From Stenotrophomonas sp. MMGLT7 (GTDB lineage: Bacteria > Pseudomonadota > Gammaproteobacteria > Xanthomonadales > Xanthomonadaceae): DNA of 64,000 bases. The notes below the pieces were generated by a model. That model was given only the letters and a program-made list of their open reading frames with translations, was not told the DNA's origin and searched no databases. This document shows positions 1 through 64,000 of the stretch, one piece after another; position 1 is the stretch's first letter, and every line of letters starts with the position of its first letter. The stretch is taken from assembly GCF_021168555.1 (NCBI RefSeq), contig NZ_JAJOZS010000004.1, positions 248,001-312,000 of the forward strand, written 5' to 3'. Position numbers and translations under genes: made by a program.

Positions 1-1289
1 TCGTGCGCAAGGACCGCATGGCCTACGGCGAGGTGCTGCAGTGCGTGCAGGAGCTGATCTACAACCTCAACGTGCCTTCGCGCTGGGGCACGCAGACCCC
101 GTTCACCAACCTCACCTTCGACTGGACCTGCCCGGAGGACCTGCGCCAGCAGACCCCGTTCATCGCCGGCGAGGAGATGCCGTTCACCTACGGCGAGCTG
201 CAGGCCGAGATGGACATGATCAACCGCGCCTACATCGAGGTGATGAGTGCCGGCGACGCCAAGGGCCGGGTGTTCACCTTCCCGATCCCGACCTACAACA
301 TCACCGCCGACTTCCCGTGGGAGTCGGAGAACGCGCAGCGGCTGTTCGAGATGGCCGCCAAGTACGGCCTGCCGTACTTCCAGAACTTCATCAACTCCGA
401 GCTCGACCCGGGCATGGTGCGCTCGATGTGCTGCCGCCTGCAGCTGGACCTGCGCGAGCTGCTCAAGCGTGGCAACGGTCTGTTCGGCAGCGCCGAGCAG
501 ACCGGCAGCGTCGGCGTGGTGACGATCAACTGCGCGCGCCTGGGCTACCTGCATCGCGGCGACGAGGCGGCGCTGCTGGCGCGCCTGGACGAACTGCTGG
601 AGCTGGGCATGCGCAGCCTGGAACTCAAGCGCCGGACCGTGCAGTCGCTGATCGACCAGGGCCTGTTCCCGTACACCAAGCGCTACCTGGGCTCGCTGCG
701 CAACCACTTCTCCACGCTCGGCGTGAACGGCATCAACGAGATGCTGCGCAACTTCAGCGGCGACCGCCACGACATCGCCAGCGCCTGGGGCCACGCCTTC
801 GCCGCGCGCCTGCTCGACCACGTGCGCGCGCGCATGCAGCAGTTCCAGGAAAGTAGCGGCCACCTGTACAACCTGGAAGCGACGCCGGCCGAGGGCGCCA
901 CCTACCGCTTCGCCCGCGAAGACCGCCGGCGCTGGCCCGGCATCCTCCAGGCCGGCACGCCCGAGCAGCCCTACTACACCAATTCCTCGCAGCTGCCGGC
1001 CGGCTGGACCGACGACCCGTTCGCCGCGCTGGAGCACCAGGAGGCGCTGCAGGCGCGCTACACCGGCGGCACCGTGCTGCACCTGTACATGGCCGAGCGC
1101 CTGTCCAGCGGCCGCGCCTGCCGCGACCTGGTGCGGCGCGCCCTGACCCGCTTCCGCGTGCCCTACCTCACCGTCACCCCGACGTTCTCGATCTGCCCGG
1201 TACACGGCTACCTGGCCGGCGAGCACGAGTTCTGCCCCCGTTGCGACCAGGAACTGCTGCAGCGCAAACGCGCCGCCGCGGTCGCCTGA
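1..1289 (+). CDS. nrdD: Anaerobic (class III) ribonucleoside-triphosphate reductase, large part (5' end outside window)
   Basis: The reading frame is open from the left edge (first full codon at 3) and gives the last 428 residues of NrdD, which reduces NTPs to dNTPs without oxygen. Recognisable NrdD blocks include NLTFDW, the MCCRLQLDL segment and VVTINCARLGYL. The chain ends in a zinc-finger-like CPVHGY...CPRC pair followed by a basic tail and TGA at 1287-1289. The C-terminal glycyl-radical motif expected in a full NrdD is absent here. It is encoded by the next ORF, in the same frame, 24 nt further on. The gene leads a tight operon with that ORF and nrdG. Confidence 0.9.
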   Translation, partial: VRKDRMAYGEVLQCVQELIYNLNVPSRWGTQTPFTNLTFDWTCPEDLRQQTPFIAGEEMPFTYGELQAEMDMINRAYIEVMSAGDAKGRVFTFPIPTYNITADFPWESENAQRLFEMAAKYGLPYFQNFINSELDPGMVRSMCCRLQLDLRELLKRGNGLFGSAEQTGSVGVVTINCARLGYLHRGDEAALLARLDELLELGMRSLELKRRTVQSLIDQGLFPYTKRYLGSLRNHFSTLGVNGINEMLRNFSGDRHDIASAWGHAFAARLLDHVRARMQQFQESSGHLYNLEATPAEGATYRFAREDRRRWPGILQAGTPEQPYYTNSSQLPAGWTDDPFAALEHQEALQARYTGGTVLHLYMAERLSSGRACRDLVRRALTRFRVPYLTVTPTFSICPVHGYLAGEHEFCPRCDQELLQRKRAAAVA

Positions 1290-1313
1290 GCGCCTTCCAC
1301 AAGGAGTGCCTCC

Positions 1314-1505
1314 ATGCAATACGACCCTGCTTCCTCCGCCATCACCCTTCGCGACGACGAACGCCAACGCTGCGAGGTCTGGACCCGGGTGATGGGCTAC
1401 CACCGTCCCGTCTCCAGCTTCAACGTCGGCAAGCGCGGCGAGTACGCCGAGCGCCGCTGCTTCGTCGAGCACCCGCAGCCGGGCAGCTCCGCGCGCGCGG
1501 CATGA
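1314..1505 (+). CDS. Separate glycyl-radical domain of class III ribonucleotide reductase (63 aa)
   Basis: A 63-residue protein that carries the missing C-terminus of NrdD: RVMGY at residues 25-29 (radical glycine Gly28), then RPVSSFN and GKRGEY. It has its own AAGGAG (1301-1306) 7 nt before the ATG and lies in the same frame as the preceding nrdD, separated by a TGA. Its last codons overlap nrdG by 4 nt (ATGA). It probably associates with the large chain and is activated by NrdG, much as the small protein GrcA replaces a cleaved pyruvate formate-lyase C-terminus. That analogy is my inference. A sequencing error is unlikely because a well-placed ribosome-binding site lies in the gap. Confidence 0.8.
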   Translation: MQYDPASSAITLRDDERQRCEVWTRVMGYHRPVSSFNVGKRGEYAERRCFVEHPQPGSSARAA

Positions 1506-2191
1506 TCCGCATAGGCGGCATGGTGCCGATGAGCAGCCTGGACTTCCCCGGCCGGCTGTCGGCGGTGCTGTTCCTGCAGGGCTGCCCGTGGCGCTGCGGC
1601 TACTGCCACAACCCGCACCTGCTGCCGGCGCGCGCGCCGGGCGCGATCGGCTTCGACCAGGTGCTGGAGTTCCTCGACCGCCGCCGCGGCCTGCTCGATG
1701 CGGTGGTGTTCTCCGGCGGCGAGCCGACCGCGCAGCCGCGCCTGCACGAGGCGGTGGCCGAGGTGAAGCGGCGCGGCTTCCTCGCCGCGCTGCATACCGG
1801 CGGCATGTACCCGCGCCAGCTGCAGCGGCTGCTGCCGCTGCTGGACTGGGTCGGCCTGGACATCAAGGCGCCCTGGCACCGCTACGACGCCATCACCCGC
1901 TGTCCCGGCAGCGCGGCGCGGGTCGAGGCATCGCTGCAACTGCTGCTGCGCAGCGGCGTGCACTACGAATGCAGGACCACCTGGGCGCCGGAGCTGTTCC
2001 CGCCGCGGGAACTGCATGCGCTGGTCGCGCAACTGCGCGTGGCCGGCGTGCGCAACTGGTCGCTGCAGCAGCTGCGCCACGGCGGCGGCGCCATCGCCGC
2101 CGACTGCGAGGCGCCCGCTTTCGACGTGCCCGATCCGGTGCGGCTTGCGGCCGGCTTCGAGCAGTTCCAGCTGCGCCCGGCGGCGCCGTGA
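1502..2191 (+). CDS. nrdG: Anaerobic ribonucleotide reductase activating protein (radical SAM)
   Basis: A 229-residue radical-SAM enzyme that generates the glycyl radical on the NrdD C-terminus using S-adenosylmethionine and a 4Fe-4S cluster. The cluster motif CxxxCxxC is at Cys28, Cys32 and Cys35 (GCPWRCGYC), followed by the SGGEPT SAM-binding motif. The start at 1502 overlaps the stop of the glycyl-radical ORF (ATGA), which implies translational coupling and argues against the longer upstream frame. It closes the nrdD operon. A strong palindrome lies 10 nt after the stop. Confidence 0.92.
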   Translation: MIRIGGMVPMSSLDFPGRLSAVLFLQGCPWRCGYCHNPHLLPARAPGAIGFDQVLEFLDRRRGLLDAVVFSGGEPTAQPRLHEAVAEVKRRGFLAALHTGGMYPRQLQRLLPLLDWVGLDIKAPWHRYDAITRCPGSAARVEASLQLLLRSGVHYECRTTWAPELFPPRELHALVAQLRVAGVRNWSLQQLRHGGGAIAADCEAPAFDVPDPVRLAAGFEQFQLRPAAP

Positions 2192-2200
2192 GCGCGGACG

Positions 2201-2226
2201 CGCCGGGCAGGTCGACCTGCCCGGCG
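2201..2226 (+). terminator. Perfect palindrome after nrdG, possible terminator
   Basis: A 26-bp perfect palindrome (half-site CGCCGGGCAGGTC) begins 10 nt after the nrdG stop. No T-run follows, so it is either a factor-assisted terminator or an mRNA-stabilising hairpin. Confidence 0.45.
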
Positions 2227-2348
2227 TCGCGGCGCGGCAGGCACCGGCACGGCTCAGCTGCGACACGATGTCGCCACCGGCCGTGCCCATGGGGATGACA
2301 GCCTCGGCCACACTGCGCAAGATGGAAGGCCCGCACCGAGGAACCCGC

Positions 2349-2804
2349 ATGACCGTCACCCCCGACTACCGCGCCCTGCTCGATACCGCCATCGCCGAGG
2401 CCCGCCGCGGCCTGGCCGAAGGCGGCATCCCGATCGGCGCGGCGCTGTACCACGACGACGGCCGCCTGCTCGGCTGCGGCCACAACCGCCGCGTGCAGGA
2501 AGGCGATCCCTCCGTGCACGGCGAGACCGACGCCTTCCGCAAGGCCGGGCGCCAGCGCTCCTACCGCGACACCATCATGGTCACCACGCTGGCGCCGTGC
2601 TGGTACTGCAGCGGCCTGGTGCGCCAGTTCGGCATCGGCACGGTGGTGGTGGGCGAATCGGTCACCTTCCAGGGCGGCATCGACTGGCTGCGCGAGAACG
2701 GGGTCAAGGTGATCGACCTGCACAGCCAGGAATGCATCGATATGCTGGGCGGGTACATCGCCGCCCATCCCGAGGTCTGGAACGAGGACATCGGCGAGGA
2801 TTGA
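2349..2804 (+). CDS. Cytosine deaminase, yeast Fcy1 type
   Basis: A 151-residue zinc-dependent deaminase of the CDA/dCMP deaminase fold, predicted to convert cytosine to uracil in pyrimidine salvage. The zinc ligand His57 and proton-shuttle Glu59 are in VHGE, and the ligands Cys84 and Cys87 in APCWYC. Similarity to fungal Fcy1 runs to the end, including the terminal EDIGE, so cytosine is a better guess than guanine or a nucleoside. GAGGAA just upstream supports the ATG at 2349 over in-frame ATGs further upstream. It has its own spacer after nrdG. A broader nucleoside deaminase is the alternative. Confidence 0.8.
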   Translation: MTVTPDYRALLDTAIAEARRGLAEGGIPIGAALYHDDGRLLGCGHNRRVQEGDPSVHGETDAFRKAGRQRSYRDTIMVTTLAPCWYCSGLVRQFGIGTVVVGESVTFQGGIDWLRENGVKVIDLHSQECIDMLGGYIAAHPEVWNEDIGED

Positions 2805-2875
2805 GCGCCGGCCCGCCGCGGCCGAAAACGACGCCGGACCGCAGCCTGCGCGCCGGCCAACAACGGGAAAGAACA

Positions 2876-3361
2876 TTGGCTACAGCTCCCCATACTCCCT
2901 CCCCCGCAACGCAATCGGCACAGGACACCGCGCCGGCGCACGACGACGGACAGGCGCGCACGCTGGCGCTGGAGATCGTCAGCCTCGGCGGCAGCATCTG
3001 GAGCGGCCAGGTCCGCGAGGCCAGCCTGCCCGGCAGCCTGGGCCGGTTCGGCGTGATGGCACGGCACCTGCCGATGCTGTCGATCCTGCGCGAAGGCCTG
3101 GTGCACATCGTGCCGGCCCAGGGCGAGCCGCTGGACGTCTACGTTTCCGGCGGCTACGTCGAGGTGCAGCCCGGCAAGATCATGGTGATGGCCGACCTGG
3201 CACAGCGCGGCGCCGACATCGATGCCGCGCGCGCGAAGGCCGCGCGCGAGAGCGTGGCCTCGCCGATGGCGCAGAGCCTCACCGATGCGGCCTACCTGCG
3301 GCTGCACATGGAACTGATGCAGCGCTACGGCGGCAGCCTGCGGCATACCCGCCTGCCCTGA
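2876..3361 (+). CDS. Orphan ATP synthase epsilon-subunit-like protein
   Basis: A 161-residue protein. After a hydrophilic tail of about 30 residues it matches the beta-sandwich of F1 epsilon (AtpC): IVSLGGSIWSG, a GRFGVMARHLPML segment, the conserved SGGYVEVQPGKIMVMAD block and an Ala-rich helical C-terminus starting DIDAARAKA. The start is TTG at 2876, preceded by GGGAAAG. No other ATP synthase genes are near, so this is unlikely to be the housekeeping subunit. It may be a paralogue with a different partner. The fold assignment is good and the role unknown. It ends before a strong terminator. Confidence 0.65.
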   Translation: MATAPHTPSPATQSAQDTAPAHDDGQARTLALEIVSLGGSIWSGQVREASLPGSLGRFGVMARHLPMLSILREGLVHIVPAQGEPLDVYVSGGYVEVQPGKIMVMADLAQRGADIDAARAKAARESVASPMAQSLTDAAYLRLHMELMQRYGGSLRHTRLP

Positions 3362-3595
3362 GCAGGCGCCGCGGCGTCCGCGCATCGGCTGCCTCGCCGA
3401 GACCGCCCTTCCCCGGCCATTGCCCGGCGTCGGCCGCCGCCGGCCCGGAGCACGCGTGCCGGCCGACCTGCGAAACCGCCGCACCGCGCAGGTCGGGGCC
3501 ACGCTTCCGGGGCTCCGGACCAAGGCATGGCGCGCACCGGCCGCATGGGGCCGGGCCACGAGCGGGAAATCCGCAGATCCACGACGCATCCACGA

Positions 3596-3633
3596 AAAAG
3601 GCCGGCCCCGCATGAAGCAGGGCCGGCCCTTTC
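3596..3633. terminator. Bidirectional rho-independent terminator
   Basis: A GGCCGGCCC/GGGCCGGCC stem is flanked by an A-run on the left and TTT on the right. It sits between the convergent epsilon-like gene and the DASS transporter gene and can serve both. The 230 nt before it (3362-3595) show no gene. Confidence 0.8.
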
Positions 3634-3660
3634 GGTTCTATCGGCGAAGACGCCGGGCGC

Positions 3661-5166
3661 TTACCAGAAGCCCAGAACCTTCCACCACACCATGCCGACG
3701 GTGGCGTAGATGATCAGTTCGATCACCGACATGATGAAGCCCACCTTCCACCAGTTGCCCAAGGTGACGTAGCCGCTGCCGAAGATCACCGGCGAGGTAC
3801 CCGTGGCGTAGTGCGTCAGCGTCATCATGATCGTCGAGCCGGCGGTCATCATCAGCATGAAGGGGATCACGTACTCGGACGGGATCAGCTGCGTGCCGAC
3901 CATCAGGAAGGCCAGCAGCATCGCGCTGATGTGCGCCGTGGTGCTGGCGAACATGTAGTGCGAGTACACGAACAGCAGCACCAGGACCGCCGCGGCCGCC
4001 TGCCAGCTCATGCCGCTGTGGGCGATGGCGTTCTTCATGTTCTCGGAGAACCAGGAGATGACGCCGGTCTTGTTCAGCTGCTCGGCCATCATCACCAGGG
4101 CACCGAACCAGATCAGGGTGTCCCAGGCGCTCTTCTCGGACAGTACGTCGTCCCAGTTGATGGTGCCGGTGATGATCAGCGCGAACAGGCCGACGAAGGC
4201 GACCACCGTGGGATCCAGGGTGAAGGCCGGGCCGAAGATCATCGCCGGGATGTTGGCCCACAGCACCAGCAGCAGGAAGAAGGTCCCGAGCATCACCTTC
4301 TCCGAACCGCTCAGGCCGCCCATGGTCTTGAGTTCCTTGCGGGCGTAGGTGACCGCGTCGGGGGTGACCTTCAGCTCAGGCGGCGACAGCCAGGACACCA
4401 GCAGCGGCATCAAGGCCATGCAGGCCAGGCCCGGCAGCAGCATGCACAGCGCCCAGGTGGTCCAGGACAGGTGGAAGCTCTGGTTGGTCGCCTTGGCCAC
4501 GAAGTCCACGACCAGCGGGTTCGGCGCGGTGGCGGTGATGAACATGCCCGAGCTGATCGTGTTGGCGTGGATGTTCACCAGCGCCAGGTAGGTACCGATC
4601 TTGCCCTGGGTGCCCTTGGCCGGATCGGAGTCGAAGGCGTTGGCGATCGACTTCATGATCGGGTGGACGATGCCGCCGCCGCGCGCGGTGTTGGACGGCG
4701 TGAACGGCGCCAGCACCAGGTCGCAGATCGCCAGGCCGTAGCCGATACCGACCGAGCGCTTGCCCAGCAACGATATGAACATCAGGCCGATGCGGTTGCC
4801 CAGGCCGGTCTTCTTCAGGCCGCGGGAGATCATGATGGCCACCACGATCAGCCAGATCAGCGGGCTGGAGAAGCTGCCCAGGGCATCGGCGATGGCGCCC
4901 TTGGACGAGGTGGAGGTGACCTGCGACACCGAGACGATGACGATGGCCATCATCGCCATCACGCCGATCGGCATGACCTTGAGGATGATCGCCACGATGG
5001 TGGTCAGGAAGATCGCGACCAAGGCCCATGCCTTGGGAGTGAGCCCCTCCGGACAGGGGATCGCCAACAATATGAATAGGACTGCCGTGGCAATCAGGGC
5101 CGGTACCAGCCGGAATGGCACGGCGTCGTTGAAGTAGCGGAACATCGCCTTGATGCGTTCTAACAT
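3661..5166 (-). CDS. DASS-family dicarboxylate/tricarboxylate carrier
   Basis: A 501-residue inner-membrane carrier of the divalent anion:sodium symporter family (CitT/YflS/SodiT group), expected to move malate, 2-oxoglutarate, citrate or succinate. The first substrate/cation loop, PSNTARGG, has SNT at 158-160. The second is STT at about 408-410, a conservative change from SNT. About a dozen hydrophobic segments alternate with short loops. The ATG at 5164-5166 follows AGAGGG; the frame extends further upstream but that part is not protein-like. Palindromes 50-105 nt upstream suggest substrate-controlled expression. The exact substrate cannot be assigned. Confidence 0.85.
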   Translation of the reverse strand: MLERIKAMFRYFNDAVPFRLVPALIATAVLFILLAIPCPEGLTPKAWALVAIFLTTIVAIILKVMPIGVMAMMAIVIVSVSQVTSTSSKGAIADALGSFSSPLIWLIVVAIMISRGLKKTGLGNRIGLMFISLLGKRSVGIGYGLAICDLVLAPFTPSNTARGGGIVHPIMKSIANAFDSDPAKGTQGKIGTYLALVNIHANTISSGMFITATAPNPLVVDFVAKATNQSFHLSWTTWALCMLLPGLACMALMPLLVSWLSPPELKVTPDAVTYARKELKTMGGLSGSEKVMLGTFFLLLVLWANIPAMIFGPAFTLDPTVVAFVGLFALIITGTINWDDVLSEKSAWDTLIWFGALVMMAEQLNKTGVISWFSENMKNAIAHSGMSWQAAAAVLVLLFVYSHYMFASTTAHISAMLLAFLMVGTQLIPSEYVIPFMLMMTAGSTIMMTLTHYATGTSPVIFGSGYVTLGNWWKVGFIMSVIELIIYATVGMVWWKVLGFW

Positions 5167-5218
5167 CGGTTTATCCCTCTGGGCTGATAGCGGTGGGGGC
5201 CGGGGGGCCGCCAACTTG

Positions 5219-5272
5219 CGGAACGGACGATAACGTTCCGTGATGACAGCCGCACTGATCCAGATCAGTGCG
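5219..5272. promoter_or_regulatory. Paired palindromes upstream of the DASS carrier gene
   Basis: Two inverted repeats lie upstream of the ATG at 5166. One is CGGAACG/CGTTCCG (5219-5225 and 5234-5240). The other is CGCACTGATC/GATCAGTGCG (5251-5260 and 5263-5272), with perfect 10-bp arms 2 nt apart. Their place in the leader suggests operators. The regulator is unknown. Confidence 0.4.
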
Positions 5273-5506
5273 ACAGGGTCGCGACATGCGCGACCGATTG
5301 TCGCATTTGTTGCGCATGCGTCATTCTGTCGCTCCCTTTGACACGGGCGCCCCGGCTCCGCGTCGTTTAGTGCGAGGCGATGGACCGGGACACACCCACT
5401 CGCCAGCACTCGCCCCCTTGCTTCCGCCGCAGCGATGCCCGCGGAAGCAGGCGCAGCAATGCCCGGCGACGGCATCGCTCGCGGCTCCATGCTCCGCGCC
5501 CCCTGG

Positions 5507-5560
5507 CGCACAGACGCAAACGCGGCCGGACAATGGTCCGGCCGCGTTTGCGTCTGTGCG
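5507..5560. terminator. 25-bp perfect hairpin downstream of hslU
   Basis: Two perfect 25-nt arms (5507-5531 and 5536-5560) flank a 4-nt loop. The core is GCGGCCGGAC/GTCCGGCCGC with AAA and TTT at the core boundaries, so it can terminate in both directions. It lies 62 nt past the hslU stop. The stretch 5273-5506 shows no gene. Confidence 0.7.
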
Positions 5561-5622
5561 GGGATCGCCATTGCCCCGGCTCGCCTGCCCCGCGGGGACA
5601 GGCGACGGCCGGGACGATGCGA

Positions 5623-6990
5623 CTACAGGATGTAGCGGCTCAGGTCCGGGTCCTGCACCAGGTCGCCCAGGTACTTGTCCACGTAGGCGCGATCGACGAC
5701 GACGCTGCTGCCGTCGCGGTCCGGCGCCTCGTAGCTGAGGTTGTCCAGCAACCGCTCGAGCACGGTGTGCAGGCGCCGCGCGCCGATGTTCTCCTGGCGC
5801 TCGTTGACCTGGAAGGCGATCTCGGCCAGGCGCTCGATGGCGTCCTCGGCGAAGCTCAGCTCCACCCCCTCGGTCTTGAGCAGCGCCTGGTACTGGCGGG
5901 TCAGCGCCGCCTTCGGCTCGGTGAGGATGCGGATGAAGTCCTGCCGGCTCAGCGCCGACAGCTCCACCCGGATCGGGAAGCGGCCCTGCAGCTCCGGGAT
6001 CAGGTCGCTGGGCTTGGCCAGGTGGAACGCGCCGGAGGCGATGAACAGGATGTGGTCGGTCCTGACCGTGCCGTACTTGGTGGAGACGTTGGAGCCCTCC
6101 ACCAGCGGCAGCAGGTCGCGCTGCACGCCCTCGCGGCTGACGTCGCCGCCGGACGAGCCCGCATCGCCGCGCTTGGCGACCTTGTCGATCTCGTCGATGA
6201 AGACGATGCCGTGCTGCTCGCAGGCCTCGATCGCCGCGGCGCGCACGTCCTCCTCGTTGACCAGCTTGGCCGCCTCGTCCTCGATCAGCAGCGGCCGCGC
6301 CGCCTTGATCGCCAGCTTGCGCGTCTGCGGCTTGGCGCCGCCGAGGTTGGAGAACATCTGCCGCAGCTGCTGGCCCATCTCCTCCATGCCCGGCGGGGTC
6401 ATGATGTCCATGCTGACGTTGGCGGCGATCTCCAGCTCGATCTCGCGCTCGTCCAGCTCGCCGTTGCGCAGCATGCGGCGGAACTTGACCCGGGTGTCGT
6501 TGTCCTGGGCCGACGGCTCGTTACGCGCCGCTTCCGGATCGAAGCCGATGCCGGCGGCACGGCGCGGCAGCAGCGCATCGAGGATGCGCTCCTCGGCACG
6601 TTCCTCGGCCTGGGTGCGCACGCGCACCTTGGCCTGCTCGCGGTACATCTTGACCGCGGTGTCGGCCAGGTCGCGCACGATCTGCTCCACGTCCTTGCCG
6701 ACATAGCCGACCTCGGTGAAGCGGGTGGCCTCGACCTTGACGAACGGCGCGTTGGCCAGCGTCGCCAGGCGCCGCGCGATCTCGGTCTTGCCCACGCCGG
6801 TAGGGCCGATCATCAGGATGTTCTTGGGCATCACCTCGTTGCGCAGCTCCGGTTCGAGCTGCATGCGTCGCCAGCGGTTGCGCAGGGCGATGGCAACCGC
6901 GCGCTTGGCCTCGTGCTGGCCGACGATGTGGCGGTCGAGTTCCTGCACGATCTCGCGCGGGGTCATGGTGGAGGAGCTGGGATTGGTCAT
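5623..6990 (-). CDS. hslU: HslU, ATPase/unfoldase of the HslUV protease
   Basis: A 455-residue AAA+ unfoldase that feeds substrates into the HslV peptidase chamber. Walker A GPTGVGKT is at residues 62-69 and Walker B with the FIDEID sequence near residue 262. The C-terminus LSRYIL is the tail that docks into HslV. The start at 6990 ([14 protein letters not shown]) gives the usual family length; the ATG at 6966 is an alternative. It follows hslV on the same strand after a 102-nt repeat-bearing spacer, and a strong hairpin follows. Confidence 0.96.
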
Positions 6991-7092
6991 GGGGGATTCG
7001 GGATTGGTTGGCGAGGCGGATGGGGGATTCGGGATTGGGGATTCGCAGAAGCGGGATGCGGGCTTTACCAATCCCGAATCCCGAATCCGGAA
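6991..7092. repeat. GGGATTCGGGATT-type repeat in the hslV-hslU spacer
   Basis: The spacer between hslV and hslU holds several copies of GGGATTCGGGATT on the plus strand (6990s-7046) and its complement near 7070-7092, so the transcript can fold into a long hairpin. Arrays of this short motif are common between genes in Xanthomonadaceae (from memory). Confidence 0.6.
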
Positions 7093-7644
7093 TCACAGCT
7101 CCTCGACCACCACGTTGCGGTTGGTGTAGATGCAGATGTCGCCGGCGATGCCGATCGCCTCGCTGGCGATGGTGCGGGCATCGAGCTGGGTATGCGCCAG
7201 CAGCGCGCGCGCGGCCGACAGCGCGTAGGAGCCGCCGGAGCCGATGGCGATGATGCCGTCCTCCGGCTCGATCACGTCGCCGGTGCCGCTGATCACCAGC
7301 GAGGTGTCCTTGTCGGCCACCGCCAGCAGTGCCTCGAGCTTGCCCAGGCGGCGCTCGGTGCGCCAGTCCTTGGCCAGCTCCACCGCCGCTCGGGTCAGCT
7401 GGCCGTGCTTCTCCAGCTTGGCCTCGAACAGCTCGAACAGGGTGAAGGCATCGGCGGCGGCGCCGGCGAAGCCGGCCAGCACCTGGCCGTCGCGGCCCAG
7501 CCGGCGCACCTTGCGCGCGTTGCCCTTCATCACCGTGTTGCCCAGGGTGACCTGGCCGTCGCCGGCGATGGCGACGTGATCGCCGCGGCGCACGCAGATG
7601 ATGGTGGTGGCGTGGAAAACGTTGGGGTTCTGGCTGGGATCCAT
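7093..7644 (-). CDS. hslV: HslV, peptidase of the HslUV protease
   Basis: A 183-residue proteasome-like Ntn hydrolase. The TTIICVRR motif starts at Thr13, so a 12-residue leader must be removed to expose the catalytic threonine, instead of just the initiator Met as in E. coli. The AGDGQVTLG block and the AAADAF segment are typical. It is the first gene of the hslVU pair. Its 209-nt upstream region is shared with a divergent LysR gene and should hold the promoter, probably heat-shock controlled by analogy; I did not identify a clear promoter. Confidence 0.95.
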
Positions 7645-7853
7645 GCGGTACTCCGTGAAGTCCTGTCGATCTGGGGACCGCGCGCGGGCGATTCAAGCCC
7701 GCGTGCTTCGGACCCGCGCCCCAGGCCCGCGCGTGGTGCGTCGCGCCAAGACATCCGCACCGGCGTCCCTACAATCGGCCAGGTGCCCCACGCCCGGGCC
7801 CTGCCCGCGCCAATCCGCGCGGCGGCGGCCCTCACCCCGCACGGGAGCCGCGC

Positions 7854-8810
7854 ATGTTCATCAGGCAACTCAGCTACCTGGTCGCGCTGTCGCGCGAAAA
7901 GCACTTCGGCCGCGCCGCCGAGGCCTGCCATGTCTCGCAACCGGCGCTGTCCAACGCGATCCGCGGCATCGAGGCCGAACTCGGCATCGCCATCGTCAAC
8001 CGCAACCACCGCTTCGAGGGCTTCACCGAGGACGGCGAGCGGGTGCTGGCCTGGGCGCGCCGCGTGCTCAAGGACTGCGAGGGCCTGCGCCAGGAGGCGC
8101 GCTCGCCGCACGACAACCCCAGCGGCGTGCTGCGCCTGGGCATCATCCCGGCCTCGGTGCCGATCGCACCGCGGCTGACCCAGGCCTGCCTGCACCGCCA
8201 CCCGCGCATCCGCCACGAGATCCGCACCATCGCCGCCAGCGAGATCCTGCAGCGGCTGCAGCGCTTCGACATCGACGTCGGCCTGACCTACCTGGACGAC
8301 GAGCGCCTGGGCGACTTCGATACGCAACCGGTGTTCACCGAGCGCTACGTGCTCGCCGCCGCCAGCACCGCCGCCTTCGACGGCGCGCGCTGCGTCAGCT
8401 GGTCGGAGGTCGCCGACCTGCCGCTGTGCCTGTTCGGCACCGACATGCAGTGCCGGCGCGGCATCGACGCGGCGTTCGCGCGCGCAGGGCGCGAGGTGGT
8501 GCCGCGACTGGAGAGCGACTCGATGACCTCGCTGTGCGCGCACGTGCATGGCGCCGGCCTGTACAGCGTGCTGCCGCACAGCGTGCTGTGCCTGCCGATC
8601 CTGGCGATGCCGCTGGCGACGATCCCGATCGTGCCCGAGCTGCACCGCGCCATCGGCCTGGTGATGCCGGCGCGGCAGCCGCGCGGGCGGGTGCTGCAGG
8701 CCGCGCTGGACTGCTTCGCCGGTGTCGACCTGCAGTACCACGTCGATACCCTGCTCGGCGAGGAAGCCGGCAGCGCCGCCTGCCCGCTGCTCGACCTCGG
8801 CCGCGATTGA
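7854..8810 (+). CDS. LysR-family transcriptional regulator beside the formate genes
   Basis: A 318-residue LysR regulator. The N-terminal winged helix carries HFGRAAEACHVSQPALSNAI (residues 17-36), followed by a two-lobe effector domain. It is divergent from hslV and convergent with the OFA/HPP/formate dehydrogenase operon. The latter is the more likely target, because transport and oxidation of a small acid suit a LysR sensor. There is no sequence proof of the target. Confidence 0.85.
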   Translation: MFIRQLSYLVALSREKHFGRAAEACHVSQPALSNAIRGIEAELGIAIVNRNHRFEGFTEDGERVLAWARRVLKDCEGLRQEARSPHDNPSGVLRLGIIPASVPIAPRLTQACLHRHPRIRHEIRTIAASEILQRLQRFDIDVGLTYLDDERLGDFDTQPVFTERYVLAAASTAAFDGARCVSWSEVADLPLCLFGTDMQCRRGIDAAFARAGREVVPRLESDSMTSLCAHVHGAGLYSVLPHSVLCLPILAMPLATIPIVPELHRAIGLVMPARQPRGRVLQAALDCFAGVDLQYHVDTLLGEEAGSAACPLLDLGRD

Positions 8811-8814
8811 GCGA

Positions 8815-8834
8815 CCGGCGCGGGAAGGCGCCGG
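8815..8834. terminator. Short hairpin between convergent genes
   Basis: CCGGCGC/GCGCCGG arms flank a 6-nt loop in the 33-nt gap between the LysR gene and the OFA transporter gene. It lacks a T-run but is well placed to separate convergent transcripts. Confidence 0.4.
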
Positions 8835-8843
8835 CCGGCGTGC

Positions 8844-10514
8844 TCAGAGGAAGCCGGCCACGCTCTGCAGCGTGCGGTACACGCCCCAGGCGATGGGCAG
8901 GCCCACCGCCAGCCAGGCCAGCAGCAGCGCCAGGCGCTGTCCGCCAGAGGCCGTGGCCGTCGTCGCGGCAGCCGGCGCCTGCTGCGCGACCACCGCCGCG
9001 GCTTCGCGCAGCGGCTTCTCCTCGCGCGCCAGTTCCTCCTCGCTCATGAAGTGGCGGCGGTCGACCGGCCGCAGCAGCAGGTTGCACACCAGCCCCACCA
9101 GCAGGAAACCGACCAGGATGTACATGGTCTGGTTGTAGACCTGGTCGCGCGGCGTGCCCAGCGACAGCTGGTAGTCGCGCATGTAGTTGATCACCACCGG
9201 GCCGACGATGCCGGCGGTGGCCCACGACGTCAGCAGGCGGCCGTGGATGGCGCCGACCATCTGCGTGCCGAACAGGTCGGCCAGGTATGCCGGCACGGTG
9301 GCGAAGCCGCCGCCGTACATGCTGACGATCACGCAGAACGCGGCCACGAACAGCAGCTTGTTGCCGGCCCCGGCGATGGACGGGATGCTGGCGTACAGCA
9401 GCGCACCGATCACGAAGAACAGCGCATAGGTCAGCTTGCGGCCGATGCGGTCGGAGATCGAGGCCCAGGCGAAGCGCCCGCCGATGTTGAACAGGCTCAG
9501 CAGCGCGGTGAAGCCGGCCGCGGCCGCGGCCAGGGCCTTGAGCTGCTCGCCGTCGAGCGCGCCGAACGGCTTGTGCACGCCGATCAGCTCGCCGCCGAAC
9601 ACCTCCTGCAGCATCGGGCTGGCGATGCCGAGCACGCCGATGCCGGCCGACACGTTCATGCACAGCACCATCCACACCAGCCAGAACTGCGGGATGCCCC
9701 AGATGCGCCGCACGTGCACGTGGCCGCGGGCGATCATCGCGTTGGCCGCGGCATCGGCCGGCGGCGGGCTCCATCCCAGCGGCGACCAGCCCGGCGCCGG
9801 CACCCGGTAGCCGAACGCGCCGCCGAGCATGAAGACCGTATACACCAGCCCCATCACCACGAACGTCGGCGCCACGCCGACGTCGTGCGCATTGGCGAAG
9901 TGCGCCATCAGCCCGCTGGCCAGCGGCGAGCCGATCATCGCGCCGCCGCCGAAGCCCATGATCGCCATGCCGGTGGCCATGCCGCGGCGGTCGGGGAACC
10001 ACTTGACCAGGGTGCTGACCGGGGAAATGTAGCCCAGCCCCAGGCCGATGCCGCCGATCACCCCCGAGCCCAGCAGCATCAGCCAGAACTGGTGCAGGTG
10101 GATGCCCAGCGCCGCCACCAGCATGCCGCCGCCCCAGCACAACGCGCTGACCACGCCGGCCTTGCGCGGTCCGGCATGCTCCAGCCAGTGCCCCCAGATC
10201 GCCGCCGAGGTGCCCAGCAGCACGAAGAACAACGTGTAGATCCAGCCCAGGGTGGACACCTTCCAGTCGCAGCCGCGGGCGAACAGCTCCTGCAGGAAGC
10301 CGCCCGGCGTGCACGGCACCGGTTCGGTGATCCCCACCGCCTGCGACAGCGGCAGCCAGAACACCGAGAAGCCGTAGGCCATGCCGATGCACAGGTGGAT
10401 CGCCAGTGCCGCAGGCGGCACCAGCCAGCGGTTGAATCCCGGCGCGGCGACGGTGCGCTGGCGGGACAGCAGCGGCGCGGCCGGGGCCGCGGCATCGTGG
10501 ATCGAGCTCTGCAC
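8844..10514 (-). CDS. OFA-family MFS transporter (oxalate/formate type) with fused small subunit
   Basis: A 556-residue major-facilitator carrier of the oxalate/formate antiporter family. Signatures are GMAYGFSVFWLPL, GLGYISPVSTLVKWFPDRRG and GGGFATVPAYL. After the usual core and a cytoplasmic Ala/Glu-rich linker there is one more hydrophobic helix (last 32 residues) ending GLPIAWGVYRTLQSVAGFL. It resembles the separate small subunit (about 40 aa) encoded beside OFA carriers in other proteobacteria, so the two appear fused. Start is GTG (10512-10514) behind GGGAGG. The formate dehydrogenase upstream points to formate as substrate. Confidence 0.85.
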   Translation of the reverse strand: MQSSIHDAAAPAAPLLSRQRTVAAPGFNRWLVPPAALAIHLCIGMAYGFSVFWLPLSQAVGITEPVPCTPGGFLQELFARGCDWKVSTLGWIYTLFFVLLGTSAAIWGHWLEHAGPRKAGVVSALCWGGGMLVAALGIHLHQFWLMLLGSGVIGGIGLGLGYISPVSTLVKWFPDRRGMATGMAIMGFGGGAMIGSPLASGLMAHFANAHDVGVAPTFVVMGLVYTVFMLGGAFGYRVPAPGWSPLGWSPPPADAAANAMIARGHVHVRRIWGIPQFWLVWMVLCMNVSAGIGVLGIASPMLQEVFGGELIGVHKPFGALDGEQLKALAAAAAGFTALLSLFNIGGRFAWASISDRIGRKLTYALFFVIGALLYASIPSIAGAGNKLLFVAAFCVIVSMYGGGFATVPAYLADLFGTQMVGAIHGRLLTSWATAGIVGPVVINYMRDYQLSLGTPRDQVYNQTMYILVGFLLVGLVCNLLLRPVDRRHFMSEEELAREEKPLREAAAVVAQQAPAAATTATASGGQRLALLLAWLAVGLPIAWGVYRTLQSVAGFL

Positions 10515-10569
10515 GTTGGTTTCCTCCCAAGGGGTGGTACACCGATTGCAAACGACCGGCAGGTGCGCC

Positions 10570-11067
10570 TCAGCCGGATCCGCGCCGCGCCAGCCAGTGC
10601 CGGCCGTACCCGTACAAGCGGCCCAGCAGCATCAGCAGGCACGCCCCGGCCAGCGTGGGCAGCCACAGGAACTCCCAGCCCGGCTGGGCCATGAACACGA
10701 TCACCGGGTTGCTGCCGGCCGGCGGGTGCATGGTGCCGGTGGCCAGCATCAGCATCAGCGCACAGGCAGCGGTGATGCCCAGCGCCGCCCAGCCCGGGCC
10801 GAGCAGGTGCAGCCCGATCAGGCCGACCAGGCTGGCCAGGCAGTGCCCACCGATGACGTTGCGCGGCTGCGAGAACGGCCCGTCTGGGAACGCGAACAGC
10901 AACGCGCAGGTGGCGCCGAAGGAACCGAGCAGCCAGGGCTGGCCGGTCCAGGCCGCCAGCGCGCCGACCAGCGACAGCGCCAGTGCCGCGCCCAGTCCCG
11001 CCAGCGCGATGGCGGCGGGACCGGGGCGCGCGGTGGCCGCGCGCACGGGACGGGACGATGCGGACAT
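10570..11067 (-). CDS. HPP-family integral membrane protein
   Basis: A 165-residue protein with about four membrane spans and the family motif TMHPPAGSNP (His-Pro-Pro at 114-116). Some HPP proteins of cyanobacteria and plastids transport nitrite; elsewhere the role is open. It lies between formate dehydrogenase (24 nt after its stop) and the OFA carrier (55 nt before its start), so it is probably co-transcribed and may handle a small anion. Confidence 0.8.
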   Translation of the reverse strand: MSASSRPVRAATARPGPAAIALAGLGAALALSLVGALAAWTGQPWLLGSFGATCALLFAFPDGPFSQPRNVIGGHCLASLVGLIGLHLLGPGWAALGITAACALMLMLATGTMHPPAGSNPVIVFMAQPGWEFLWLPTLAGACLLMLLGRLYGYGRHWLARRGSG

Positions 11068-11074
11068 GGCCGGG

Positions 11075-11108
11075 TCACTTCTTCTGCGAGATCACTTCTT
11101 CTGCGAGA
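11075..11108. repeat. 17-bp tandem duplication at the formate dehydrogenase stop
   Basis: TCACTTCTTCTGCGAGA occurs twice head to tail (11075-11091 and 11092-11108). On the coding strand each copy encodes SQKK plus a stop, so a second stop-bearing copy lies just beyond the gene end and the product is unchanged. Confidence 0.85.
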
Positions 11109-12297
11109 ACCGGGCCGCTTCCTCCGAGCCGCCGGTGGCATTGCCGGCGCTGTAGGAATGCGCGCCGACGCCGGCCAGGTGGCCGCCCTGCACGATCAGG
11201 TACTCCTCGCGGATCGGCCGCCCCTCGAAGAAGCACTCCAGGATCTCGCGGGTACCGGCGGCGTAGCGCGCCTGCGCCGACAGCGAGGTGCCGGAGATGT
11301 GCGGGGTCATGCCGTTGAACGGCATGGTGCGCCACGGATGGTCCACCGGCGGCGGCTGCGGGAACCACACGTCGCCGCCGTAGCCGGCGAGCTGGCCGCT
11401 GCGCATGGCCTCGACGATGGCGTCGCGGTCGCACAGCTTGCCGCGCGCGGTGTTGACCAGGTAGGCGCCGCGCTTGAAGAACTTCAGCGTGTCGGCGTTG
11501 ATCATGTGCTCGGTTTCCGGGTGCAGCGGGCAGTTCAGCGTCACCACGTCGCAGGCGCCGGCCAGGCTCTCCAGGTTCTCGTGGTGGGTCAGGCCCAGCT
11601 CCTGCTCCACCTGCGCCGGCAGCCGGTGTCGGTCCAGGTAGTGCAGGTGCACGTCGAACGGCTTGAGCAGGCGCAGCACGCGCAGGCCGATGCGCCCGGC
11701 CGCCACCGTGCCCACGTGCATGCCCTCGATGTCGTAGGAGCGCTCCACGCAGTCGGCGATGTTCCAGCCGCCCTTGGCCGCCCACTCGTGCGAAGGCAGG
11801 TAGTTGCGCACCAGCGCCAGCATGGTCATCACCACGTGCTCGGCCACGCTGTTGCTGTTGCAGTAGGTGACCTCGGCCACGGTGACGCCGTGGTCCATCG
11901 CCGCCTGCAGGTCGGTGTGGTCCGAGCCGATGCCGGCGGTGACCACCATCTTCAGCTTCTTCGCGCGCCCGAAGCGCTCGGCGGTCATGTAGGCCGGCCA
12001 GAACGGCTGCGAGATCACGATGTCGGCATCGGGCAGCTCGCGGTCCAGGACGTTGTCCGGGCCGTCCTTGCTGGCGGTCACCACGAACTGGTGGCCGTTG
12101 GCCTCCAGGTAGTCGCGCAGCCCCAGCCCGCCGGAGACGCTGCCCAGCAGCTGGCCCGGGGTGAAGTCGATGGCCTGCGGGGTGGGCAGGGTCTGTCCGT
12201 CGGGATAGCGCTCCAGCCTGGGCAGGCCGTCGCGCGGATAGTGCGTGGGATAGCCGTCGATCGGATCGTCGTAGAGCACGCAAAGGACTTTGGCCAT
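11092..12297 (-). CDS. fdh: NAD-dependent formate dehydrogenase
   Basis: A 401-residue metal-free formate dehydrogenase (D-2-hydroxyacid dehydrogenase superfamily) that oxidises formate to CO2 and reduces NAD. It closely follows the Pseudomonas sp. 101 enzyme: MAKVLCVLYDDP at the start, SQPFWPAY, GIGSDH, the substrate-binding Asn segment TYCNSN, ARGKLCDRD with the catalytic Arg, and GMTPHISGT with the catalytic His. The start at 12297 follows GGAGAA and matches the family N-terminus; the longer frame does not. It is first in a probable operon with the HPP and OFA genes, giving uptake plus oxidation of formate. Confidence 0.95.
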   Translation of the reverse strand: MAKVLCVLYDDPIDGYPTHYPRDGLPRLERYPDGQTLPTPQAIDFTPGQLLGSVSGGLGLRDYLEANGHQFVVTASKDGPDNVLDRELPDADIVISQPFWPAYMTAERFGRAKKLKMVVTAGIGSDHTDLQAAMDHGVTVAEVTYCNSNSVAEHVVMTMLALVRNYLPSHEWAAKGGWNIADCVERSYDIEGMHVGTVAAGRIGLRVLRLLKPFDVHLHYLDRHRLPAQVEQELGLTHHENLESLAGACDVVTLNCPLHPETEHMINADTLKFFKRGAYLVNTARGKLCDRDAIVEAMRSGQLAGYGGDVWFPQPPPVDHPWRTMPFNGMTPHISGTSLSAQARYAAGTREILECFFEGRPIREEYLIVQGGHLAGVGAHSYSAGNATGGSEEAARFSQKK

Positions 12298-12586
12298 TGG
12301 AGGTTCTCCGGTTGGGTGGCGGATGCCCCGGGCGCCTGCGCAGCGGGGCACGGATCGGACCGAACGGGTCGGCGGCGGCCATGCTTGGCGTGGCCGCCAG
12401 CCGATTGCCAATCACTAGTGCTGATCCCTCGATACATCCGCTGAATCGAGCGGCGCCGGGCCTTGTGCCGAAAGGCCTGCGCGCATTCGTACGGCCACGC
12501 GCGGCAGCCCGCCTCGCTGGCGAACGGTGACGTTTTGCGGCGATGCACGATGCTCGGGGGCGGCCGGACCGGGCCGCTCCAGCGAT
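12298..12586. promoter_or_regulatory. Leader of the formate dehydrogenase operon, with a small palindrome
   Basis: This 289-nt gap has no credible gene and should hold the promoter of the formate operon. GATTGCCAATC (12403-12413) is a perfect dyad of 5-bp arms around one base, about 105 nt upstream of the ATG. LysR proteins can bind such a site, but this is only a suggestion. Confidence 0.3.
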
Positions 12587-13081
12587 TCAGCCTGCGGCGA
12601 CGACGCGATCGGCGCGGCAGGCATAGCAGCCCCGGCGCGCGTTGTGCAGGTGCACGTAGGCCACCTGCGGGTCGTCGAGGCAGGCCTGCAGCCAGGGACC
12701 GACCGCCTCGCCCGGGCAGACCTCGGCGGCGACGATCAGGTCGTCGGCGTCGTAGGCGCGCAGCGAGATCAACCGCGTGGCCACGCAATCCGGCACCTGG
12801 CCGGGCGCCAGCCGGGCGCCAGCCGCGCGGCGACCGCGCCGCGACGCACGTAGATCGGTCCGGCCGCGCGGTAGGGCGCATGCGCCGGCTGGTGCATGTG
12901 GTGCAGCAGCAACAGCTCCTCGCCCACGCGCGCCTCCTCCAGGCTGACCCGGCATGGGAAGCCCGGCGCGGCGGCGGCGACCACGCGCCGGGCATGGCAT
13001 GCGTGCAGGCCGGCGTCATCGAGTTCGAACTAGGGAGGCGAAGGGTTGCGGATCGAGTCCGGAAAGAAGGAAGGCGGCCAT
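12587..13081 (-). pseudogene. DUF1203-family gene broken by two frameshifts
   Basis: Three frames together rebuild a DUF1203 protein of about 160 residues. The N-terminus [17 protein letters not shown] starts at 13081. The frame then breaks at CTAG (about 13030) and resumes as [15 protein letters not shown] and PGFPCRVSLEEARVGEELL. The second break is caused by an exact 11-bp tandem duplication (12801-12811 and 12812-12822), after which the protein continues as GQVPDCVATRLISLRAYD to NARRGCYACRADRV and a stop at 12587. The family's function is unknown. Expression of a full product would need two frame corrections. Confidence 0.8.
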
Positions 13082-13173
13082 GGGCATGCTCGTGCGGAGG
13101 AAGCAGCAGCATGGTCCGCCCTCGCCGTACCCTCTCACCGTTGTGCGACGGCGAAGACCGCCGGGTCGCGCCG

Positions 13174-14055
13174 TCAGCCGCCCTTCCTGCGCCGTGCCCG
13201 CGGATGCGCGGCGTCGTAGACCTTGGCCAGGTGCTGGAAGTCCAGGTGGGTGTAGATCTGGGTGGTGGCGATGTCGGCGTGGCCGAGCAGTTCCTGCACC
13301 CCGCGCAGGTCGCCGGAGGATTCGAGGATGTGGCTGGCGAAGCTGTGCCGCAGCATGTGCGGATGCACGTGCTTGTACAGGCCCTGGCGCAGCGCCAGCT
13401 GCTTGATCCGCACCTGCACCGCGCGCTGCGAGATCGGGCCGCCGCCGCGGCCCGGGAACACCGGGGCCTCGTTGCCGGCCGCCGATTCGCCGCGCCATTC
13501 CAGCAGCGCCTTGCGCGCGTGCGAGCCCACCGGCACGCTGCGCTGCTTGTTGCCCTTGCCCAGCACGGTGACCGTGCCGCCGGCGAAGTCCAGGTCGCGC
13601 CAGCGCAGCGCGCACAGTTCGCTCAGGCGCAGGCCCGAGGAATAGAACAGCTCCAGCAGCGCGCGGTCGCGCAGCCCCAGCGGCGCGTCGGTGGGCAGTT
13701 CCACCAGCCGCACCGCCTCGTCGGCGTCGAGCACCTGCGGCAGCTTGCGCGGCGCCTTGGGCGCGCGCAGCGACGCCGCCGGCGAGACCGCGATGCGGCC
13801 GTGGCGCAGCAGCCAGGCATAGAAGCTGCGGCAGGCCGAAAGCCGCCGCTGCAGGCTCTTGGGCGAGAGCCCGCGACGGTGTTCGTCGGCGATGAAGCGG
13901 CGCAGCTGCTCGCTGTCGAGCGCGGACACCTCGGCAGCGTCGGCGTGCTGCAGGGCCCAGTCCGCCAGTGCGGACAGGTCGCGGCGATAGGCGTCGAGCG
14001 TATGCGCCGACATGCGCCGCTCGACCTGCAGGTGGGAGAGGAACGCCTCGATCAT
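13174..14055 (-). CDS. xerC: Tyrosine recombinase XerC
   Basis: A 293-residue site-specific recombinase that, with XerD, resolves chromosome dimers at dif. All catalytic residues are present: Arg143 (SGLRLSE), Lys167 (GKGNKQR), His233 and Arg236 (HPHMLRHSF), His259 (LLGHA) and the nucleophile Tyr268 (TQIYTHL). The order lptM-dapF-DUF484-xerC is conserved in gammaproteobacteria, which marks this as the housekeeping XerC and not an integron or phage enzyme. Confidence 0.95.
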
Positions 14056-14114
14056 GGCACTGCCCGCGGCCGTGGAACGACCCCGCAGGCGGCCTGCAGG
14101 CGGGCGCTCACGGC

Positions 14115-14801
14115 TCAGCCGCCGAAACGCTGCAGCGCCACCGCCAGCGACTCGCCCATCATGCGCAGGAACAGCGTGCCCATGCCCGGGTAGAAGCGGT
14201 TGGGATCGCGGCTGCCCACCGCCAGCAGGCCCGTGCCCGGCAGCGGCAGCAGCGCGGTGGACTGCACCTCGCCCTGCGCCTGGCCGTACAGCACGGCGTT
14301 CTTTTCCGGCTGCAGGCGGCCGCAGATCGGCTCGCCGCTCTTCAGGCAGTCGCGGAACGGCGCCAGCCGCGCATCGGCCTCGTCCAGCACCTGCAGCCAC
14401 GGCGCCTGCACGCCGTCGAGCGGATGCAGCAGCACGATGCTGACCTTGTCGCCGTCGAAGTCCTCTTCCAGCGAGGCCGCCATCGCGCGCACGGTGTCGG
14501 CCGCACTGGCCTGGCGCATCAGCGCCAGCGTGAGCTGGTGCGTGCGCACCGCCAGGCGCTCGTTGACCTGGGCATTGGCCGCCAGTTCGGCCAGCCGCCG
14601 CGACAGCTCGCGGTTCTTGTCGCGCAGCACCTCCAGCTGGTAGCTGGCCAGCGATGCGGTCGGGCCCTCGTCGCGCGGCACCACCAGCGTCAACGCGAGA
14701 TCGGGGAATTGCTTCAGGAAAGCCGGGTGCCGCCGCAGCCAGGCCGCGACCTCGTGCGCCCCCAATTTGTCGATGGCGTTCTTTTCCACGGTATCGCTCA
14801 T
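14115..14801 (-). CDS. DUF484 family protein (YigA-like)
   Basis: A 228-residue soluble protein with the DUF484 layout: an N-terminal helical part with [17 protein letters not shown], a central coiled segment rich in Leu/Arg/Glu, and a GAF-like C-terminal half ending [17 protein letters not shown]. Its ATG overlaps the dapF stop by 4 nt and xerC follows 59 nt later, matching E. coli yigA. The molecular function is not established. Confidence 0.88.
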
Positions 14802-15652
14802 GGATTCCACTCCCCCTCGAAGACGAATGTGGCCGGGCCGGACAGGGTCACCTCGGCGTCGTCGGCCGGCCAGCGCACGCGCAACTCGCCGCCGGGCAGG
14901 CCGATGCGCACGTCGCGGCCGATACGGCCGCGCTGCATCAGCACCACCGCCGCGGCGCAGGCGCCGCTGCCGCAGGCCAGTGTCTCGCCGACGCCGCGCT
15001 CGTACACGCGCAGGCGGATGTGGCCGTGGTCGACCACCTGGGCGAAGCCGACGTTGGCCGACTGCGGGAACGAGGGGTTCTGCTGCATCAGCGGCCCCAC
15101 CCGCTCCACCGGTGCCGCATCGACCAGGCCGACCTCGATCACCGCGTGCGGGTTGCCCATCGACACCGCGCCGAAGCGCACGCTCTCGCCCTGCAGCGGC
15201 AGGAAGTACTCCTCGCGCGCGTGGGCGAAGCCGGCCAGCGGGATCTGTGCCGGCTCGAAACGCGGCACGCCCATGGCCACCGCAAAATCGCCGTCGGCCA
15301 GCTGCTCGACCGCGTGCACGCCCACCGGGCTGTCGATGAGGAAATGCGCCGCGGCGGCGCCGTCGCGCACCAGCCACGCGGCGACGCAGCGCGCGCCGTT
15401 GCCGCACTGGCCGGCATCGCTGCCGTCGGCGTTCCAGATCCGATAGGACGCCACCGCCTGCTCGCTGCGCGGCGGCTCGATGGTCAGGATCTGGTCGCAG
15501 CCGACGCCGAAGTGGCGATCGGCCAGGCGCGAGGCGAACTGCGGGTCCGGCGGCGGCGTGCAGTCGCGCAGGTCCAGCACCACGAAATCGTTGCCGGCGC
15601 CATGCATCTTGCTGAAACGCAGGCGCGCATCCGCGCCCGGGCTACTCGTCAT
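14798..15652 (-). CDS. dapF: Diaminopimelate epimerase
   Basis: A 284-residue epimerase that interconverts LL- and meso-diaminopimelate for lysine and peptidoglycan synthesis. The two active-site cysteines are Cys83 (QCGNGARC) and Cys227 (ACGSGAC), and the N-terminal [11 protein letters not shown] is diagnostic. The start overlaps the end of lptM by 11 nt and the stop overlaps the DUF484 gene by 4 nt, so the four genes form one coupled operon. Confidence 0.96.
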
Positions 15653-15863
15653 CGCCGTTGTCTTGGACCGGCTCGGCGCGCCCGTCCTCGGGCTGGAGCT
15701 GGTCGGCGGGCGGGATGTCGGCGGCGGGGGTGGCGGGCGCGGTATCGACCGGCACCGGCTTCTGCGGCATCACCAGCGGGCCCTTGTTGCCGCAGGCGGC
15801 CAGCGCCAGCAGCGCGGCGCCGGCCAGCGCGATGCGGATCTTCGGGGAAAGCTTGATCGTCAT
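15642..15863 (-). CDS. lptM: LptM (YifL-type) lipoprotein
   Basis: A 73-residue lipoprotein with an LALAAC lipobox (acylated Cys24) followed directly by GNKGPL, the hallmark of LptM, which helps mature the LptDE lipopolysaccharide translocon in E. coli. The rest is a Pro/Asp-rich disordered tail. Its place directly before dapF is the conserved one. Confidence 0.85.
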
Positions 15864-15918
15864 GGCGCGAGTATAGCCACTCGCGGTGCCGCCCCACAGG
15901 CGGCCGGCACGTGGATAT

Positions 15919-16302
15919 TCAGGACGGCGGCGGCGGTTCCGGCCGCAGCCACAGCCAGATCGCCACCGCGGTCATGCAGGCGATCGGCACGATCTGCGCC
16001 CACAGCCGCGGCACGAACAGCAGCACGATCACCGCGCACACGGCCATGGCGATGGTCGCCATCCACTTGCCGCGCCGGCTGACCGCACCGTGGTTCTCCC
16101 AGTCCGCGATCACCGGGCCGAAGCGCGGATCGTTGACCAGCCGCTGCCGCAGCCGCTCGGAACCGCGCGTGGCCGCCCACGCCGCGATCAGGATGAACAC
16201 GGTGGTCGGCAGCCCGGGTACGAAGATGCCGACGATGCCGGTGGCCAGGCTGACATAGGCCAGCAGCCACCACAGCCAGCGGAAGCGCACCGGTCGGTTC
16301 AT
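15919..16302 (-). CDS. YbaN-like (DUF454) inner-membrane protein
   Basis: A 127-residue protein with about three membrane spans and the DUF454 block GIVGIFVPGLPTTVFILIAA (residues 22-41), then a SERLRQRLVNDPRFG loop and a WENHGAVSRRGK segment. The function is unknown. It ends 56 nt before lptM and could be transcribed with that operon. Confidence 0.82.
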   Translation of the reverse strand: MNRPVRFRWLWWLLAYVSLATGIVGIFVPGLPTTVFILIAAWAATRGSERLRQRLVNDPRFGPVIADWENHGAVSRRGKWMATIAMAVCAVIVLLFVPRLWAQIVPIACMTAVAIWLWLRPEPPPPS

Positions 16303-16549
16303 GCGGCAATGATAGTGCCGGAGCGGAAGCTGCGGTCACGCCATGGAAGGTCCTGCCCGGACCGACCGCGAATACGCTCCGGTTCGATGCCGGCCACACC
16401 GCCGTCGCCGAGGCCGGCCGTTTCCTGCGCCGGACCCTGGTGTCGTGGGATGCAGGCCGGAGCCGAAAGCGATCGCCCCCTTGCGGGAAGAACTCGATCA
16501 CCGTCCCGGCGCAGGCTTGTCTCTACGTCACAGGACAGCAACAGGCCTC

Positions 16550-16676
16550 CCTTCTCCCGCCTGCGGGGGAAGGTGCCCGAAGGGCGGATGGGGGCTGCAT
16601 GAAGCATGGGAAAGCAACAGCAAAAGCTCCCCCCATCCGGCGCTGCGCGCCACCTTCCCCCGCACGCGGGAGAAGG
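16550..16676. repeat. Intergenic inverted-repeat element
   Basis: Arms of 26 nt at 16550-16575 and 16651-16676 match at 25 of 26 positions (core CTCCCGC, then GCGGGGGAAGGTG), enclosing about 75 nt. This is a dispersed non-coding element of the kind common in Xanthomonadaceae spacers. The rest of the 16303-16820 gap shows no gene. Confidence 0.7.
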
Positions 16677-16820
16677 AGATATGGGCAACTTCAAATATGG
16701 TGAAGTGACAGGCCTTCGCCGGGACCACGGCTCCGACCGACACCTGCGTTGAAGGTCCCGTGCCAGGGCAGGAGACGACACCGCCCCCTCCCCTGCGCAT
16801 GCCAGATGCCAGGGCGCCCG

Positions 16821-18998
16821 TCAGGGAGTGGCCTGCGCGCCCTCCACGCCCAGCTGGTCGAGCACGAACGCATACGACTCGGCCCGCTCGCGGTAGCGGC
16901 GGAAGCGTCCGGACTTGCCGCCGTGGCCGGCTTCCATGTTGATGCGGAACACGATCGGATGATCGCCGGTGTTCTCGTCGCGCAGCCGGGCCACCCACTT
17001 GGCCGGCTCCCAGTACTGCACCTGCGAGTCCCACAGCCCGGTACCGACGAACATGGCCGGATAGGCCTGCTTTTTCACGTTGTCGTAGGGCGAGTACGAC
17101 AGTATGTAGTCGTAGTACTCGCGCTGCTCCGGGTTGCCCCACTCGTCGTATTCGTTGGTGGTCAGCGGGATGCTCGCGTCGAGCATGGTGGTGACCACGT
17201 CCACGAACGGCACCTGCGCCTCGATCACGCGATAGTCCTGCGGCGCCAGGTTGGCCACCGCGCCCATCAACAGGCCGCCGGCGCTGCCGCCGGCCGCGGC
17301 CACCCGGTCCCTTGCCGCGTAGCCCTGCTGCACCAGCGCCCGGGTGACGTCGATGAAGTCGGTGAAGGTGTTGTTCTTGTTCAGCAGCTTGCCGTCGTCG
17401 TACCACTGCCGGCCCATCTCCTGGCCGCCGCGGATGTGGGCGATGGCGTAGACCACGCCGCGGTCGAGCAGGCTCACCACCGGCAGGTTGAATCCCGGGT
17501 CCATCGACATGCCGTAGCTGCCGTAGGCGTACTGGAACAGCGCGGCGCTGCCGTCCTTCCTGAAGCCTTTGCGGTACACCAGCGACACCGGCACCTTGAC
17601 TCCGTCGCGCGCGGTCACCCAGACGCGCTCGGTGGCGTACTTGGAGGCGTCGTAGCCGATCACCGGCTGCTGCTTGAGCAGGCGGCGCTCGCCGCTGGCC
17701 ACGTTGAGCTCGTAGGTGGTGGCCGGCGTGGTCAGCGAGGTATAGCCGTAGCGCAGCCAGGTCGTGTCCGCCTCGGCATTGACCGACAGGCCCATCGAGT
17801 AGGCCGGCTCGTCGGCCTTGACGTATTCCTGCGAGCCGTCGGCCTTGAGCACGCGAACCCGTTCCAGGCCGTCCGAGCGCTCCTCGATCGCGGTGAAGCC
17901 GTCGAACAGCTCGAAGCCCTCGATGTACACCGCCGGGTCGTGCGCCACCCAGTCGCTCCACTGCTTGCGCGAGGTGGCGTCGCTGGGTGCGGTGACGATC
18001 TTGAAGTTCTGCGCGCCATCGGCATTGGTGCGGATCACCCAGCGCCCGCCGAAGTGGTCGGCGTCGTACTCGACGTCGCGCGCGCGCGGCGCCAGCACCG
18101 TGAACGTGCGCGGGTCGGCGGCCGGGGCGTAGCGCAGCTCGGAGGACACGGTGCTGTCCAGGCCGATGGTGATGTACCTGTCGTCGCGGCTGCGGCCGAT
18201 GCCCATGTAGAAGCTGTCGTCCTTCTCCTCGTACACCAGCACGTCGTCCGCGGCCGGGGTACCCAGCACGTGCTTCTTGACCCGCACGGTGAGCAGCGTC
18301 TCCGGGTCGTTCTCGACATAGAACAGGGTGCGGTTGTCGTCGGCCCAGACCAGGTTGGCCGAGACGCCGCCGATGCGGTCCGGGTAGATCTCGCCGGTCT
18401 CCAGGTTCTTGAAGCGGATCGCGTACTGGCGGCGGCCGACATCGTCCTCGGCCCAGGCCAGGATGCGGTTGTCCTGGCTGACCTCGGCATCGCCGACGCT
18501 GAAGTAGCCCTTGCCCTCGGCCATCGCGTTGACGTCCAGCAGTACCTGCTCGGCGGCGAAATCGCCGGCGGCGTTGGCGCGCTGGATAGATTCGGCGTCC
18601 ACCCCCGCGCCGTCCTTGCGGCGGGCCTGGATCGGATAGTCCTTGCCGGCCTGGAAACGCGTGTAGTACCACCAGCCGCGCTCGCGGTACGGCACCGAGG
18701 CATCGTCCTGCTTGATGCGGCCGACGATCTCCTCGTACAGCGTGTCCTGCAGCGACTTGAGCGGCGCCAGCAGCTGGTCGGCGTAGGCGTTCTCGGCCTG
18801 CAGGTAGGCCAGCATCGCCTTGTCCTCGCGGGTGTCGTCGCGCAGCCAGTAGTAGTCGTCGCTGCGGGTGGCGCCGAACGGCGCCTTGACCGTGTGCGGG
18901 CGTTTTTCCGGGTGCGGCGGGAGCGGATCGGCGGCGATGGCGGAAGCGGGGGACAAGGTCATCAGGGTGGCGATCAGGATCGAAGCGGGGAATTTCAT
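16821..18998 (-). CDS. ptrB: Oligopeptidase B-like serine peptidase (S9A), exported
   Basis: A 725-residue prolyl-oligopeptidase-family enzyme, expected to cut after basic residues in short peptides. An N-terminal beta-propeller is followed by an alpha/beta-hydrolase domain with Ser572 (GGSAGG), Asp657 (GLWDSQVQYWEP) and His692 (EAGHGGKSGR). The DSQVQYWEP block is typical of oligopeptidase B. It starts with a clear signal peptide (MKFPASILIATLMTLSPASA), so it should be periplasmic, unlike the cytosolic E. coli enzyme. It is divergent from an aminotransferase gene with 90 nt between them. Confidence 0.9.
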   Translation of the reverse strand: MKFPASILIATLMTLSPASAIAADPLPPHPEKRPHTVKAPFGATRSDDYYWLRDDTREDKAMLAYLQAENAYADQLLAPLKSLQDTLYEEIVGRIKQDDASVPYRERGWWYYTRFQAGKDYPIQARRKDGAGVDAESIQRANAAGDFAAEQVLLDVNAMAEGKGYFSVGDAEVSQDNRILAWAEDDVGRRQYAIRFKNLETGEIYPDRIGGVSANLVWADDNRTLFYVENDPETLLTVRVKKHVLGTPAADDVLVYEEKDDSFYMGIGRSRDDRYITIGLDSTVSSELRYAPAADPRTFTVLAPRARDVEYDADHFGGRWVIRTNADGAQNFKIVTAPSDATSRKQWSDWVAHDPAVYIEGFELFDGFTAIEERSDGLERVRVLKADGSQEYVKADEPAYSMGLSVNAEADTTWLRYGYTSLTTPATTYELNVASGERRLLKQQPVIGYDASKYATERVWVTARDGVKVPVSLVYRKGFRKDGSAALFQYAYGSYGMSMDPGFNLPVVSLLDRGVVYAIAHIRGGQEMGRQWYDDGKLLNKNNTFTDFIDVTRALVQQGYAARDRVAAAGGSAGGLLMGAVANLAPQDYRVIEAQVPFVDVVTTMLDASIPLTTNEYDEWGNPEQREYYDYILSYSPYDNVKKQAYPAMFVGTGLWDSQVQYWEPAKWVARLRDENTGDHPIVFRINMEAGHGGKSGRFRRYRERAESYAFVLDQLGVEGAQATP

Positions 18999-19088
18999 TG
19001 CATGGGGCTCGGTCGGCGGCATTGCAACCTGCGAGGCTGCGCCGCCGCCATGGCCTGGGCAAGTGCCGATCGGCCTATCATTGCGGCC

Positions 19089-20285
19089 ATGAACGCCCAG
19101 CCCCAGCTTTCCCCCGTCGCCGGCTACAGCCAGCGCAGCCGCGACATCGCCCCGTTCCGGGTCATGGAACTCAGTGCCCGCGCCGACGAACTGGAACGCG
19201 CCGGCTTCGACGTGATCCACATGGAGGTCGGCGAGCCTGACTTCACCACCGCCGCCCCGATCATCGCCGCCGGCCAGGCCGCCCTCGCCGCCGGCCGCAC
19301 CCGCTACACCGGCGCGCGCGGGCTGCCCGAGCTGCGCCAGGCGCTGTCGCGCTTCTACCGCCAGCGCTACCGGCTGGACATCGATCCAGAGCGCATCCTG
19401 GTCACGCCGGGCGGCTCCGGAGCGCTGCTGCTGGCCAGCGCGCTGCTGGTCGATCCCGGCAGACACTGGCTGATGAGCGATCCCGGCTACCCCTGCAACC
19501 GCCAGTTCCTGCGGGTGATGGAAGCCGGCGCGCAACTGGTGCCGACCGGGGCGGACAGCGCCTACCAGCTCACCCCGCAGCACATCGCCGCACACTGGAA
19601 CGCCGACAGCGTCGGCGCGCTGCTGGCCTCGCCGGCCAATCCCACCGGCAGCGTGCTCTCGCGCGAACAACTGGCCGCGCTGTCGCAGGCGGTCCGCGCG
19701 CGCGGCGGGCACCTGGTGGTAGACGAGATCTACCACGGCCTGACCTACGGCATGGATGCCCCCAGCGTGCTGGAGGTGGACGACGAGGCGTTCGTGCTCA
19801 ACAGCTTCTCCAAGTACTTCGGCATGACCGGCTGGCGGCTGGGCTGGCTGGTGGCGCCGCGCGACGCGGTGCCGGCGCTGGAGCGGCTGGCGCAGAACCT
19901 GTACATCAGCGCCCCCACCATCGCCCAGTACGCCGCGCTGGCCTGCTTCGAGCCGGCCACCCTGGAAATCCTCGAACACAGGCGCGAGCAGTTCCGCCGG
20001 CGCCGGGACTACCTGCTGCCGGCGCTGCGCGGCCTGGGCTTGGACATCGCGGTCGAGCCGCAGGGCGCGTTCTACCTGTACGCCGACGTGTCGCGCTTCA
20101 CCGCCGATGCGCAGGCGTTCTGCCGGCACTTCCTGGAGACCGAGCACGTCGCCTTCACCCCGGGCATCGACTTCGGCGCGCACCGCGCCGGCACCCACGT
20201 GCGCATCGCCTACACCCAGGACCTGCCGCGGCTGCACGAGGCGGTGGCGCGGATCGGGCGCGGGCTGGAGCGGTGGCAGGGTTGA
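19089..20285 (+). CDS. PLP-dependent aminotransferase, class I/II
   Basis: A 398-residue fold-type I aminotransferase. Visible signatures are HMEVGEPDF, the YTGARGLPELR substrate loop, ASPANPTGS, the DEIYHGLTY aspartate block and the PLP-lysine site SFSKYFGMTGWRLGW. The set fits the AspC/alanine aminotransferase-like group; the amino donor is not fixed by sequence. An inverted-repeat element lies downstream. Confidence 0.88.
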   Translation: MNAQPQLSPVAGYSQRSRDIAPFRVMELSARADELERAGFDVIHMEVGEPDFTTAAPIIAAGQAALAAGRTRYTGARGLPELRQALSRFYRQRYRLDIDPERILVTPGGSGALLLASALLVDPGRHWLMSDPGYPCNRQFLRVMEAGAQLVPTGADSAYQLTPQHIAAHWNADSVGALLASPANPTGSVLSREQLAALSQAVRARGGHLVVDEIYHGLTYGMDAPSVLEVDDEAFVLNSFSKYFGMTGWRLGWLVAPRDAVPALERLAQNLYISAPTIAQYAALACFEPATLEILEHRREQFRRRRDYLLPALRGLGLDIAVEPQGAFYLYADVSRFTADAQAFCRHFLETEHVAFTPGIDFGAHRAGTHVRIAYTQDLPRLHEAVARIGRGLERWQG

Positions 20286-20381
20286 GGCATAGCGAGCTGT
20301 CGGCGGTACGGCCGATGAGCGCCCGAAGAGCGAGTTTTCGGACCGGATACACCAGGGATCGGCGGGTCTGCTCCAGCTACT

Positions 20382-20520
20382 GCCCCCTCCCTTGCGAAGC
20401 AGGGGAGGGCTGGGGAGGGGTGCTGTTGCCCTTGCCGTTGCTTGAGCTCCCGCAATCAAGAGCAGGAACAACTGCCCCCCTCCCCAACCCTCCCCCGCGC
20501 TGCGCGCAAGGGAGGGGGCC
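20382..20520. repeat. C-rich intergenic inverted-repeat element
   Basis: Imperfect arms starting CCCCCTCCCTTGCG (from about 20384) and ending CGCAAGGGAGGGGG (to about 20518) enclose about 60 nt that includes GTTGCC-type hexamers like those at 62376. It lies between convergent genes, so it may also act as a terminator. Confidence 0.65.
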
Positions 20521-20559
20521 TTCTTTCGGCCCAGGGGGAATCGATGCCGGCGGCGCCGA

Positions 20560-22653
20560 TCAGCGCGCCAGCCGTTCCCACAGGAAGCTGTAGGCCAGCG
20601 CCGACATGTGCGCGGCCTGCGCGTTGTCGGCCGCGCCGCCGTGGCCACCCTCGATATTCTCGTAGTAGGTCACGTCCTTGCCGGCCTCGATCATCTTCGC
20701 CGCCATCTTGCGCGCATGGCCCGGGTGCACGCGGTCGTCGCGGGTGGAGGTGAGGAAGATCACCGGCGGGTAGCTCCTGGCCGGATCGAACAGGTGGTAC
20801 GGCGAGAAGGTCCGGATGAACGACCAGTCGTCGGTGTCCGGATCGCCGTACTCGGCCATCCACGAGGCGCCGGCCAGCAGGTGGCTGTAGCGCTTCATGT
20901 CCAGCAGCGGCACCTGCACCACCACCGCGCCGAACAGCTCCGGGTACTGGGTCAGCATGTTGCCGGCCATCAGCCCGCCGTTGCTGCCGCCCTGCACGCC
21001 CAGGTGCCTGGGCGAGGTGATCTTGCGCGCGAACAGGTCCTTGGCCACCGCCGCCATGTCCTGGTAGGCCTTGTTGCGGTTGGCCTTGAGCGCGGCCTGG
21101 TGCCAGCGCGGGCCGTACTCGCCACCGCCGCGGATGTTGGCCACCACGTACACGCCGCCCTTGTCCAGCCAGGCCCGGCCCATCCCACCGGAGTAGTTCG
21201 GCGTGAGCGAGATCTCGAAGCCGCCGTAGGCGTACAGCAGGGTCGGGTTGGCGCCGTCGAGCTTCAGGTCGCGGGCGTGGACGATGAAGTACGGCACGCG
21301 GGTGCCGTCCTCGCTGGTGACGAAGTGCTGCTCGATCACGTCCCTGGACGCGTCGAAGAATGCCGGCATGGTCTTCAGCGTCTGCGGCGGCTGGCCGATC
21401 TGCGCCAGCGCCAGCGTGGTCGGGGTGAGATAGTCGGTGACGGTCATCCACACCGCATCGGACTCGTCGCTGTCCACCGCGCCGACCTGGACCGTGCCGA
21501 ACGCCGGCGCGCCGACGAAGGCACTCTTGCTCCAGCCGCCCTGCCCCGGGGTCAGCACGCTCAGGCGGTTCTTGACGTCCTCGAGCACGTTGAGCACCAG
21601 GTGGTTGCGGGTCCAGGTGAAGCTGGCCAGCGAGGAGGTGTCGGTCGGCTCGAACAGCACCTCGAACTCGCGCTTGCCGGCCATGAAGTCGTCGAACTTC
21701 GCCGCCAGCAGCGCGCCGGCCGGGTAGGTCCGCCCAGCCACGCTCCACGGCTCGCGCAGTTCCAGCGTCAGCCATTCGCGCTTGACGCCCTTGTTGGCCG
21801 AGTTCGGCGCATCGACCTTGACCAGCGAGCCATCGGGCTTCCGCAGGTACAGTTCGTCGTTGTAGAAGGCCAGCGTGCGGCTGACGAAGTCACGCTCGAA
21901 ACCGGGGGTGTCGTCGTGCATCGCGGCGATGTACATGTCCGCGGGCTGGCCCTCGTAGACCACCGCGGCCTGCTCCAGCGGCGTGCCGCGCTTCCACTGC
22001 TTGACGATGCGCGGGTAGCCGGAGCTGGTCTGCGAGCCGGGGCCGAAGTCGGTGTAGACGTAGACGGTGTCCTGGTCGATCCAGCCCAGCGCGCCCTTGG
22101 CCTCGGGGCGGAAGAAGCCGCCCTCGACCCAGCTGCGGGTGCCGATGTCGAATTCGCGGGTGACGTCGGCGTCGGCGCCGCCGCGCGAGAGCGCGATCAG
22201 GCAGCGCTGGTACGCCGGGCGCAGGCATTCGGCGCCATGCCAGACCCAGTTCTCGCCCTCGGCCTTGTTCAGCGCGTCCAGGTCGAGCACCGTCTCCCAG
22301 TTCGGCTGCGGCTTGCGGTACTCGTCCAGCGTCGTGCGTCGCCACAGGCCGCGCTCGTGCTGCTTGTCCTTCCAGAAGTTGTAGTAGTACTCGCCGATCT
22401 TCTGCACGCCGGGGATCTTGGCGTCCGAATCCAGCACCTCGCGGATGCTGCCCTCCATCCGCTTGAACGCCGGGGTGGCGGCCAGCCGCGCTTCGGTGCG
22501 GGCGTTCTGTGCCTTCACCCAGTCCAGTGGCGCGGCGCCGGTGACGTCTTCCAGCCAGGCATAGGGATCTTTCGGCATCGCAGGCTCCTCGGCAGCGACG
22601 GCGCCAGCAGTGATCAGGCCGGCCACCAGGCAGGCCGAGGCGAGTTTGGACAT
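20560..22653 (-). CDS. Prolyl oligopeptidase family peptidase (S9), exported
   Basis: A 697-residue S9A serine peptidase with a signal peptide (MSKLASACLVAGLITAGAVA), an N-terminal propeller region and a hydrolase domain with Ser557 (GGSNGG), an Asp near 639 (TSTRDDRVHPGH) and His671 (IEGGHGG). I prefer the ATG at 22653 because GGAG sits 8 nt upstream; the ATG at 22665 would place that motif inside the coding part. Only about 41% of the spacing to its S9 neighbour ptrB is coding, and the two differ in sequence, so they are not a recent duplicate pair. Confidence 0.9.
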   Translation of the reverse strand: MSKLASACLVAGLITAGAVAAEEPAMPKDPYAWLEDVTGAAPLDWVKAQNARTEARLAATPAFKRMEGSIREVLDSDAKIPGVQKIGEYYYNFWKDKQHERGLWRRTTLDEYRKPQPNWETVLDLDALNKAEGENWVWHGAECLRPAYQRCLIALSRGGADADVTREFDIGTRSWVEGGFFRPEAKGALGWIDQDTVYVYTDFGPGSQTSSGYPRIVKQWKRGTPLEQAAVVYEGQPADMYIAAMHDDTPGFERDFVSRTLAFYNDELYLRKPDGSLVKVDAPNSANKGVKREWLTLELREPWSVAGRTYPAGALLAAKFDDFMAGKREFEVLFEPTDTSSLASFTWTRNHLVLNVLEDVKNRLSVLTPGQGGWSKSAFVGAPAFGTVQVGAVDSDESDAVWMTVTDYLTPTTLALAQIGQPPQTLKTMPAFFDASRDVIEQHFVTSEDGTRVPYFIVHARDLKLDGANPTLLYAYGGFEISLTPNYSGGMGRAWLDKGGVYVVANIRGGGEYGPRWHQAALKANRNKAYQDMAAVAKDLFARKITSPRHLGVQGGSNGGLMAGNMLTQYPELFGAVVVQVPLLDMKRYSHLLAGASWMAEYGDPDTDDWSFIRTFSPYHLFDPARSYPPVIFLTSTRDDRVHPGHARKMAAKMIEAGKDVTYYENIEGGHGGAADNAQAAHMSALAYSFLWERLAR

Positions 22654-22722
22654 GCAGCGCTCCATCGTAAATATCGATCGCGAACGCTACCACGGGCGCC
22701 GGCGCCGCTCCCCTGCCAAACG

Positions 22723-23058
22723 TCAGGCAACGCGCCGGTGCAGGGGCGCGGGGCCGCGCATGGGCAGGCGCCGGGCCTGCGGGCGCGGGCGGCGCCATGT
22801 CCGCAGGCGCGCGACCAGGCGCGGGCGCGGCATGCGGAACCGGTGCAGCGCCCACCACGAGGCCAGCGGCATGCCCAGCAGCCACAGCGGGCCCCAGCCC
22901 AGCCACTGGCTGTAGCCGCGCGCGGCCGGCCACACCAGCAGCAGCGCGATCCCGAACAGCAGGGCGTGGCGCACGCCCCGCACCAGGCGCGGGTCGGGCG
23001 TATCGGCGGCGGCCGCGAGCGGACGGGCGCGGCGGTGGCGGGAAGGCTTGATCGACAT
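22723..23058 (-). CDS. Small membrane protein of unknown function
   Basis: A 111-residue protein with two hydrophobic segments (HALLFGIALLLVWPAA and PLWLLGMPLASWWAL) between an Arg-rich N-terminus and an Arg/Pro-rich C-terminus. I do not recognise a family. It lies upstream of the S9 peptidase gene on the same strand (69 nt). Confidence 0.5.
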   Translation of the reverse strand: MSIKPSRHRRARPLAAAADTPDPRLVRGVRHALLFGIALLLVWPAARGYSQWLGWGPLWLLGMPLASWWALHRFRMPRPRLVARLRTWRRPRPQARRLPMRGPAPLHRRVA

Positions 23059-23183
23059 GGCGGTGGTTCCGATTGGGCGGGTTGGCATACCATCGGGCAG
23101 CGCCATCTCACCGGCTGCGACCTCCATTGACGTGCCCTTCGCCCGCCGACCGCTAGCTTGTCCGATCCCTACCTGTACAGCCC

Positions 23184-23765
23184 ATGCCGAAGATGCGCCT
23201 GATCGCCCCTGTCGTCGCTGCAATGCTGCTGGTCTGCGGAATGCTCCCGGGCGCCCGGGCGGCCGAAGCCGTCGCCTCCCAGCCCCCCGTCGACCTGCCG
23301 CGCTTCATGGGCACCTGGTACGTCATCGCGCGCATCCCCAACGCGATCGAGCGCGGCGACGTCGCCGCCCGCAACGAGTACACGCTGCGCGAGGCGGACA
23401 AGGTGGCCGTGCGCTACGTCTCGCGCGAGGGCTTCGGCGAGCCCGAGGAGGAAGTGAACGCGCGCGCCACGGTCGATGCCGAAAGCGGCAACCGGCGCTG
23501 GCGGCTGTGGTTCTACCGGGTCGTGCCGACCAAGTACCGGATCCTGGAGGTGGCCCCGGACTATTCGTGGGCCCTGATCGACTACCCCGGCCGCGACCTG
23601 GCCTGGGTGTTCTCGCGCAAACCCGAGATGGAGCAGGCGCAGTACCGCGAGTTGCTGACCCGCATGCGCGAGGAGTACGACATCAACACCGACAAGCTGC
23701 GCCGGGTCCCGCAGCTGCGCGAGCAGGTGGGCAAGCTCGGCTTCGACGTGCCGAAGAAGCGCTGA
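23184..23765 (+). CDS. Lipocalin family protein (Blc-like), predicted periplasmic
   Basis: A 193-residue bacterial lipocalin. After a signal peptide ending near GARA-A come the hallmark GTWYVIARIPN (from residue 43), YTLREADKVAVRY and LWFYRVVPTKYRILEV strands, and the C-terminal RVPQL. Relatives bind fatty acids or lysophospholipids. E. coli Blc is an outer-membrane lipoprotein; here the only Cys in the signal (MLLVCGM) is a poor lipobox, so the protein is probably soluble in the periplasm. Confidence 0.88.
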   Translation: MPKMRLIAPVVAAMLLVCGMLPGARAAEAVASQPPVDLPRFMGTWYVIARIPNAIERGDVAARNEYTLREADKVAVRYVSREGFGEPEEEVNARATVDAESGNRRWRLWFYRVVPTKYRILEVAPDYSWALIDYPGRDLAWVFSRKPEMEQAQYRELLTRMREEYDINTDKLRRVPQLREQVGKLGFDVPKKR

Positions 23766-23927
23766 GACCCCCGGAAAGGCCGTCGGTCAGGCGCGGCCGT
23801 CGCCGGACGTACCCGGCAACGGGCCTCGCCAGGGCGTTCGATTTCTTCTCAACGCCATGCCTTTCAAGGTCTTGCAGATACGGACAACATCCCCGGGACA
23901 GGATGCGTCGCCGGGGACCGGCAAGCA

Positions 23928-24155
23928 GGGCAAAGGCTTCCGTCCGCTGACGCGGCCGGGTTCACCCTTTTGGAAAGCGCCAAAAGAAACCCAAGGAAAA
24001 ACGCCTTTCCCGCAACGCCACGAGCCTACGCCTGAAGGGTTATCGGTATTTCCCGACTCGCCCTTCCTGGCTCGACCGGAACATGCTCGATCACGGCAGG
24101 CTCGATCACGGCAGGCCGCCCATCCATGGGCGGCGCTTTCCGGGTCTGGGCAGAT
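23928..24155. repeat. Dispersed intergenic repeat, copy A (about 230 bp)
   Basis: This stretch matches the reverse complement of 62466-62690. Shared blocks are AAAGGCTTCCGTCCGCTG, TTTTGGAAAGCGCCAAAAGA, GAAAAACGC, TATCGGTATTT, CCGACTCGCCCT and a CCCATCCATGGG palindrome. A 14-bp unit (CTCGATCACGGCAG) is tandemly doubled near 24085-24112. Open frames here are artefacts of high GC. Nothing else is seen in 23766-24369. Confidence 0.75.
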
Positions 24156-24369
24156 CGTCGCCGCTCGAACATGGAGCGGGCGCTGGCCTGCCGCCGGATC
24201 CCCTCGGCCACGCGGCTGCACGCCGGGAAACCGCGGCGTCCCGGCGGCACAAAGACGTCGAAGGGCTTGCTTCCCAAGGCCCGGGCCCGAAGGGCTGCCG
24301 CGGCCCGTTGCGCCGCGGCTGTGCAGGACCGTGGCCGGGCCCTGCAGCCCGGCCACGCGGCTGCCGCGA

Positions 24370-25236
<867 letters not shown>

Positions 25237-25280
25237 GGCGGGTTCCTTGGTCTGCAGATGAGGAACGGACGAGGATAGGG

Positions 25281-25301
25281 AGTAAGCTTACTTTCCGTAA
25301 G
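25281..25301. promoter_or_regulatory. Operator-like palindromes between qorB and the HxlR gene
   Basis: A perfect 12-bp palindrome AGTAAGCTTACT (25281-25292) is directly followed by an overlapping CTTAC/GTAAG dyad (25287-25301). The site lies in the 86-nt divergent spacer and is AT-richer than its surroundings, as expected for an HxlR-family operator. Confidence 0.6.
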
Positions 25302-25322
25302 TACGCACCTGGACGTTAGTGC

Positions 25323-25751
25323 ATGTCGGCCCGGCCCCCGATCTCCCCTCCCTCTCTTTCCGAACAGTTGCAGCGCGGCCAGGTGTTCGCCGCCGACTGC
25401 CCCTCGCGCGCGGTGCTGGACCATGTCACCAGCCGCTGGGGCGTGCTGGCGCTGGTGGCGTTGCGCGCCGGCACGCTGCGCTTCAGCGACCTGCGCCGGC
25501 GCATCGGCGGGGTCAGCGAGAAGATGCTGGCGCAGACGCTGCAGACGCTGGAGGCCGACGGCCTGGTGCTGCGCCGCGCCTATCCGGTGGTGCCGCCGCA
25601 CGTGGAGTACAGCCTCACCGCGCTCGGCGGCGAGGCCGCCGGGCACGTCGAGGCGCTGGTGGACTGGATCGAGGCCAGCCTGCCGCGGGTGCTGCAGGCG
25701 CGCGCCGGCCGACAGCCGGCACAGGCCCCGGAGCCCACCCCACTGCCGTAG
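25323..25751 (+). CDS. HxlR-family regulator, probable repressor of qorB
   Basis: A 142-residue winged-helix protein of the HxlR family. DCPSRAVLDHVTSRWG places a conserved Cys26 at the start of the DNA-binding domain; in QorR- and YodB-type members this Cys senses quinones or disulfide stress. LRRRIGGVSEKMLAQTLQTL is the recognition region. It is divergent from qorB and followed by a REP doublet. Confidence 0.88.
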   Translation: MSARPPISPPSLSEQLQRGQVFAADCPSRAVLDHVTSRWGVLALVALRAGTLRFSDLRRRIGGVSEKMLAQTLQTLEADGLVLRRAYPVVPPHVEYSLTALGGEAAGHVEALVDWIEASLPRVLQARAGRQPAQAPEPTPLP

Positions 25752-25757
25752 CAGCGC

Positions 25758-25829
25758 CTGTAGGAGCGACTTCAGTCGCGATGAGGCTCTACCGGTAAAG
25801 CCCCATCGCGACTGAAGTCGCTCCTACAG
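25758..25829. repeat. REP doublet (REPIN), copy 1
   Basis: Perfect 26-nt inverted arms (25758-25783 and 25804-25829) contain GTAGGAGCGACTTCAGTCGC, separated by a 20-nt centre with CTCTACCGGTAAAG. A partial third arm follows to 25842. It lies between convergent genes and could act as a terminator. Confidence 0.85.
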
Positions 25830-25868
25830 TCGCTCCTACAGGCGTTCCTAGAGGTCGATCGCGGACGC

Positions 25869-26837
25869 TCAGCCTTCGTAGTTGCTCAGCGCCAGCGACA
25901 GCAGCGACTTGGCCTGCTCGCGCAGCGAGCGCGGCTCGACGATCTCCGCGTCCGAACCGTAGTGCAGCACGTCCATCAGCAGTTCGCGCGAGACGCTGTA
26001 GGGCACCTTGAGCTCGTAGCGGCCGTCGGCCAGGAAGCGGCCCTGCTGCTTGGAATGCCAGTGCTCGTCGGCCACCCAGCGCGCGGCCTTGGGACTGAAC
26101 AGGATCGTCGCCCAGCCCTTGGCCGGGCCGGAGAAGATGCCGTAGCTGGCGGCCAGCTGGTCGTCCAGCTCGCTGTCGGGCACGTCGCGCGCCGGCTCGT
26201 CGACGATCCGCGCCTGGTTGATGCGGTCCACCGCGAAGCTGCGCACCGCCTCGCGGCCGTGGTCCCAGGCGTCGAGGTACCAGTTGTCGCGGTAGTGGGT
26301 GATGCGCTGCGGGGAGACCGTGCGCTTGGTCGCCTCGTCGGTGGAGCGGGCGCGATACTCGAACGACAGCCGCTTGCGCTCCAGCACCGCCGAGGCGACC
26401 GAGCGGAAGCTGGCCTCGTCGAGCCGGCGGCCGCGGTGCGGGATCACCCGCACCCGCTCCACCGGCCATTGCGATACTCCCGCCTGCGCCGCCAGCAGGC
26501 CTTCGATGCGCTGCTGCAGCGGCGCCAGCACGGTGGACAGCACGCCGCCGCCGGTGCGCGCCAGCAGCTGCTGCGAGGCCAGCAGGGCATGCAGTTCCTC
26601 CGAGCTGAGCCACAGCCCCGGGAGTTCGAAGCGGTCGTTCTCGCCGGACTGGTAGCGGAAGCCGGCCTCGCCGTCGCCCTCCACCGGCGCCATCAGCGCA
26701 TCGCGCAGGAACGCCAGGTCGCGATAGACGGTGGCACGGGAACAGCCCAGTTCCTCCTGCAGCCGCGCCACCGTCACCGGGTAGCGCGCCGACTTGAGAG
26801 TGCGATGCAGCGCGTTGATGCGTTCGTATCGGTCCAT
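25869..26837 (-). CDS. WYL-domain transcriptional regulator (YafY-like)
   Basis: A 322-residue regulator with an N-terminal HTH (ELGCSRATVYRDLAFLRD, residues 29-46) and a C-terminal WYL domain where the eponymous motif reads NWYLDAWDHGR, plus a WCX-like tail. Members sense nucleic-acid or nucleotide ligands and control stress or defence genes. No target is adjacent: the upstream gene is 460 nt away on the other strand. Confidence 0.86.
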   Translation of the reverse strand: MDRYERINALHRTLKSARYPVTVARLQEELGCSRATVYRDLAFLRDALMAPVEGDGEAGFRYQSGENDRFELPGLWLSSEELHALLASQQLLARTGGGVLSTVLAPLQQRIEGLLAAQAGVSQWPVERVRVIPHRGRRLDEASFRSVASAVLERKRLSFEYRARSTDEATKRTVSPQRITHYRDNWYLDAWDHGREAVRSFAVDRINQARIVDEPARDVPDSELDDQLAASYGIFSGPAKGWATILFSPKAARWVADEHWHSKQQGRFLADGRYELKVPYSVSRELLMDVLHYGSDAEIVEPRSLREQAKSLLSLALSNYEG

Positions 26838-27299
26838 GCGCCGATTATGGCGCGGTTTTGCGTCCAGTTTGACCACCGCCCCGGGACGACCCGCCGCGGG
26901 TGCCACGGCCACTGCCGCAAACCGCTTCCACCGGCATGGCGCAAGCGCGCGCCCGCTCCGGTCGACGTCCGGGCCGGCTGCACGCGTCCCCATCCAGTAC
27001 CAGCCCGCATCGGTCCGGCGATCGGCCAGGAGAACAGGAGAATCAGGAGAAGGAGAGCCCCCCTGCCCGGACCGGCGTGCCGGCACCTCGGATGGCCCTG
27101 CGCAACGCCGCCGCCCTCCGGCCGCAGCGCCCGCCGCACGGCCCGCAGTCCGCGATGGCACCCGCCCGACAGCGCCTGCGCCCAGGTCCCGGGCCCCGAA
27201 CGGACAGTGAAACGCGGCGGCCCCGGGAGCGGCCGGGCAAGGCCCTTCGGCTATGATGGAAGCGATTCCACCCCCATTTTCCTGTCGAGAGCCCTGCCC
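26838..27299. other. Intergenic stretch without a gene
   Basis: The 462 nt between two divergent genes hold no credible gene on either strand; open frames are Arg/Pro-rich GC artefacts. A TATGAT at 27252-27257 could be a -10 box for the DUF481 gene, but no convincing -35 accompanies it. Confidence 0.4.
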
Positions 27300-28091
27300 A
27301 TGTCGCGCCGCGTTTCCCTGTTGGCCCTTTCCCTGTTCTGTTCCACCGCCGCCTGGGCACAGGAACCGCAAGTACCCACCGATCCGGCCGCCGCGATCAC
27401 GCCCTCGCCCTGGTCGGGCAGCGGCGGCGAACTGGGCTTCGCCTCGGCCCACGGCAACAGCACGACCGAGAGCCTCAACGCCAAGCTCAGGGCACGCTAT
27501 ACCGACGGCGACTGGATCCACAGCCTCGACCTGACCGGCCTGCGCTCCAGCGCCACCTATACCCGCACCAACGACGACGGCAGCATCGACCGCTACAGCC
27601 AGACCACCTCGAACCGCTACACCGGCGCGGCCGGCAGCGCCCTGCAGCTGGGCGAGCACCGCCAGCTCACCGCCACGCTGCGCTACGAGCGCGACGACTT
27701 CGCCACCTACGACCGCGTCGCCACCTTCGGCCTGGGCTACGGCACCCGCCTGATCGACGGCGAGAAGATGTACCTGGACGCGCAGATCGGCCCCGGCGTG
27801 CGGCGTGCCCACGACGCCGTCGAGGACCGCGACGAGAACGGCCTGATCGGCCGCGGACTGTTCGACTTCAAGTACGCCATCACCGGCAACACCGACCTGC
27901 TCAACACGCTGCTGGTGGAATCGGGCGAGTACAACACCTTCGCGCAGAACGACCTGGGCGTGTCGGTGGCGATGAACAACCACTTCGCGCTCAAGGCGGC
28001 CTGGCAGATGCGCCACAACAGCCAGGTCAGCGAGGGCAGCAAGAGGACCGACACCCTGACCACGGTCAACCTGGTCTACACCTTCAAGTGA
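27300..28091 (+). CDS. DUF481 outer-membrane protein (YdiY-like)
   Basis: A 263-residue protein with a signal peptide (cleavage after AWA) and alternating amphipathic strands typical of a DUF481 beta-barrel: GGELGFASAHGNSTTESLNA, RYERDDFATYDRVATFGLGYG and a terminal NLVYTFK ending in Phe-Lys. The stop is followed by a REP doublet. The function is unknown; some relatives respond to acid or salt. Confidence 0.82.
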   Translation: MSRRVSLLALSLFCSTAAWAQEPQVPTDPAAAITPSPWSGSGGELGFASAHGNSTTESLNAKLRARYTDGDWIHSLDLTGLRSSATYTRTNDDGSIDRYSQTTSNRYTGAAGSALQLGEHRQLTATLRYERDDFATYDRVATFGLGYGTRLIDGEKMYLDAQIGPGVRRAHDAVEDRDENGLIGRGLFDFKYAITGNTDLLNTLLVESGEYNTFAQNDLGVSVAMNNHFALKAAWQMRHNSQVSEGSKRTDTLTTVNLVYTFK

Positions 28092-28228
28092 CGCCGGCGC
28101 CAGGCGCCGGCTTCTGCAGCCCGGCAACCTGCCGGGCCGCGAGGCCCGCCGGGCGATCAGGCATCCACGCCACCTCCTGCGGAAGCGCTGCCGCAACCAG
28201 TGCCCTCGGCACAATGCACAGGTAAGGA

Positions 28229-28300
28229 CTGTAGGAGCGACTTCAGTCGCGATCGGGCTCTACCGGTAAAGCTCCATCGCGACTGAAGTCGCTCCTACAG
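28229..28300. repeat. REP doublet (REPIN), copy 2
   Basis: Perfect 25-nt inverted arms (28229-28253 and 28276-28300) carry the same GTAGGAGCGACTTCAGTCGC core and the CTCTACCGGTAAAGC centre as copies 1 and 3. It lies between the convergent DUF481 gene and hemC. Confidence 0.85.
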
Positions 28301-28423
28301 CCTCCTACATCCCCCTACGGCTCCCTACAGTACAGCCGCCTGCAGCCGCTGCTGCACGGGCTTGCGAGCCCCGCCCTGCCGCCCCAGGTCGGCATGCGCT
28401 GCATCCAGCCCGGAGAACAGGCG

Positions 28424-29341
28424 CTAGCGCCCGGCCGCAAGCAGTTCGCCGGCGCCTGTATCCAGCAGCTTCGCGGCGACCTTTCGCCCCAGTGCCTCCG
28501 GATCGCCGGCCGGGCCTTCGTCCTGCGCGCGCACCAGGCGGCCGTCGGCCACCCCGCCGACCAGCCCCTGCAGCTGCAGCCGGTCTTCCCGCAGTTGCGC
28601 GAATGCGGCCACCGGCACATGGCAGCTGCCGTCCAGGGCGCGGTTCATCGCCCGCTCGGCCTCGACGCAGCAGCGCGTGGGCGCATCGTCCAGCGCCGCC
28701 ATCAGCGTATGCACGCCGGCATCCTCGCGGCGGCATTCCACCGCGATCGCGCCCTGCGCCGGTGCCGGCAGCCAGTCCGGCGCGTTCATGCGCCCGGTGA
28801 TGCGCGGCTCCAGGCCCAGCCGCTGCAGGCCGGCGCAGGCCAGCACAATGGCGTCGTAGCCGCCGTTGTCGAGCTTGGCCAGGCGCGTGTTGACGTTGCC
28901 GCGCAGGTCCAGCAGCGCCAGGTCCGGGCGCCGCGCGCGCAGCTGCGCCTGGCGCCGCAGCGACGAGGTGCCCACGCGCGCGCCGATCGGCAGCACCTGC
29001 AGCGAGGCGTAGAGGTTGGAGACGAAGGCGTCGGCCGGGTCGGCGCGGGCCAGGATCGCCGGCAGCGCGAACGGCGGATCCAGCTCCATCGGCACGTCCT
29101 TGAGCGAGTGCACCGCGCAATCGGCATCGCCGCGCAGCATCGCCAGCTCCAGTTCCTTGAGGAACAGCCCCTTGCCGCCGATCGCCGCCAGCGAGCGGTC
29201 CAGCACTTCGTCGCCGCGCGTGCTCATCGGCACCAGCACCACGTCCAGACCGGGCCAGGCCTGGCGCAGGCGGTCGGCGACATGCTCGCTCTGCCACAGG
29301 GCGAGCGGACTCTTGCGGGTGGCGATGCGCAGGGTTTCCAT
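28424..29341 (-). CDS. hemC: Porphobilinogen deaminase
   Basis: A 305-residue enzyme that joins four porphobilinogens into hydroxymethylbilane in haem synthesis. [14 protein letters not shown] at the N-terminus, [28 protein letters not shown] and the dipyrromethane-cofactor cysteine Cys240 (GSCHVPV) are all present. algR lies upstream on the same strand, as in Pseudomonas, but here a REP doublet separates them. Confidence 0.96.
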
Positions 29342-29408
29342 CCGAGCATTATCGCGGAACGCGGCGTTTTCTGGCGTGCCGCGAAGGCCGCCCCGGAACC
29401 TGCAGGAG

Positions 29409-29501
29409 CGACGTAGGTGCGACGTAGGTGCGACGTAGGAGCGACTTCAGTCGCGATGGGCTCTACCGGTACAGCCTCATCGCGACTGAAGTCGCTCCTA
29501 C
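29409..29501. repeat. REP doublet (REPIN), copy 3, with 11-bp tandem head
   Basis: Inverted arms of 24 nt (29435-29458 and 29478-29501) share the GTAGGAGCGACTTCAGTCGC core. The left side is preceded by three head-to-tail copies of an 11-bp unit GCGACGTAGGT (29409-29440, last copy imperfect), which look like slipped duplications of the REP head. It lies in the algR-hemC spacer. Confidence 0.8.
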
Positions 29502-29512
29502 AGAGGTCGTTC

Positions 29513-30244
29513 CTATGGAAGATGGCGCAGTTGCTGCCGCAGCGTGCTCACGCAGCGCCGGCTCACCTCGAGCGGCTCGCCGCCGTGGCGAAGCAGCGCG
29601 TGGACCCGGCCGTCGTTGTCGCGCCGGAGCTCGCGCAGTTCCTCGCGCGCCACCAGGCAGCTGCGGTGGATGCGGACCAGGCGCTGGGAGAACTCCTCCT
29701 CCAGCGAGCGCAGCGATTCCTCGATCAGGTCCTGCCCGCCGGCGTGGTGCACCACCACGTACTTCTCCTCGGCCTGCAGGTAGCGGACGTCCTCCAGCGG
29801 GATCAGCCGCAGGCTGCCGCGCAGGCGCGCGCACAGGTGGGTGCGCGCACGCTCGGCAGGCACGGCGGGGCCGGCGGTACGCCCGGCCAGGAAGGTGCGT
29901 GCGCGCTGCAACGCCGCGGCCAGCCGCTCGCGGCGTACCGGCTTCATCAGGTAGTCGATGGCCGCCGCATCGAATGCGGACAGCGCGTACTCGTCGTAGG
30001 CGGTGCAGAACACCACCGCCGGACGCGCCCGGAAAGTGGAAAGGTGGCGCGCGGCCTCCAGCCCGTCCATGCCCGGCATGGCGATGTCCAGCAGCACCAG
30101 CTCGGCATTGCATTCGGCACAGGCCTGCAGCGCCTCCATGCCGTTGCCGGCCTCGGCCACGATCTCGACTTCCGGGTCCGCCGACAGCAGCACGCGCAGG
30201 CGCTCGCGCGCCAACGGCTCGTCGTCGACGATCATCACTCTCAC
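29513..30244 (-). CDS. algR: AlgR-type LytTR response regulator
   Basis: A 243-residue regulator with a receiver domain (phospho-Asp53 in LLDIAMPG) and a C-terminal LytTR DNA-binding domain with RVRYLQAEEKYVVV-like and IHRSCLVA segments. The GTG at 30242-30244 follows GAGGGGAG and gives MRVMIVDDEP. AlgR relatives control exopolysaccharide, type IV pili and virulence. The AlgZ/FimS sensor that usually precedes it is not adjacent. Confidence 0.85.
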   Translation of the reverse strand: MRVMIVDDEPLARERLRVLLSADPEVEIVAEAGNGMEALQACAECNAELVLLDIAMPGMDGLEAARHLSTFRARPAVVFCTAYDEYALSAFDAAAIDYLMKPVRRERLAAALQRARTFLAGRTAGPAVPAERARTHLCARLRGSLRLIPLEDVRYLQAEEKYVVVHHAGGQDLIEESLRSLEEEFSQRLVRIHRSCLVAREELRELRRDNDGRVHALLRHGGEPLEVSRRCVSTLRQQLRHLP

Positions 30245-30629
30245 GGGCGCTCCCCTCGCTTCGGCGGCAGTGTGATGTCGCCGGAATAGTAGCCTGCGCT
30301 CCGGCCGCCCGCCATCCTCGCGCGCCGGCACCGGCGCCCGCGAAGGTTTCGCCGGCTGCCGGGAACGAAGGCCCACGGCGCATCAGGATTCCACCACATC
30401 CCGGATCGAGGCTTGCGCGCTGAATCTCTCCTCGTTCCCGCGCAAGCGCACTGCTGTCATGGGAGCACACGGGACCGATGCCCTCCCGCCATGACGGCGG
30501 GCCCCATGCCGGGGAGACCCAAGGCGCGTCGTCCCCGCGAAGGCGGCGAGCCAGCGCCTCGTACCGCGAAGGGTGGAGCGGACCGCACACTGGGCCTCGC
30601 AACCCGGACGGCGCCTGCCGCCCGCGTCG
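30245..30629. other. Intergenic stretch without a gene
   Basis: The 385 nt upstream of algR hold no supported gene. They include GTCCCCGCGAAGGCGG (about 30529), a short motif that recurs in GC-rich proteobacterial spacers, and a GCCATGACGGCGGGCCCC-type dyad near 30488. No clear promoter was found. Confidence 0.35.
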
Positions 30630-31295
30630 CTAGCCGGCGGCCAGGCGCTGATCCATCCATTCGCGAAGGGCGTCGATCTCCTCCGCGCACACCTGGTGGC
30701 CCATCGGGTAGCGCTGCCACTGCACCTCGAAACCCAGCGTGCGCAGCGCCGCGACGCTGGTCTCGGCATAGGCCAGCGGCACCACCGGATCGCCCAGGCC
30801 ATGGGCCATGAACACCGGCTGCGACAGCGCCTGCGGCTGCAGGTGGTTCCCGGCATGGGCGGCATCGGGCAGGTAGGTGGACAGCGCGATCAGGCCGGCC
30901 AGCGGCTGCGGCTGGCGCAGGCCGGCGGCCAGGGCGATCGCCCCGCCCTGCGAGAATCCGGCCAGCAGCACGTGGTCGGCGGCGATGCCGCGCTCGTGCT
31001 CGCGCTGCAGCAGCTGCTGCACGTGGACGATCGATTCCTCCACGCCGTCGACATCGGCGCGCGAGGCGAAGTCCAGCCCGGCGATGTCGTACCAGCCGCG
31101 CATGCGCATGCCGTTGTTGATGGTGATCGGGCGCACCGGCGCATGCGGGAACACGAAGCGCAGCGCGGGCCACTGCGGGCGCACCAGTTCCGGCACCAGC
31201 GGCGCGAAATCATGGCCGTCGGCACCCAGTCCGTGCAGCCACAGCACCGACCACCGCGGCGCGGCACCGGTTTCGCGTTCAATGGTTTCCAGCAT
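30630..31295 (-). CDS. Carboxylesterase / acyl-protein thioesterase-like hydrolase
   Basis: A 221-residue alpha/beta hydrolase of the phospholipase/carboxylesterase (APT1) family. LHGLGADGHDF forms the oxyanion region; the triad is Ser115 (GFSQGG), Asp169 (GLGDPVV) and His200 (YPMGHQ). RGWYDI is also characteristic. The ATG at 31293-31295 sits 7 nt after GGGGAG. Natural substrate unknown; short acyl esters are likely. Confidence 0.9.
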   Translation of the reverse strand: MLETIERETGAAPRWSVLWLHGLGADGHDFAPLVPELVRPQWPALRFVFPHAPVRPITINNGMRMRGWYDIAGLDFASRADVDGVEESIVHVQQLLQREHERGIAADHVLLAGFSQGGAIALAAGLRQPQPLAGLIALSTYLPDAAHAGNHLQPQALSQPVFMAHGLGDPVVPLAYAETSVAALRTLGFEVQWQRYPMGHQVCAEEIDALREWMDQRLAAG

Positions 31296-31349
31296 CCAGG
31301 TACTCCCCAAGCATCGACGCCGGGCATTATGCCTGCGCGGCGTGGCGTG

Positions 31350-33272
31350 TCAGGAGGCCGGCAGTGCCTGCGCCATCGCCTCGCGGCGCAGCTGCGCCGC
31401 ACGCACCAGCACCGCGGGCGGCCGCGTCTCCTCGGGAATGCTCAGGAAGCGATGCCGCTGCAGCCACTGCCCCGGCGCGCGCGAGGAGGTCAGCGCCACC
31501 ACCGGCACGGCCAGGACCATGCCCAGCACCACCGGCGACATCCAGGCCGCCAGCGGCGGCGACACCGCCAGCGCGATCGCGCCGATCATCGCCCCGAACA
31601 GGCTCAGGCCGCCGTAGCTCTTCAGCAGCGCGATCCAGGAAACCCGGCCGTCGTCGCGCTGCTGCGCATCCCAGCCCGAATCGCGCCCGGCCAGCACCTC
31701 GGCCACGCCGCGCGACTGCACGTACATCACCACCGGCGCCATCAGCGCGGCCAGCAGCGTTTCCAGCAGCATGCTCAGGAAGGCGCGCACCGTGCCGCCG
31801 CAACCGCGGCGCTCGTCGTCGTCCAGAAGCATGGTCAGGTAGCCCAGCAGCTTCGGCGCCAGCAGCACCGCCATGCTGGCGACGAACAGCCACAGCACCC
31901 GCGTCTCGTCCTGCCGGTGCCAGTAGTGCGCCGGCGAGAACGGCAGGTGCACCAGTTCCGCCAAGTCGGGGGCGTTCTGCTGCAGCGGGATGGCGATGCC
32001 GATCAGCATCATCATCGCCCACATCGGCGAGGTGAAGTAATGGGCGATGCCGACCAGCATGTGCACGCGGCTGATCCAGTGCAGGCCGCGGCTGCCGAGC
32101 ACCTTGGCGTGCTGCAGGTTGCCCTGGCACCAGCGGCGGTCGCGCACCAGCAGGTCGGTGAGCGTGGGCGGGCCTTCCTCGTAGCTGCCCTGCAGGTACG
32201 GCACCATGTGGATCGCCCAGCCGCCGCGCCGCATCAGCGCGGCCTCGACGAAATCGTGGCTGAGCACGTGGCCGCCGAACGGCTTGCGCCCGGGCAGCGG
32301 CGGCAGGCCGGCCTGCTCGGCGAAGGCGCGGGTGCGGATCACCGCGTTGTGGCCCCAGTAGTTGCTCTCCGAGCCCTGCCACCAGGCCACGCCGTAGCCG
32401 ATCACCGGGCCGTACACGCGGCCGCCGAACTGCTGCATGCGCGCGAACAGGGTGTTGCCGCCGACCACGGCGGGCAGGGTCTGGATCAGGCCGACGTCGG
32501 GGTTCTCCTCCATGCCGGCGACCAGGCGCACGATGGTGTCGCCGGTCATCAGGCTGTCGGCGTCCAGGATCAGCATCTGCGGGTAGCCGCCGCCGAAACG
32601 CCGCACCCAGTCGGCGATGTTGCCGGCCTTGCGGCCGCCGTTGTCGGCACGGCGGCGGTAGAAGATGCGCCCCTGCCCGCCGGTGCGCTCGCACAGCTGT
32701 GCGTAGACGCGCTCCTCGGCCTGGCCGATGTCGGCCCGGGTGGTGTCGCTGAGCACGAAGAAATCGAAGCGATCCAGTTGCCCGGTCGCCTCCACCGACT
32801 CGTAGATCGCCTGCAGGCCGGCCATCATCCGCCGCGGGTCCTCGTTGTAGGTGGGCATCAGCAGCGCGGTCCTGCTGTGCAGCACCGGCAACGGCGCCGC
32901 CGGATCGATGCCGAGCTTGCGCCCGGCGCCGAACAGCACGGTCAGGAAGCCGGCCAGCGAGCTCAGGAACGAGAGCGCGATCCAGCCGAACAGCATCACG
33001 AACAGCACCAGCAGGCACGCTTCCAGCACGCTGGTGCCGCCGGCCTGCAGCACGTTCCACATCAGCCAGGCGGCGGTGGCGGTCATCGCCAGCGTGCCGC
33101 CGAACAGGTACAGCCGGCGCAGCAACATGCCGGCCGGCTCGGTACGCTGCCGCCGCTGCTGCAGCCGTCCGCGGTTGAGCGTCTGCTCGGGCATCGCCAG
33201 CACGGCCTCGGCCGGCAGCACCGCCAGGCCGGCATCGAGGACCTGCGGTGCGGTGGGGGTCGCTGTCGTCAT
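31350..33272 (-). CDS. mdoH: Glucans biosynthesis glucosyltransferase H (HrpM type)
   Basis: A 640-residue multi-span inner-membrane GT2 glucosyltransferase that makes the osmoregulated periplasmic glucan backbone. Visible motifs are [22 protein letters not shown] and the processive RDRRWCQGN signature, with membrane segments on both sides. There is no mdoG next to it, as in Xanthomonas, where the homologue is known as HrpM/OpgH. The upstream region (33273-33513) has no gene and is AT-richer around 33400-33480, so it may hold the promoter. Confidence 0.94.
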
Positions 33273-33513
33273 GCGCGCCTGGCCTGTCGAGCCTGGAGAA
33301 CGGATTTGCCCCCGAAGCGGGCCGGACCGGGCGAAGGTTGCGTGCGACGGGCGCATCGAGGAGTGCGCCGCGGCTCTAGCGTCCGGACCTGACCGTTATT
33401 GCTTGCAAACACACACTCTCCTGGCTGCGGCAGATGGGCTGGCGCAGTCTAGAGCCAAATACGTAAGAAAGACGCAAAGCCATCCCTTGCGGGGCCGCCG
33501 GCCGGGCCGGCGA

Positions 33514-33807
33514 TCAGCCCTGGCGCGACCGCTCCTGGCCTGCCTCGATATGGGTCCATACGTTGCGGGCGAGCCATGCGGCGCGTTCCCAGGGCACCCG
33601 CGGCAGCGGCTGCATGGTTTCGAAACGCGGCTTGAACAGGCTCAGCCGGATCTCGCCATCGAGGTCCGGATAGGCCAGCAGCGCATCGCAGGAGGCCTTG
33701 ATGATGGGCACGTAGTCGCCGAAGGAGTGGCCCGCCAGCTCGGCACTGCGTTCGCGCCAGTAGGCGATCTCCGAATCCACGTTGACGATCAGCGATCTTC
33801 CGCTCAT
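33514..33807 (-). CDS. Conserved hypothetical protein, Xanthomonadaceae type
   Basis: A 97-residue soluble protein beginning MSGRSLIVNVDSEIAYWRER, with a hydrophobic YVPIIKASCDALLAYPDL segment and a Trp-rich C-terminus (PWERAAWLARNVWTHI). From memory, similar short proteins with an EIAYWR start are widespread in Xanthomonadaceae without known function. No motif for catalysis or DNA binding is visible. Confidence 0.6.
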   Translation of the reverse strand: MSGRSLIVNVDSEIAYWRERSAELAGHSFGDYVPIIKASCDALLAYPDLDGEIRLSLFKPRFETMQPLPRVPWERAAWLARNVWTHIEAGQERSRQG

Positions 33808-34207
33808 GCGCGCCCGGCTCCCGTCGGCGCGTGGCCACCGGGCGACGGAACGCCTGCCGGCAAGGTCGGAAGCCGCACCGCCTGAGCATCGGCGCGCAGG
33901 CAGGGTGGCTGCAAAAGGAATGTCTGGACGAACATGGAATGCCCTCGTCTGAATGCTCCATTGTTCGCAGCAAAGCGATGAACCCACCGTCAAAACAGGC
34001 GTTGCGGGCGGCGCAGTCGGCAGCGCTGCGCCTTAACAGTTCATCCGCTTTGCGCCGGCTAACGGACGCAGCGGCATGAGCGATGCCGGCAGATCCGGCG
34101 TCGCGGGCGTTCCGGCGGACGCGTGTGCCGCAGGTTTCCCGGCATCTTCGCCAACGGCGGCGATTCCATCGCGATGCCGCATGCCGCCGCCGTTGGCGAC
34201 ACGCGCA
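33808..34207. terminator. Gene-free gap with a 14-bp inverted repeat
   Basis: No gene is seen in these 400 nt. Close to the end of the LysR gene, CGCCAACGGCGGCG (34149-34162) and its exact complement (34185-34198) form a hairpin with a 22-nt loop, a plausible end of that transcript. Confidence 0.45.
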
Positions 34208-35101
34208 TCACCCCGGCGTGACCAGGTGCGCGGCCAGGTAGTCGAGGAACGTGCGCACGCGCGGGGCCAGGTGGCGGCTGTGCGGATAGACCGCGTGCAG
34301 CGGCGCGGCCGGGATCGGGTAGTCGGCCAGTACCTGCACCAGCCGTCCCGCCTCCAGGTCCTCGGCCACGTCCCAGATCGACTTGCGCGCGATGCCGTGT
34401 CCATCCAGCGCCCAGCGATGCACGACCTCGCCGTCGTTGGCCGCCAGCCGCGCGACGATCCGCAGCGTCACCGGGTTCTCGCCCTCGAAGCGCCAGTCGG
34501 CCTGGGCCTGCAGCCCGATGTGCAGGCAGCGGTGGGCGAGCAGATCGGTCGGATGGGCAGGCACGCCGTGGCGCTGCAGGTAGGCCGGGGACGCGCACAG
34601 CACGCGATGGTTGGGCGCCAGCGGCCGCGAGATGTACGACGAATCGTCCAGCCCGCCGAAGCGGATGGCCACGTCGGTGCCCGACTCCACCAGGTCGAGC
34701 AGCGCGTCGGTGAGGTCGAGCTGGGTGTGCAGGCCGGGATGCAGGGCGCTGAAGTCCGCCAGCAGGGGGGCGATCCGCCGCCGTCCCAGCGCGAGCGGCG
34801 CGGTCACCCGCAGGTTGCCCGACACGGTGGCGCTCTGCCGCGACAGCTGCTGCTCGACCTGCTCCAGGTCGGCCAGGACCTGCAGCGCGCGCCGGTAGAG
34901 CAGTTCGCCCTCCTCCGTCAGCGACTGCCGCCGCGTGGTCCGCCGCAGCAATCGCACCCCCAGGCAGGCCTCGAGGTGGCGGAGCCTGCGGCTGGCCGCC
35001 GGCAGGGTGATCCCGGTCGCGCGCGCCGCCGCGGACAGCGAACCGGCGTCCACGACGCTTACGAACAATCGCAACGAAGCAAGGTCATCGATCGCCATCA
35101 T
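34208..35101 (-). CDS. LysR-family regulator of the divergent oxidoreductase cluster
   Basis: A 297-residue LysR protein of the CrgA/DmlR-like branch: LRLFVSVVDAGSLSAAARAT and PAASRRLRHLEACLGVRLL in the HTH, then an effector domain with RFGGLDDSSYISRPLAPNHR. Two adjacent ATGs (35101 and 35098) are possible starts. It is divergent from the Tat-signal aldo/keto reductase gene with an AT-rich 106-nt spacer, the usual layout for a LysR regulator and its target. Confidence 0.87.
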   Translation of the reverse strand: MMAIDDLASLRLFVSVVDAGSLSAAARATGITLPAASRRLRHLEACLGVRLLRRTTRRQSLTEEGELLYRRALQVLADLEQVEQQLSRQSATVSGNLRVTAPLALGRRRIAPLLADFSALHPGLHTQLDLTDALLDLVESGTDVAIRFGGLDDSSYISRPLAPNHRVLCASPAYLQRHGVPAHPTDLLAHRCLHIGLQAQADWRFEGENPVTLRIVARLAANDGEVVHRWALDGHGIARKSIWDVAEDLEAGRLVQVLADYPIPAAPLHAVYPHSRHLAPRVRTFLDYLAAHLVTPG

Positions 35102-35207
35102 TGTTACCCATGAGGACAAGAGATCATTAACGCAAGCGGCAATTATTGACGCCAATAGCCAATATAGACTGCTTCGAAAGCCTACCCGACCCCCAAGGAG
35201 TGCGCCC

Positions 35208-36134
35208 ATGCCATCCCGACGTCGCTTCCTCTCCGGCCTTGCACTGGCTTCCGCAAGCCTCGCCTTCGCCCGTCCGTCGCTGTCGCTGGCGGCCGCCCCG
35301 GCGGGCTCCAACGCCCTGCAGACCCGGCCGATCCCCTCCAGCGGCCAGCGCCTGCCGGTGATCGGCATGGGCAGTTCGGGCAGCTTCGAGGTCGGCGCCG
35401 GCGCCGCCGAGCGCGATCCGCTGAAGGAGGTGCTGCGGCGCTTCTTCGCCGGCGGCGCCACGGTGATCGACACCGCGCCCGGCTACGGCAGCGCCGAAGG
35501 CGTGATCGGCGACCTGGTCGCGGAACTGCAGCTGCGGCCGCGCACGTTCCTGGCCACCAAGATCGGCGCCACCGGGCGCGAGGCCGGGCTGGCGCAGTTC
35601 CAGCGCTCGCTGCAGCTGCTCAGGACCGACAAGGTGGAACTGCTGCAGGTGCACAGCCTGCAGGACTGGCGCACCCAGTTCGCGCTGATCGAGGAACTGA
35701 AGGCGCAGGGCAAGACCCGCTACACCGGCCTGACCCATTTCGTGGACGGCGGCCACGACGAACTGGCCGAGGTGGTGCGTGCGGTCAAGCCGGACTTCCT
35801 GCAGGTCAACTACTCGGTGGTCTCGCGCAACGCCGAGCGGACGGTGTTCCCGGTCGCGCAGGAACTGGGGGTGGCGGTGCTGATCAACCGCGCCTTCGAG
35901 GACGGCAAGCTGTTCTCGCAGGTGCAGGGCAAGGCGCTGCCGGCGTGGGCGGCGGAGGCCGGCATCACCTCCTGGTCGCAGGCGTTCCTCAAGTTCGCGC
36001 TGAGCCATCCGGCGGTGACGGCGGTGATCCCGGCCACCGGCCGCCCCGACCGCCAGAGCGACCAGCTGCTGGCCGGCCACGGCCCGGACCTGAGCGAGCA
36101 GCAGCGCCAGTCCCTGATCGCACTGTTCGCCTGA
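35208..36134 (+). CDS. Aldo/keto reductase with twin-arginine signal peptide
   Basis: A 308-residue AKR. The N-terminus MPSRRRFLSGLALASASLAF is a classic Tat signal (SRRRFLSG). The catalytic tetrad is intact: Asp88 (VIDTAPG), Tyr93, Lys118 (ATKIG) and His149 (QVHSLQD). The enzyme should be folded with its nicotinamide cofactor before export. The ATG at 35208 follows AAGGAG. It starts the cluster under the divergent LysR gene and is followed after 10 nt by a carrier gene. A soluble AKR without export is the alternative if the Tat signal is not used. Confidence 0.88.
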   Translation: MPSRRRFLSGLALASASLAFARPSLSLAAAPAGSNALQTRPIPSSGQRLPVIGMGSSGSFEVGAGAAERDPLKEVLRRFFAGGATVIDTAPGYGSAEGVIGDLVAELQLRPRTFLATKIGATGREAGLAQFQRSLQLLRTDKVELLQVHSLQDWRTQFALIEELKAQGKTRYTGLTHFVDGGHDELAEVVRAVKPDFLQVNYSVVSRNAERTVFPVAQELGVAVLINRAFEDGKLFSQVQGKALPAWAAEAGITSWSQAFLKFALSHPAVTAVIPATGRPDRQSDQLLAGHGPDLSEQQRQSLIALFA

Positions 36135-36144
36135 GGCCGCCGCG

Positions 36145-37512
36145 ATGAACACGCGGCCATCGAACGGCAACGCCTTCGTGCGCCTGGTCTCGCGCCTGTT
36201 CGACGTGGCGCCGGGCGAGGCGCCGGCGGTGGCGGCCGGGCTGGTGATGTTCTTCCTGCTGTTCGCCGGCTACTTCATGCTGCGGCCGGTGCGCGAGACC
36301 ATGGGCGTGGCCGGCGGCGTGGAGAACCTGCAGTGGCTGTTCACCGGCACCTTCGTCGCCACCCTGGTGGCGTTGCCGCTGTTCGGCTGGCTGGCCTCCA
36401 GGGTCTCGCGGCGGCGGATCGTGCCGTGGACCTACGCGTTCTTCGTGGTGAACCTGCTCGGCTTCGCCGCCGGGCTGGCATGGTCGCCGGACAGCGTGTG
36501 GGCCGCGCGTGCGTTCTACATCTGGCTGTCGGTGTTCAACATGCTGGCGATCTCGCTGGCCTGGAGCGTACTGGCCGACGTGTTCGCCACCACCGAGGCC
36601 AAGCGCCTGTTCGCGCTGATCGCCGGCGGCGCCAGCCTGGGCGGGCTGGCCGGGCCGATCCTCGGCACCGTGCTGGTGGCACCGCTGGGACACGCGGGAC
36701 TGCTGGTGCTGTCGGCGGCGCTGCTGGCGATCAGCGCCGGCGCCGCGGTCTGGCTGCATGCCTGGCGCGACCGCAATCCGCTGCCGGCCGGCAGCATCGC
36801 CGACAGCAGCGAACAGCAGCGGCGCCGGCCGCTGGGCGGCAACCCGTTCGCCGGCGCCACCGCGGTGTTCCGCTCGCCCTACCTGCTGGGCATCGCCGCG
36901 TTCGTGGTGCTGCTGGCCAGCGTCACCACCTTCCTCTACTTCGAGCAGGCGCGGATGGTGGCAGAGCACTTCCCCGACCGTACCCGCCAGACCCAGGTGT
37001 TCGGCCTGATCGACACCGTGGTGCAGACGCTGTCGCTGCTGACCCAGTTCTTCCTGACCGGGCGCATCGCCAAGAAGCTGGGCGTGGGCGTGCTGCTGAC
37101 GGTACCGGCGCTGGCGATCGCCGCCGGCTTCCTGTGGCTGGCGTTGGCGCCGGTGTTCGCGGTGTTCGTGGTGGTCATGGTGGTGCGCCGCGTGGGCGAG
37201 TACGCGCTGGTGCGGCCCGGCCGCGAGATGCTCTACACGGTCATGCCGGCCGAGCAGAAGTACAAGGCCAAGAACTTCATCGACACGGTGGTCTACCGCG
37301 GCGGCGACGCCGTCAGCGGCTGGGTCAAGCGCGGCCTGGACCTGATCGGCGAACATCCGGCGCTGGCGATGTTCATCGGCGCCGCGATCGCGCTGGCCTG
37401 GGCGGGCGTAGGCGGCGGCCTGGGGCGCTGGCAGCGCCGGCTCGAGCAAGCGGAGCGGGACGGACGATCGCCGCCGCCGTCACCGGCGACCACGCAGGAG
37501 CGGCCGGCATGA
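36145..37512 (+). CDS. ATP/ADP-antiporter-like (Npt1/Npt2-like) MFS carrier
   Basis: A 455-residue carrier with about 12 membrane spans. FFLLFAGYFMLRPVRETMG, VENLQWLFTGTF, NMLAISLAWSVLADVF and AKRLFALIAGGASLGGLAG fit the group often annotated as AAA-family ATP:ADP antiporters or Npt1/Npt2-like nucleotide transporters. Real substrates of these free-living bacterial members are unproven. It lies 10 nt after the Tat-AKR gene and is probably co-transcribed. Confidence 0.7.
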   Translation: MNTRPSNGNAFVRLVSRLFDVAPGEAPAVAAGLVMFFLLFAGYFMLRPVRETMGVAGGVENLQWLFTGTFVATLVALPLFGWLASRVSRRRIVPWTYAFFVVNLLGFAAGLAWSPDSVWAARAFYIWLSVFNMLAISLAWSVLADVFATTEAKRLFALIAGGASLGGLAGPILGTVLVAPLGHAGLLVLSAALLAISAGAAVWLHAWRDRNPLPAGSIADSSEQQRRRPLGGNPFAGATAVFRSPYLLGIAAFVVLLASVTTFLYFEQARMVAEHFPDRTRQTQVFGLIDTVVQTLSLLTQFFLTGRIAKKLGVGVLLTVPALAIAAGFLWLALAPVFAVFVVVMVVRRVGEYALVRPGREMLYTVMPAEQKYKAKNFIDTVVYRGGDAVSGWVKRGLDLIGEHPALAMFIGAAIALAWAGVGGGLGRWQRRLEQAERDGRSPPPSPATTQERPA

Positions 37513-37615
37513 AGCCATCACCTCGCCGAACACGGCGGCCGCCGTCCCGTGTCGCCATGGCGTCCGCCGCCGGCACTGGCAGCGGGCGGATCGTACATTC
37601 CTGCGGAGACTCACG

Positions 37616-38584
37616 ATGACCACCGGCAATGAACCCGGCAATGAACAAAGACGTTCGCTGATGATCGGCGGCCTTGCCGCGGCCGCGGGGATCGCCGCCC
37701 TGGGCACGGGTGCCGCCGCCGCGCAGGCGCCGTCGCGACCGGCGCCGGAGCGGCTGCCGCTGGCGGGCAGGGTCGCGTTCGTCACCGGCGCCGCTCGCGG
37801 CATCGGCCGCGCGAGCGCGCTGGCGCTGTCCCGCGCCGGTGCCCGCGTCGCCCTGGTCGACATCGGCGACGCCGACGCGATGCTGTCCGAGATCGGCTAT
37901 CCGCTGGCGTCGCGCGAGGAACTGGAGGCAAGCGCCGCCGCGGTGGTGGCGGCGGGAGGCGAGGCGATCCCGCTGCTGGCCGACGTCCGCGACATCGCGC
38001 AGCTGCGCGCGGCCGTGGACGAGACGCTGCGCCGCTTCGGCGGCATCGACATCGTCGCGGCGATCGCCGGCGTCGGCGTCCAGGACGACGACTTCGCCCA
38101 CTACGATCCCGAGCGCACCCGGCACGTGATCGACGTCAACGGCGTCGGCGTGCTGAACACCGTGCACGCCGCCTGGGAACCGCTGAAGCGTTCGGCCGGC
38201 GGCGGACGGGTGGTGGTGCTGAGTTCGCAGGCCGCGCGCATCGGCGAGGCGCTGCCGGCCTATGGCACCTCCAAGTTCGCCGCCACCGGCGTGGTGAAGA
38301 ACCTGGCGGTCGCGCTCGGCCCGGACAACATCCGCGTCAACGCGCTGGCCCCGAGCATGGTGGAGACCGGGCTGCCGTACTTCCAGAACCGGCTGCCGCG
38401 CAACGAGGCATCGCGGCGCAGCCTGACCGAACGCCTGGGAAGGAACTTCGTCCTGCCCCTGCAGATGCTGGACGTGGACCTGGTGGCCGAAGGCATCGTG
38501 ATGCTGGCCGGCCCCATGACCGAGGCGACGACCGGCATCACCTTCGACATCAACGGCGGGCTGACCGCGCAGACGCCATCCTGA
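37616..38584 (+). CDS. SDR with Tat-like signal and nicotinoprotein-type insertion
   Basis: A 322-residue classical SDR. Residues 11-38 (QRRSLMIGGLAAAAG onward) look like a twin-arginine signal. TGAARGIG (57-64) binds the dinucleotide; Ser203/204, Tyr216 and Lys220 (YGTSK) are catalytic. After the second beta strand an insertion (IGYPLASREELEASAA, about 93-108) resembles the YPMAT-EDL insert of mycofactocin-associated SDRs such as carveol dehydrogenase, which hold NAD without releasing it. That would let the enzyme work outside the cytoplasm. Signal and insert are visible; tight cofactor binding is inferred. Confidence 0.8.
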   Translation: MTTGNEPGNEQRRSLMIGGLAAAAGIAALGTGAAAAQAPSRPAPERLPLAGRVAFVTGAARGIGRASALALSRAGARVALVDIGDADAMLSEIGYPLASREELEASAAAVVAAGGEAIPLLADVRDIAQLRAAVDETLRRFGGIDIVAAIAGVGVQDDDFAHYDPERTRHVIDVNGVGVLNTVHAAWEPLKRSAGGGRVVVLSSQAARIGEALPAYGTSKFAATGVVKNLAVALGPDNIRVNALAPSMVETGLPYFQNRLPRNEASRRSLTERLGRNFVLPLQMLDVDLVAEGIVMLAGPMTEATTGITFDINGGLTAQTPS

Positions 38585-38689
38585 TCCAGGCGTTCGGCAC
38601 CGCGACGCCGCGATGGCGCGCCTGCGGGCCGCGCCGGACCGATTTTCCCCGCAGTTTTTTGTTCAACACGAAACCGGAGTACCCCCCAC

Positions 38690-39409
38690 ATGTCTAGTTC
38701 CTTTTCCGGACAACGCGTCCTGGCCGTCGGCGGCAGCTCGGGCATCGGCGAGGCCGTCGCCACGGCGTTCGCCGGGGCCGGCGCGCAGGTCACCATCGCC
38801 TCGCGCAGCCAGGCCAAGCTGGACGCCGCCGCCGGCCGCATCGGCCACGACGTGCGCACGGCGGTGCTGGACACCAGCGACGACGCGGCGGTGGAAGCGT
38901 TCTTCGCCGGCGCCGGCAGCTTCGACCACGTCGTCGTCAGCGCCGCGCAGACGCCGGGCGGACCGGTGCGCCAGCTTCCGCTGGAGGATGCGTACAAGGC
39001 CATGCAGAGCAAGTTCTGGGGTGCCTACCGGGTGGCGCGTGCGGCCGGCATCGCCGAGCGCGGGACGCTGACCTTCATCTCCGGCTTCCTCAGCGTGCGC
39101 CCGGGCAACTGGGTGCTGCAGGGTGCGATCAACGCCGCGCTGGAGTCGCTGGGCCGCGGCCTGGCGCTGGAACTGGCGCCGCAGAAGGTCCGCGTCAACA
39201 CCGTCTCGCCGGGCATGATCGCCACCCCGCTGTGGGGCGGGATGGACGAAGCCGCGCGCCAGGCCATGTACGACAAGGCCGCGGCCACGCTGCCGGCGCG
39301 GGTGATGGGGCAGCCGCAGGACATCGCCAACGCGGTGCTGTTCCTGGCCGCCACGCCCTATGCCACGGGCTCGACCGTGCTGGTCGACGGCGGCGGCGCG
39401 ATCGCATGA
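38690..39409 (+). CDS. SDR-fold protein lacking the catalytic Tyr/Lys
   Basis: A 239-residue SDR-fold protein with an intact glycine-rich VGGSSGIGE motif (13-21), the C-terminal LFLAATPYATGSTVLVDGGG and Ser131, but no YxxxK: the region reads SVRPGNWVLQGAIN. It is either a reductase with another proton donor or a non-catalytic binder. Its stop overlaps the start of an MFS pump gene (ATGA). Confidence 0.8.
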   Translation: MSSSFSGQRVLAVGGSSGIGEAVATAFAGAGAQVTIASRSQAKLDAAAGRIGHDVRTAVLDTSDDAAVEAFFAGAGSFDHVVVSAAQTPGGPVRQLPLEDAYKAMQSKFWGAYRVARAAGIAERGTLTFISGFLSVRPGNWVLQGAINAALESLGRGLALELAPQKVRVNTVSPGMIATPLWGGMDEAARQAMYDKAAATLPARVMGQPQDIANAVLFLAATPYATGSTVLVDGGGAIA

Positions 39410-40665
39410 GTGACGCATCCCTGCACGCGGCCGCCAGCGACAAGGCGCACGCCGACGGCACGCCCGCCCGCGGCGCACGCATGCCGCCGGCGATCTGGGC
39501 GCTGGCGCTGGGCACCTTCAGCATCGGCGTCACCGAGTTCGTGGTCGCCGGGCTGCTGCCGCTGGTGGCCGACGAGTTCGGCATCTCGGTGTCGCTGGCC
39601 GGCAACCTCGCCACCAGCTACGCGCTGGGCGTGTTCTTCGGCGCCCCGGCCGTGGTCATCCTCGGCAACCGGCTGCCGCGCAAGGTGCTGCTGGTGCTGG
39701 TGATGGGCCTGTTCGTGCTCGGCAACCTGGTCACCGCCGCGGCGCCGGGGTTCGGCTGGGCGCTGGTCGGGCGGGTGATCACCTCGATGACCCACGGCGC
39801 CTTCGTCGGCATCGGCGCGATCATCGCCAGCGCCCTGGTGGCGCCGGAACGGCGCGCCACCGCCATCGCGCTGATGTTCACCGGCATGACCCTGGCCAAC
39901 CTGGTCGGCATCCCCGCCGGCACCTGGCTCGGCCAGGCGGTGTCCTGGCGCGCCACCTTCTACGCGATCGCCGCGATCGGCGTGGCGACCGCGCTGGCGA
40001 TCCTGGTCTGGGTACCGGGCGACGGCCAGCGCCGCAATCCGCCGCGCCTGGCACGCGAGCTGGCGGCCTTCGCCGACCGGCGGGTGCTGATGTCGATGGC
40101 GATCACCGTGCTCGGGCCCGCCGCATTCTTCACCTCGATCACCTACATCGCGCCGATGATGCGCGAGGTCGCCGGCTTCGGCGAGAACGGCGTGAGCGGC
40201 ATCCTGTTCCTGTTCGGGCTGGGCCTGTTCCTCGGCAACCTCGCCGGCGGCAAGCTCGCCGACCGCGCGCTGATGCCGGTGCTCTACGCCACGCTGGCCG
40301 GCCAGGCGCTGGTGTTGCTGGCCTTCTACTTCCTGGCCGAGAGCCGGGTGGCCTCGGCGATCTGCGTGTTCCTGATGGCGGCCTTCGGCTTCGCCACCGT
40401 CTCGCCGATCCAGAAGCTGGTGATGGAAAAGGCCGCCGCCGCGGGCGCGCCGAACCTGGCCTCGTCGGTCAACATCGGCATGTTCAATCTCGGCAACGCC
40501 ATCGGCGCGGCCTTCGGCGGCTTCGTGATCGCGCACGGCTTCGGGCTGGCATCGCCGAACTGGGCCGCGGCGCTGCTGTCGACCGCGGCGCTGGCGGTGG
40601 CCCTGTGGCTCGGCCGCGGCGAGCGCCGCGGCGGCGACCTGTCCGTGCCGGCGAACGCGAGCTAG
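39406..40665 (+). CDS. MFS drug/sugar efflux carrier (AraJ/DHA1 type)
   Basis: A 419-residue, 12-span MFS protein with IGVTEFVVAGLLPLVADEF, GRVITSMTHGAFVGIGAIIA and VAPERRATAIALMFTGMTLA, typical of the DHA1 AraJ/PbuE group that exports sugars, nucleosides or drugs. The start at 39406 overlaps the stop of the SDR gene, so the two are translationally coupled. Confidence 0.88.
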   Translation: MSDASLHAAASDKAHADGTPARGARMPPAIWALALGTFSIGVTEFVVAGLLPLVADEFGISVSLAGNLATSYALGVFFGAPAVVILGNRLPRKVLLVLVMGLFVLGNLVTAAAPGFGWALVGRVITSMTHGAFVGIGAIIASALVAPERRATAIALMFTGMTLANLVGIPAGTWLGQAVSWRATFYAIAAIGVATALAILVWVPGDGQRRNPPRLARELAAFADRRVLMSMAITVLGPAAFFTSITYIAPMMREVAGFGENGVSGILFLFGLGLFLGNLAGGKLADRALMPVLYATLAGQALVLLAFYFLAESRVASAICVFLMAAFGFATVSPIQKLVMEKAAAAGAPNLASSVNIGMFNLGNAIGAAFGGFVIAHGFGLASPNWAAALLSTAALAVALWLGRGERRGGDLSVPANAS

Positions 40666-40707
40666 GGCGCCACACCGACACCACCCAAGACCCAGGAGAT
40701 GTACCGC

Positions 40708-40869
40708 ATGGAATCCCGGATCGACACGCCACGCAGATCGCCGCCGGCCGCGTCCGGCACGCGCCGGACGCCCGGCATTTCCCATGTGGTCGCCTGTGCG
40801 CGTATCCAGCGCCGGCCGCTTCCGGCACGCCCCCGCGGGCCGCTAGCGGACTCGCCTGACCGGCGCTAG
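40708..40869 (+). CDS. Possible small ORF (53 aa), doubtful
   Basis: An ATG at 40708 lies 9 nt after AGGAG and opens a 53-codon frame (MESRIDTPRRSPPAAS...), Arg/Pro-rich and without resemblance to anything I know. The leader CCCAGGAGAT also precedes the next gene (40896), so this could be a leftover of a duplicated gene start. It is kept only because the ribosome-binding site is good. Confidence 0.2.
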   Translation: MESRIDTPRRSPPAASGTRRTPGISHVVACARIQRRPLPARPRGPLADSPDRR

Positions 40870-40909
40870 CCGCGCCGCGCCTTCCCCGTTCCCACCCAGG
40901 AGATTGCCC

Positions 40910-41695
40910 ATGTCCAGACTGCCACACCTCCCCGCCCTGGCCGCCGCGACCTCGTTCGCCCTGCTGGCCGCCTGCTCCGGCCCCGAGCAGGGCAGCGCCG
41001 CCGCCCCGCCGCCTGCCGCGACCGAGTCCGCGGCGGCGCCGGGCGATGTCGCCGAGGCACAGGACATCGCGCTGTTCGGCACCATCTCGCTGCGCCCGGA
41101 CACCTACGAGACCTTCGTCGCGGTGCTGGGGGAGAACGTGCGTTCCTCGCGCCAGGAACCGGGGAACGTGTCCTTCGAGGTGTTCCGCCCCGAGGACGGT
41201 TCGCCGACGCTGCTGCTGTTCGAGCGCTGGAAGGACCAGGCCGCGATCGACACGCACATGCAGCAGCCGAACCTGAAGGCGGTGATCGAGGCGGTGCGGT
41301 CCACCGGCGCGGACGCGTCGGAAACGCACGAGCTGGTCGAAGTGCAGCCTTCCGGCGCCGCCAGCCGCCGCGCCCCCGCCGATCCGGCGACCTCGCGCAA
41401 CGTGCTGGTGGTGCTGAAGGTCAAGCCCGAGGCCGAGGAGACCTTCCTGCAGGCCTGGCGCGACGTGTTCCCGCATGCGCGCGCGGCACCGGGCAACGCG
41501 GTGTTCGAGATCTACCGCGACACCAAGACGCCGCAGACCTACGTGCTGATCGAACGCTGGGACAGCGCCGAACAGCACGAGGCGCACCTGGCCCAGCCGT
41601 ACTCGCTGGCGCTGGACGAGGTGCTGCCGGATACGCTGGCCGCGCCGATCGTCAACGGCCAGAACCGCTTCCTCGCCCACGGCGTGCTCGACTGA
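40910..41695 (+). CDS. Lipoprotein with two antibiotic-biosynthesis-monooxygenase (ABM) domains
   Basis: A 261-residue lipoprotein: lipobox LLAAC with Cys22, a Pro/Ala linker, then two ABM (dimeric ferredoxin-like) domains at about 50-125 and 165-255. Each has the strand pattern NVSFEVFRPEDGSPTLLLFE / NAVFEIYRDTKTPQTYVLIE followed by W and a His-containing helix. ABM proteins act as cofactor-free monooxygenases or haem/quinone binders. A membrane-anchored tandem form is unusual and fits the periplasmic theme of the cluster. Confidence 0.78.
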   Translation: MSRLPHLPALAAATSFALLAACSGPEQGSAAAPPPAATESAAAPGDVAEAQDIALFGTISLRPDTYETFVAVLGENVRSSRQEPGNVSFEVFRPEDGSPTLLLFERWKDQAAIDTHMQQPNLKAVIEAVRSTGADASETHELVEVQPSGAASRRAPADPATSRNVLVVLKVKPEAEETFLQAWRDVFPHARAAPGNAVFEIYRDTKTPQTYVLIERWDSAEQHEAHLAQPYSLALDEVLPDTLAAPIVNGQNRFLAHGVLD

Positions 41696-41851
41696 CGCGC
41701 CCGGCCGCCGTCCCGTGCGGCGGCCACGCCTCCCCGGATGGAGGCAATGGCGACGGCGCGGCCTTCCGCGCCTGCAGCCCACTCCCGCAACCGGTGAACG
41801 GTCGCAGTGCTTGCGACCTCTGCAAAGACGAGAACCGAGTAGCCAACCCTC

Positions 41852-42907
41852 ATGAGCACGAACGAAAAGAAGAAGGCCCTGGTGGCCGGCGGCCTGGGCG
41901 TGATCGGCCGCAACCTGGTCGAGTACCTGGCGCAGCAGCCGGACTGGGAGGTGCTGGGACTGTCGCGGCGCGCCGCACCGGACGGCACGCCCGGGGTCCA
42001 CCTGCAGGTGGACCTGCTCGACCCGGCCGACGCCCGCGCCAGGCTCGGCGGCCTGGAGGGCGTCACCCACGTCTTCCACGCCGCCTACCAGGAACACGAC
42101 GATCCGCATGCGCTGGTCGACGCCAACCTCGGCATGCTGCGCAACCTGGTGGAGGCAGTGTCGCCGTCGCCGTCGCTGCGGCGCGTGGTGCTGTACGAAG
42201 GGGCCAAGTACTACGGCGCGCACCTGGGCGCGTTCGCGACCCCGGCGCGCGAGGACGACCCGCGGCACATGCCGCCGAACTTCTACTACGACATGCAGGA
42301 CTGGCTGCTCGGCACGGCCGCGGGCCGGCCGTGGGACGCGGTGGTGCTGCGCCCGGACGTGGTCTGCGGCTTCGCCATCGGCAACCCGATGAACCTGGCG
42401 ATGGTGATCGCGGTCTACGCCAGCATCAGCAAGGCGCTGGGCCTGCCGCTGCGCTTCCCCGGCACCGCCACGTGCTACGGCAAGCTCGCCCAGGTGACCG
42501 ACGCGGCGCAGCTCGCGCGCGGGTCGGTCTGGGCCGCCACCGAGGGCCGCGGCGGCGAGGCCTACAACCTGACCAACGGCGACGTGTTCCGCTGGTACCA
42601 GGCCTGGCATGCGATCGCGCGCTGGTTCGACATGGAGGTCGGCGAGCCGCAGACGATCCCGCTGGCGCAGTTCATGGCCGACAAGGCGCCGCTGTGGCAG
42701 TCGCTGGTGCAGCGGCACGGCCTGCAGCCGGTGCCGTACGACCAGATCGCCGCCTGGGGCTTCGGCGACTTCATCTTCCGTTGCGACTGGGACGTGATAT
42801 CCAGCACCACCAGGATCCGCCAGGCAGGTTTCCACGATGTGGTCGACAGCACGCAGATGTTCCTGCGCCTGTTCGACGAGTTCCGCACCCGCAAGGTCAT
42901 CCCGTGA
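41852..42907 (+). CDS. PRISE-like SDR (progesterone-5-beta-reductase/iridoid-synthase-like)
   Basis: A 351-residue extended SDR. GGLGVIG (13-19) binds NAD(P)H. GVTHVFHAAYQ, YEGAKYYG with Lys119, PPNFYYDMQDWL with Tyr145/146 and TNGDVFRWYQAWHAIARWF follow plant progesterone 5-beta-reductase, whose enzymes reduce the C=C bond of enones using a Lys and a Tyr in these places. Predicted activity: NADPH-dependent enone reduction. No signal peptide is seen, so it is cytosolic. Confidence 0.82.
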   Translation: MSTNEKKKALVAGGLGVIGRNLVEYLAQQPDWEVLGLSRRAAPDGTPGVHLQVDLLDPADARARLGGLEGVTHVFHAAYQEHDDPHALVDANLGMLRNLVEAVSPSPSLRRVVLYEGAKYYGAHLGAFATPAREDDPRHMPPNFYYDMQDWLLGTAAGRPWDAVVLRPDVVCGFAIGNPMNLAMVIAVYASISKALGLPLRFPGTATCYGKLAQVTDAAQLARGSVWAATEGRGGEAYNLTNGDVFRWYQAWHAIARWFDMEVGEPQTIPLAQFMADKAPLWQSLVQRHGLQPVPYDQIAAWGFGDFIFRCDWDVISSTTRIRQAGFHDVVDSTQMFLRLFDEFRTRKVIP

Positions 42908-42967
42908 GCACCCCCGCGCCCGGCCGCTGACCGCTCCCGAAGCAGACACAACCGAACAGGAGGTCCC

Positions 42968-44287
42968 ATGCCCATGTCCACTCGCTCGCCCGTGCTCGCC
43001 GGCCTCTGCGCACTGTGCCTGGCGGCCCCGCTCGCCCACGCCGACACCGCCACCCCGCCCGGCAGCGGCGTCGGCCCCGGACCGGAGGTGGCCGCGCGGC
43101 TGCCGGCACCGGCGGACAACGCCGACACCGAGGTGCGCGCGCAGGTGGTCGGCTGGCCGGCGGACCGTGCGCCGCTGGCGCCGGAGGGCTTCCGCGTCAC
43201 CCGCTATGCCGAGGGGCTGGACTACCCGCGCTGGATGCACGTGCTCGACAACGGCGACGTACTGGTGGCCGAGGCGCGCTCCAATCCGCGCCGCGGCCAG
43301 CGCGAGGTGCTCAACGCCGCCCGCTCGCACGGTCCCAGCGCCAACCGCATCACCCTGCTGCGCGATGCCGACGGCGACGGCGTTCCCGAAGTGCGCAAGG
43401 TGTTCGCCGTCGGCCTGAACCAGCCGTTCGGCATGCAGCAGCTCGGCGACCGGCTGTACGTCGCCACCACCGACGGCGTCTGGCGCTTCCCCTACGCCGA
43501 TGGCGAGACCCGGCTGCGGCAGGACGAGGGCGAGAAGATCCTCGACCTGCCGGCCGGCGGCTACAACAACCACTGGACCCGCAACGTGGTCGCCCGTCCC
43601 GATGGCAGGAAGCTGTACGTGACCGTCGGCTCGGCCAGCAACAACGGCGAGTACGGCCTGGACGTGGAACGCCGCCGCGCCGCGATCCTGGAGATCGACC
43701 CGGACGGCGGCAACGAGCGCATCTTCGCCTCCGGCCTGCGCAACCCCAACGGCATCGACTTCGAGCCGGCGACCGGCGCGCTGTGGACCTCGGTCAACGA
43801 GCGCGACCTGATCGGCGACGAACTGGTGCCCGACTACATCACCCGGGTCCAGGACGGCGGCTTCTACGGCTGGCCGTATGCCTACTTCGGGCCCAACGTC
43901 GATAGCCGGGTGCCACCGCGCCCGGACCTGGTCGCGCGCACCCTCGTGCCGGACTTCGCGGTGGGCGCGCACACCTCGGCGATGAGCCTGCACTTCTACC
44001 GCGGCAGCAAGTTCCCCGAGGCCTACCGCGGCGGCGCCTTCGTGGCCCTGCACGGCTCCTGGAACCGCAGCACGTTCTCCGGCTACCAGGTGCTGTTCGT
44101 GCCGTTCCAGGACGGCAGGCCGAGCGGCCAGGCGCAGACCTTCCTGACCGGCTTCGTCCGCGGCGACGGCCCGCAGGTCCACGGGCGGCCTACCCACATC
44201 CTGGGCCTGGCCGACGGCTCGCTGCTGTTGACCGACGACGCCGGCGACACCATCTGGCGGATCGCCTACGCCGGTGACGAGGCATGA
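42968..44287 (+). CDS. Exported sorbosone-dehydrogenase-type (PQQ-like beta-propeller) protein
   Basis: A 439-residue secreted protein with signal peptide MPMSTRSPVLAGLCALCLAA and a six-bladed propeller of the glucose/sorbosone dehydrogenase family: RVTRYAEGLDYPRWMHVL, QPFGMQQLGDRLYVATTDGV, GGYNNHWTRNV, LRNPNGIDFEP and FVALHGSWNRS. Members use PQQ to oxidise sugars in the periplasm. No PQQ synthesis genes are in the window. AGGAGG (42958-42963) supports the ATG at 42968. Confidence 0.85.
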   Translation: MPMSTRSPVLAGLCALCLAAPLAHADTATPPGSGVGPGPEVAARLPAPADNADTEVRAQVVGWPADRAPLAPEGFRVTRYAEGLDYPRWMHVLDNGDVLVAEARSNPRRGQREVLNAARSHGPSANRITLLRDADGDGVPEVRKVFAVGLNQPFGMQQLGDRLYVATTDGVWRFPYADGETRLRQDEGEKILDLPAGGYNNHWTRNVVARPDGRKLYVTVGSASNNGEYGLDVERRRAAILEIDPDGGNERIFASGLRNPNGIDFEPATGALWTSVNERDLIGDELVPDYITRVQDGGFYGWPYAYFGPNVDSRVPPRPDLVARTLVPDFAVGAHTSAMSLHFYRGSKFPEAYRGGAFVALHGSWNRSTFSGYQVLFVPFQDGRPSGQAQTFLTGFVRGDGPQVHGRPTHILGLADGSLLLTDDAGDTIWRIAYAGDEA

Positions 44288-44340
44288 ACGCCGGCGGCAG
44301 CTGCGCACTTGCGGACGAACGGCGCCGGGCAGCCTGAAGC

Positions 44341-45741
44341 ATGACCGGCGCGCTGCACTTCGACCGCCGCACCGCCACCGCGCTGCTGGTGGCCGCGGTG
44401 TTCTTCATGGAGAACCTGGACGCCACCGTCATCACTACCTCGCTGCCGGCGATGGCACGCGATTTCGGCGTCGCGCCCGCGCACCTGTCGGTCGGCGTGT
44501 CGGCCTACCTGGTGGCGCTGACGATGTTCATCCCGATCAGCGGCTGGGCCGCCGACCGCTTCGGCGCGCGCCGCGTGTTCGCCTCGGCGATCGCCGTGTT
44601 CACCGCCGCCTCGCTGCTGTGCGCGGCCAGCGGCGAGCTGTGGAGCTTCACCGCCGCGCGCACCCTGCAGGGCATCGGCGGGGCGATGATGGTCCCGGTC
44701 GGGCGGCTGGTGGTGCTGCGCGACACCCCCAAGGAGGGCATCGTGCGCGCGGTCGCCATGCTCACCTGGCCGGCGCTGACCGCGCCGATACTCGGCCCGC
44801 TGGTGGGCGGCTGGATCAGCACGCACTGGAGCTGGCACTGGATATTCCTGCTCAACCTGCCGTTGGGCGCACTCGCGCTGGTCGCGGCCCTGGCGCTGCT
44901 GCGCGACGGCCCGCCGCAGCGCGCGTCCTTCGACCTGCCCGGCTTCCTGCTCAGCGGCCTCGGCTTCGGGCTGTTCATGGCCGGCATCGAGGCGGCCAGC
45001 CGCGCGGACATGCCGCACGCGCTGTCGTTCGGAACGATGATCGTCGGCGCGATGCTGCTGCTGGCCGCGGCGGCGCACCTGCATCGCGCGCCGCACCCGC
45101 TGTTCGGGCTGGCGCCGCTGGCGATCGCCACCTTCCGCGCCACCGCGGTCGGCGGCTCGCTGTTCCGTACCGCGATAGGCACCGCGCCCTTCCTGCTGCC
45201 GCTGATGTTCCAGATCGGCTTCGGCTGGAGCGCGGTACGCGCAGGCTCGCTGCTGCTGTGGCTGTTCGCCGGCAACCTGGCGATGAAGCCGGCCACGACG
45301 CGGATCATGAACCGCTTCGGCTTCCGTGCCGTGCTGGTCGGCAACGGGCTGCTGGTCGCGGCCGGTTTCGCCGCCTGCGCGCTGCTGAGCGCGGACACGC
45401 CCTACTGGCTGATCTGCGCACTGCTGTTCGTCACCGGCATGACCCGTTCGATGCAGTTCACCGCGCTCAACACCGTCGGCTTCGCCGATGTGCCGCAGGC
45501 GCAGATGCGCGATGCGACCACCTTGTTCTCGGTACTGCAGCAGATGAATGCAGGCATGGGCATCGCCGTCGGCGCACTGGCGCTGTCGGTGGCCGAATCC
45601 ATCCGCGGCACCGTGCCCGGCATGGTCGCGACCGGAGATTTCCACCTGGCCTTCGGCCTGATCGCGCTGATCGCGCTGCTGGCCGTCGTCGACAGCCTGC
45701 TGCTCCCGGCCGATGCCGGATCCGAAGTGCTCACGCGTTGA
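44341..45741 (+). CDS. DHA2-family MFS multidrug transporter (EmrB-like)
   Basis: A 466-residue MFS protein with about 14 spans. It has VFFMENLDATVITTSLPAMA (motif D1), SGWAADRFGARRVF and PILGPLVGGWISTHWSWHWI (motif C), as in proton-driven EmrB-type exporters. It is the last same-strand gene of the 35-46 kb cluster and may export the cluster's substrate or product. No membrane-fusion partner (EmrA) is adjacent. Confidence 0.88.
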   Translation: MTGALHFDRRTATALLVAAVFFMENLDATVITTSLPAMARDFGVAPAHLSVGVSAYLVALTMFIPISGWAADRFGARRVFASAIAVFTAASLLCAASGELWSFTAARTLQGIGGAMMVPVGRLVVLRDTPKEGIVRAVAMLTWPALTAPILGPLVGGWISTHWSWHWIFLLNLPLGALALVAALALLRDGPPQRASFDLPGFLLSGLGFGLFMAGIEAASRADMPHALSFGTMIVGAMLLLAAAAHLHRAPHPLFGLAPLAIATFRATAVGGSLFRTAIGTAPFLLPLMFQIGFGWSAVRAGSLLLWLFAGNLAMKPATTRIMNRFGFRAVLVGNGLLVAAGFAACALLSADTPYWLICALLFVTGMTRSMQFTALNTVGFADVPQAQMRDATTLFSVLQQMNAGMGIAVGALALSVAESIRGTVPGMVATGDFHLAFGLIALIALLAVVDSLLLPADAGSEVLTR

Positions 45742-45792
45742 TCGCCGCGTCGCCGGGATACCCGATGCCTGCGAGTGGACCAGGGCTGCCCG

Positions 45793-46020
45793 TCACGCTT
45801 CGTGCTTGGGCGGCCGCGCATGCCCGGTGAGGCGGTTCATCACCACCGAAACGATCTTCGCGGAGCCCGCTGCCCATAGCGCCACGAACGGCACCGCCTG
45901 CCAGGACCAGGTGGATGGGAACCTCGAGGCGATCGCCAATCCGACCGCTACGGAGGCGATGAGGCACGCGTTCGCGACCAGCAGTCTCCGTCCGTCAGTC
46001 ATGGCCATTGGCTTCTTCAT
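45793..46020 (-). CDS. Small two-span membrane protein, unknown
   Basis: A 75-residue protein with two hydrophobic helices (LLVANACLIASVAVGLAIA and AVPFVALWAAGSAKIVSVVM) and a basic tail. AAGGAG touches the first ATG (46020); the internal ATG at 46008 is 12 nt from it, so either start is possible. It is divergent from the mipA-like gene. I do not recognise a family. Confidence 0.5.
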   Translation of the reverse strand: MKKPMAMTDGRRLLVANACLIASVAVGLAIASRFPSTWSWQAVPFVALWAAGSAKIVSVVMNRLTGHARPPKHEA

Positions 46021-46073
46021 CTCCTTCGTCCCTGATCCGGACCACCCGCATCACGGCAACGGCAGCGTACGGC

Positions 46074-46091
46074 GTAAGTCGCCTGTAAGTC
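46074..46091 (+). promoter_or_regulatory. 11-bp-spaced direct repeat upstream of the mipA-like gene
   Basis: GTAAGTC occurs at 46074-46080 and 46085-46091, one helical turn apart (period 11). This is the usual geometry of OmpR/PhoB-family response-regulator sites. It lies 46 nt before the mipA-like ATG, and such a regulator gene lies 1 kb downstream, so it is a candidate target. Confidence 0.45.
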
Positions 46092-46136
46092 CAAGGCCAG
46101 CAGACTGGCGAGGCCCTTCCCCGACCAGGCCTCACC

Positions 46137-46937
46137 ATGCGCATACACGTTGCCGCAGCACTCTTTTTCTCGCCGGCCCTGGCGATCGCACAAACCGCCA
46201 CCAGCACCGGCGACATCCTGGCCAGGAGCGCCGACAACCGCTGGACACTCGGAGCGGCCGTCTCCGTGCGCGACAGCCCCTATGCCGGGGAGGGAACGCG
46301 CACGAGGCCGCTGCCGCTGCTCACCTACTCGGGAGAGCGGCTGTTCTGGAACGGGCTGTCCGGCGGCGTGCACGCAGTCAGGGGCGAGCGCTTCGGCCTG
46401 GACGTCATCCTGGCGGGCCGCTTCGACGGCTTCGATATCGACGATCTCGGACGCAGCGCGCTGATCCGCAACGGCCTGGATCCGGCACTGCTCGAGGATC
46501 GCGACGACGGGCTCGATGCCGGCCTGGCGTTGAGCTGGTTCGGCCGGGCCGGACAGCTGAAGCTGCATGCGCTGGCCGACATCACCGACGCCAGCGGCGG
46601 CCATGAGTTCGGTGCCGACTACGCCTATGCCATGCGCTGGGGCAGCACCACGATCGTGCCGGGCATCGGCGTGAGATGGATGTCGCGCGACCTCGTCCGG
46701 TACTACTACGGCATCCTGGAGGAGGAGGCCGCGCGCGGAGTCGCCGCCTACCGGCCCGGTTCCGCCGTGGTGCCGCAGGTCAGCATCGGCTTCTCGCGCT
46801 CCCTGGGCGAGAAGTGGAGGCTCGTCGGCGCCGTGGACTACCGGTTCCTGCCGGACGAGATCACCGACAGCCCGCTGATCGAGCCGGACACCAGCGGCGG
46901 CGCGGGGCTGCGCATCGGCCTCACCCGCGGCTTCTGA
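46137..46937 (+). CDS. MipA/OmpV family outer-membrane protein
   Basis: A 266-residue protein with signal peptide MRIHVAAALFFSPALAIAQ and the MipA/OmpV pattern: RWTLGAAVSVRDSPYAGEGT, LPLLTYSGERLFWNG, a tyrosine-rich VRYYYGI segment and the terminal GLRIGLTRGF ending in Phe, as beta-barrels do. Such genes often sit beside two-component systems, as here, and respond to envelope stress or antimicrobials. Confidence 0.85.
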   Translation: MRIHVAAALFFSPALAIAQTATSTGDILARSADNRWTLGAAVSVRDSPYAGEGTRTRPLPLLTYSGERLFWNGLSGGVHAVRGERFGLDVILAGRFDGFDIDDLGRSALIRNGLDPALLEDRDDGLDAGLALSWFGRAGQLKLHALADITDASGGHEFGADYAYAMRWGSTTIVPGIGVRWMSRDLVRYYYGILEEEAARGVAAYRPGSAVVPQVSIGFSRSLGEKWRLVGAVDYRFLPDEITDSPLIEPDTSGGAGLRIGLTRGF

Positions 46938-46955
46938 CCTGACATAGTGCTCCAG

Positions 46956-47112
46956 TGTCGCGACGACCATCGAATGCCGGCCCCATGCTTGCCCCGGCTC
47001 GCATCGCGGCATTGCAGGCCCTGCCGGGACAGCCAGTCCTGGCGGTGGTCCGCGCCTTGCGCTGCGAGACGAGGGCCGCACGAACGACCGGCATTTGACG
47101 GCTGTCGCGACA
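46956..47112. repeat. 157-bp segment bounded by 25-bp inverted repeats
   Basis: Left end 46956-46980 (TGTCGCGACGACCATCGAAT...) and right end 47088-47112 match in inverted orientation at 21 of 25 positions, including TGTCGCGAC and AATGCCGG. The interior (about 107 bp) has no gene. The layout is that of a MITE or mobile intergenic repeat in the promoter region of the response-regulator gene. Confidence 0.55.
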
Positions 47113-47126
47113 CCCAGGAACCCGCC

Positions 47127-47837
47127 ATGAAAAACAGCGCCCCCCTACCCCACAACCGCATCGCCCTGGTGGAGGACCATGCGCGCCTGGCCGCCCTGGT
47201 CGAGCGCGGCCTGGCCGCCTCCGGGATCGCCGTGGACCGCTACCAGACCCTGGAATCGGCGTGGCATGGCATTGCCGCACAGTCCTACGCGATCGCTGTC
47301 GTCGACCGCGGGCTTCCCGATGGCGATGGACTGGACCTCGTCAGGCGCCTTCGCAGCGCCGGCTGCCGGACGCCCTGCCTGATGCTGACCTCGCGCGACG
47401 CGCTGCACGACCGCGTCGACGGCCTGGACGCGGGCGCCGACGACTACCTGCCCAAGCCCTTCGCGCTGGAGGAGCTTTCGGCGCGGGTGCGCGCGCTCAT
47501 GCGCAGGCCGCCGGAAATACGCGACTCCCGGCTGATCCATGCAGGCCTGTGCGTCGACCCAGAGCAGGGCAGCATGGAATGCGGGGAAGAACGCGTCAGC
47601 CTGTCCACGGCCGAGCTGCAGATCATCATCTGCCTCGTCCGCGCCGCCGGCCGCACGGTGCGCCGCGAAGCCCTGGAACAGGCCGCCTGGGGTATTTCCG
47701 AGGCGGTCACGCCCAATGCCCTGGATGTCGCCATCCACCGCCTGCGCAAGAAGCTGGCGGCCATCGACTCCGGCCTGTTCCTCGTCAACCTGCGCAATCG
47801 CGGCTTCGCACTGCAGGTCTCCGATGCTGCCCAGTAG
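47127..47837 (+). CDS. OmpR-family response regulator (QseB/TctD-like)
   Basis: A 236-residue regulator with receiver domain (phospho-Asp60 in VVDRGLPDGDG, Lys in YLPKPF) and a winged-helix DNA-binding domain ending in VTPNALDVAIHRLRKKL and LRNRGFAL. Its end overlaps the sensor kinase gene by 14 nt. It likely controls the mipA-like gene upstream, whose leader has an 11-bp direct repeat. Confidence 0.92.
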   Translation: MKNSAPLPHNRIALVEDHARLAALVERGLAASGIAVDRYQTLESAWHGIAAQSYAIAVVDRGLPDGDGLDLVRRLRSAGCRTPCLMLTSRDALHDRVDGLDAGADDYLPKPFALEELSARVRALMRRPPEIRDSRLIHAGLCVDPEQGSMECGEERVSLSTAELQIIICLVRAAGRTVRREALEQAAWGISEAVTPNALDVAIHRLRKKLAAIDSGLFLVNLRNRGFALQVSDAAQ

Positions 47838-49194
47838 CCTGACCGCCCGCCTGATGGTCGCGGCATTCACCGGCCTGCTGGCGGCGACCGCGACCGGCCT
47901 CGGGCTCATGGCGCTGCAGGTCTGGCCGCTTTCGCCCGAGCGCATGCTGCGGGCGGAGTTGAGGGAGGAGATCGAGCACATCGGCGAGGGCCTGCGCATG
48001 CATGCGGACGGCCGCGCCGAGGTTCGCCTCAAGGACTACCTGGCCAATACCTACGACGCCATGCCCAAGGACGCGGCGTTCCAGGTCAGGGACGAGCACG
48101 GGCGCATCGTCGCGCAGAGCATCGCCGGTCCGGCGCTGCAGGCGTTGGCGGCGATGCCGGGGGACGGCCAGCTCATCCAGGTCCGCAGTGGCGGCACGGT
48201 CCTGCGGCTGCAGGCCAGCGAGGAGCAGCTGCTGCATGACGGGCGTCGCTACACGGTGCGCGTCGCGCGCAGCGACCGGCTCGTGACCACCCTCAAGGAC
48301 TACGCCGGCAAGCTGTACCTCCGGGCCGGCCTGGTCACCGGATTGCTGGCGCTGATCACCTTCGTGCTCGTCGTGTTCCTGACCGTACGGCGCATGGTGC
48401 GCCCGCTCTACCGCATCTCGGCCGTCGCCGCGCAGATCGGGCCGCGCAACCTCGGAACGCGGCTCGGGACGGACGGCCTGCCGGCCGAGCTCGTCCCGTT
48501 GATCCAGGCGTTCAATGCCGCGCTGGCCCGGCTCGAGAACGGGTACCGGGTACAGCAGGAGTTCCTGGCCTCCGCCGCCCACGAACTCAAGACCCCGCTG
48601 GCGCTGCTGCAGGCGGAGATCGAGCTGGGCGGGGCCGCGGACAAGGCGGTACTGCTGCGCGACACCGCGCTGATGGCGCGCCAGGTCCACCAGCTCCTGC
48701 AACTGGCCGAAGTCAGCGAGGGACACAACTACCAGTTCGCCAGCGTGGACCTGGCCGACGTCGTGACCGACGCGGCCCACTACCTGGAGAGGCTGGCCGG
48801 CCAGAAGTCGGTTCGCCTGGTCGTGGGATTCGAGGGAAACGCGGCGGCGGCGGTGGAAGCGGACGCCGCCGCGATCTTCGTCCTGGCCAAGAACCTGCTC
48901 GAAAACGCCATCCACCACAGCCCGCAGGGCGGCGAGGTCCGGGTCCGCCTGCGCGTGGACGGCTTCAGCGTCGAGGACGAAGGCCCGGGCGTTGCCGCGG
49001 ACGACCGCCCGCGCCTGTTCGAGCGCTTCTGGCGCGGGGCGCCAAGGGAGAGCGAGGGCGCCGGGCTCGGCCTGGCGATCTGCAAGGAGATATGCCAGGC
49101 GCATGGATGGAGCATCCATCTCGATGCCCGTCCCACGGCGACCGGCGCCTGTTTCGTCGTGACCGTCCCGCCCGGGCGCCTGCAGCGGCCATGA
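47824..49194 (+). CDS. Sensor histidine kinase (QseC-like)
   Basis: A 456-residue HisKA kinase: a first membrane helix, a periplasmic loop of about 130 residues, a second helix (about 163-185), HAMP, the phospho-acceptor His253 (SAAHELKTPLALL) and an HATPase domain with NLLENAIHHSP, DEGPGV and GAGLGLAI. It starts inside the regulator gene (14-nt overlap) and its stop overlaps a small ORF by 4 nt. Confidence 0.92.
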   Translation: MLPSSLTARLMVAAFTGLLAATATGLGLMALQVWPLSPERMLRAELREEIEHIGEGLRMHADGRAEVRLKDYLANTYDAMPKDAAFQVRDEHGRIVAQSIAGPALQALAAMPGDGQLIQVRSGGTVLRLQASEEQLLHDGRRYTVRVARSDRLVTTLKDYAGKLYLRAGLVTGLLALITFVLVVFLTVRRMVRPLYRISAVAAQIGPRNLGTRLGTDGLPAELVPLIQAFNAALARLENGYRVQQEFLASAAHELKTPLALLQAEIELGGAADKAVLLRDTALMARQVHQLLQLAEVSEGHNYQFASVDLADVVTDAAHYLERLAGQKSVRLVVGFEGNAAAAVEADAAAIFVLAKNLLENAIHHSPQGGEVRVRLRVDGFSVEDEGPGVAADDRPRLFERFWRGAPRESEGAGLGLAICKEICQAHGWSIHLDARPTATGACFVVTVPPGRLQRP

Positions 49195-49403
49195 CGATCG
49201 ACACCGACATGTCCCTGCAGGCCACCGTGCTGGCGATCGCCAGGACGCTGGTGAAGGACGAGGATGCCGCGCAGGCATGGTTCCGCGGCGATGCGATCGC
49301 CTCGTTCGACGGCATGACCGCGGCCGAGATGTTCGCGCAAGGCCAGGGCGGGAAGGTGCTGTGCTTCCTGCTGCGGGTGCTGGAACGGGAGAGCTGCTCG
49401 TGA
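49191..49403 (+). CDS. Small DUF2384-like (MbcA/ParS-type) protein coupled to the sensor kinase
   Basis: A 70-residue protein: MTIDTDMSLQATVLAIARTL, then AQAWFRGDAIASFDGMTAAE and KVLCFLLRVLERE. The A-W-F...F-D-G-x-T-A-x-E...V-x-x-F-L pattern is like the toxin-binding DUF2384 domain of Xre/MbcA/ParS antitoxins, without a DNA-binding half. The start overlaps the kinase stop (ATGA), so it is the third gene of the operon. No partner toxin is adjacent. The family call is tentative. Confidence 0.55.
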   Translation: MTIDTDMSLQATVLAIARTLVKDEDAAQAWFRGDAIASFDGMTAAEMFAQGQGGKVLCFLLRVLERESCS

Positions 49404-49939
49404 TCCGCATGCGCCTTACCACCTGATCGCTGCAGCCGATGGCCATGCGCGCGGCAGGTGAGCCCACTTCCCGTCGCTGCACCGACGCAGGCATGGGGCC
49501 GCGCAGTGGCGGTCCCGCGACCCTGGCCACACCGTCCCGGCAGCGGCACCGCCTCCCCACACATCAACGGCTTCGACAACATCGCCGGAACTCCGCTCCC
49601 TTCGTGATCACAAGGCCGGTTCGTTCGCAGACTCGCCGGCCCTTGTCTAGGTCAATACGGTCGCTGCCATCGTCGGCCACTGATCGTGCTCGCCCCGATC
49701 AAGCGCTTTGCACCTGCCTGAGCACCGATGGGCATCAATTGGGATTTCCTGGAAATCCGGCCTGGGGCCCAGCAGCCATCGAACTGGAGGGGTCGGCATA
49801 GCCAACCCGCTGTGCGGTGCTGTTGAGGTGCCTTCGCCGGACGCCGGATGCCGGGCGTGTGCCCTGCCCCCGCGGTCACCGGGGTGAACAATTTTCTCCA
49901 CCCGAACCTGATTTTCTGAGCCGGTCCGAACTGCTCGCA
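49404..49939. other. Intergenic stretch without a recognised gene
   Basis: These 536 nt lie between convergent genes. The frames present do not resemble known proteins. Visible structure is a 17-bp palindrome GGATTTCCTGGAAATCC (49742-49758) and an AT-richer piece near 49888-49920. The base composition is lower in GC than the flanks, so this may be degraded foreign DNA. Confidence 0.35.
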
Positions 49940-51514
49940 TCACCGCTCCCGGCGCTGCCTCCTGCGCCGACGCCAAAGCAAGAACGCGGCCAGCGGCAAT
50001 GCCACCAACGCTACGAGTGCGGCCAGCGCCGTTCCCCGGCCGATACCGAGCGCCGACAACAACAAATCGAACTTGCTTGTGGCAAACGCTGGCGGCGGTA
50101 CCTCCAGCACCGCATCGTCCATCGGACGGCCGGCGAGGAAGTCGGCGATATGCGCGGCAATGTCCGGATGACCGAGCCACAGCTCGTCGTCATGGCTTGC
50201 ACCGCGTACAAGCAGCTGCCTGCCGTCGCTGAAACCGGGCAGCAGCGCCTGCGCGTTCGCCGGCGGCGTGCGGCCGTCGAGCGTGCCGCTGACGAACAGT
50301 GCCGGCACCTCGCTATGCAACGGTGCACGGAATGCCTCGCCGAGATCGACGAGCCCGAGGCCCTCGCCAAGCATCGGGAACGGAAAGTTGATCGCATCGC
50401 CGAACAGGCTGTCGCACGCCTGCGCTTCGACCAGGGCACGCCGCTGCGGGCTCTGGCCGGATGCCGCCTCCATCGCCAGTGGCATGGCACGGAACTCGCC
50501 GATCTGCTCGCGCACCGCCAGCACGATCTCCGCCATCAGGCCGTAGTCGCCACGCTCGGCATCGCGCAGCGCCAATGGCAGGATCTGCTGGGTCGAACGC
50601 CGCCCGAGCGAGGCCGCGATCGCGAGCTGCGCGTCGTACTCGCCAATCGTCACCTGCCGGCCACCACGCATGAAGCTGCGGCCCCGGCCTGGCTGGCGGC
50701 GCAACGCCTCCAGCACGCGCCGGGCAGAACCGGCCAGGTCGTCGAATCCTTGGTCCTTGGCGACGGCGGCCAGCTCCGCCAGCAGGACATCGGCCGCCAG
50801 TGGCGACTTCAGCGTGTCGTCGGGTCCCTCGACACCGAGCAACACCACGCGGTCGATGCCCGTGCCATGCCGGCGGACGCTGGCCAGCGCCAGGTGAGTG
50901 CCGTAGCTCATGCCCCACAGGCTGATCCGTGGCACGCCCAGCGCGCGGCGCAGATGCTCGAGGTCGTCGGCGCTCTCGGCGGTGGTATAGGCGTCCAGGT
51001 CGATGCCTTCCTGCCGCCAGTGGGCGATGCAGCGGGCGGCCGTGGCGTGCAATGCGGCCAGCGCGGCGTCCCGCTCCAGCGGACGGGCGTCGTCGAAGCG
51101 CTGCACATGGGGGCATGGCGGCGACGGTTCCGACAGGCCGGTTCCGCGCTGGTCGAGCAGCAGCACGTCGGTCTCGCGCCGGACCCGGTCGAACACCGGC
51201 CAGCGCGGTCCGCGCGCGGTGCCGACCCCGGAGCCCCCGGGGCCGCCAGCCAGGTACACCACCGGCGCGGCGCGGCCATCGCCGCCCGTGGCCGGCAGCC
51301 GCACCACCCGCAGGCGCATGCCCGGGCCATCCGGCTCGCCGTGCCGGCGCGGCACCTCCAGGAAGGCGACCTCGGCGGCGATCGTGCCGTGGCGCTCGGT
51401 CTCGAACGCATAGGGCGCGAACCGCAACGGCGCCTGCACATCATTGGCCAGCGCAGGCGCCGCTGCGGCGATCGCCAGCCACATTGGCCCCAGCCGCGCG
51501 ACCGCCGAGAGCAT
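49940..51514 (-). CDS. Exported alpha/beta hydrolase (TAP-domain, prolyl-aminopeptidase-like) with C-terminal anchor
   Basis: A 524-residue hydrolase of the tripeptidyl/prolyl aminopeptidase group. It has a signal peptide (WLAIAAAAPALA), YLAGGPGGSG (HGGP-type oxyanion motif), LLLDQRGTGLSEPSPPCP, nucleophile GMSYG, an Asp in SGTLDGRTPP and a His in GASHDDELW. It ends in a membrane helix followed by about ten Arg/Gln residues, which suggests anchoring or a sorting tail. The start at 51514 is my choice; the N-terminus is not certain because no strong ribosome-binding site is seen. Confidence 0.85.
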   Translation of the reverse strand: MLSAVARLGPMWLAIAAAAPALANDVQAPLRFAPYAFETERHGTIAAEVAFLEVPRRHGEPDGPGMRLRVVRLPATGGDGRAAPVVYLAGGPGGSGVGTARGPRWPVFDRVRRETDVLLLDQRGTGLSEPSPPCPHVQRFDDARPLERDAALAALHATAARCIAHWRQEGIDLDAYTTAESADDLEHLRRALGVPRISLWGMSYGTHLALASVRRHGTGIDRVVLLGVEGPDDTLKSPLAADVLLAELAAVAKDQGFDDLAGSARRVLEALRRQPGRGRSFMRGGRQVTIGEYDAQLAIAASLGRRSTQQILPLALRDAERGDYGLMAEIVLAVREQIGEFRAMPLAMEAASGQSPQRRALVEAQACDSLFGDAINFPFPMLGEGLGLVDLGEAFRAPLHSEVPALFVSGTLDGRTPPANAQALLPGFSDGRQLLVRGASHDDELWLGHPDIAAHIADFLAGRPMDDAVLEVPPPAFATSKFDLLLSALGIGRGTALAALVALVALPLAAFLLWRRRRRQRRER

Positions 51515-51853
51515 CCGTTGGGACGGTCCTGCGCCGCCGGGCGGGATGTTGGACCTGTCGCCACGCCGGCACCGGCCCGGAGGCGGCGTGGGGGGGACGG
51601 CCGCCCGGGAAAGCGGGCTCAGGCGGTATAGACGAAACGGCAACATCGATACGGCGGACATGGTGGACTCCGGGCGGCAGGCAATGCGGGCGCTCCCGGC
51701 CTGGCGACCGCTCGGGATGCGACACGCGGCGGCGGGACGGTCCGCGCCACCGGCCGCCAGCATCTCCGCCGGCGCGGGGTCTCGGGCATCCCAGACCGCC
51801 GAACCGCTCTAACCGGCGGTCCAGCGTCTCCGTGCAGCCGATACGATGTCGGC

Positions 51854-53566
51854 ATGCCGATCGCGAGAACCCTGACCGCCCTTGCCGTGCTGCTGGCCGC
51901 ACTCTCCGCCTGGCTGATGGCTTCGTCGCGCGCCCCGGCAACGGTGCGCGTGCTGGCCGCGGAGATGGCGCCTGCCGCGATGGCTGCTTCCGCAGGCATG
52001 CCGGAACGGCCTCCAGGCCAGTTGGACTGGCGCCCGCTCGATCAACGCGTACTGGCGAACTGGCACGGCCCCTACTGGCTGCGCTGGCGACTGTCCGCGC
52101 CCACGACCAACGATGGCGACCGCGCGATGCGCCTGTCGCTGCGCGCCGCCAGCCAACCCTACTGGAACGGACGGCCACTGGCAGGCAATGGCATCGTGGG
52201 CCTTACCGCAGAAAAGGAACGGCCAGGCCTCGTCGACGTCGTCCGCGTGCTGCCGCCATCCTCTCGCGCCGGCACGGACGAACTGGCCGTGCTCGCCTCC
52301 AGCCACCACCAGGGGTTTCACCTCCATCATGCGGGCGCCGCCATCGAGGTGGCACCGGTCGAGGCGATCTACAGCCATCGCCTGCGACCCTGGCTGATCG
52401 CGGCCCTGGCCACGGGCGCGCTCGCGGCAGCATGGCTGTATTTCCTGGCCGTGCAGCGCGGCCGGCTGCGCACGCCCGGCGCGCCCCTGCTGCTGGCGCT
52501 CGGCGCAGTCGGCCTGGCGTTGCCGGTCGTCGAGGCCTGGCGCCCGCTGCTGGGATACGCCTATCCATGGCACGGCCCGCGCCTGCTCGCGCTGCTGGCC
52601 CTGCACCTGGCGGCTGCGGTCCTGCTGCCGGCCTACATTGCGCGCCGCTTCGGCGTCGTCGTGCCGGGCGGCGCGCGCATCGCCTACCTTGCGGTGCTCG
52701 CGGCGATAGCGGCCTTTCTGCCCAGCTTCGATGGCCGCTCGGCCGCCGTGCTCCTGCTGAGCCTGCTCGCCTCGGCCTGGCTGCTGCTGTGCGCCCGTGG
52801 CGAGCCCGATGAGCGCTGGCCGATGCTGATCCTGATGCTGGCCGGCGCACTGGCGATGCCGATCGCCGGCGGCGCGTTTCTCGACGGCCCGTACTTCCTG
52901 CTGCTGGCGGTGCTGATGGGCTTCCTGCTCCTGCGCCACGCCGCGCAGCTGCACGCGCTGGACCGGCACAACGCGACGCTGCGCGAAGAGCGCGCCCGCC
53001 TCTCATTGCAATTGCTGCAGCGGGGCATCCAGCCGCACTGGCTGATGAATACCCTGACCTGCCTGCAGGAACTGATCGAACAAGCGCCGCCGCGCGCCAG
53101 CCGTCTGGTCGAATCGCTGGCGGAACAGTTCGATCGCCTACGCGAGAGCAGCGCCCGCACGAGCGTTCCGCTGGAGGACGAACTGGCGCTGTGCCGCAAC
53201 CACCTGGACATCGTCGGCCTGGCGCTGGATCGTCCGATGCACTTCGAGGTCGAGACCGGCACCGAACGGACGCGACTGTCGCTGCCGCCCGGCGTCCTCC
53301 ACGCACAGGTCGAGAACGCACTGACCCACGCCGGTGCAGTTGCCTGCGCGCAGCGCCCGTTCCGCCTGCGCGTGTACCGCGAGGACGACCGGTGGATCCT
53401 GGAGCTGCGCAGCGCACGCGGGTCCGCGCCGCATCGCGGCCAAGGCACCGGCACGCGCTACATCGAGGCCAGCCTGGCCGCCGCCTGTCCCGGCGGCTGG
53501 CGATTCGTCCAGCACGCCGAAGGCGACGACTGGTACGGCCGGATCGAGCTGGCATGCGCATCCTGA
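51854..53566 (+). CDS. LytS-type sensor histidine kinase with degenerate ATP-binding boxes
   Basis: A 570-residue protein: N-terminal helix, a periplasmic beta-rich part (about 30-175), about seven membrane spans (about 180-370), then a His_kinase domain with IQPHWLMNTL (His395). The N-box HAQVENALTHAG is present, but the usual D-x-G-x-G box reads RSARGS and the G2 box GTGTRYI. It may therefore be a weak kinase or a phosphatase-type sensor. It overlaps the LytTR regulator gene by 13 nt. Confidence 0.82.
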   Translation: MPIARTLTALAVLLAALSAWLMASSRAPATVRVLAAEMAPAAMAASAGMPERPPGQLDWRPLDQRVLANWHGPYWLRWRLSAPTTNDGDRAMRLSLRAASQPYWNGRPLAGNGIVGLTAEKERPGLVDVVRVLPPSSRAGTDELAVLASSHHQGFHLHHAGAAIEVAPVEAIYSHRLRPWLIAALATGALAAAWLYFLAVQRGRLRTPGAPLLLALGAVGLALPVVEAWRPLLGYAYPWHGPRLLALLALHLAAAVLLPAYIARRFGVVVPGGARIAYLAVLAAIAAFLPSFDGRSAAVLLLSLLASAWLLLCARGEPDERWPMLILMLAGALAMPIAGGAFLDGPYFLLLAVLMGFLLLRHAAQLHALDRHNATLREERARLSLQLLQRGIQPHWLMNTLTCLQELIEQAPPRASRLVESLAEQFDRLRESSARTSVPLEDELALCRNHLDIVGLALDRPMHFEVETGTERTRLSLPPGVLHAQVENALTHAGAVACAQRPFRLRVYREDDRWILELRSARGSAPHRGQGTGTRYIEASLAAACPGGWRFVQHAEGDDWYGRIELACAS

Positions 53567-54255
53567 TCGTCGAAGACGAACCCCTGGTGCGCCAGCGCCT
53601 GCTGCGCCTGTGCGCCGAGCTGGCCGGCACGCGTGCCCGCTTCGACGCCGTCGCCGAACTGGAGTCGGCCGGCGACCGGCTCCAGCGCAGCGTCTACGAC
53701 GGCCTGCTGCTGGACCTGAACCTCGGCGGCGAGGATGGCTTCGAACTGCTGCGACGCGCGGTGGCCGGGCGCTACCACTGCGTCGTGGTCTCGGCCCATC
53801 GCGAGCGCGCGCTGCAGGCCTTCGAGCACGGCGTGCTGGACTTCGTTCCCAAGCCGTTCTCGCGCGAGCGCCTCGGCCTGGCCCTCGACCGCCTGCTCGA
53901 CGCCGGGCGCTACCGTGCAGGCAGCGCCCGCTACCTCGGCATCTGGCGCGCGCAAGGCGCGGCACTCGTCGAACTGGCGGACGTGCTGTGGATCCGCGCC
54001 GACGGCGACTACAGCGAGCTACGCCTGCTCGATGGCCGCAGCGAACTGCACGACAAATCCCTGGCCGCCCTGACCGCCGTGCTGCCGCCCGATTTCGTGC
54101 GCTGCCACCGCTCCTACCTGGTCAACCTGCGCCATGTCCGCACCCTGCATGCCGGCTCCGGCAGCCGTTACTGGCTGGTCCTGACCGGCGGCGCGGAACT
54201 GCCCGTGGGCCGCGCCCACGTCGCGGCGCTGCGCCGGGAGCTTGCGCTCGAATGA
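53554..54255 (+). CDS. LytTR-family response regulator
   Basis: A 233-residue regulator with a receiver domain (phospho-Asp54 in LLLDLNLGG, Lys in FVPKPF) and a C-terminal LytTR domain (VLWIRADGDYSEL, FVRCHRSYLVNL, PVGRAHV). It is translationally coupled to the LytS-like gene and forms a two-component pair distinct from AlgR at 29.5 kb. Confidence 0.9.
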   Translation: MRILIVEDEPLVRQRLLRLCAELAGTRARFDAVAELESAGDRLQRSVYDGLLLDLNLGGEDGFELLRRAVAGRYHCVVVSAHRERALQAFEHGVLDFVPKPFSRERLGLALDRLLDAGRYRAGSARYLGIWRAQGAALVELADVLWIRADGDYSELRLLDGRSELHDKSLAALTAVLPPDFVRCHRSYLVNLRHVRTLHAGSGSRYWLVLTGGAELPVGRAHVAALRRELALE

Positions 54256-54501
54256 GGGCCTGCGAACCTGTCTTCGCCGCAAGCGTTGGCCACCGCGGCA
54301 ACGATAACGGGGTTCAGGTTTACTTCTTTCGAGAACTCAGCTTTCATCAAGCCGAGGCCCACGTCTTCAACCATTCCCGATCTGCTCCAGTCGCCCATTG
54401 CGACGATGCGGCACACGGCAGAGGGAGCCCGGCGCGAAGAGCTCTGTGGCCGTAACGATCTTCGGCCACGGGCTGGCCATCGATGGCGGCAAGGTTCGTA
54501 T
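54256..54501. other. Lower-GC stretch next to the integrase remnant
   Basis: No established gene. On the minus strand a 53-codon frame (54347-54508, MVDTNLAAIDGQPVAEDRYG...) is open but has no ribosome-binding site and I do not recognise it. The base composition is lower in GC than in the neighbours, which suggests leftovers of the island whose integrase fragment follows. Confidence 0.35.
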
Positions 54502-54687
54502 CTACCATCCGGCACTCGTGTTTAACCTAGCCGGAGCTTCGGCACGCGCCTCCGCAAGCGAGCGACACGAATAGCGCCAGACTTTCGCGCCAGTGGGACT
54601 AACCTCGACGCACAGTCCGTTGGTATCGGCGACACGGTAGGCGTTCGCGCGGGGCTTCAGCCCGCGCAGCTTGGTGTCGGTCAGCAC
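54502..54687 (-). pseudogene. Truncated P4-type integrase (N-terminal remnant)
   Basis: The frame opens MLTDTKLRGLKPRANAYRVA and continues DTNGLCVEVSPTGAKVWRYS, the DUF4102 N-terminus of P4-type tRNA integrases. The middle is missing: WRYS runs straight into SLAEARAEA, normally about 15 residues later, and the frame ends soon after. No catalytic domain is present. It lies in the same orientation 140 nt from the 3' end of tRNA-Ile, the classic position of an island integrase. Confidence 0.8.
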
Positions 54688-54767
54688 GTGAGTCAGGAGG
54701 TCTTGGACACTCCGGCTGACTCACACCCTGCCGGGATTCAACGGGACGCCCTGGGACGACAGGAACG

Positions 54768-54792
54768 AAAAAACCCCTGATTTCAGGGGGTT
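54768..54792 (-). terminator. Rho-independent terminator after tRNA-Ile
   Basis: On the minus strand CCCCTGA-AA-TCAGGGG is followed by TTTTTT, 35 nt beyond the tRNA 3' end. Confidence 0.88.
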
Positions 54793-54826
54793 TCGGCACC
54801 ACATGGGATTTCCTTGGACTTCAGCG

Positions 54827-54902
54827 TGGTGGGCCCACCAGGATTCGAACCTGGAACCAAAGGATTATGAGTCCTCTGCTCTAACCGTTGAGCTATAGGC
54901 CC
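54827..54902 (-). tRNA. tRNA-Ile (CAU, lysidine-modified type)
   Basis: A 76-nt cloverleaf with encoded CCA. The acceptor stem pairs GGGCCTA/TGGGCCC-type ends, the D-arm has GGTTAGAGC, the anticodon loop is CTCATAA (anticodon CAU) and the T-arm is GGTTCGAATCC. The anticodon stem (GGACTCATAATCC) and D-arm follow E. coli ileX/ileY more than elongator tRNA-Met, so TilS-modified Ile2 is preferred. Confidence 0.85.
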
Positions 54903-54969
54903 GTGCGGCCGCACAGTGTAGTGGAGCGACCGGGCCGCGACCACACGCACGGCGCCGGCCGCCGGGGCT

Positions 54970-57321
54970 TCACTGGCGCGATTGCGAATACGGCTGCTGC
55001 TCCGGATGCGTGCCCCACTCGGTGTTGGGCGCGGCCTGCATGACGAAACGCAGTTCGCCGCCGGCCATGATCTCCTCGTGGCGCAGGAAGGCGCGGTTCA
55101 GCGGCTGGCCGTTGAGCATGGCGCTGCCGATGTAGCCGTGGCCGTCGTCCAGTCCTTCGGCAATCACGGTGAAACGCTTGCCGTCGGGCAGGTTGAGCGT
55201 GGCGCGCGGCAGGAACGGGCGGCCGATGATGTATTCGTTGCTGCCCGGGGTCACCGGATAGAAGCCGACCGCGGTGAACACGTACCACGCCGACATCTGC
55301 CCGAGGTCGTCGTTGCCGGCCAGGCCGTCCGGGCGCGGGGCGTACTGGCTGTCCATGATCTGCTTGAGCCGCGCCTGGCTGCGCCACGGCTGTCCGGCAT
55401 AGGCATACAGGTAGGCGACGTGGTGGCTGGGCTCGTTGCCGTGCGCGTACCAGCCGATCAGGCCGGTGATGTCCTCCATGTGCTCGAACACCGCCGGGTC
55501 CACCTTGGCGTCGAACACCGCATCCAGCCGGTCGAGCAACCTGTCGGCGCCGCCGTGTGCGGCGGCCAGACCGGCCACGTCCTGCGGCACGTACCACGAG
55601 TACTGCCAGGCGTTGCCCTCGGTGTAGTCGGTGCCGTAGCCGCTGGCATCGGGATCGAACGGCTCGCGGAAGGAACCGTCGCGGTTGCGCGCGCGCATGA
55701 AGCCGGTGGCCGCGTCGAAGGCGTGCTTCCAGTTGCCGGCGCGCTTGCCGAACTCGGCGGCGACATCGGCCTTGCCCATCCTCTGCGCCATGCGCGCGAT
55801 GGTCCAGTCGTCGAAGGCGTACTCCAGCGTCTTGCTCGCCGCCTCGCCTTCCTCGTCGATCGGCACCCAGCCGAGCTCGCGGTACTGGGCGATGCCGTCG
55901 TAGGGGCCGTAGTTGGCGCTGGCGACCATCGCCTGCAGCGCCTCGTCGGCGTCGAAGCCACCGATGCCCTTCATGTAGGCGTCGGCGATCACCGGCACGG
56001 CGTGGTAGCCGATCATGCACCAGGTCTCCAGGCCGTGGAACGCCCACACCGGCAGGATGCCGTAGGGACTCTCGCGGCGCGCGGCCAGCAGCGAGTTGAC
56101 GATGTCGCCGGTGCGCTGCGGCGGCTGCACCAGCGTCAGCAGCGGGTGCAGCGCGCGGTAGGTGTCCCACAGCGAGAAGGTGGAGTAGTTGGTCCAGCCC
56201 CTGGCCTGGTGCACGGCGTTGTCCGGGCCGCGGTAGCGGCCGTCGCTGTCCATGAACAGCGTCGGTCCCAGCAGGGCGTGGTACAACGCGGTGTAGAAGC
56301 TGGTGCGTTGCGCTGCCGGCGCCTGCACGACCACCGCCGCCAGCGCCCGCTCCCATTGCGCGCGGGCCGCGGCGCGCACGCCGTCGAAATCCCAGCCCGG
56401 CACTTCGGCGTCCAGGTTGGCGATGGCGCCGGCCTCGCTGACCGGGGAGATGGCCACTTTCACCACCAGCGCGTCGCCGCCGCCGTCGCCGAAGTCGAAC
56501 GTCCCCACCAGCTGCCGGCCCTCGATCTGGGCGCGCGCCGCGGGGTCCTTCTCGCCCGGCGGCGGGAAGCCCTTGTAGGGGATTTCCTGCTCGGTGTTGT
56601 GCAAGGCATGGCCGCGCAGCGGGCGGGAAAAGCGCATGGCGAAGTACAGCTGCCGCCCCGGCGCCCAGCCGCGGGTCTCGCGGAAGCCGGTGACGGTGCC
56701 GTCCGGCTGCAGCCGCAGCCGCGACCAGGAGATCTTGCCGGGGTAGTCGTACATGCTGGTGCGCAGGTCGACCAGCACGTGCGCCGGCTTGCCCTTGGGG
56801 AAGGTGTAGCGGTGCACGCCGACGCGGGCGGTGGTGGTCAGCTCGGCACGCACGCCATAGTCGTCCAGGGTCACCGCGTAGTAGCCGGGCTCGGCGTGCT
56901 CGTCGGCATGGCGGAAGCGCGAGGTGTAGCCGCTGCCGGGCACGTCGGGGTCGCCGCGCTCCAGCCTGGGCGCACCGCTGACCGGCATCAGCAGCACGTC
57001 GCCCAGGTCCGAATGGCCGCTGCCGGAAAAGTGCGTGTGGGAGAAGCCGACGATGGTGCTGTCGTCGTAGCGGTAGCCGGCCGCCCAGCCATAGGCGTCC
57101 TTGCGCGGCTGGATGCGGGTATCGGGGCTGAGCTGGATCATGCCGAAGGGCACCGTCGCGCCCGGATAGGTATGGCCTTCGCCGTCGGTGCCGATGAACG
57201 GATCGACCGAGGCGAAGGCGGCCGCGCCCGGGGCCGCCGGCGCGGCCTGCGCCGCGTCCGCACCCATCAATGCGCCGATCGCGGCCATCGTCATGCCCAG
57301 CGTTGCCCCAAGTGTCGCCAT
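54970..57321 (-). CDS. GH92 alpha-1,2-mannosidase, exported
   Basis: A 783-residue glycoside hydrolase family 92 enzyme, a calcium-dependent exo-mannosidase that removes alpha-mannose from N-glycans or mannans. It has a signal peptide ending ADAAQA, then DPFIGTDGEGHTYPGATVPF, SHTHFSGSG, a DTYRALHPL segment, the putative general acid Glu568 (TEGNAWQYSW) and the acidic pair Asp671/Asp672 (GNDDLGQMSAWYVF). It is divergent from the LacI regulator gene, with an operator 12 nt before its ATG. Confidence 0.94.
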   Translation of the reverse strand: MATLGATLGMTMAAIGALMGADAAQAAPAAPGAAAFASVDPFIGTDGEGHTYPGATVPFGMIQLSPDTRIQPRKDAYGWAAGYRYDDSTIVGFSHTHFSGSGHSDLGDVLLMPVSGAPRLERGDPDVPGSGYTSRFRHADEHAEPGYYAVTLDDYGVRAELTTTARVGVHRYTFPKGKPAHVLVDLRTSMYDYPGKISWSRLRLQPDGTVTGFRETRGWAPGRQLYFAMRFSRPLRGHALHNTEQEIPYKGFPPPGEKDPAARAQIEGRQLVGTFDFGDGGGDALVVKVAISPVSEAGAIANLDAEVPGWDFDGVRAAARAQWERALAAVVVQAPAAQRTSFYTALYHALLGPTLFMDSDGRYRGPDNAVHQARGWTNYSTFSLWDTYRALHPLLTLVQPPQRTGDIVNSLLAARRESPYGILPVWAFHGLETWCMIGYHAVPVIADAYMKGIGGFDADEALQAMVASANYGPYDGIAQYRELGWVPIDEEGEAASKTLEYAFDDWTIARMAQRMGKADVAAEFGKRAGNWKHAFDAATGFMRARNRDGSFREPFDPDASGYGTDYTEGNAWQYSWYVPQDVAGLAAAHGGADRLLDRLDAVFDAKVDPAVFEHMEDITGLIGWYAHGNEPSHHVAYLYAYAGQPWRSQARLKQIMDSQYAPRPDGLAGNDDLGQMSAWYVFTAVGFYPVTPGSNEYIIGRPFLPRATLNLPDGKRFTVIAEGLDDGHGYIGSAMLNGQPLNRAFLRHEEIMAGGELRFVMQAAPNTEWGTHPEQQPYSQSRQ

Positions 57322-57332
57322 CTCGCCCTCGT

Positions 57333-57346
57333 TTGGACCGGTTCAA
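57333..57346. promoter_or_regulatory. LacI-type operator in front of the GH92 gene
   Basis: TTGGACCGGTTCAA is a 14-bp dyad with one mismatch and a central CG, directly upstream of the GH92 ATG (57321). It matches the site at 57434-57449. Confidence 0.65.
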
Positions 57347-57433
57347 TCGACGACCGTAGCACTGTCATCGCCATGGCCGCATGTTGCGGCGCAAGATGCC
57401 GAAACCTGCGGCAGCGGCGACGATGCGCGACCC

Positions 57434-57449
57434 TTTGAACCGATCCAAA
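57434..57449. promoter_or_regulatory. LacI-type operator in front of the regulator operon
   Basis: TTTGAACCGATCCAAA is a 16-bp imperfect dyad with a central CG, ending 7 nt before the LacI ATG (57457). With the site at 57333 it suggests the consensus TTTGRACCGRTYCAAA and autoregulation. Confidence 0.65.
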
Positions 57450-57456
57450 TCGAGCC

Positions 57457-58533
57457 ATGTCCTCCCCGGCCCCGCGCCACCGCCGCGTCACCCTGGCCGA
57501 CATCGCCGCCGCCTGCGGCCTGTCCAAGGCCACGGTATCGCTGGTGCTGCGCGACAGCCCTCTGGTGCATGCCGACACCCGCGCCCGCGTGCGTGCGGAG
57601 TTGGAGCGGCAGGGCTACGTCTACCACCGCGGCGCGGCCAGCCTGCGCGGCGGCGGCTCCAATGCAGTGGCGCTGGTGGTGAACGACCTGGCCAACCCGT
57701 TCTTCGCCGAGTTCGCCGCCGGGGTGGACACGGCGCTGGCCGAGGCCGGCTACGTGACCCTGCTGGGCAGCACCGGCGAATCGCCCGAGCGCCAGCAGCA
57801 GGTGCTGGCCTCGCTGATGGAACACGAACCGGCGGCGGTGATCCTTTCGCCCGCCGAGCACAGCGATGCCGCGCGCCTGCGCCGCGTGCTGGGCGAGCGC
57901 CTGCCGGTGCTGGTGTTCAACCGCGCACTCGACGGCGCCGATGGCGCCGGCGGCTGGGACTACCTGGCGCTGGACAACCGCCACGGCGCGCGCGTGGCCA
58001 CCGAACACCTGCTGGCGCTCGGCCATCGCGCGATCGCGTTCTTCGGCGGCCACCGCGATTCCAGTTCCTGCCACGAACGCCGTGGCGGCTACCGCGACGC
58101 GCTCGCCGCCGCCGGCATCGCGGCGGACCCGGCATGGCTGGTCGAGTGCGCGCCCACCCGGCTGGAGGCCGCGCACCAGGCCGGTGCGCTGTTCGCGCGC
58201 GACCCGGCGCCGACCGCGGCGGTCTGCTACAACGACGCGGTCGCGCTCGGGCTGATGGCCGGGCTCGCCGCGCGCGGCCGCCATGCCGGCACGGACTTCG
58301 CGGTGGTCGGCTTCGACGACATCGCCGAGGCCGCCGCCGCCTCGCCCGCGCTCACCACCCTCGCCACCGCGCCGCGCGAACGCGGCGTCCAGGCGGCACG
58401 GCTTATGCTGGCGCGGCTGCGCGGCCAGGCACCTGCCCTGCCGCAGAAGGTGACCGCGCCGGTGACGCTGCGCGTGCGCGCCAGCAGCCAGAGCCCTTCC
58501 CTGTCGATCCGCGCCCCAGGAGCCACCGCATGA
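57457..58533 (+). CDS. LacI-family repressor of the mannose cluster
   Basis: A 358-residue LacI/GalR regulator: HTH and hinge with VTLADIAAACGLSKATVSLV (residues 11-30), then a periplasmic-binding-protein-like sugar domain with ALVVNDLANPFFAEFAAGVD and VVGFDDIAEA. The first gene of an operon: its stop overlaps the transporter start by 4 nt. Likely effector is mannose or a close sugar (inferred from neighbours). Confidence 0.92.
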   Translation: MSSPAPRHRRVTLADIAAACGLSKATVSLVLRDSPLVHADTRARVRAELERQGYVYHRGAASLRGGGSNAVALVVNDLANPFFAEFAAGVDTALAEAGYVTLLGSTGESPERQQQVLASLMEHEPAAVILSPAEHSDAARLRRVLGERLPVLVFNRALDGADGAGGWDYLALDNRHGARVATEHLLALGHRAIAFFGGHRDSSSCHERRGGYRDALAAAGIAADPAWLVECAPTRLEAAHQAGALFARDPAPTAAVCYNDAVALGLMAGLAARGRHAGTDFAVVGFDDIAEAAAASPALTTLATAPRERGVQAARLMLARLRGQAPALPQKVTAPVTLRVRASSQSPSLSIRAPGATA

Positions 58534-59837
58534 GTACGTCGTCACGCACGCTGTCCAACACCGCCGCCCTGGCGGTGGTCAGCCTGATCTTCTTCACCTG
58601 GGGCGGGCTGACCAGCCTCAACGACGTGCTGATCCCGCACCTGAAGGCCGTGTTCGCGATGAACTACGCGCAGTCGATGCTGATCCAGTTCACGTTCTTC
58701 GGCGCGTACTTCCTGATGTCGCTGCCGTCGGGCGCGGTGGTGGCGCGGGTGGGCTACAAGGTCAGCATCGTGATCGGGCTGGTGGTGGCCGCGATCGGGG
58801 CGAGCATGTTCTACCCGGCCGCGCGCCTGCCCTCGTACGCGCTGTTCCTGTGCGCCCTGTTCGTGCTCGCCAGCGGCATCACCCTGCTGCAGGTGGCGGC
58901 CAACCCGTACATCAGCCTGCTGGGCGATCCCAAGACCTCGCACAGCCGGCTCAACCTGGCGCAGGCGCTGAACTCGCTGGGCACCACGCTGTTCCCGCTG
59001 CTGATCGGCCCGCTGATCCTGGTCGGCGCGGTCCTGGGCGCGGACCAGATCGCGGCGATGGATGCCGCCGAGCAGGCCGCCTACCGTGCCGCCGAGGCAC
59101 GCTCGGTCGAGGTCCCGTACCTGATGCTGGCCGGCGGCCTGTTGCTGCTGGCGGTGTTCGTGCTGGCCATGCGCATCCCCTCGCTGCGCGAGGCCACCGA
59201 CGCCGGCGACCAGACCCATCACACCTACGGCGAGGCCCTGCGCCATCGCCACCTGCGCTGGGGCGTGCTCGGCATCTTCGTCTACGTCGGCGCCGAGGTC
59301 GCCATCGGCAGCTTCCTGATCAACTACATGGCCGAGCCGCAGATCGGCGGACTGACCGAGGCGGCCGCCTCGCGCTTCCTGGCCTTCTACTGGGGCGGGA
59401 CGATGCTCGGCCGCTTCGTCGGCGCGGCACTGATGACGCGCTTCGACGCGCGCCGGCTGCTGGCGATCAGCGCCGGCATCGTCTGCGCGCTGCTGCTGAC
59501 CACGATGACCACGCAGGGCCACGTGGCGATGTGGAGCGCGCTGTCGATCGGCCTGTTCAACTCGATCATGTTCCCGACCATCTTCACCACCGCGATCGAG
59601 CGGCTTGGCACGCTGACCAGCAAGGCGTCGAGCCTGCTGGTGATGGCCATCGTCGGCGGTGCGATCATCCCGCTGCTGCAGGGCACGCTGGCCGACCGCA
59701 TCGGCATCCACCACGCCTTCGTGATCCCGCTGGCGTGCTATGCCTACATCGTCTGGTACGGGCTGCGCGGCTCGCGCGTGGACGCAGATGCCTCCCACCT
59801 CCCGGCCTCGGTGCCGCGCAGCGGGCCGATGCACTGA
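58530..59837 (+). CDS. Sugar MFS transporter (FGHP/GluP type)
   Basis: A 435-residue, 12-span MFS protein of the fucose-galactose-glucose:H+ group: FFTWGGLTSLNDVLIPHLKA, LLQVAANPYISLLG, RLNLAQALNSLGTTLFPLL and GLFNSIMFPTIFTTAIERLG. It probably imports the mannose released by the GH92 enzyme. It is coupled to the LacI gene (ATGA) and to the kinase gene (TGATG). Confidence 0.9.
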   Translation: MSTSSRTLSNTAALAVVSLIFFTWGGLTSLNDVLIPHLKAVFAMNYAQSMLIQFTFFGAYFLMSLPSGAVVARVGYKVSIVIGLVVAAIGASMFYPAARLPSYALFLCALFVLASGITLLQVAANPYISLLGDPKTSHSRLNLAQALNSLGTTLFPLLIGPLILVGAVLGADQIAAMDAAEQAAYRAAEARSVEVPYLMLAGGLLLLAVFVLAMRIPSLREATDAGDQTHHTYGEALRHRHLRWGVLGIFVYVGAEVAIGSFLINYMAEPQIGGLTEAAASRFLAFYWGGTMLGRFVGAALMTRFDARRLLAISAGIVCALLLTTMTTQGHVAMWSALSIGLFNSIMFPTIFTTAIERLGTLTSKASSLLVMAIVGGAIIPLLQGTLADRIGIHHAFVIPLACYAYIVWYGLRGSRVDADASHLPASVPRSGPMH

Positions 59838-60823
59838 TGGCTGCGCCGCGCACCACCGTCGCCTGCTTCGGCGAGGCGCTGATCGACTTCCTGTCGCTGC
59901 CGGCCGCAGCCGGCCAGCCGCGGAGCTTCCTGGAACAGCCCGGCGGCGCGCCGGCCAACGTCGCCGTCGGCGTGGCCCAGCTGGGCGGGCGGTCGCGCTT
60001 CGTCGGCATGCTTGCGCAGGACATATTCGGCGACACCCTGCTCGCCGCGCTGCGCGCCCACGCCGTGGACACCGCGCAGGTGCGGCGCACCGATGCGGCG
60101 CCGACCGCGCTGGCATTCGTGTCGCTGGATGCCGCCGGCGAACGCAGTTTCAGCTTCTACCGGCCACCGGCGGCCGACCTGCTGTTCCGCAGCAGCGATT
60201 TCGACGAGACCGCGTTCGCCGACATCGCGGTGTTCCACGTCTGCTCCAACAGCCTGACCCATCCGGACATCGCCGAGGCAACGCTGCACGGCATGCGCCT
60301 GGCGGCCGCCGCCGGCGCACTGGTCAGCATCGATCTCAACCTGCGCCCGGCACTGTGGCCGCGCGATGCCGATCCGCGGCCATGGCTGTGGCGGGCGCTG
60401 GCCCTGGCCAAGCTGGTCAAGCTCAGCCGCGAGGAACTGGAGGCGCTGACCGATGCCGGCGATACCGCGGCGGTGATCGAGCGCCTGCTTGCGGGCGATG
60501 CCGAGGCGGTGGTCGTCACCGACGGCGCCGCCCCGATCCATTGGTGGACCCGCAGCCGGCACGGCCAGGCCACCACGTTCCCGGTGGACACCATCGACAC
60601 CACCGCCGCCGGCGATGCCTTCGTCGCCGGCCTGCTGTGGCGGCTGGTCGCTCTCGGCATCGGTGCCGGCACGCTGGCCGCCGCGTTCGACGACGACGCC
60701 GTGCGCGCGGACCTGCTGCGCCATGGCGCCGCCGCCGGCGCGCTGGCCACCACCCGCCACGGCGCCTTCGTCGCCATGCCCGATGCCGATGCCGTGCGCA
60801 CGCTGATCGAGACCCACGGATGA
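59837..60823 (+). CDS. PfkB-family fructokinase
   Basis: A 328-residue carbohydrate kinase with GEALIDFLS, QPGGAPANVAVGVAQLGG (residues about 34-51), FYRPPAADLL and the C-terminal DTTAAGDAFVAGL with catalytic Asp260. The pattern is that of fructokinases; it should phosphorylate the fructose produced by the next gene's isomerase. It overlaps both neighbours by 1-4 nt. Confidence 0.88.
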   Translation: MAAPRTTVACFGEALIDFLSLPAAAGQPRSFLEQPGGAPANVAVGVAQLGGRSRFVGMLAQDIFGDTLLAALRAHAVDTAQVRRTDAAPTALAFVSLDAAGERSFSFYRPPAADLLFRSSDFDETAFADIAVFHVCSNSLTHPDIAEATLHGMRLAAAAGALVSIDLNLRPALWPRDADPRPWLWRALALAKLVKLSREELEALTDAGDTAAVIERLLAGDAEAVVVTDGAAPIHWWTRSRHGQATTFPVDTIDTTAAGDAFVAGLLWRLVALGIGAGTLAAAFDDDAVRADLLRHGAAAGALATTRHGAFVAMPDADAVRTLIETHG

Positions 60824-62097
60824 ACCTGCCCGCTTTCCCCGTTCCCGACCTCACCCGGCCGGAGAACCTTCGCGCCCACATCGCCGACACGATGGCCTTC
60901 TATCATCCACGCGCGATCGACCCGGCCGGCGGCTTCTTCCAGTACCTGCGCGACGACGGCAGCATCTACGATCGCAGCCACCGCCACCTGGTCAGCAGCA
61001 CCCGTTTCGTCTACGACTACGCCATGGCCGCGATCGAGTTCGCCGACTCGCCGCTGGCGGCCGACTACCGCGCCGCCGCCGCGCACGGCGTGGACTACCT
61101 GCGCAACGTCCATCGCGACGCCGCCAGCGGCGGCTATGCCTGGACCCTGCGCGACGGCGTGCCCGAGGACCGCACCAACCACAGCTACGGCCTGGCCTTC
61201 GTGCTGCTGGCCTACGCCAGCGCGCGCAAGGCCGGGCTCGACACCGCCGCCTGGATGGACGAGACCTGGGAGGTGCTGGAAGCCCATGCCTGGGACCCGG
61301 AGCACGGCCTGTACCGCGACGAGGCCGACACGCACTGGCACTACGGCGACTACCGCGGCCAGAACGCCAACATGCACCTGTGCGAGGCGCTGATCGCCGC
61401 CCACGAGGCCGGCGGCGACGGCCGCTACCTGGCGCGCGCGCTGCAGCTGGCCGAGCACATGACGCAGCGGCAGGCCGCGCGCGCCGGCGGGCTGGTGTGG
61501 GAGCACTATCGACAGGACTGGTCGGTGGACTGGGACTACCACCGCGACGATCCGCAGCACCTGTTCCGTCCTTGGGGCTTCCAGCCCGGCCACCAGATCG
61601 AATGGGCCAAGCTGCTGCTGGCACTGCGCACCCACCTGGGCAGCCAGGCCCCGGCATGGCTGCTGCCGACCGCGCGCCGTCTCTACGACGCCGGGCTGGC
61701 GCACGGCTGGGACGACATCCATGGCGGCATCGTCTACGGCTTCGCGCCGCAGGCGCTGCGCGAACGCTCGCCCGGACCCGACGAGGCCGCGCCGGACGTG
61801 GCGACCGCACCGATGTACGTGTGCGACGGCGACAAGTACTTCTGGGTACAGGCCGAGGCGATCGCCGCGGCGTGGCGGCTATATCGGGCCACCGGCCTGG
61901 ATCGCTATCGCGACGACTACCTGCGGCTGTGGGACTACGCCTGGCGGCATTTCGTCGATCACCGGTACGGCGCCTGGTACCGCATCCTCGACCGCGAGAA
62001 CCACCGCCACGACGACCTCAAGAGCCCGGCCGGCAAGACCGACTACCACACCATGGGCGCCTGCCACGACGTGCTGGCGGTGATACGCGGTAGCTGA
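60820..62097 (+). CDS. AGE-family epimerase/isomerase, probable D-mannose isomerase
   Basis: A 425-residue alpha/alpha-barrel of the N-acylglucosamine 2-epimerase family, close to mannose isomerase/YihS. His- and Trp-rich active-site loops include RHLVSSTRFVYDYAMA, NHSYGLAFVLLAY, NANMHLCEALIAAHE, FQPGHQIEWAKLLL and DYHTMGACHDVL. Predicted to convert mannose to fructose, which links the mannosidase to the fructokinase. It is the last gene of the coupled operon. Confidence 0.85.
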   Translation: MNLPAFPVPDLTRPENLRAHIADTMAFYHPRAIDPAGGFFQYLRDDGSIYDRSHRHLVSSTRFVYDYAMAAIEFADSPLAADYRAAAAHGVDYLRNVHRDAASGGYAWTLRDGVPEDRTNHSYGLAFVLLAYASARKAGLDTAAWMDETWEVLEAHAWDPEHGLYRDEADTHWHYGDYRGQNANMHLCEALIAAHEAGGDGRYLARALQLAEHMTQRQAARAGGLVWEHYRQDWSVDWDYHRDDPQHLFRPWGFQPGHQIEWAKLLLALRTHLGSQAPAWLLPTARRLYDAGLAHGWDDIHGGIVYGFAPQALRERSPGPDEAAPDVATAPMYVCDGDKYFWVQAEAIAAAWRLYRATGLDRYRDDYLRLWDYAWRHFVDHRYGAWYRILDRENHRHDDLKSPAGKTDYHTMGACHDVLAVIRGS

Positions 62098-62235
62098 TCG
62101 ACCTGCGCGACCTTTCGCGGCAACTTCTGCAGCGACAACCATGGGACCGACTCGGTGCGGCCCTCGGGCGATCAGTCGCAACGGGTCTACCGGTGACTTG
62201 ACTCCCCGCATTCGCATCCAGACCAGAACAACAGC

Positions 62236-62352
62236 GGCCCCCTCCCCGACTGCCCGGCCCACCGGCGTAGCCGGTGGGCGCTGCCCCGAGCGCTAGCCAA
62301 TGGCTCGCAAGCGCTCGTACCCGCCCCTGCTTCGCAAGGGAGGGGGCAAAAG
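62236..62352. repeat. C-rich inverted-repeat element with internal hairpins
   Basis: GGCCCCCTCCCC at the left and CAAGGGAGGGGGC at the right bound the segment; inside are GCCCACCGGC/GCCGGTGGGC (62257-62279, 3-nt loop) and a GAGCGCT/AGCGCTC dyad. It resembles the element at 20382 and may terminate the mannose operon. Confidence 0.5.
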
Positions 62353-62375
62353 ACTCCAGTCCTCGGTCACACCGC

Positions 62376-62435
<60 letters not shown>

Positions 62436-62465
62436 ACCAAGTGTGAGCAACGGGGACCTGTCCAG

Positions 62466-62690
62466 ACCCGCAGGGCGCCGCCCATGGATGGGCGGCGTTT
62501 TCCGACCGAGCCACGGAGGGCGAGTCGGAAAATACCGATAGCCCATCAGACGCAGGCTCTTGATGTTGCAGGAAAAGCGTTTTTCTTTGGTTCCGTTTCT
62601 TTTGGCGCTTTCCAAAAGAAATGAACCCGGCCGCGCAGCGGACGGAAGCCTTTGCTTCTATCGGAAGCCTTTGCTTCTATCGCCCAGGTC
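62466..62690. repeat. Dispersed intergenic repeat, copy B (inverted relative to copy A)
   Basis: The reverse complement of this stretch aligns with 23928-24155, including AAAGGCTTCCGTCCGCTG, TTTTGGAAAGCGCCAAAAGA, GAAAAACGC, TATCGGTATTT and a CCCATCCATGGG-type dyad. A 19-bp unit starting CGGAAGCCTTTGC is doubled (62643-62661 and 62662-62680). No gene is seen in 62098-62862. Confidence 0.75.
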
Positions 62691-62862
62691 CGAAGGTTTC
62701 CTTGCCAGAACGGGAACTTCGAAGGCATCGGATGCAAGTGACTGGAGGGAAGCAGCTCACCGGTAGAGCCCATCACGCCCGGATAGCCCGGACACCACGC
62801 CAAGTCGCCCCGACGGCCCCTGCACAGCGCCGGATCCGGATCCCCCCCCTATAGCCCAGAAA

Positions 62863-62893
62863 CGCCGAAGGCCGCTTGCAGCGGCCTTCGGCG
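62863..62893 (-). terminator. rpoD terminator
   Basis: CGCCGAAGGCCGC and its complement (62863-62875 and 62881-62893) form a 13-bp stem with a 5-nt loop, followed on the minus strand by TTT. It lies 25 nt after the rpoD stop. Confidence 0.8.
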
Positions 62894-62917
62894 GTAACAC
62901 GACTTAGGAACGACGGC

Positions 62918-64000
<1,083 letters not shown>

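Follow-up and report, generated by a model that had tools for sequence, protein, structure and literature searches.

Oxidoreductases with export signals adjoin a nucleotide-translocase-like carrier in many Pseudomonadota, which suggests that NAD(P)(H) is fed into the periplasm

In the textbook view, the periplasm has no usable pool of NAD(P)(H), and it is difficult to account for nicotinamide-dependent enzymes that are exported. The window, a stretch of 64,000 nucleotides from Stenotrophomonas sp. MMGLT7, raises the question of how such enzymes could obtain their cofactor, since an aldo-keto reductase (AKR) and an SDR that both look exported flank the gene of a putative membrane carrier (Table 1). 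The answer favoured here, with somewhat better than even confidence, is a two-gene module in which an exported NAD(P)-dependent oxidoreductase, in this case the Tat-signal AKR, is combined with an inner-membrane carrier of the NTT superfamily that would supply NAD(P)(H). The literature searched contained no description of such a carrier-oxidoreductase module, and the phrases tried returned no papers on periplasmic NAD(P)H pools.

Table 1. Features of the AKR-carrier-SDR locus, in positions of the window
Feature	Position	Strand	Basis
Tat-signal aldo-keto reductase (AKR), 308 aa	35208..36134	+	PF00248, 98.8 bits; pairing with carrier conserved
Predicted AKR Tat signal peptide, SRRRFLS motif	35208..35297, boundary approximate	+	RRxFL-type motif kept in orthologues
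Carrier of the NTT superfamily (similar to ATP/ADP translocases), 12 helices, 455 aa; proposed to exchange NAD(P)(H)	36145..37512	+	PF03219
Carrier R47-P48-V49-R50, basic motif of helix 1	36283..36294	+	R47, P48, R50 invariant in 61 carriers
Carrier R360-E361 ... K374, K376, D380, R385, charged C-terminal-half signature	37222..37299	+	Alignment of 61 carriers
SDR with Tat signal, 322 aa; partner of the AKR-carrier pair specific to this genome	37616..38584	+	PF00106/PF13561
Predicted SDR Tat-type signal, QRRSLMIGG	37616..37729, boundary approximate	+	Sequence; motif heuristics
SDR insertion GDADAMLSEIGYPLASREEL at the NAD site	37865..37924, limits approximate	+	Alignment to 3sx2/3t7c/3oec

The gene calls were made for this analysis. 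The AKR stop and the carrier start are 10 bp apart, and 103 bp separate the carrier stop from the SDR start; promoter and terminator patterns, taken as operon signals, gave nothing above chance. Neighbouring genes in the window encode a divergently oriented LysR protein, an SDR of cytosolic type and an AraJ/Cmx-like MFS protein. The genome has a second AKR-carrier pair elsewhere, with a Sec-type SDR behind it.

The AKR, placed in its family by Pfam, has a catalytic Asp-Tyr-Lys-His tetrad (D88/Y93/K118/H149) that is kept in 44-46 of 46 aligned AKRs. Its N-terminus is MPSRRRFLSGLALASASLAFARPSLSLAAA, and that of the SDR, an adh_short/adh_short_C2 protein in Pfam, is MTTGNEPGNEQRRSLMIGGLAAAAGIAALGTGAAAAQA. 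Export signals were judged by home-made rules and not by SignalP. A crude filter for Tat signals retains only four of the window's 50 called genes, and among these the AKR and the SDR have the two credible signals. The AKR signal is not a chance resemblance, because it is conserved in orthologues, scoring in 45 of the 46 carrier-adjacent AKRs, while the SDR signal is a prediction seen only in the MMGLT7 genome. TatC is encoded by the host (236 bits). The Tat-type N-termini that the first-pass annotation had noticed on both enzymes are thus confirmed, and both enzymes look exported.

The same annotation had assigned the middle protein to the nucleotide-antiporter group, and this assignment to the NTT superfamily is supported by sequence and by predicted fold. 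The protein matches the TLC ATP/ADP transporter family PF03219 at 41.3 bits, over the cut-off of 21, and MFS_1 at 62.7 bits; its family as a whole also scores better with MFS_1 than with TLC. A profile of the carrier family, run against the PDB, matches only the two NTT sequences present there (3.9e-23 and 2.8e-17). The AF2 model (pLDDT 93.2) has as its top four PDB matches 9j3n, 9j3l, 9j3m and 9j3o, all NTTs, ATP- or ADP-bound forms among them, with TMq of 0.65-0.79. In an alignment of 61 carriers, from a set assembled without plasmid-derived sequences, R47, P48 and R50 are invariant, and this motif aligns with LRDTK of C. pneumoniae NTT1. R360, E361, K376, D380 and R385 are likewise invariant and K374 nearly so, in a signature that aligns with KEMAY..KVKGKAAID...R of the same protein. 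The residues matched to NTT1 are R47, R50 (K in the NTT), R360 (K), E361, K374, K376, D380 and R385. MFS transporters for other solutes are also among the matches of the fold search, and the invariant basic residues of this MFS protein would suit any organic anion. An unlikely alternative is that the carrier moves an organic substrate or product of the exported enzymes, such as a phosphorylated or acidic carbonyl compound, rather than the cofactor, while the enzymes are exported with a single, firmly bound NAD(P) or act by dismutation. Against it, the nearest folds and sequences are those of nucleotide carriers.

Further evidence for a shared function is the company that the carrier keeps, sampled here within Pseudomonadota. 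In the window's own carrier family, an AKR adjoins the carrier at 29 of 30 loci. Across 103 carrier loci, some of them related so that the statistics overstate their independence, five families of NAD(P)-dependent oxidoreductases (AKR, SDR, epimerase-type, F420-reductase-type and D-2-hydroxyacid dehydrogenase) account for 68 of 123 close same-strand neighbours and for 12 of 653 genes further away. Since the families were chosen from carrier neighbours, which introduces a seed bias, the count was redone without the loci found through the AKR (61/113 close neighbours against 12/584 control genes) and with Pfam, which gives Aldo_ket_red 46 times among neighbours and never among controls, and adh_short 12 times against 2; F420_oxidored occurs 5 times among neighbours and lies outside the 25 commonest control families. 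The gene order reverses, the AKR being upstream of the carrier in 21 cases and downstream in 25. The partner family also switches on the carrier tree, with 25 changes over all labels and, on supported branches, at least 5 changes for SDR and 2 for epimerase. That five enzyme families share the carrier and replace one another in this way speaks against an organic substrate as its cargo. Independent records show the same pairing: carriers on Azotobacter and Pantoea plasmids accompany a Tat-signal F420-reductase-type protein, and that of Cupriavidus CH34 accompanies a Tat-signal AKR.

The linkage has limits. It fades in distant carrier homologues (under about 300 bits), to 17/38 and 2/10 loci, and one carrier clade that adjoins GMC oxidoreductase/DUF1304 genes has almost no NAD(P) oxidoreductase partner. 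Individual exceptions are a Pantoea carrier next to an AKR without a signal, a cytosolic-looking SDR (L088_6) as carrier partner, and a Comamonadaceae carrier without an oxidoreductase. It might also be argued that these are ordinary neighbours, oxidoreductases and MFS exporters of a detoxification cluster under LysR control, the export signals and the NTT-like carrier having no common role. The LysR, cytosolic SDR and MFS genes that adjoin in the window would fit such a cluster, and the downstream genes resemble a mixed one. This explanation is nevertheless very improbable, since linkage and export signals greatly exceed the background level at these loci, across many families and in both gene orders, and none of the other pairs examined had the window's downstream genes. 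No link to the module could be established for the ABM and sorbosone-dehydrogenase-type genes downstream, which had been proposed as part of the pathway, or for the PRISE gene there.

Export signals are present on most of the partners. By the home-made rules, Tat signals are present in 4/4 epimerase-type partners and in 4/5 F420-type partners, the fifth being Sec-like. Carrier-linked SDRs mostly have export signals, while distant control SDRs almost all lack them. Several SDR and hydroxyacid enzymes are of Sec type, with Sec-type signals on partners L068_8, L092_3, L176_5 and L187_5. Tat can export cofactor-loaded enzymes, whereas Sec-exported proteins cannot carry a pre-bound cofactor across the membrane. 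This bears on the substrate-carrying alternative, which the Tat route would permit and the Sec-type partners speak against. It bears equally on the earlier proposal of a pre-loaded nicotinoprotein system, in which Tat would translocate AKR and SDR with NAD(P) locked in for good and an outside redox partner would regenerate it; the carrier would then be incidental or retrieve leaked nucleotide. The Tat signals on both enzymes agree with that proposal, and Tat-exported partners could indeed be pre-loaded. As an account of the module it is weakened, because several partners are of Sec type and because a carrier would then be superfluous. Of all components of the module, the carrier varies least. 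We regard the pre-loaded system as quite improbable.

The SDR had seemed to favour such a locked cofactor. Its insertion IGYPLASREEL does, as suggested, have an aligned counterpart in mycofactocin-type SDRs from mycobacteria (3sx2, where it reads VPYPLATPEEL; also 3t7c and 3oec), and SDRs with non-exchangeable NAD bear an insertion resembling it (PMC5264612). The AF2 model (pLDDT 74) has the mycofactocin-type SDRs 3s55 and 3sx2 among its best folds. The anticipated TIGR03971-type match holds in so far as this is the best NCBIfam model for the SDR, but at 198.9 bits it is below the cut-off of 300. Among the aligned carrier-linked SDRs, the insertion is present only in that of the window. The mycofactocin genes expected in the genome were not found, none of MftA, MftC and MftD being over cut-off; MftA gave no match, in a search run without a positive control. 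The sub-threshold matches to MftC (96 against 265 bits) and MftD (257 against 471 bits) recur in 14/14 and 13/14 control genomes, respectively, and a mycofactocin system is rejected. Nor is the SDR itself conserved: no relatives were found in 60 genomes of relatives (E<=1e-60), in 369 gammaproteobacterial genomes (E<=1e-40), in 339 Pseudomonadota genomes (E<=1e-36), with about six first-look candidates scored per genome in the latter two, or in plasmids (1e-30). A genome-wide contig scan with SDR peptide patterns, which were poor ones, returned only distant SDRs. Of the postulated co-occurring trio, the AKR-carrier pair is conserved, unlike the trio, which is rejected as a conserved unit.

The partner families have the cofactor in common, and from this we infer that the carrier serves periplasmic enzymes by exchange of NAD(P)(H) across the inner membrane. 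It would exchange nicotinamide dinucleotides between cytoplasm and periplasm, either reduced for oxidised NAD(P) or a dinucleotide for another nucleotide, the cofactor being NAD or NADP. The exported enzyme could thereby turn over a substrate, presumably a periplasmic one, in a compartment that does not itself produce NAD(P)H. The same carrier is combined with different exported oxidoreductases from genome to genome, and in MMGLT7 the addition behind the AKR-carrier pair is a Tat-signal SDR whose insertion is of the NAD-burying mycofactocin type. NTTs move many nucleotides, and the cargo could also be ATP/ADP, another phosphorylated metabolite or the organic substrate of the enzymes. The periplasmic redox system first imagined thus survives in the strong and repeated linkage of the carrier to NAD(P)-dependent oxidoreductases with export signals beyond this genome, but not in its trio, mycofactocin or downstream genes. 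The wider idea, that several Pseudomonadota lineages keep an NAD(P)(H)-dependent periplasmic redox metabolism, for which a dedicated dinucleotide carrier of NTT type provides the cofactor and has repeatedly acquired unrelated exported oxidoreductases of five families as partners, is tentative, with the balance slightly against it. If true, a carrier genetically tied to exported enzymes in many lineages would explain such enzymes and would give a function to the NTT-like proteins of free-living bacteria. A single carrier gene and a single enzyme would then suffice for a direct test of whether the periplasm contains NAD(P)H.

The carrier is homologous to the NTT/TLC translocases (PF03219; C. pneumoniae NTT1, AtNTT1, Protochlamydia NTT4), with which it has in common the Pfam match, the PDB profile match, the fold and the charged signature residues. 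It differs from the solved NTTs in forming a distinct clade, about 20% identical to them, that also matches MFS_1. In E. coli, NTT4 imports NAD+, and it reportedly carries NADH as well (PMC3831814); NTTs are reported to be widespread, but unexplained, in free-living bacteria (PMC5381601). The carriers described here come from bacteria that have genomes of full size and seem to be free-living. The genes of these carriers adjoin those of oxidoreductases that look exported, and the transport substrate of the carriers is a putative one.

The SDR resembles the mycofactocin-coupled SDRs of TIGR03971 in its best NCBIfam model, in the insertion at its NAD site and in its closest folds, which include that group; it differs in its score below the cut-off, in its Tat signal and in a genome without mycofactocin genes over cut-off. 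A known route to a periplasmic nicotinamide-dependent reaction is that of glucose-fructose oxidoreductase, a Gfo/Idh/MocA-type enzyme exported by Tat in folded, pre-loaded form. The AKR and the SDR are of other families, Pfam giving AKR and SDR domains only and no Gfo/Idh/MocA domain in either; the present module includes a carrier, and Sec-type enzymes occur among the partners. The NAD carriers of mitochondria, plastids and peroxisomes, which are of SLC25 type, give their compartment its NAD pool. The proposed module would solve the same problem with an NTT/MFS-type protein in the bacterial inner membrane.

The genome that carries the locus (4.27 Mb, high GC, probably of the Xanthomonadaceae; the window is on contig 34) encodes TatC, and the aldo-keto reductase (AKR) and the SDR on either side of the carrier both have twin-arginine N-termini. 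These N-termini and the Pfam assignments bear out the first-pass annotation, which had described a Tat-type AKR, a carrier and a Tat-type SDR. A crude Tat filter was passed by four of the 50 genes called in the window, two of the four being implausible. Since the catalytic tetrad of the AKR is intact in the alignment, ordinary AKR chemistry would be expected of it.

Genes of the locus and downstream of it (window coordinates)
Gene	Position	Strand	Remarks
LysR-type gene	34208-35101	minus	faces AKR gene
AKR	35208-36134	+	Pfam Aldo_ket_red
Carrier	36145-37512	+	Pfam MFS_1 plus TLC ATP/ADP transporter; start 10 bp past AKR stop
SDR	37616-38584	+	Pfam adh_short/adh_short_C2; 103 bp gap after carrier
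SDR	38690-39409		downstream of trio
AraJ/Cmx-like MFS	39406-40665		downstream of trio
Two-domain ABM lipoprotein	40904-41695		downstream of trio
PRISE	41852-42907		downstream of trio
Sorbosone-dehydrogenase-type	42968-44287		downstream of trio

The unit is the AKR-carrier pair or, more generally, an exported NAD(P) oxidoreductase with an NTT-like carrier. Many genomes of the family have the carrier (78 of 149 at E<=1e-60), and an AKR gene lies inside the 1.5 kb flank at 29 of 30 close carrier loci; AKR orthologues keep the Tat signal, to which many add a lipobox (LAAC). Behind a second pair in the same genome (contig 1, 316750-319012; locus L068, C1:308500-328000) come an SDR whose signal is of Sec type and then a two-component system. 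The pair is also present outside the family, in genomes of further Gammaproteobacteria and of other Pseudomonadota, where the two genes often stand in reversed order with overlapping ends. At L134 (Cupriavidus metallidurans CH34 megaplasmid, 1421953-1433071) and L084, a Tat-AKR and carrier lie immediately 5' of glutathione-dependent formaldehyde dehydrogenase-like and S-formylglutathione hydrolase-like genes, neighbours hinting at an aldehyde-detoxification context. At L078, a LytTR-type two-component system flanked by two AKR copies adjoins the carrier.

The SDR of the window had been proposed as a third member of the unit, which is not borne out: searches of 60 related genomes, 369 Gammaproteobacteria and 339 Pseudomonadota gave no relative of it at the thresholds applied, and as far as this sampling goes it appears to be a genome-specific addition. 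Its suggested likeness to mycofactocin-coupled SDRs holds in that TIGR03971 is its top NCBIfam model, but the score of 198.9 bits is under the cut-off of 300. In alignments its IGYPLASREEL segment matches the insertion found in carveol-dehydrogenase-like SDRs of mycobacteria, and these SDRs are among the nearest folds to its predicted structure (pLDDT 74, moderate confidence). The mycobacterial insertion is reported to bury NAD in non-exchangeable form, and the species concerned have mycofactocin genes as well (PMC5264612). A mycofactocin system at the locus is rejected, since no MftC or MftD exceeds the cut-off in this genome and its weak matches recur in control genomes; a search for MftA, run without a positive control, gave no match. 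The SDR may be a mixed case, if NAD is buried as the insertion suggests. The downstream genes may be co-transcribed with the trio. None of the other pairs inspected had them as a set, and all five are left out of the unit, among them the ABM lipoprotein and sorbosone-dehydrogenase-type protein that had been suggested for the same pathway.

Same-strand genes within 300 bp of the carrier at 103 loci were compared with control genes at least three genes away. Five families of NAD(P)-dependent oxidoreductases (AKR, SDR, epimerase-type, F420-reductase-type and D-2-hydroxyacid dehydrogenase) account for 68 of 123 neighbours vs 12 of 653 controls, or 61 of 113 vs 12 of 584 when loci found through the AKR are dropped; because the loci are related, p-values are not taken literally. 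Because the five families had been picked from these neighbours, the neighbours and random control genes were also scanned with Pfam, giving Aldo_ket_red in 46/123 vs 0/119 and adh_short in 12 vs 2, while F420_oxidored (5 neighbours) and 2-Hacid_dh (3) are outside the 25 commonest control families. Export-type N-termini are found in most SDR partners and almost no control SDRs, and in two of three hydroxyacid partners; Tat signals occur in 45/46 AKR, 4/4 epimerase and 4/5 F420-type partners. Linkage peaks in carriers near that of the window, at 15/18 and 24/30 loci for the higher score classes, and weakens in remote ones (17/38 and 2/10). On an approximate FastTree carrier tree the partner label changes 25 times, at least five of these for SDR on supported branches.

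Where the AKR is absent or supplemented, other exported nicotinamide-dependent enzymes adjoin the carrier: SDRs (L180, L182, L187, L176, L097), Tat-signal epimerase-type proteins (L089, L102, L104, L186), exported D-2-hydroxyacid dehydrogenases (L092, L190) and a Tat-signal F420-reductase-type protein (L183-L185, L085, Azotobacter pAcX50f, Pantoea pPAT9B04), which in some loci sits between AKR and carrier. The annotated start of PAT9B_RS27865 on pPAT9B04 (L136, 6260-6940) is probably too late, as the protein gains a Tat signal (MSLSRRQLIKLAAITGAMS) if translation begins at an in-frame start further upstream. Some 3 kb away from the carrier of pAcX50f is a toxin/antitoxin pair of the RES-type NAD+ phosphorylase kind (L137, 9269-10152), which may be coincidence. 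In one subclade (L106, L192, L197) a MipA/OmpV-like outer-membrane protein comes after the carrier; in L192 and L197 an SDR comes next, that of L192 with a signal-like N-terminus. An exception is Pantoea pPAT9B03 (L138), where the neighbours of a carrier homologue are an AKR lacking a signal peptide and a membrane PQQ-glucose-dehydrogenase-type gene. A separate clade of carriers, 35-40% identical (L098, L099-L103, L107, L130, L131, L133, L191, L194-L196, L199), has GMC oxidoreductase and/or DUF1304 genes nearby and almost no adjoining exported NAD(P) enzyme.

We know of no common substrate or single fold for the AKR, SDR, epimerase-type, F420-type and hydroxyacid enzymes; what the five families share is nicotinamide dinucleotide. 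Their signals would place them in the periplasm. Since a nucleotide-carrier homologue is tied to these enzymes, its function is best explained, from homology, linkage and export signals, as exchange of nicotinamide dinucleotide across the inner membrane. The first-pass annotation had favoured Tat export of enzymes already holding NAD(P); Sec-exported partners would have to acquire the cofactor outside the cytoplasm, and pre-loading therefore could not supply them. Its intuition about the carrier is better supported than could be read from sequence alone, through the NTT profile and fold matches and the linkage to exported oxidoreductases. The only PDB matches of the carrier family profile are the two NTT sequences (E 3.9e-23 and 2.8e-17), and the folds nearest to the carrier model (pLDDT 93.2) are ATP-bound C. 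pneumoniae NTT1 and ATP- or ADP-bound AtNTT1 (TMq 0.74-0.79). Sixteen residues are invariant across 61 carriers, including R47, R50, D290, R360, E361, K376, D380 and R385, and most of the charged ones align with like residues in NTT1. Free-living bacteria are known to have NTT genes, though no clear role has been assigned to them (PMC5381601), and NTT4, of the same superfamily, imports NAD+ into E. coli, with transport of NADH also reported (PMC3831814).
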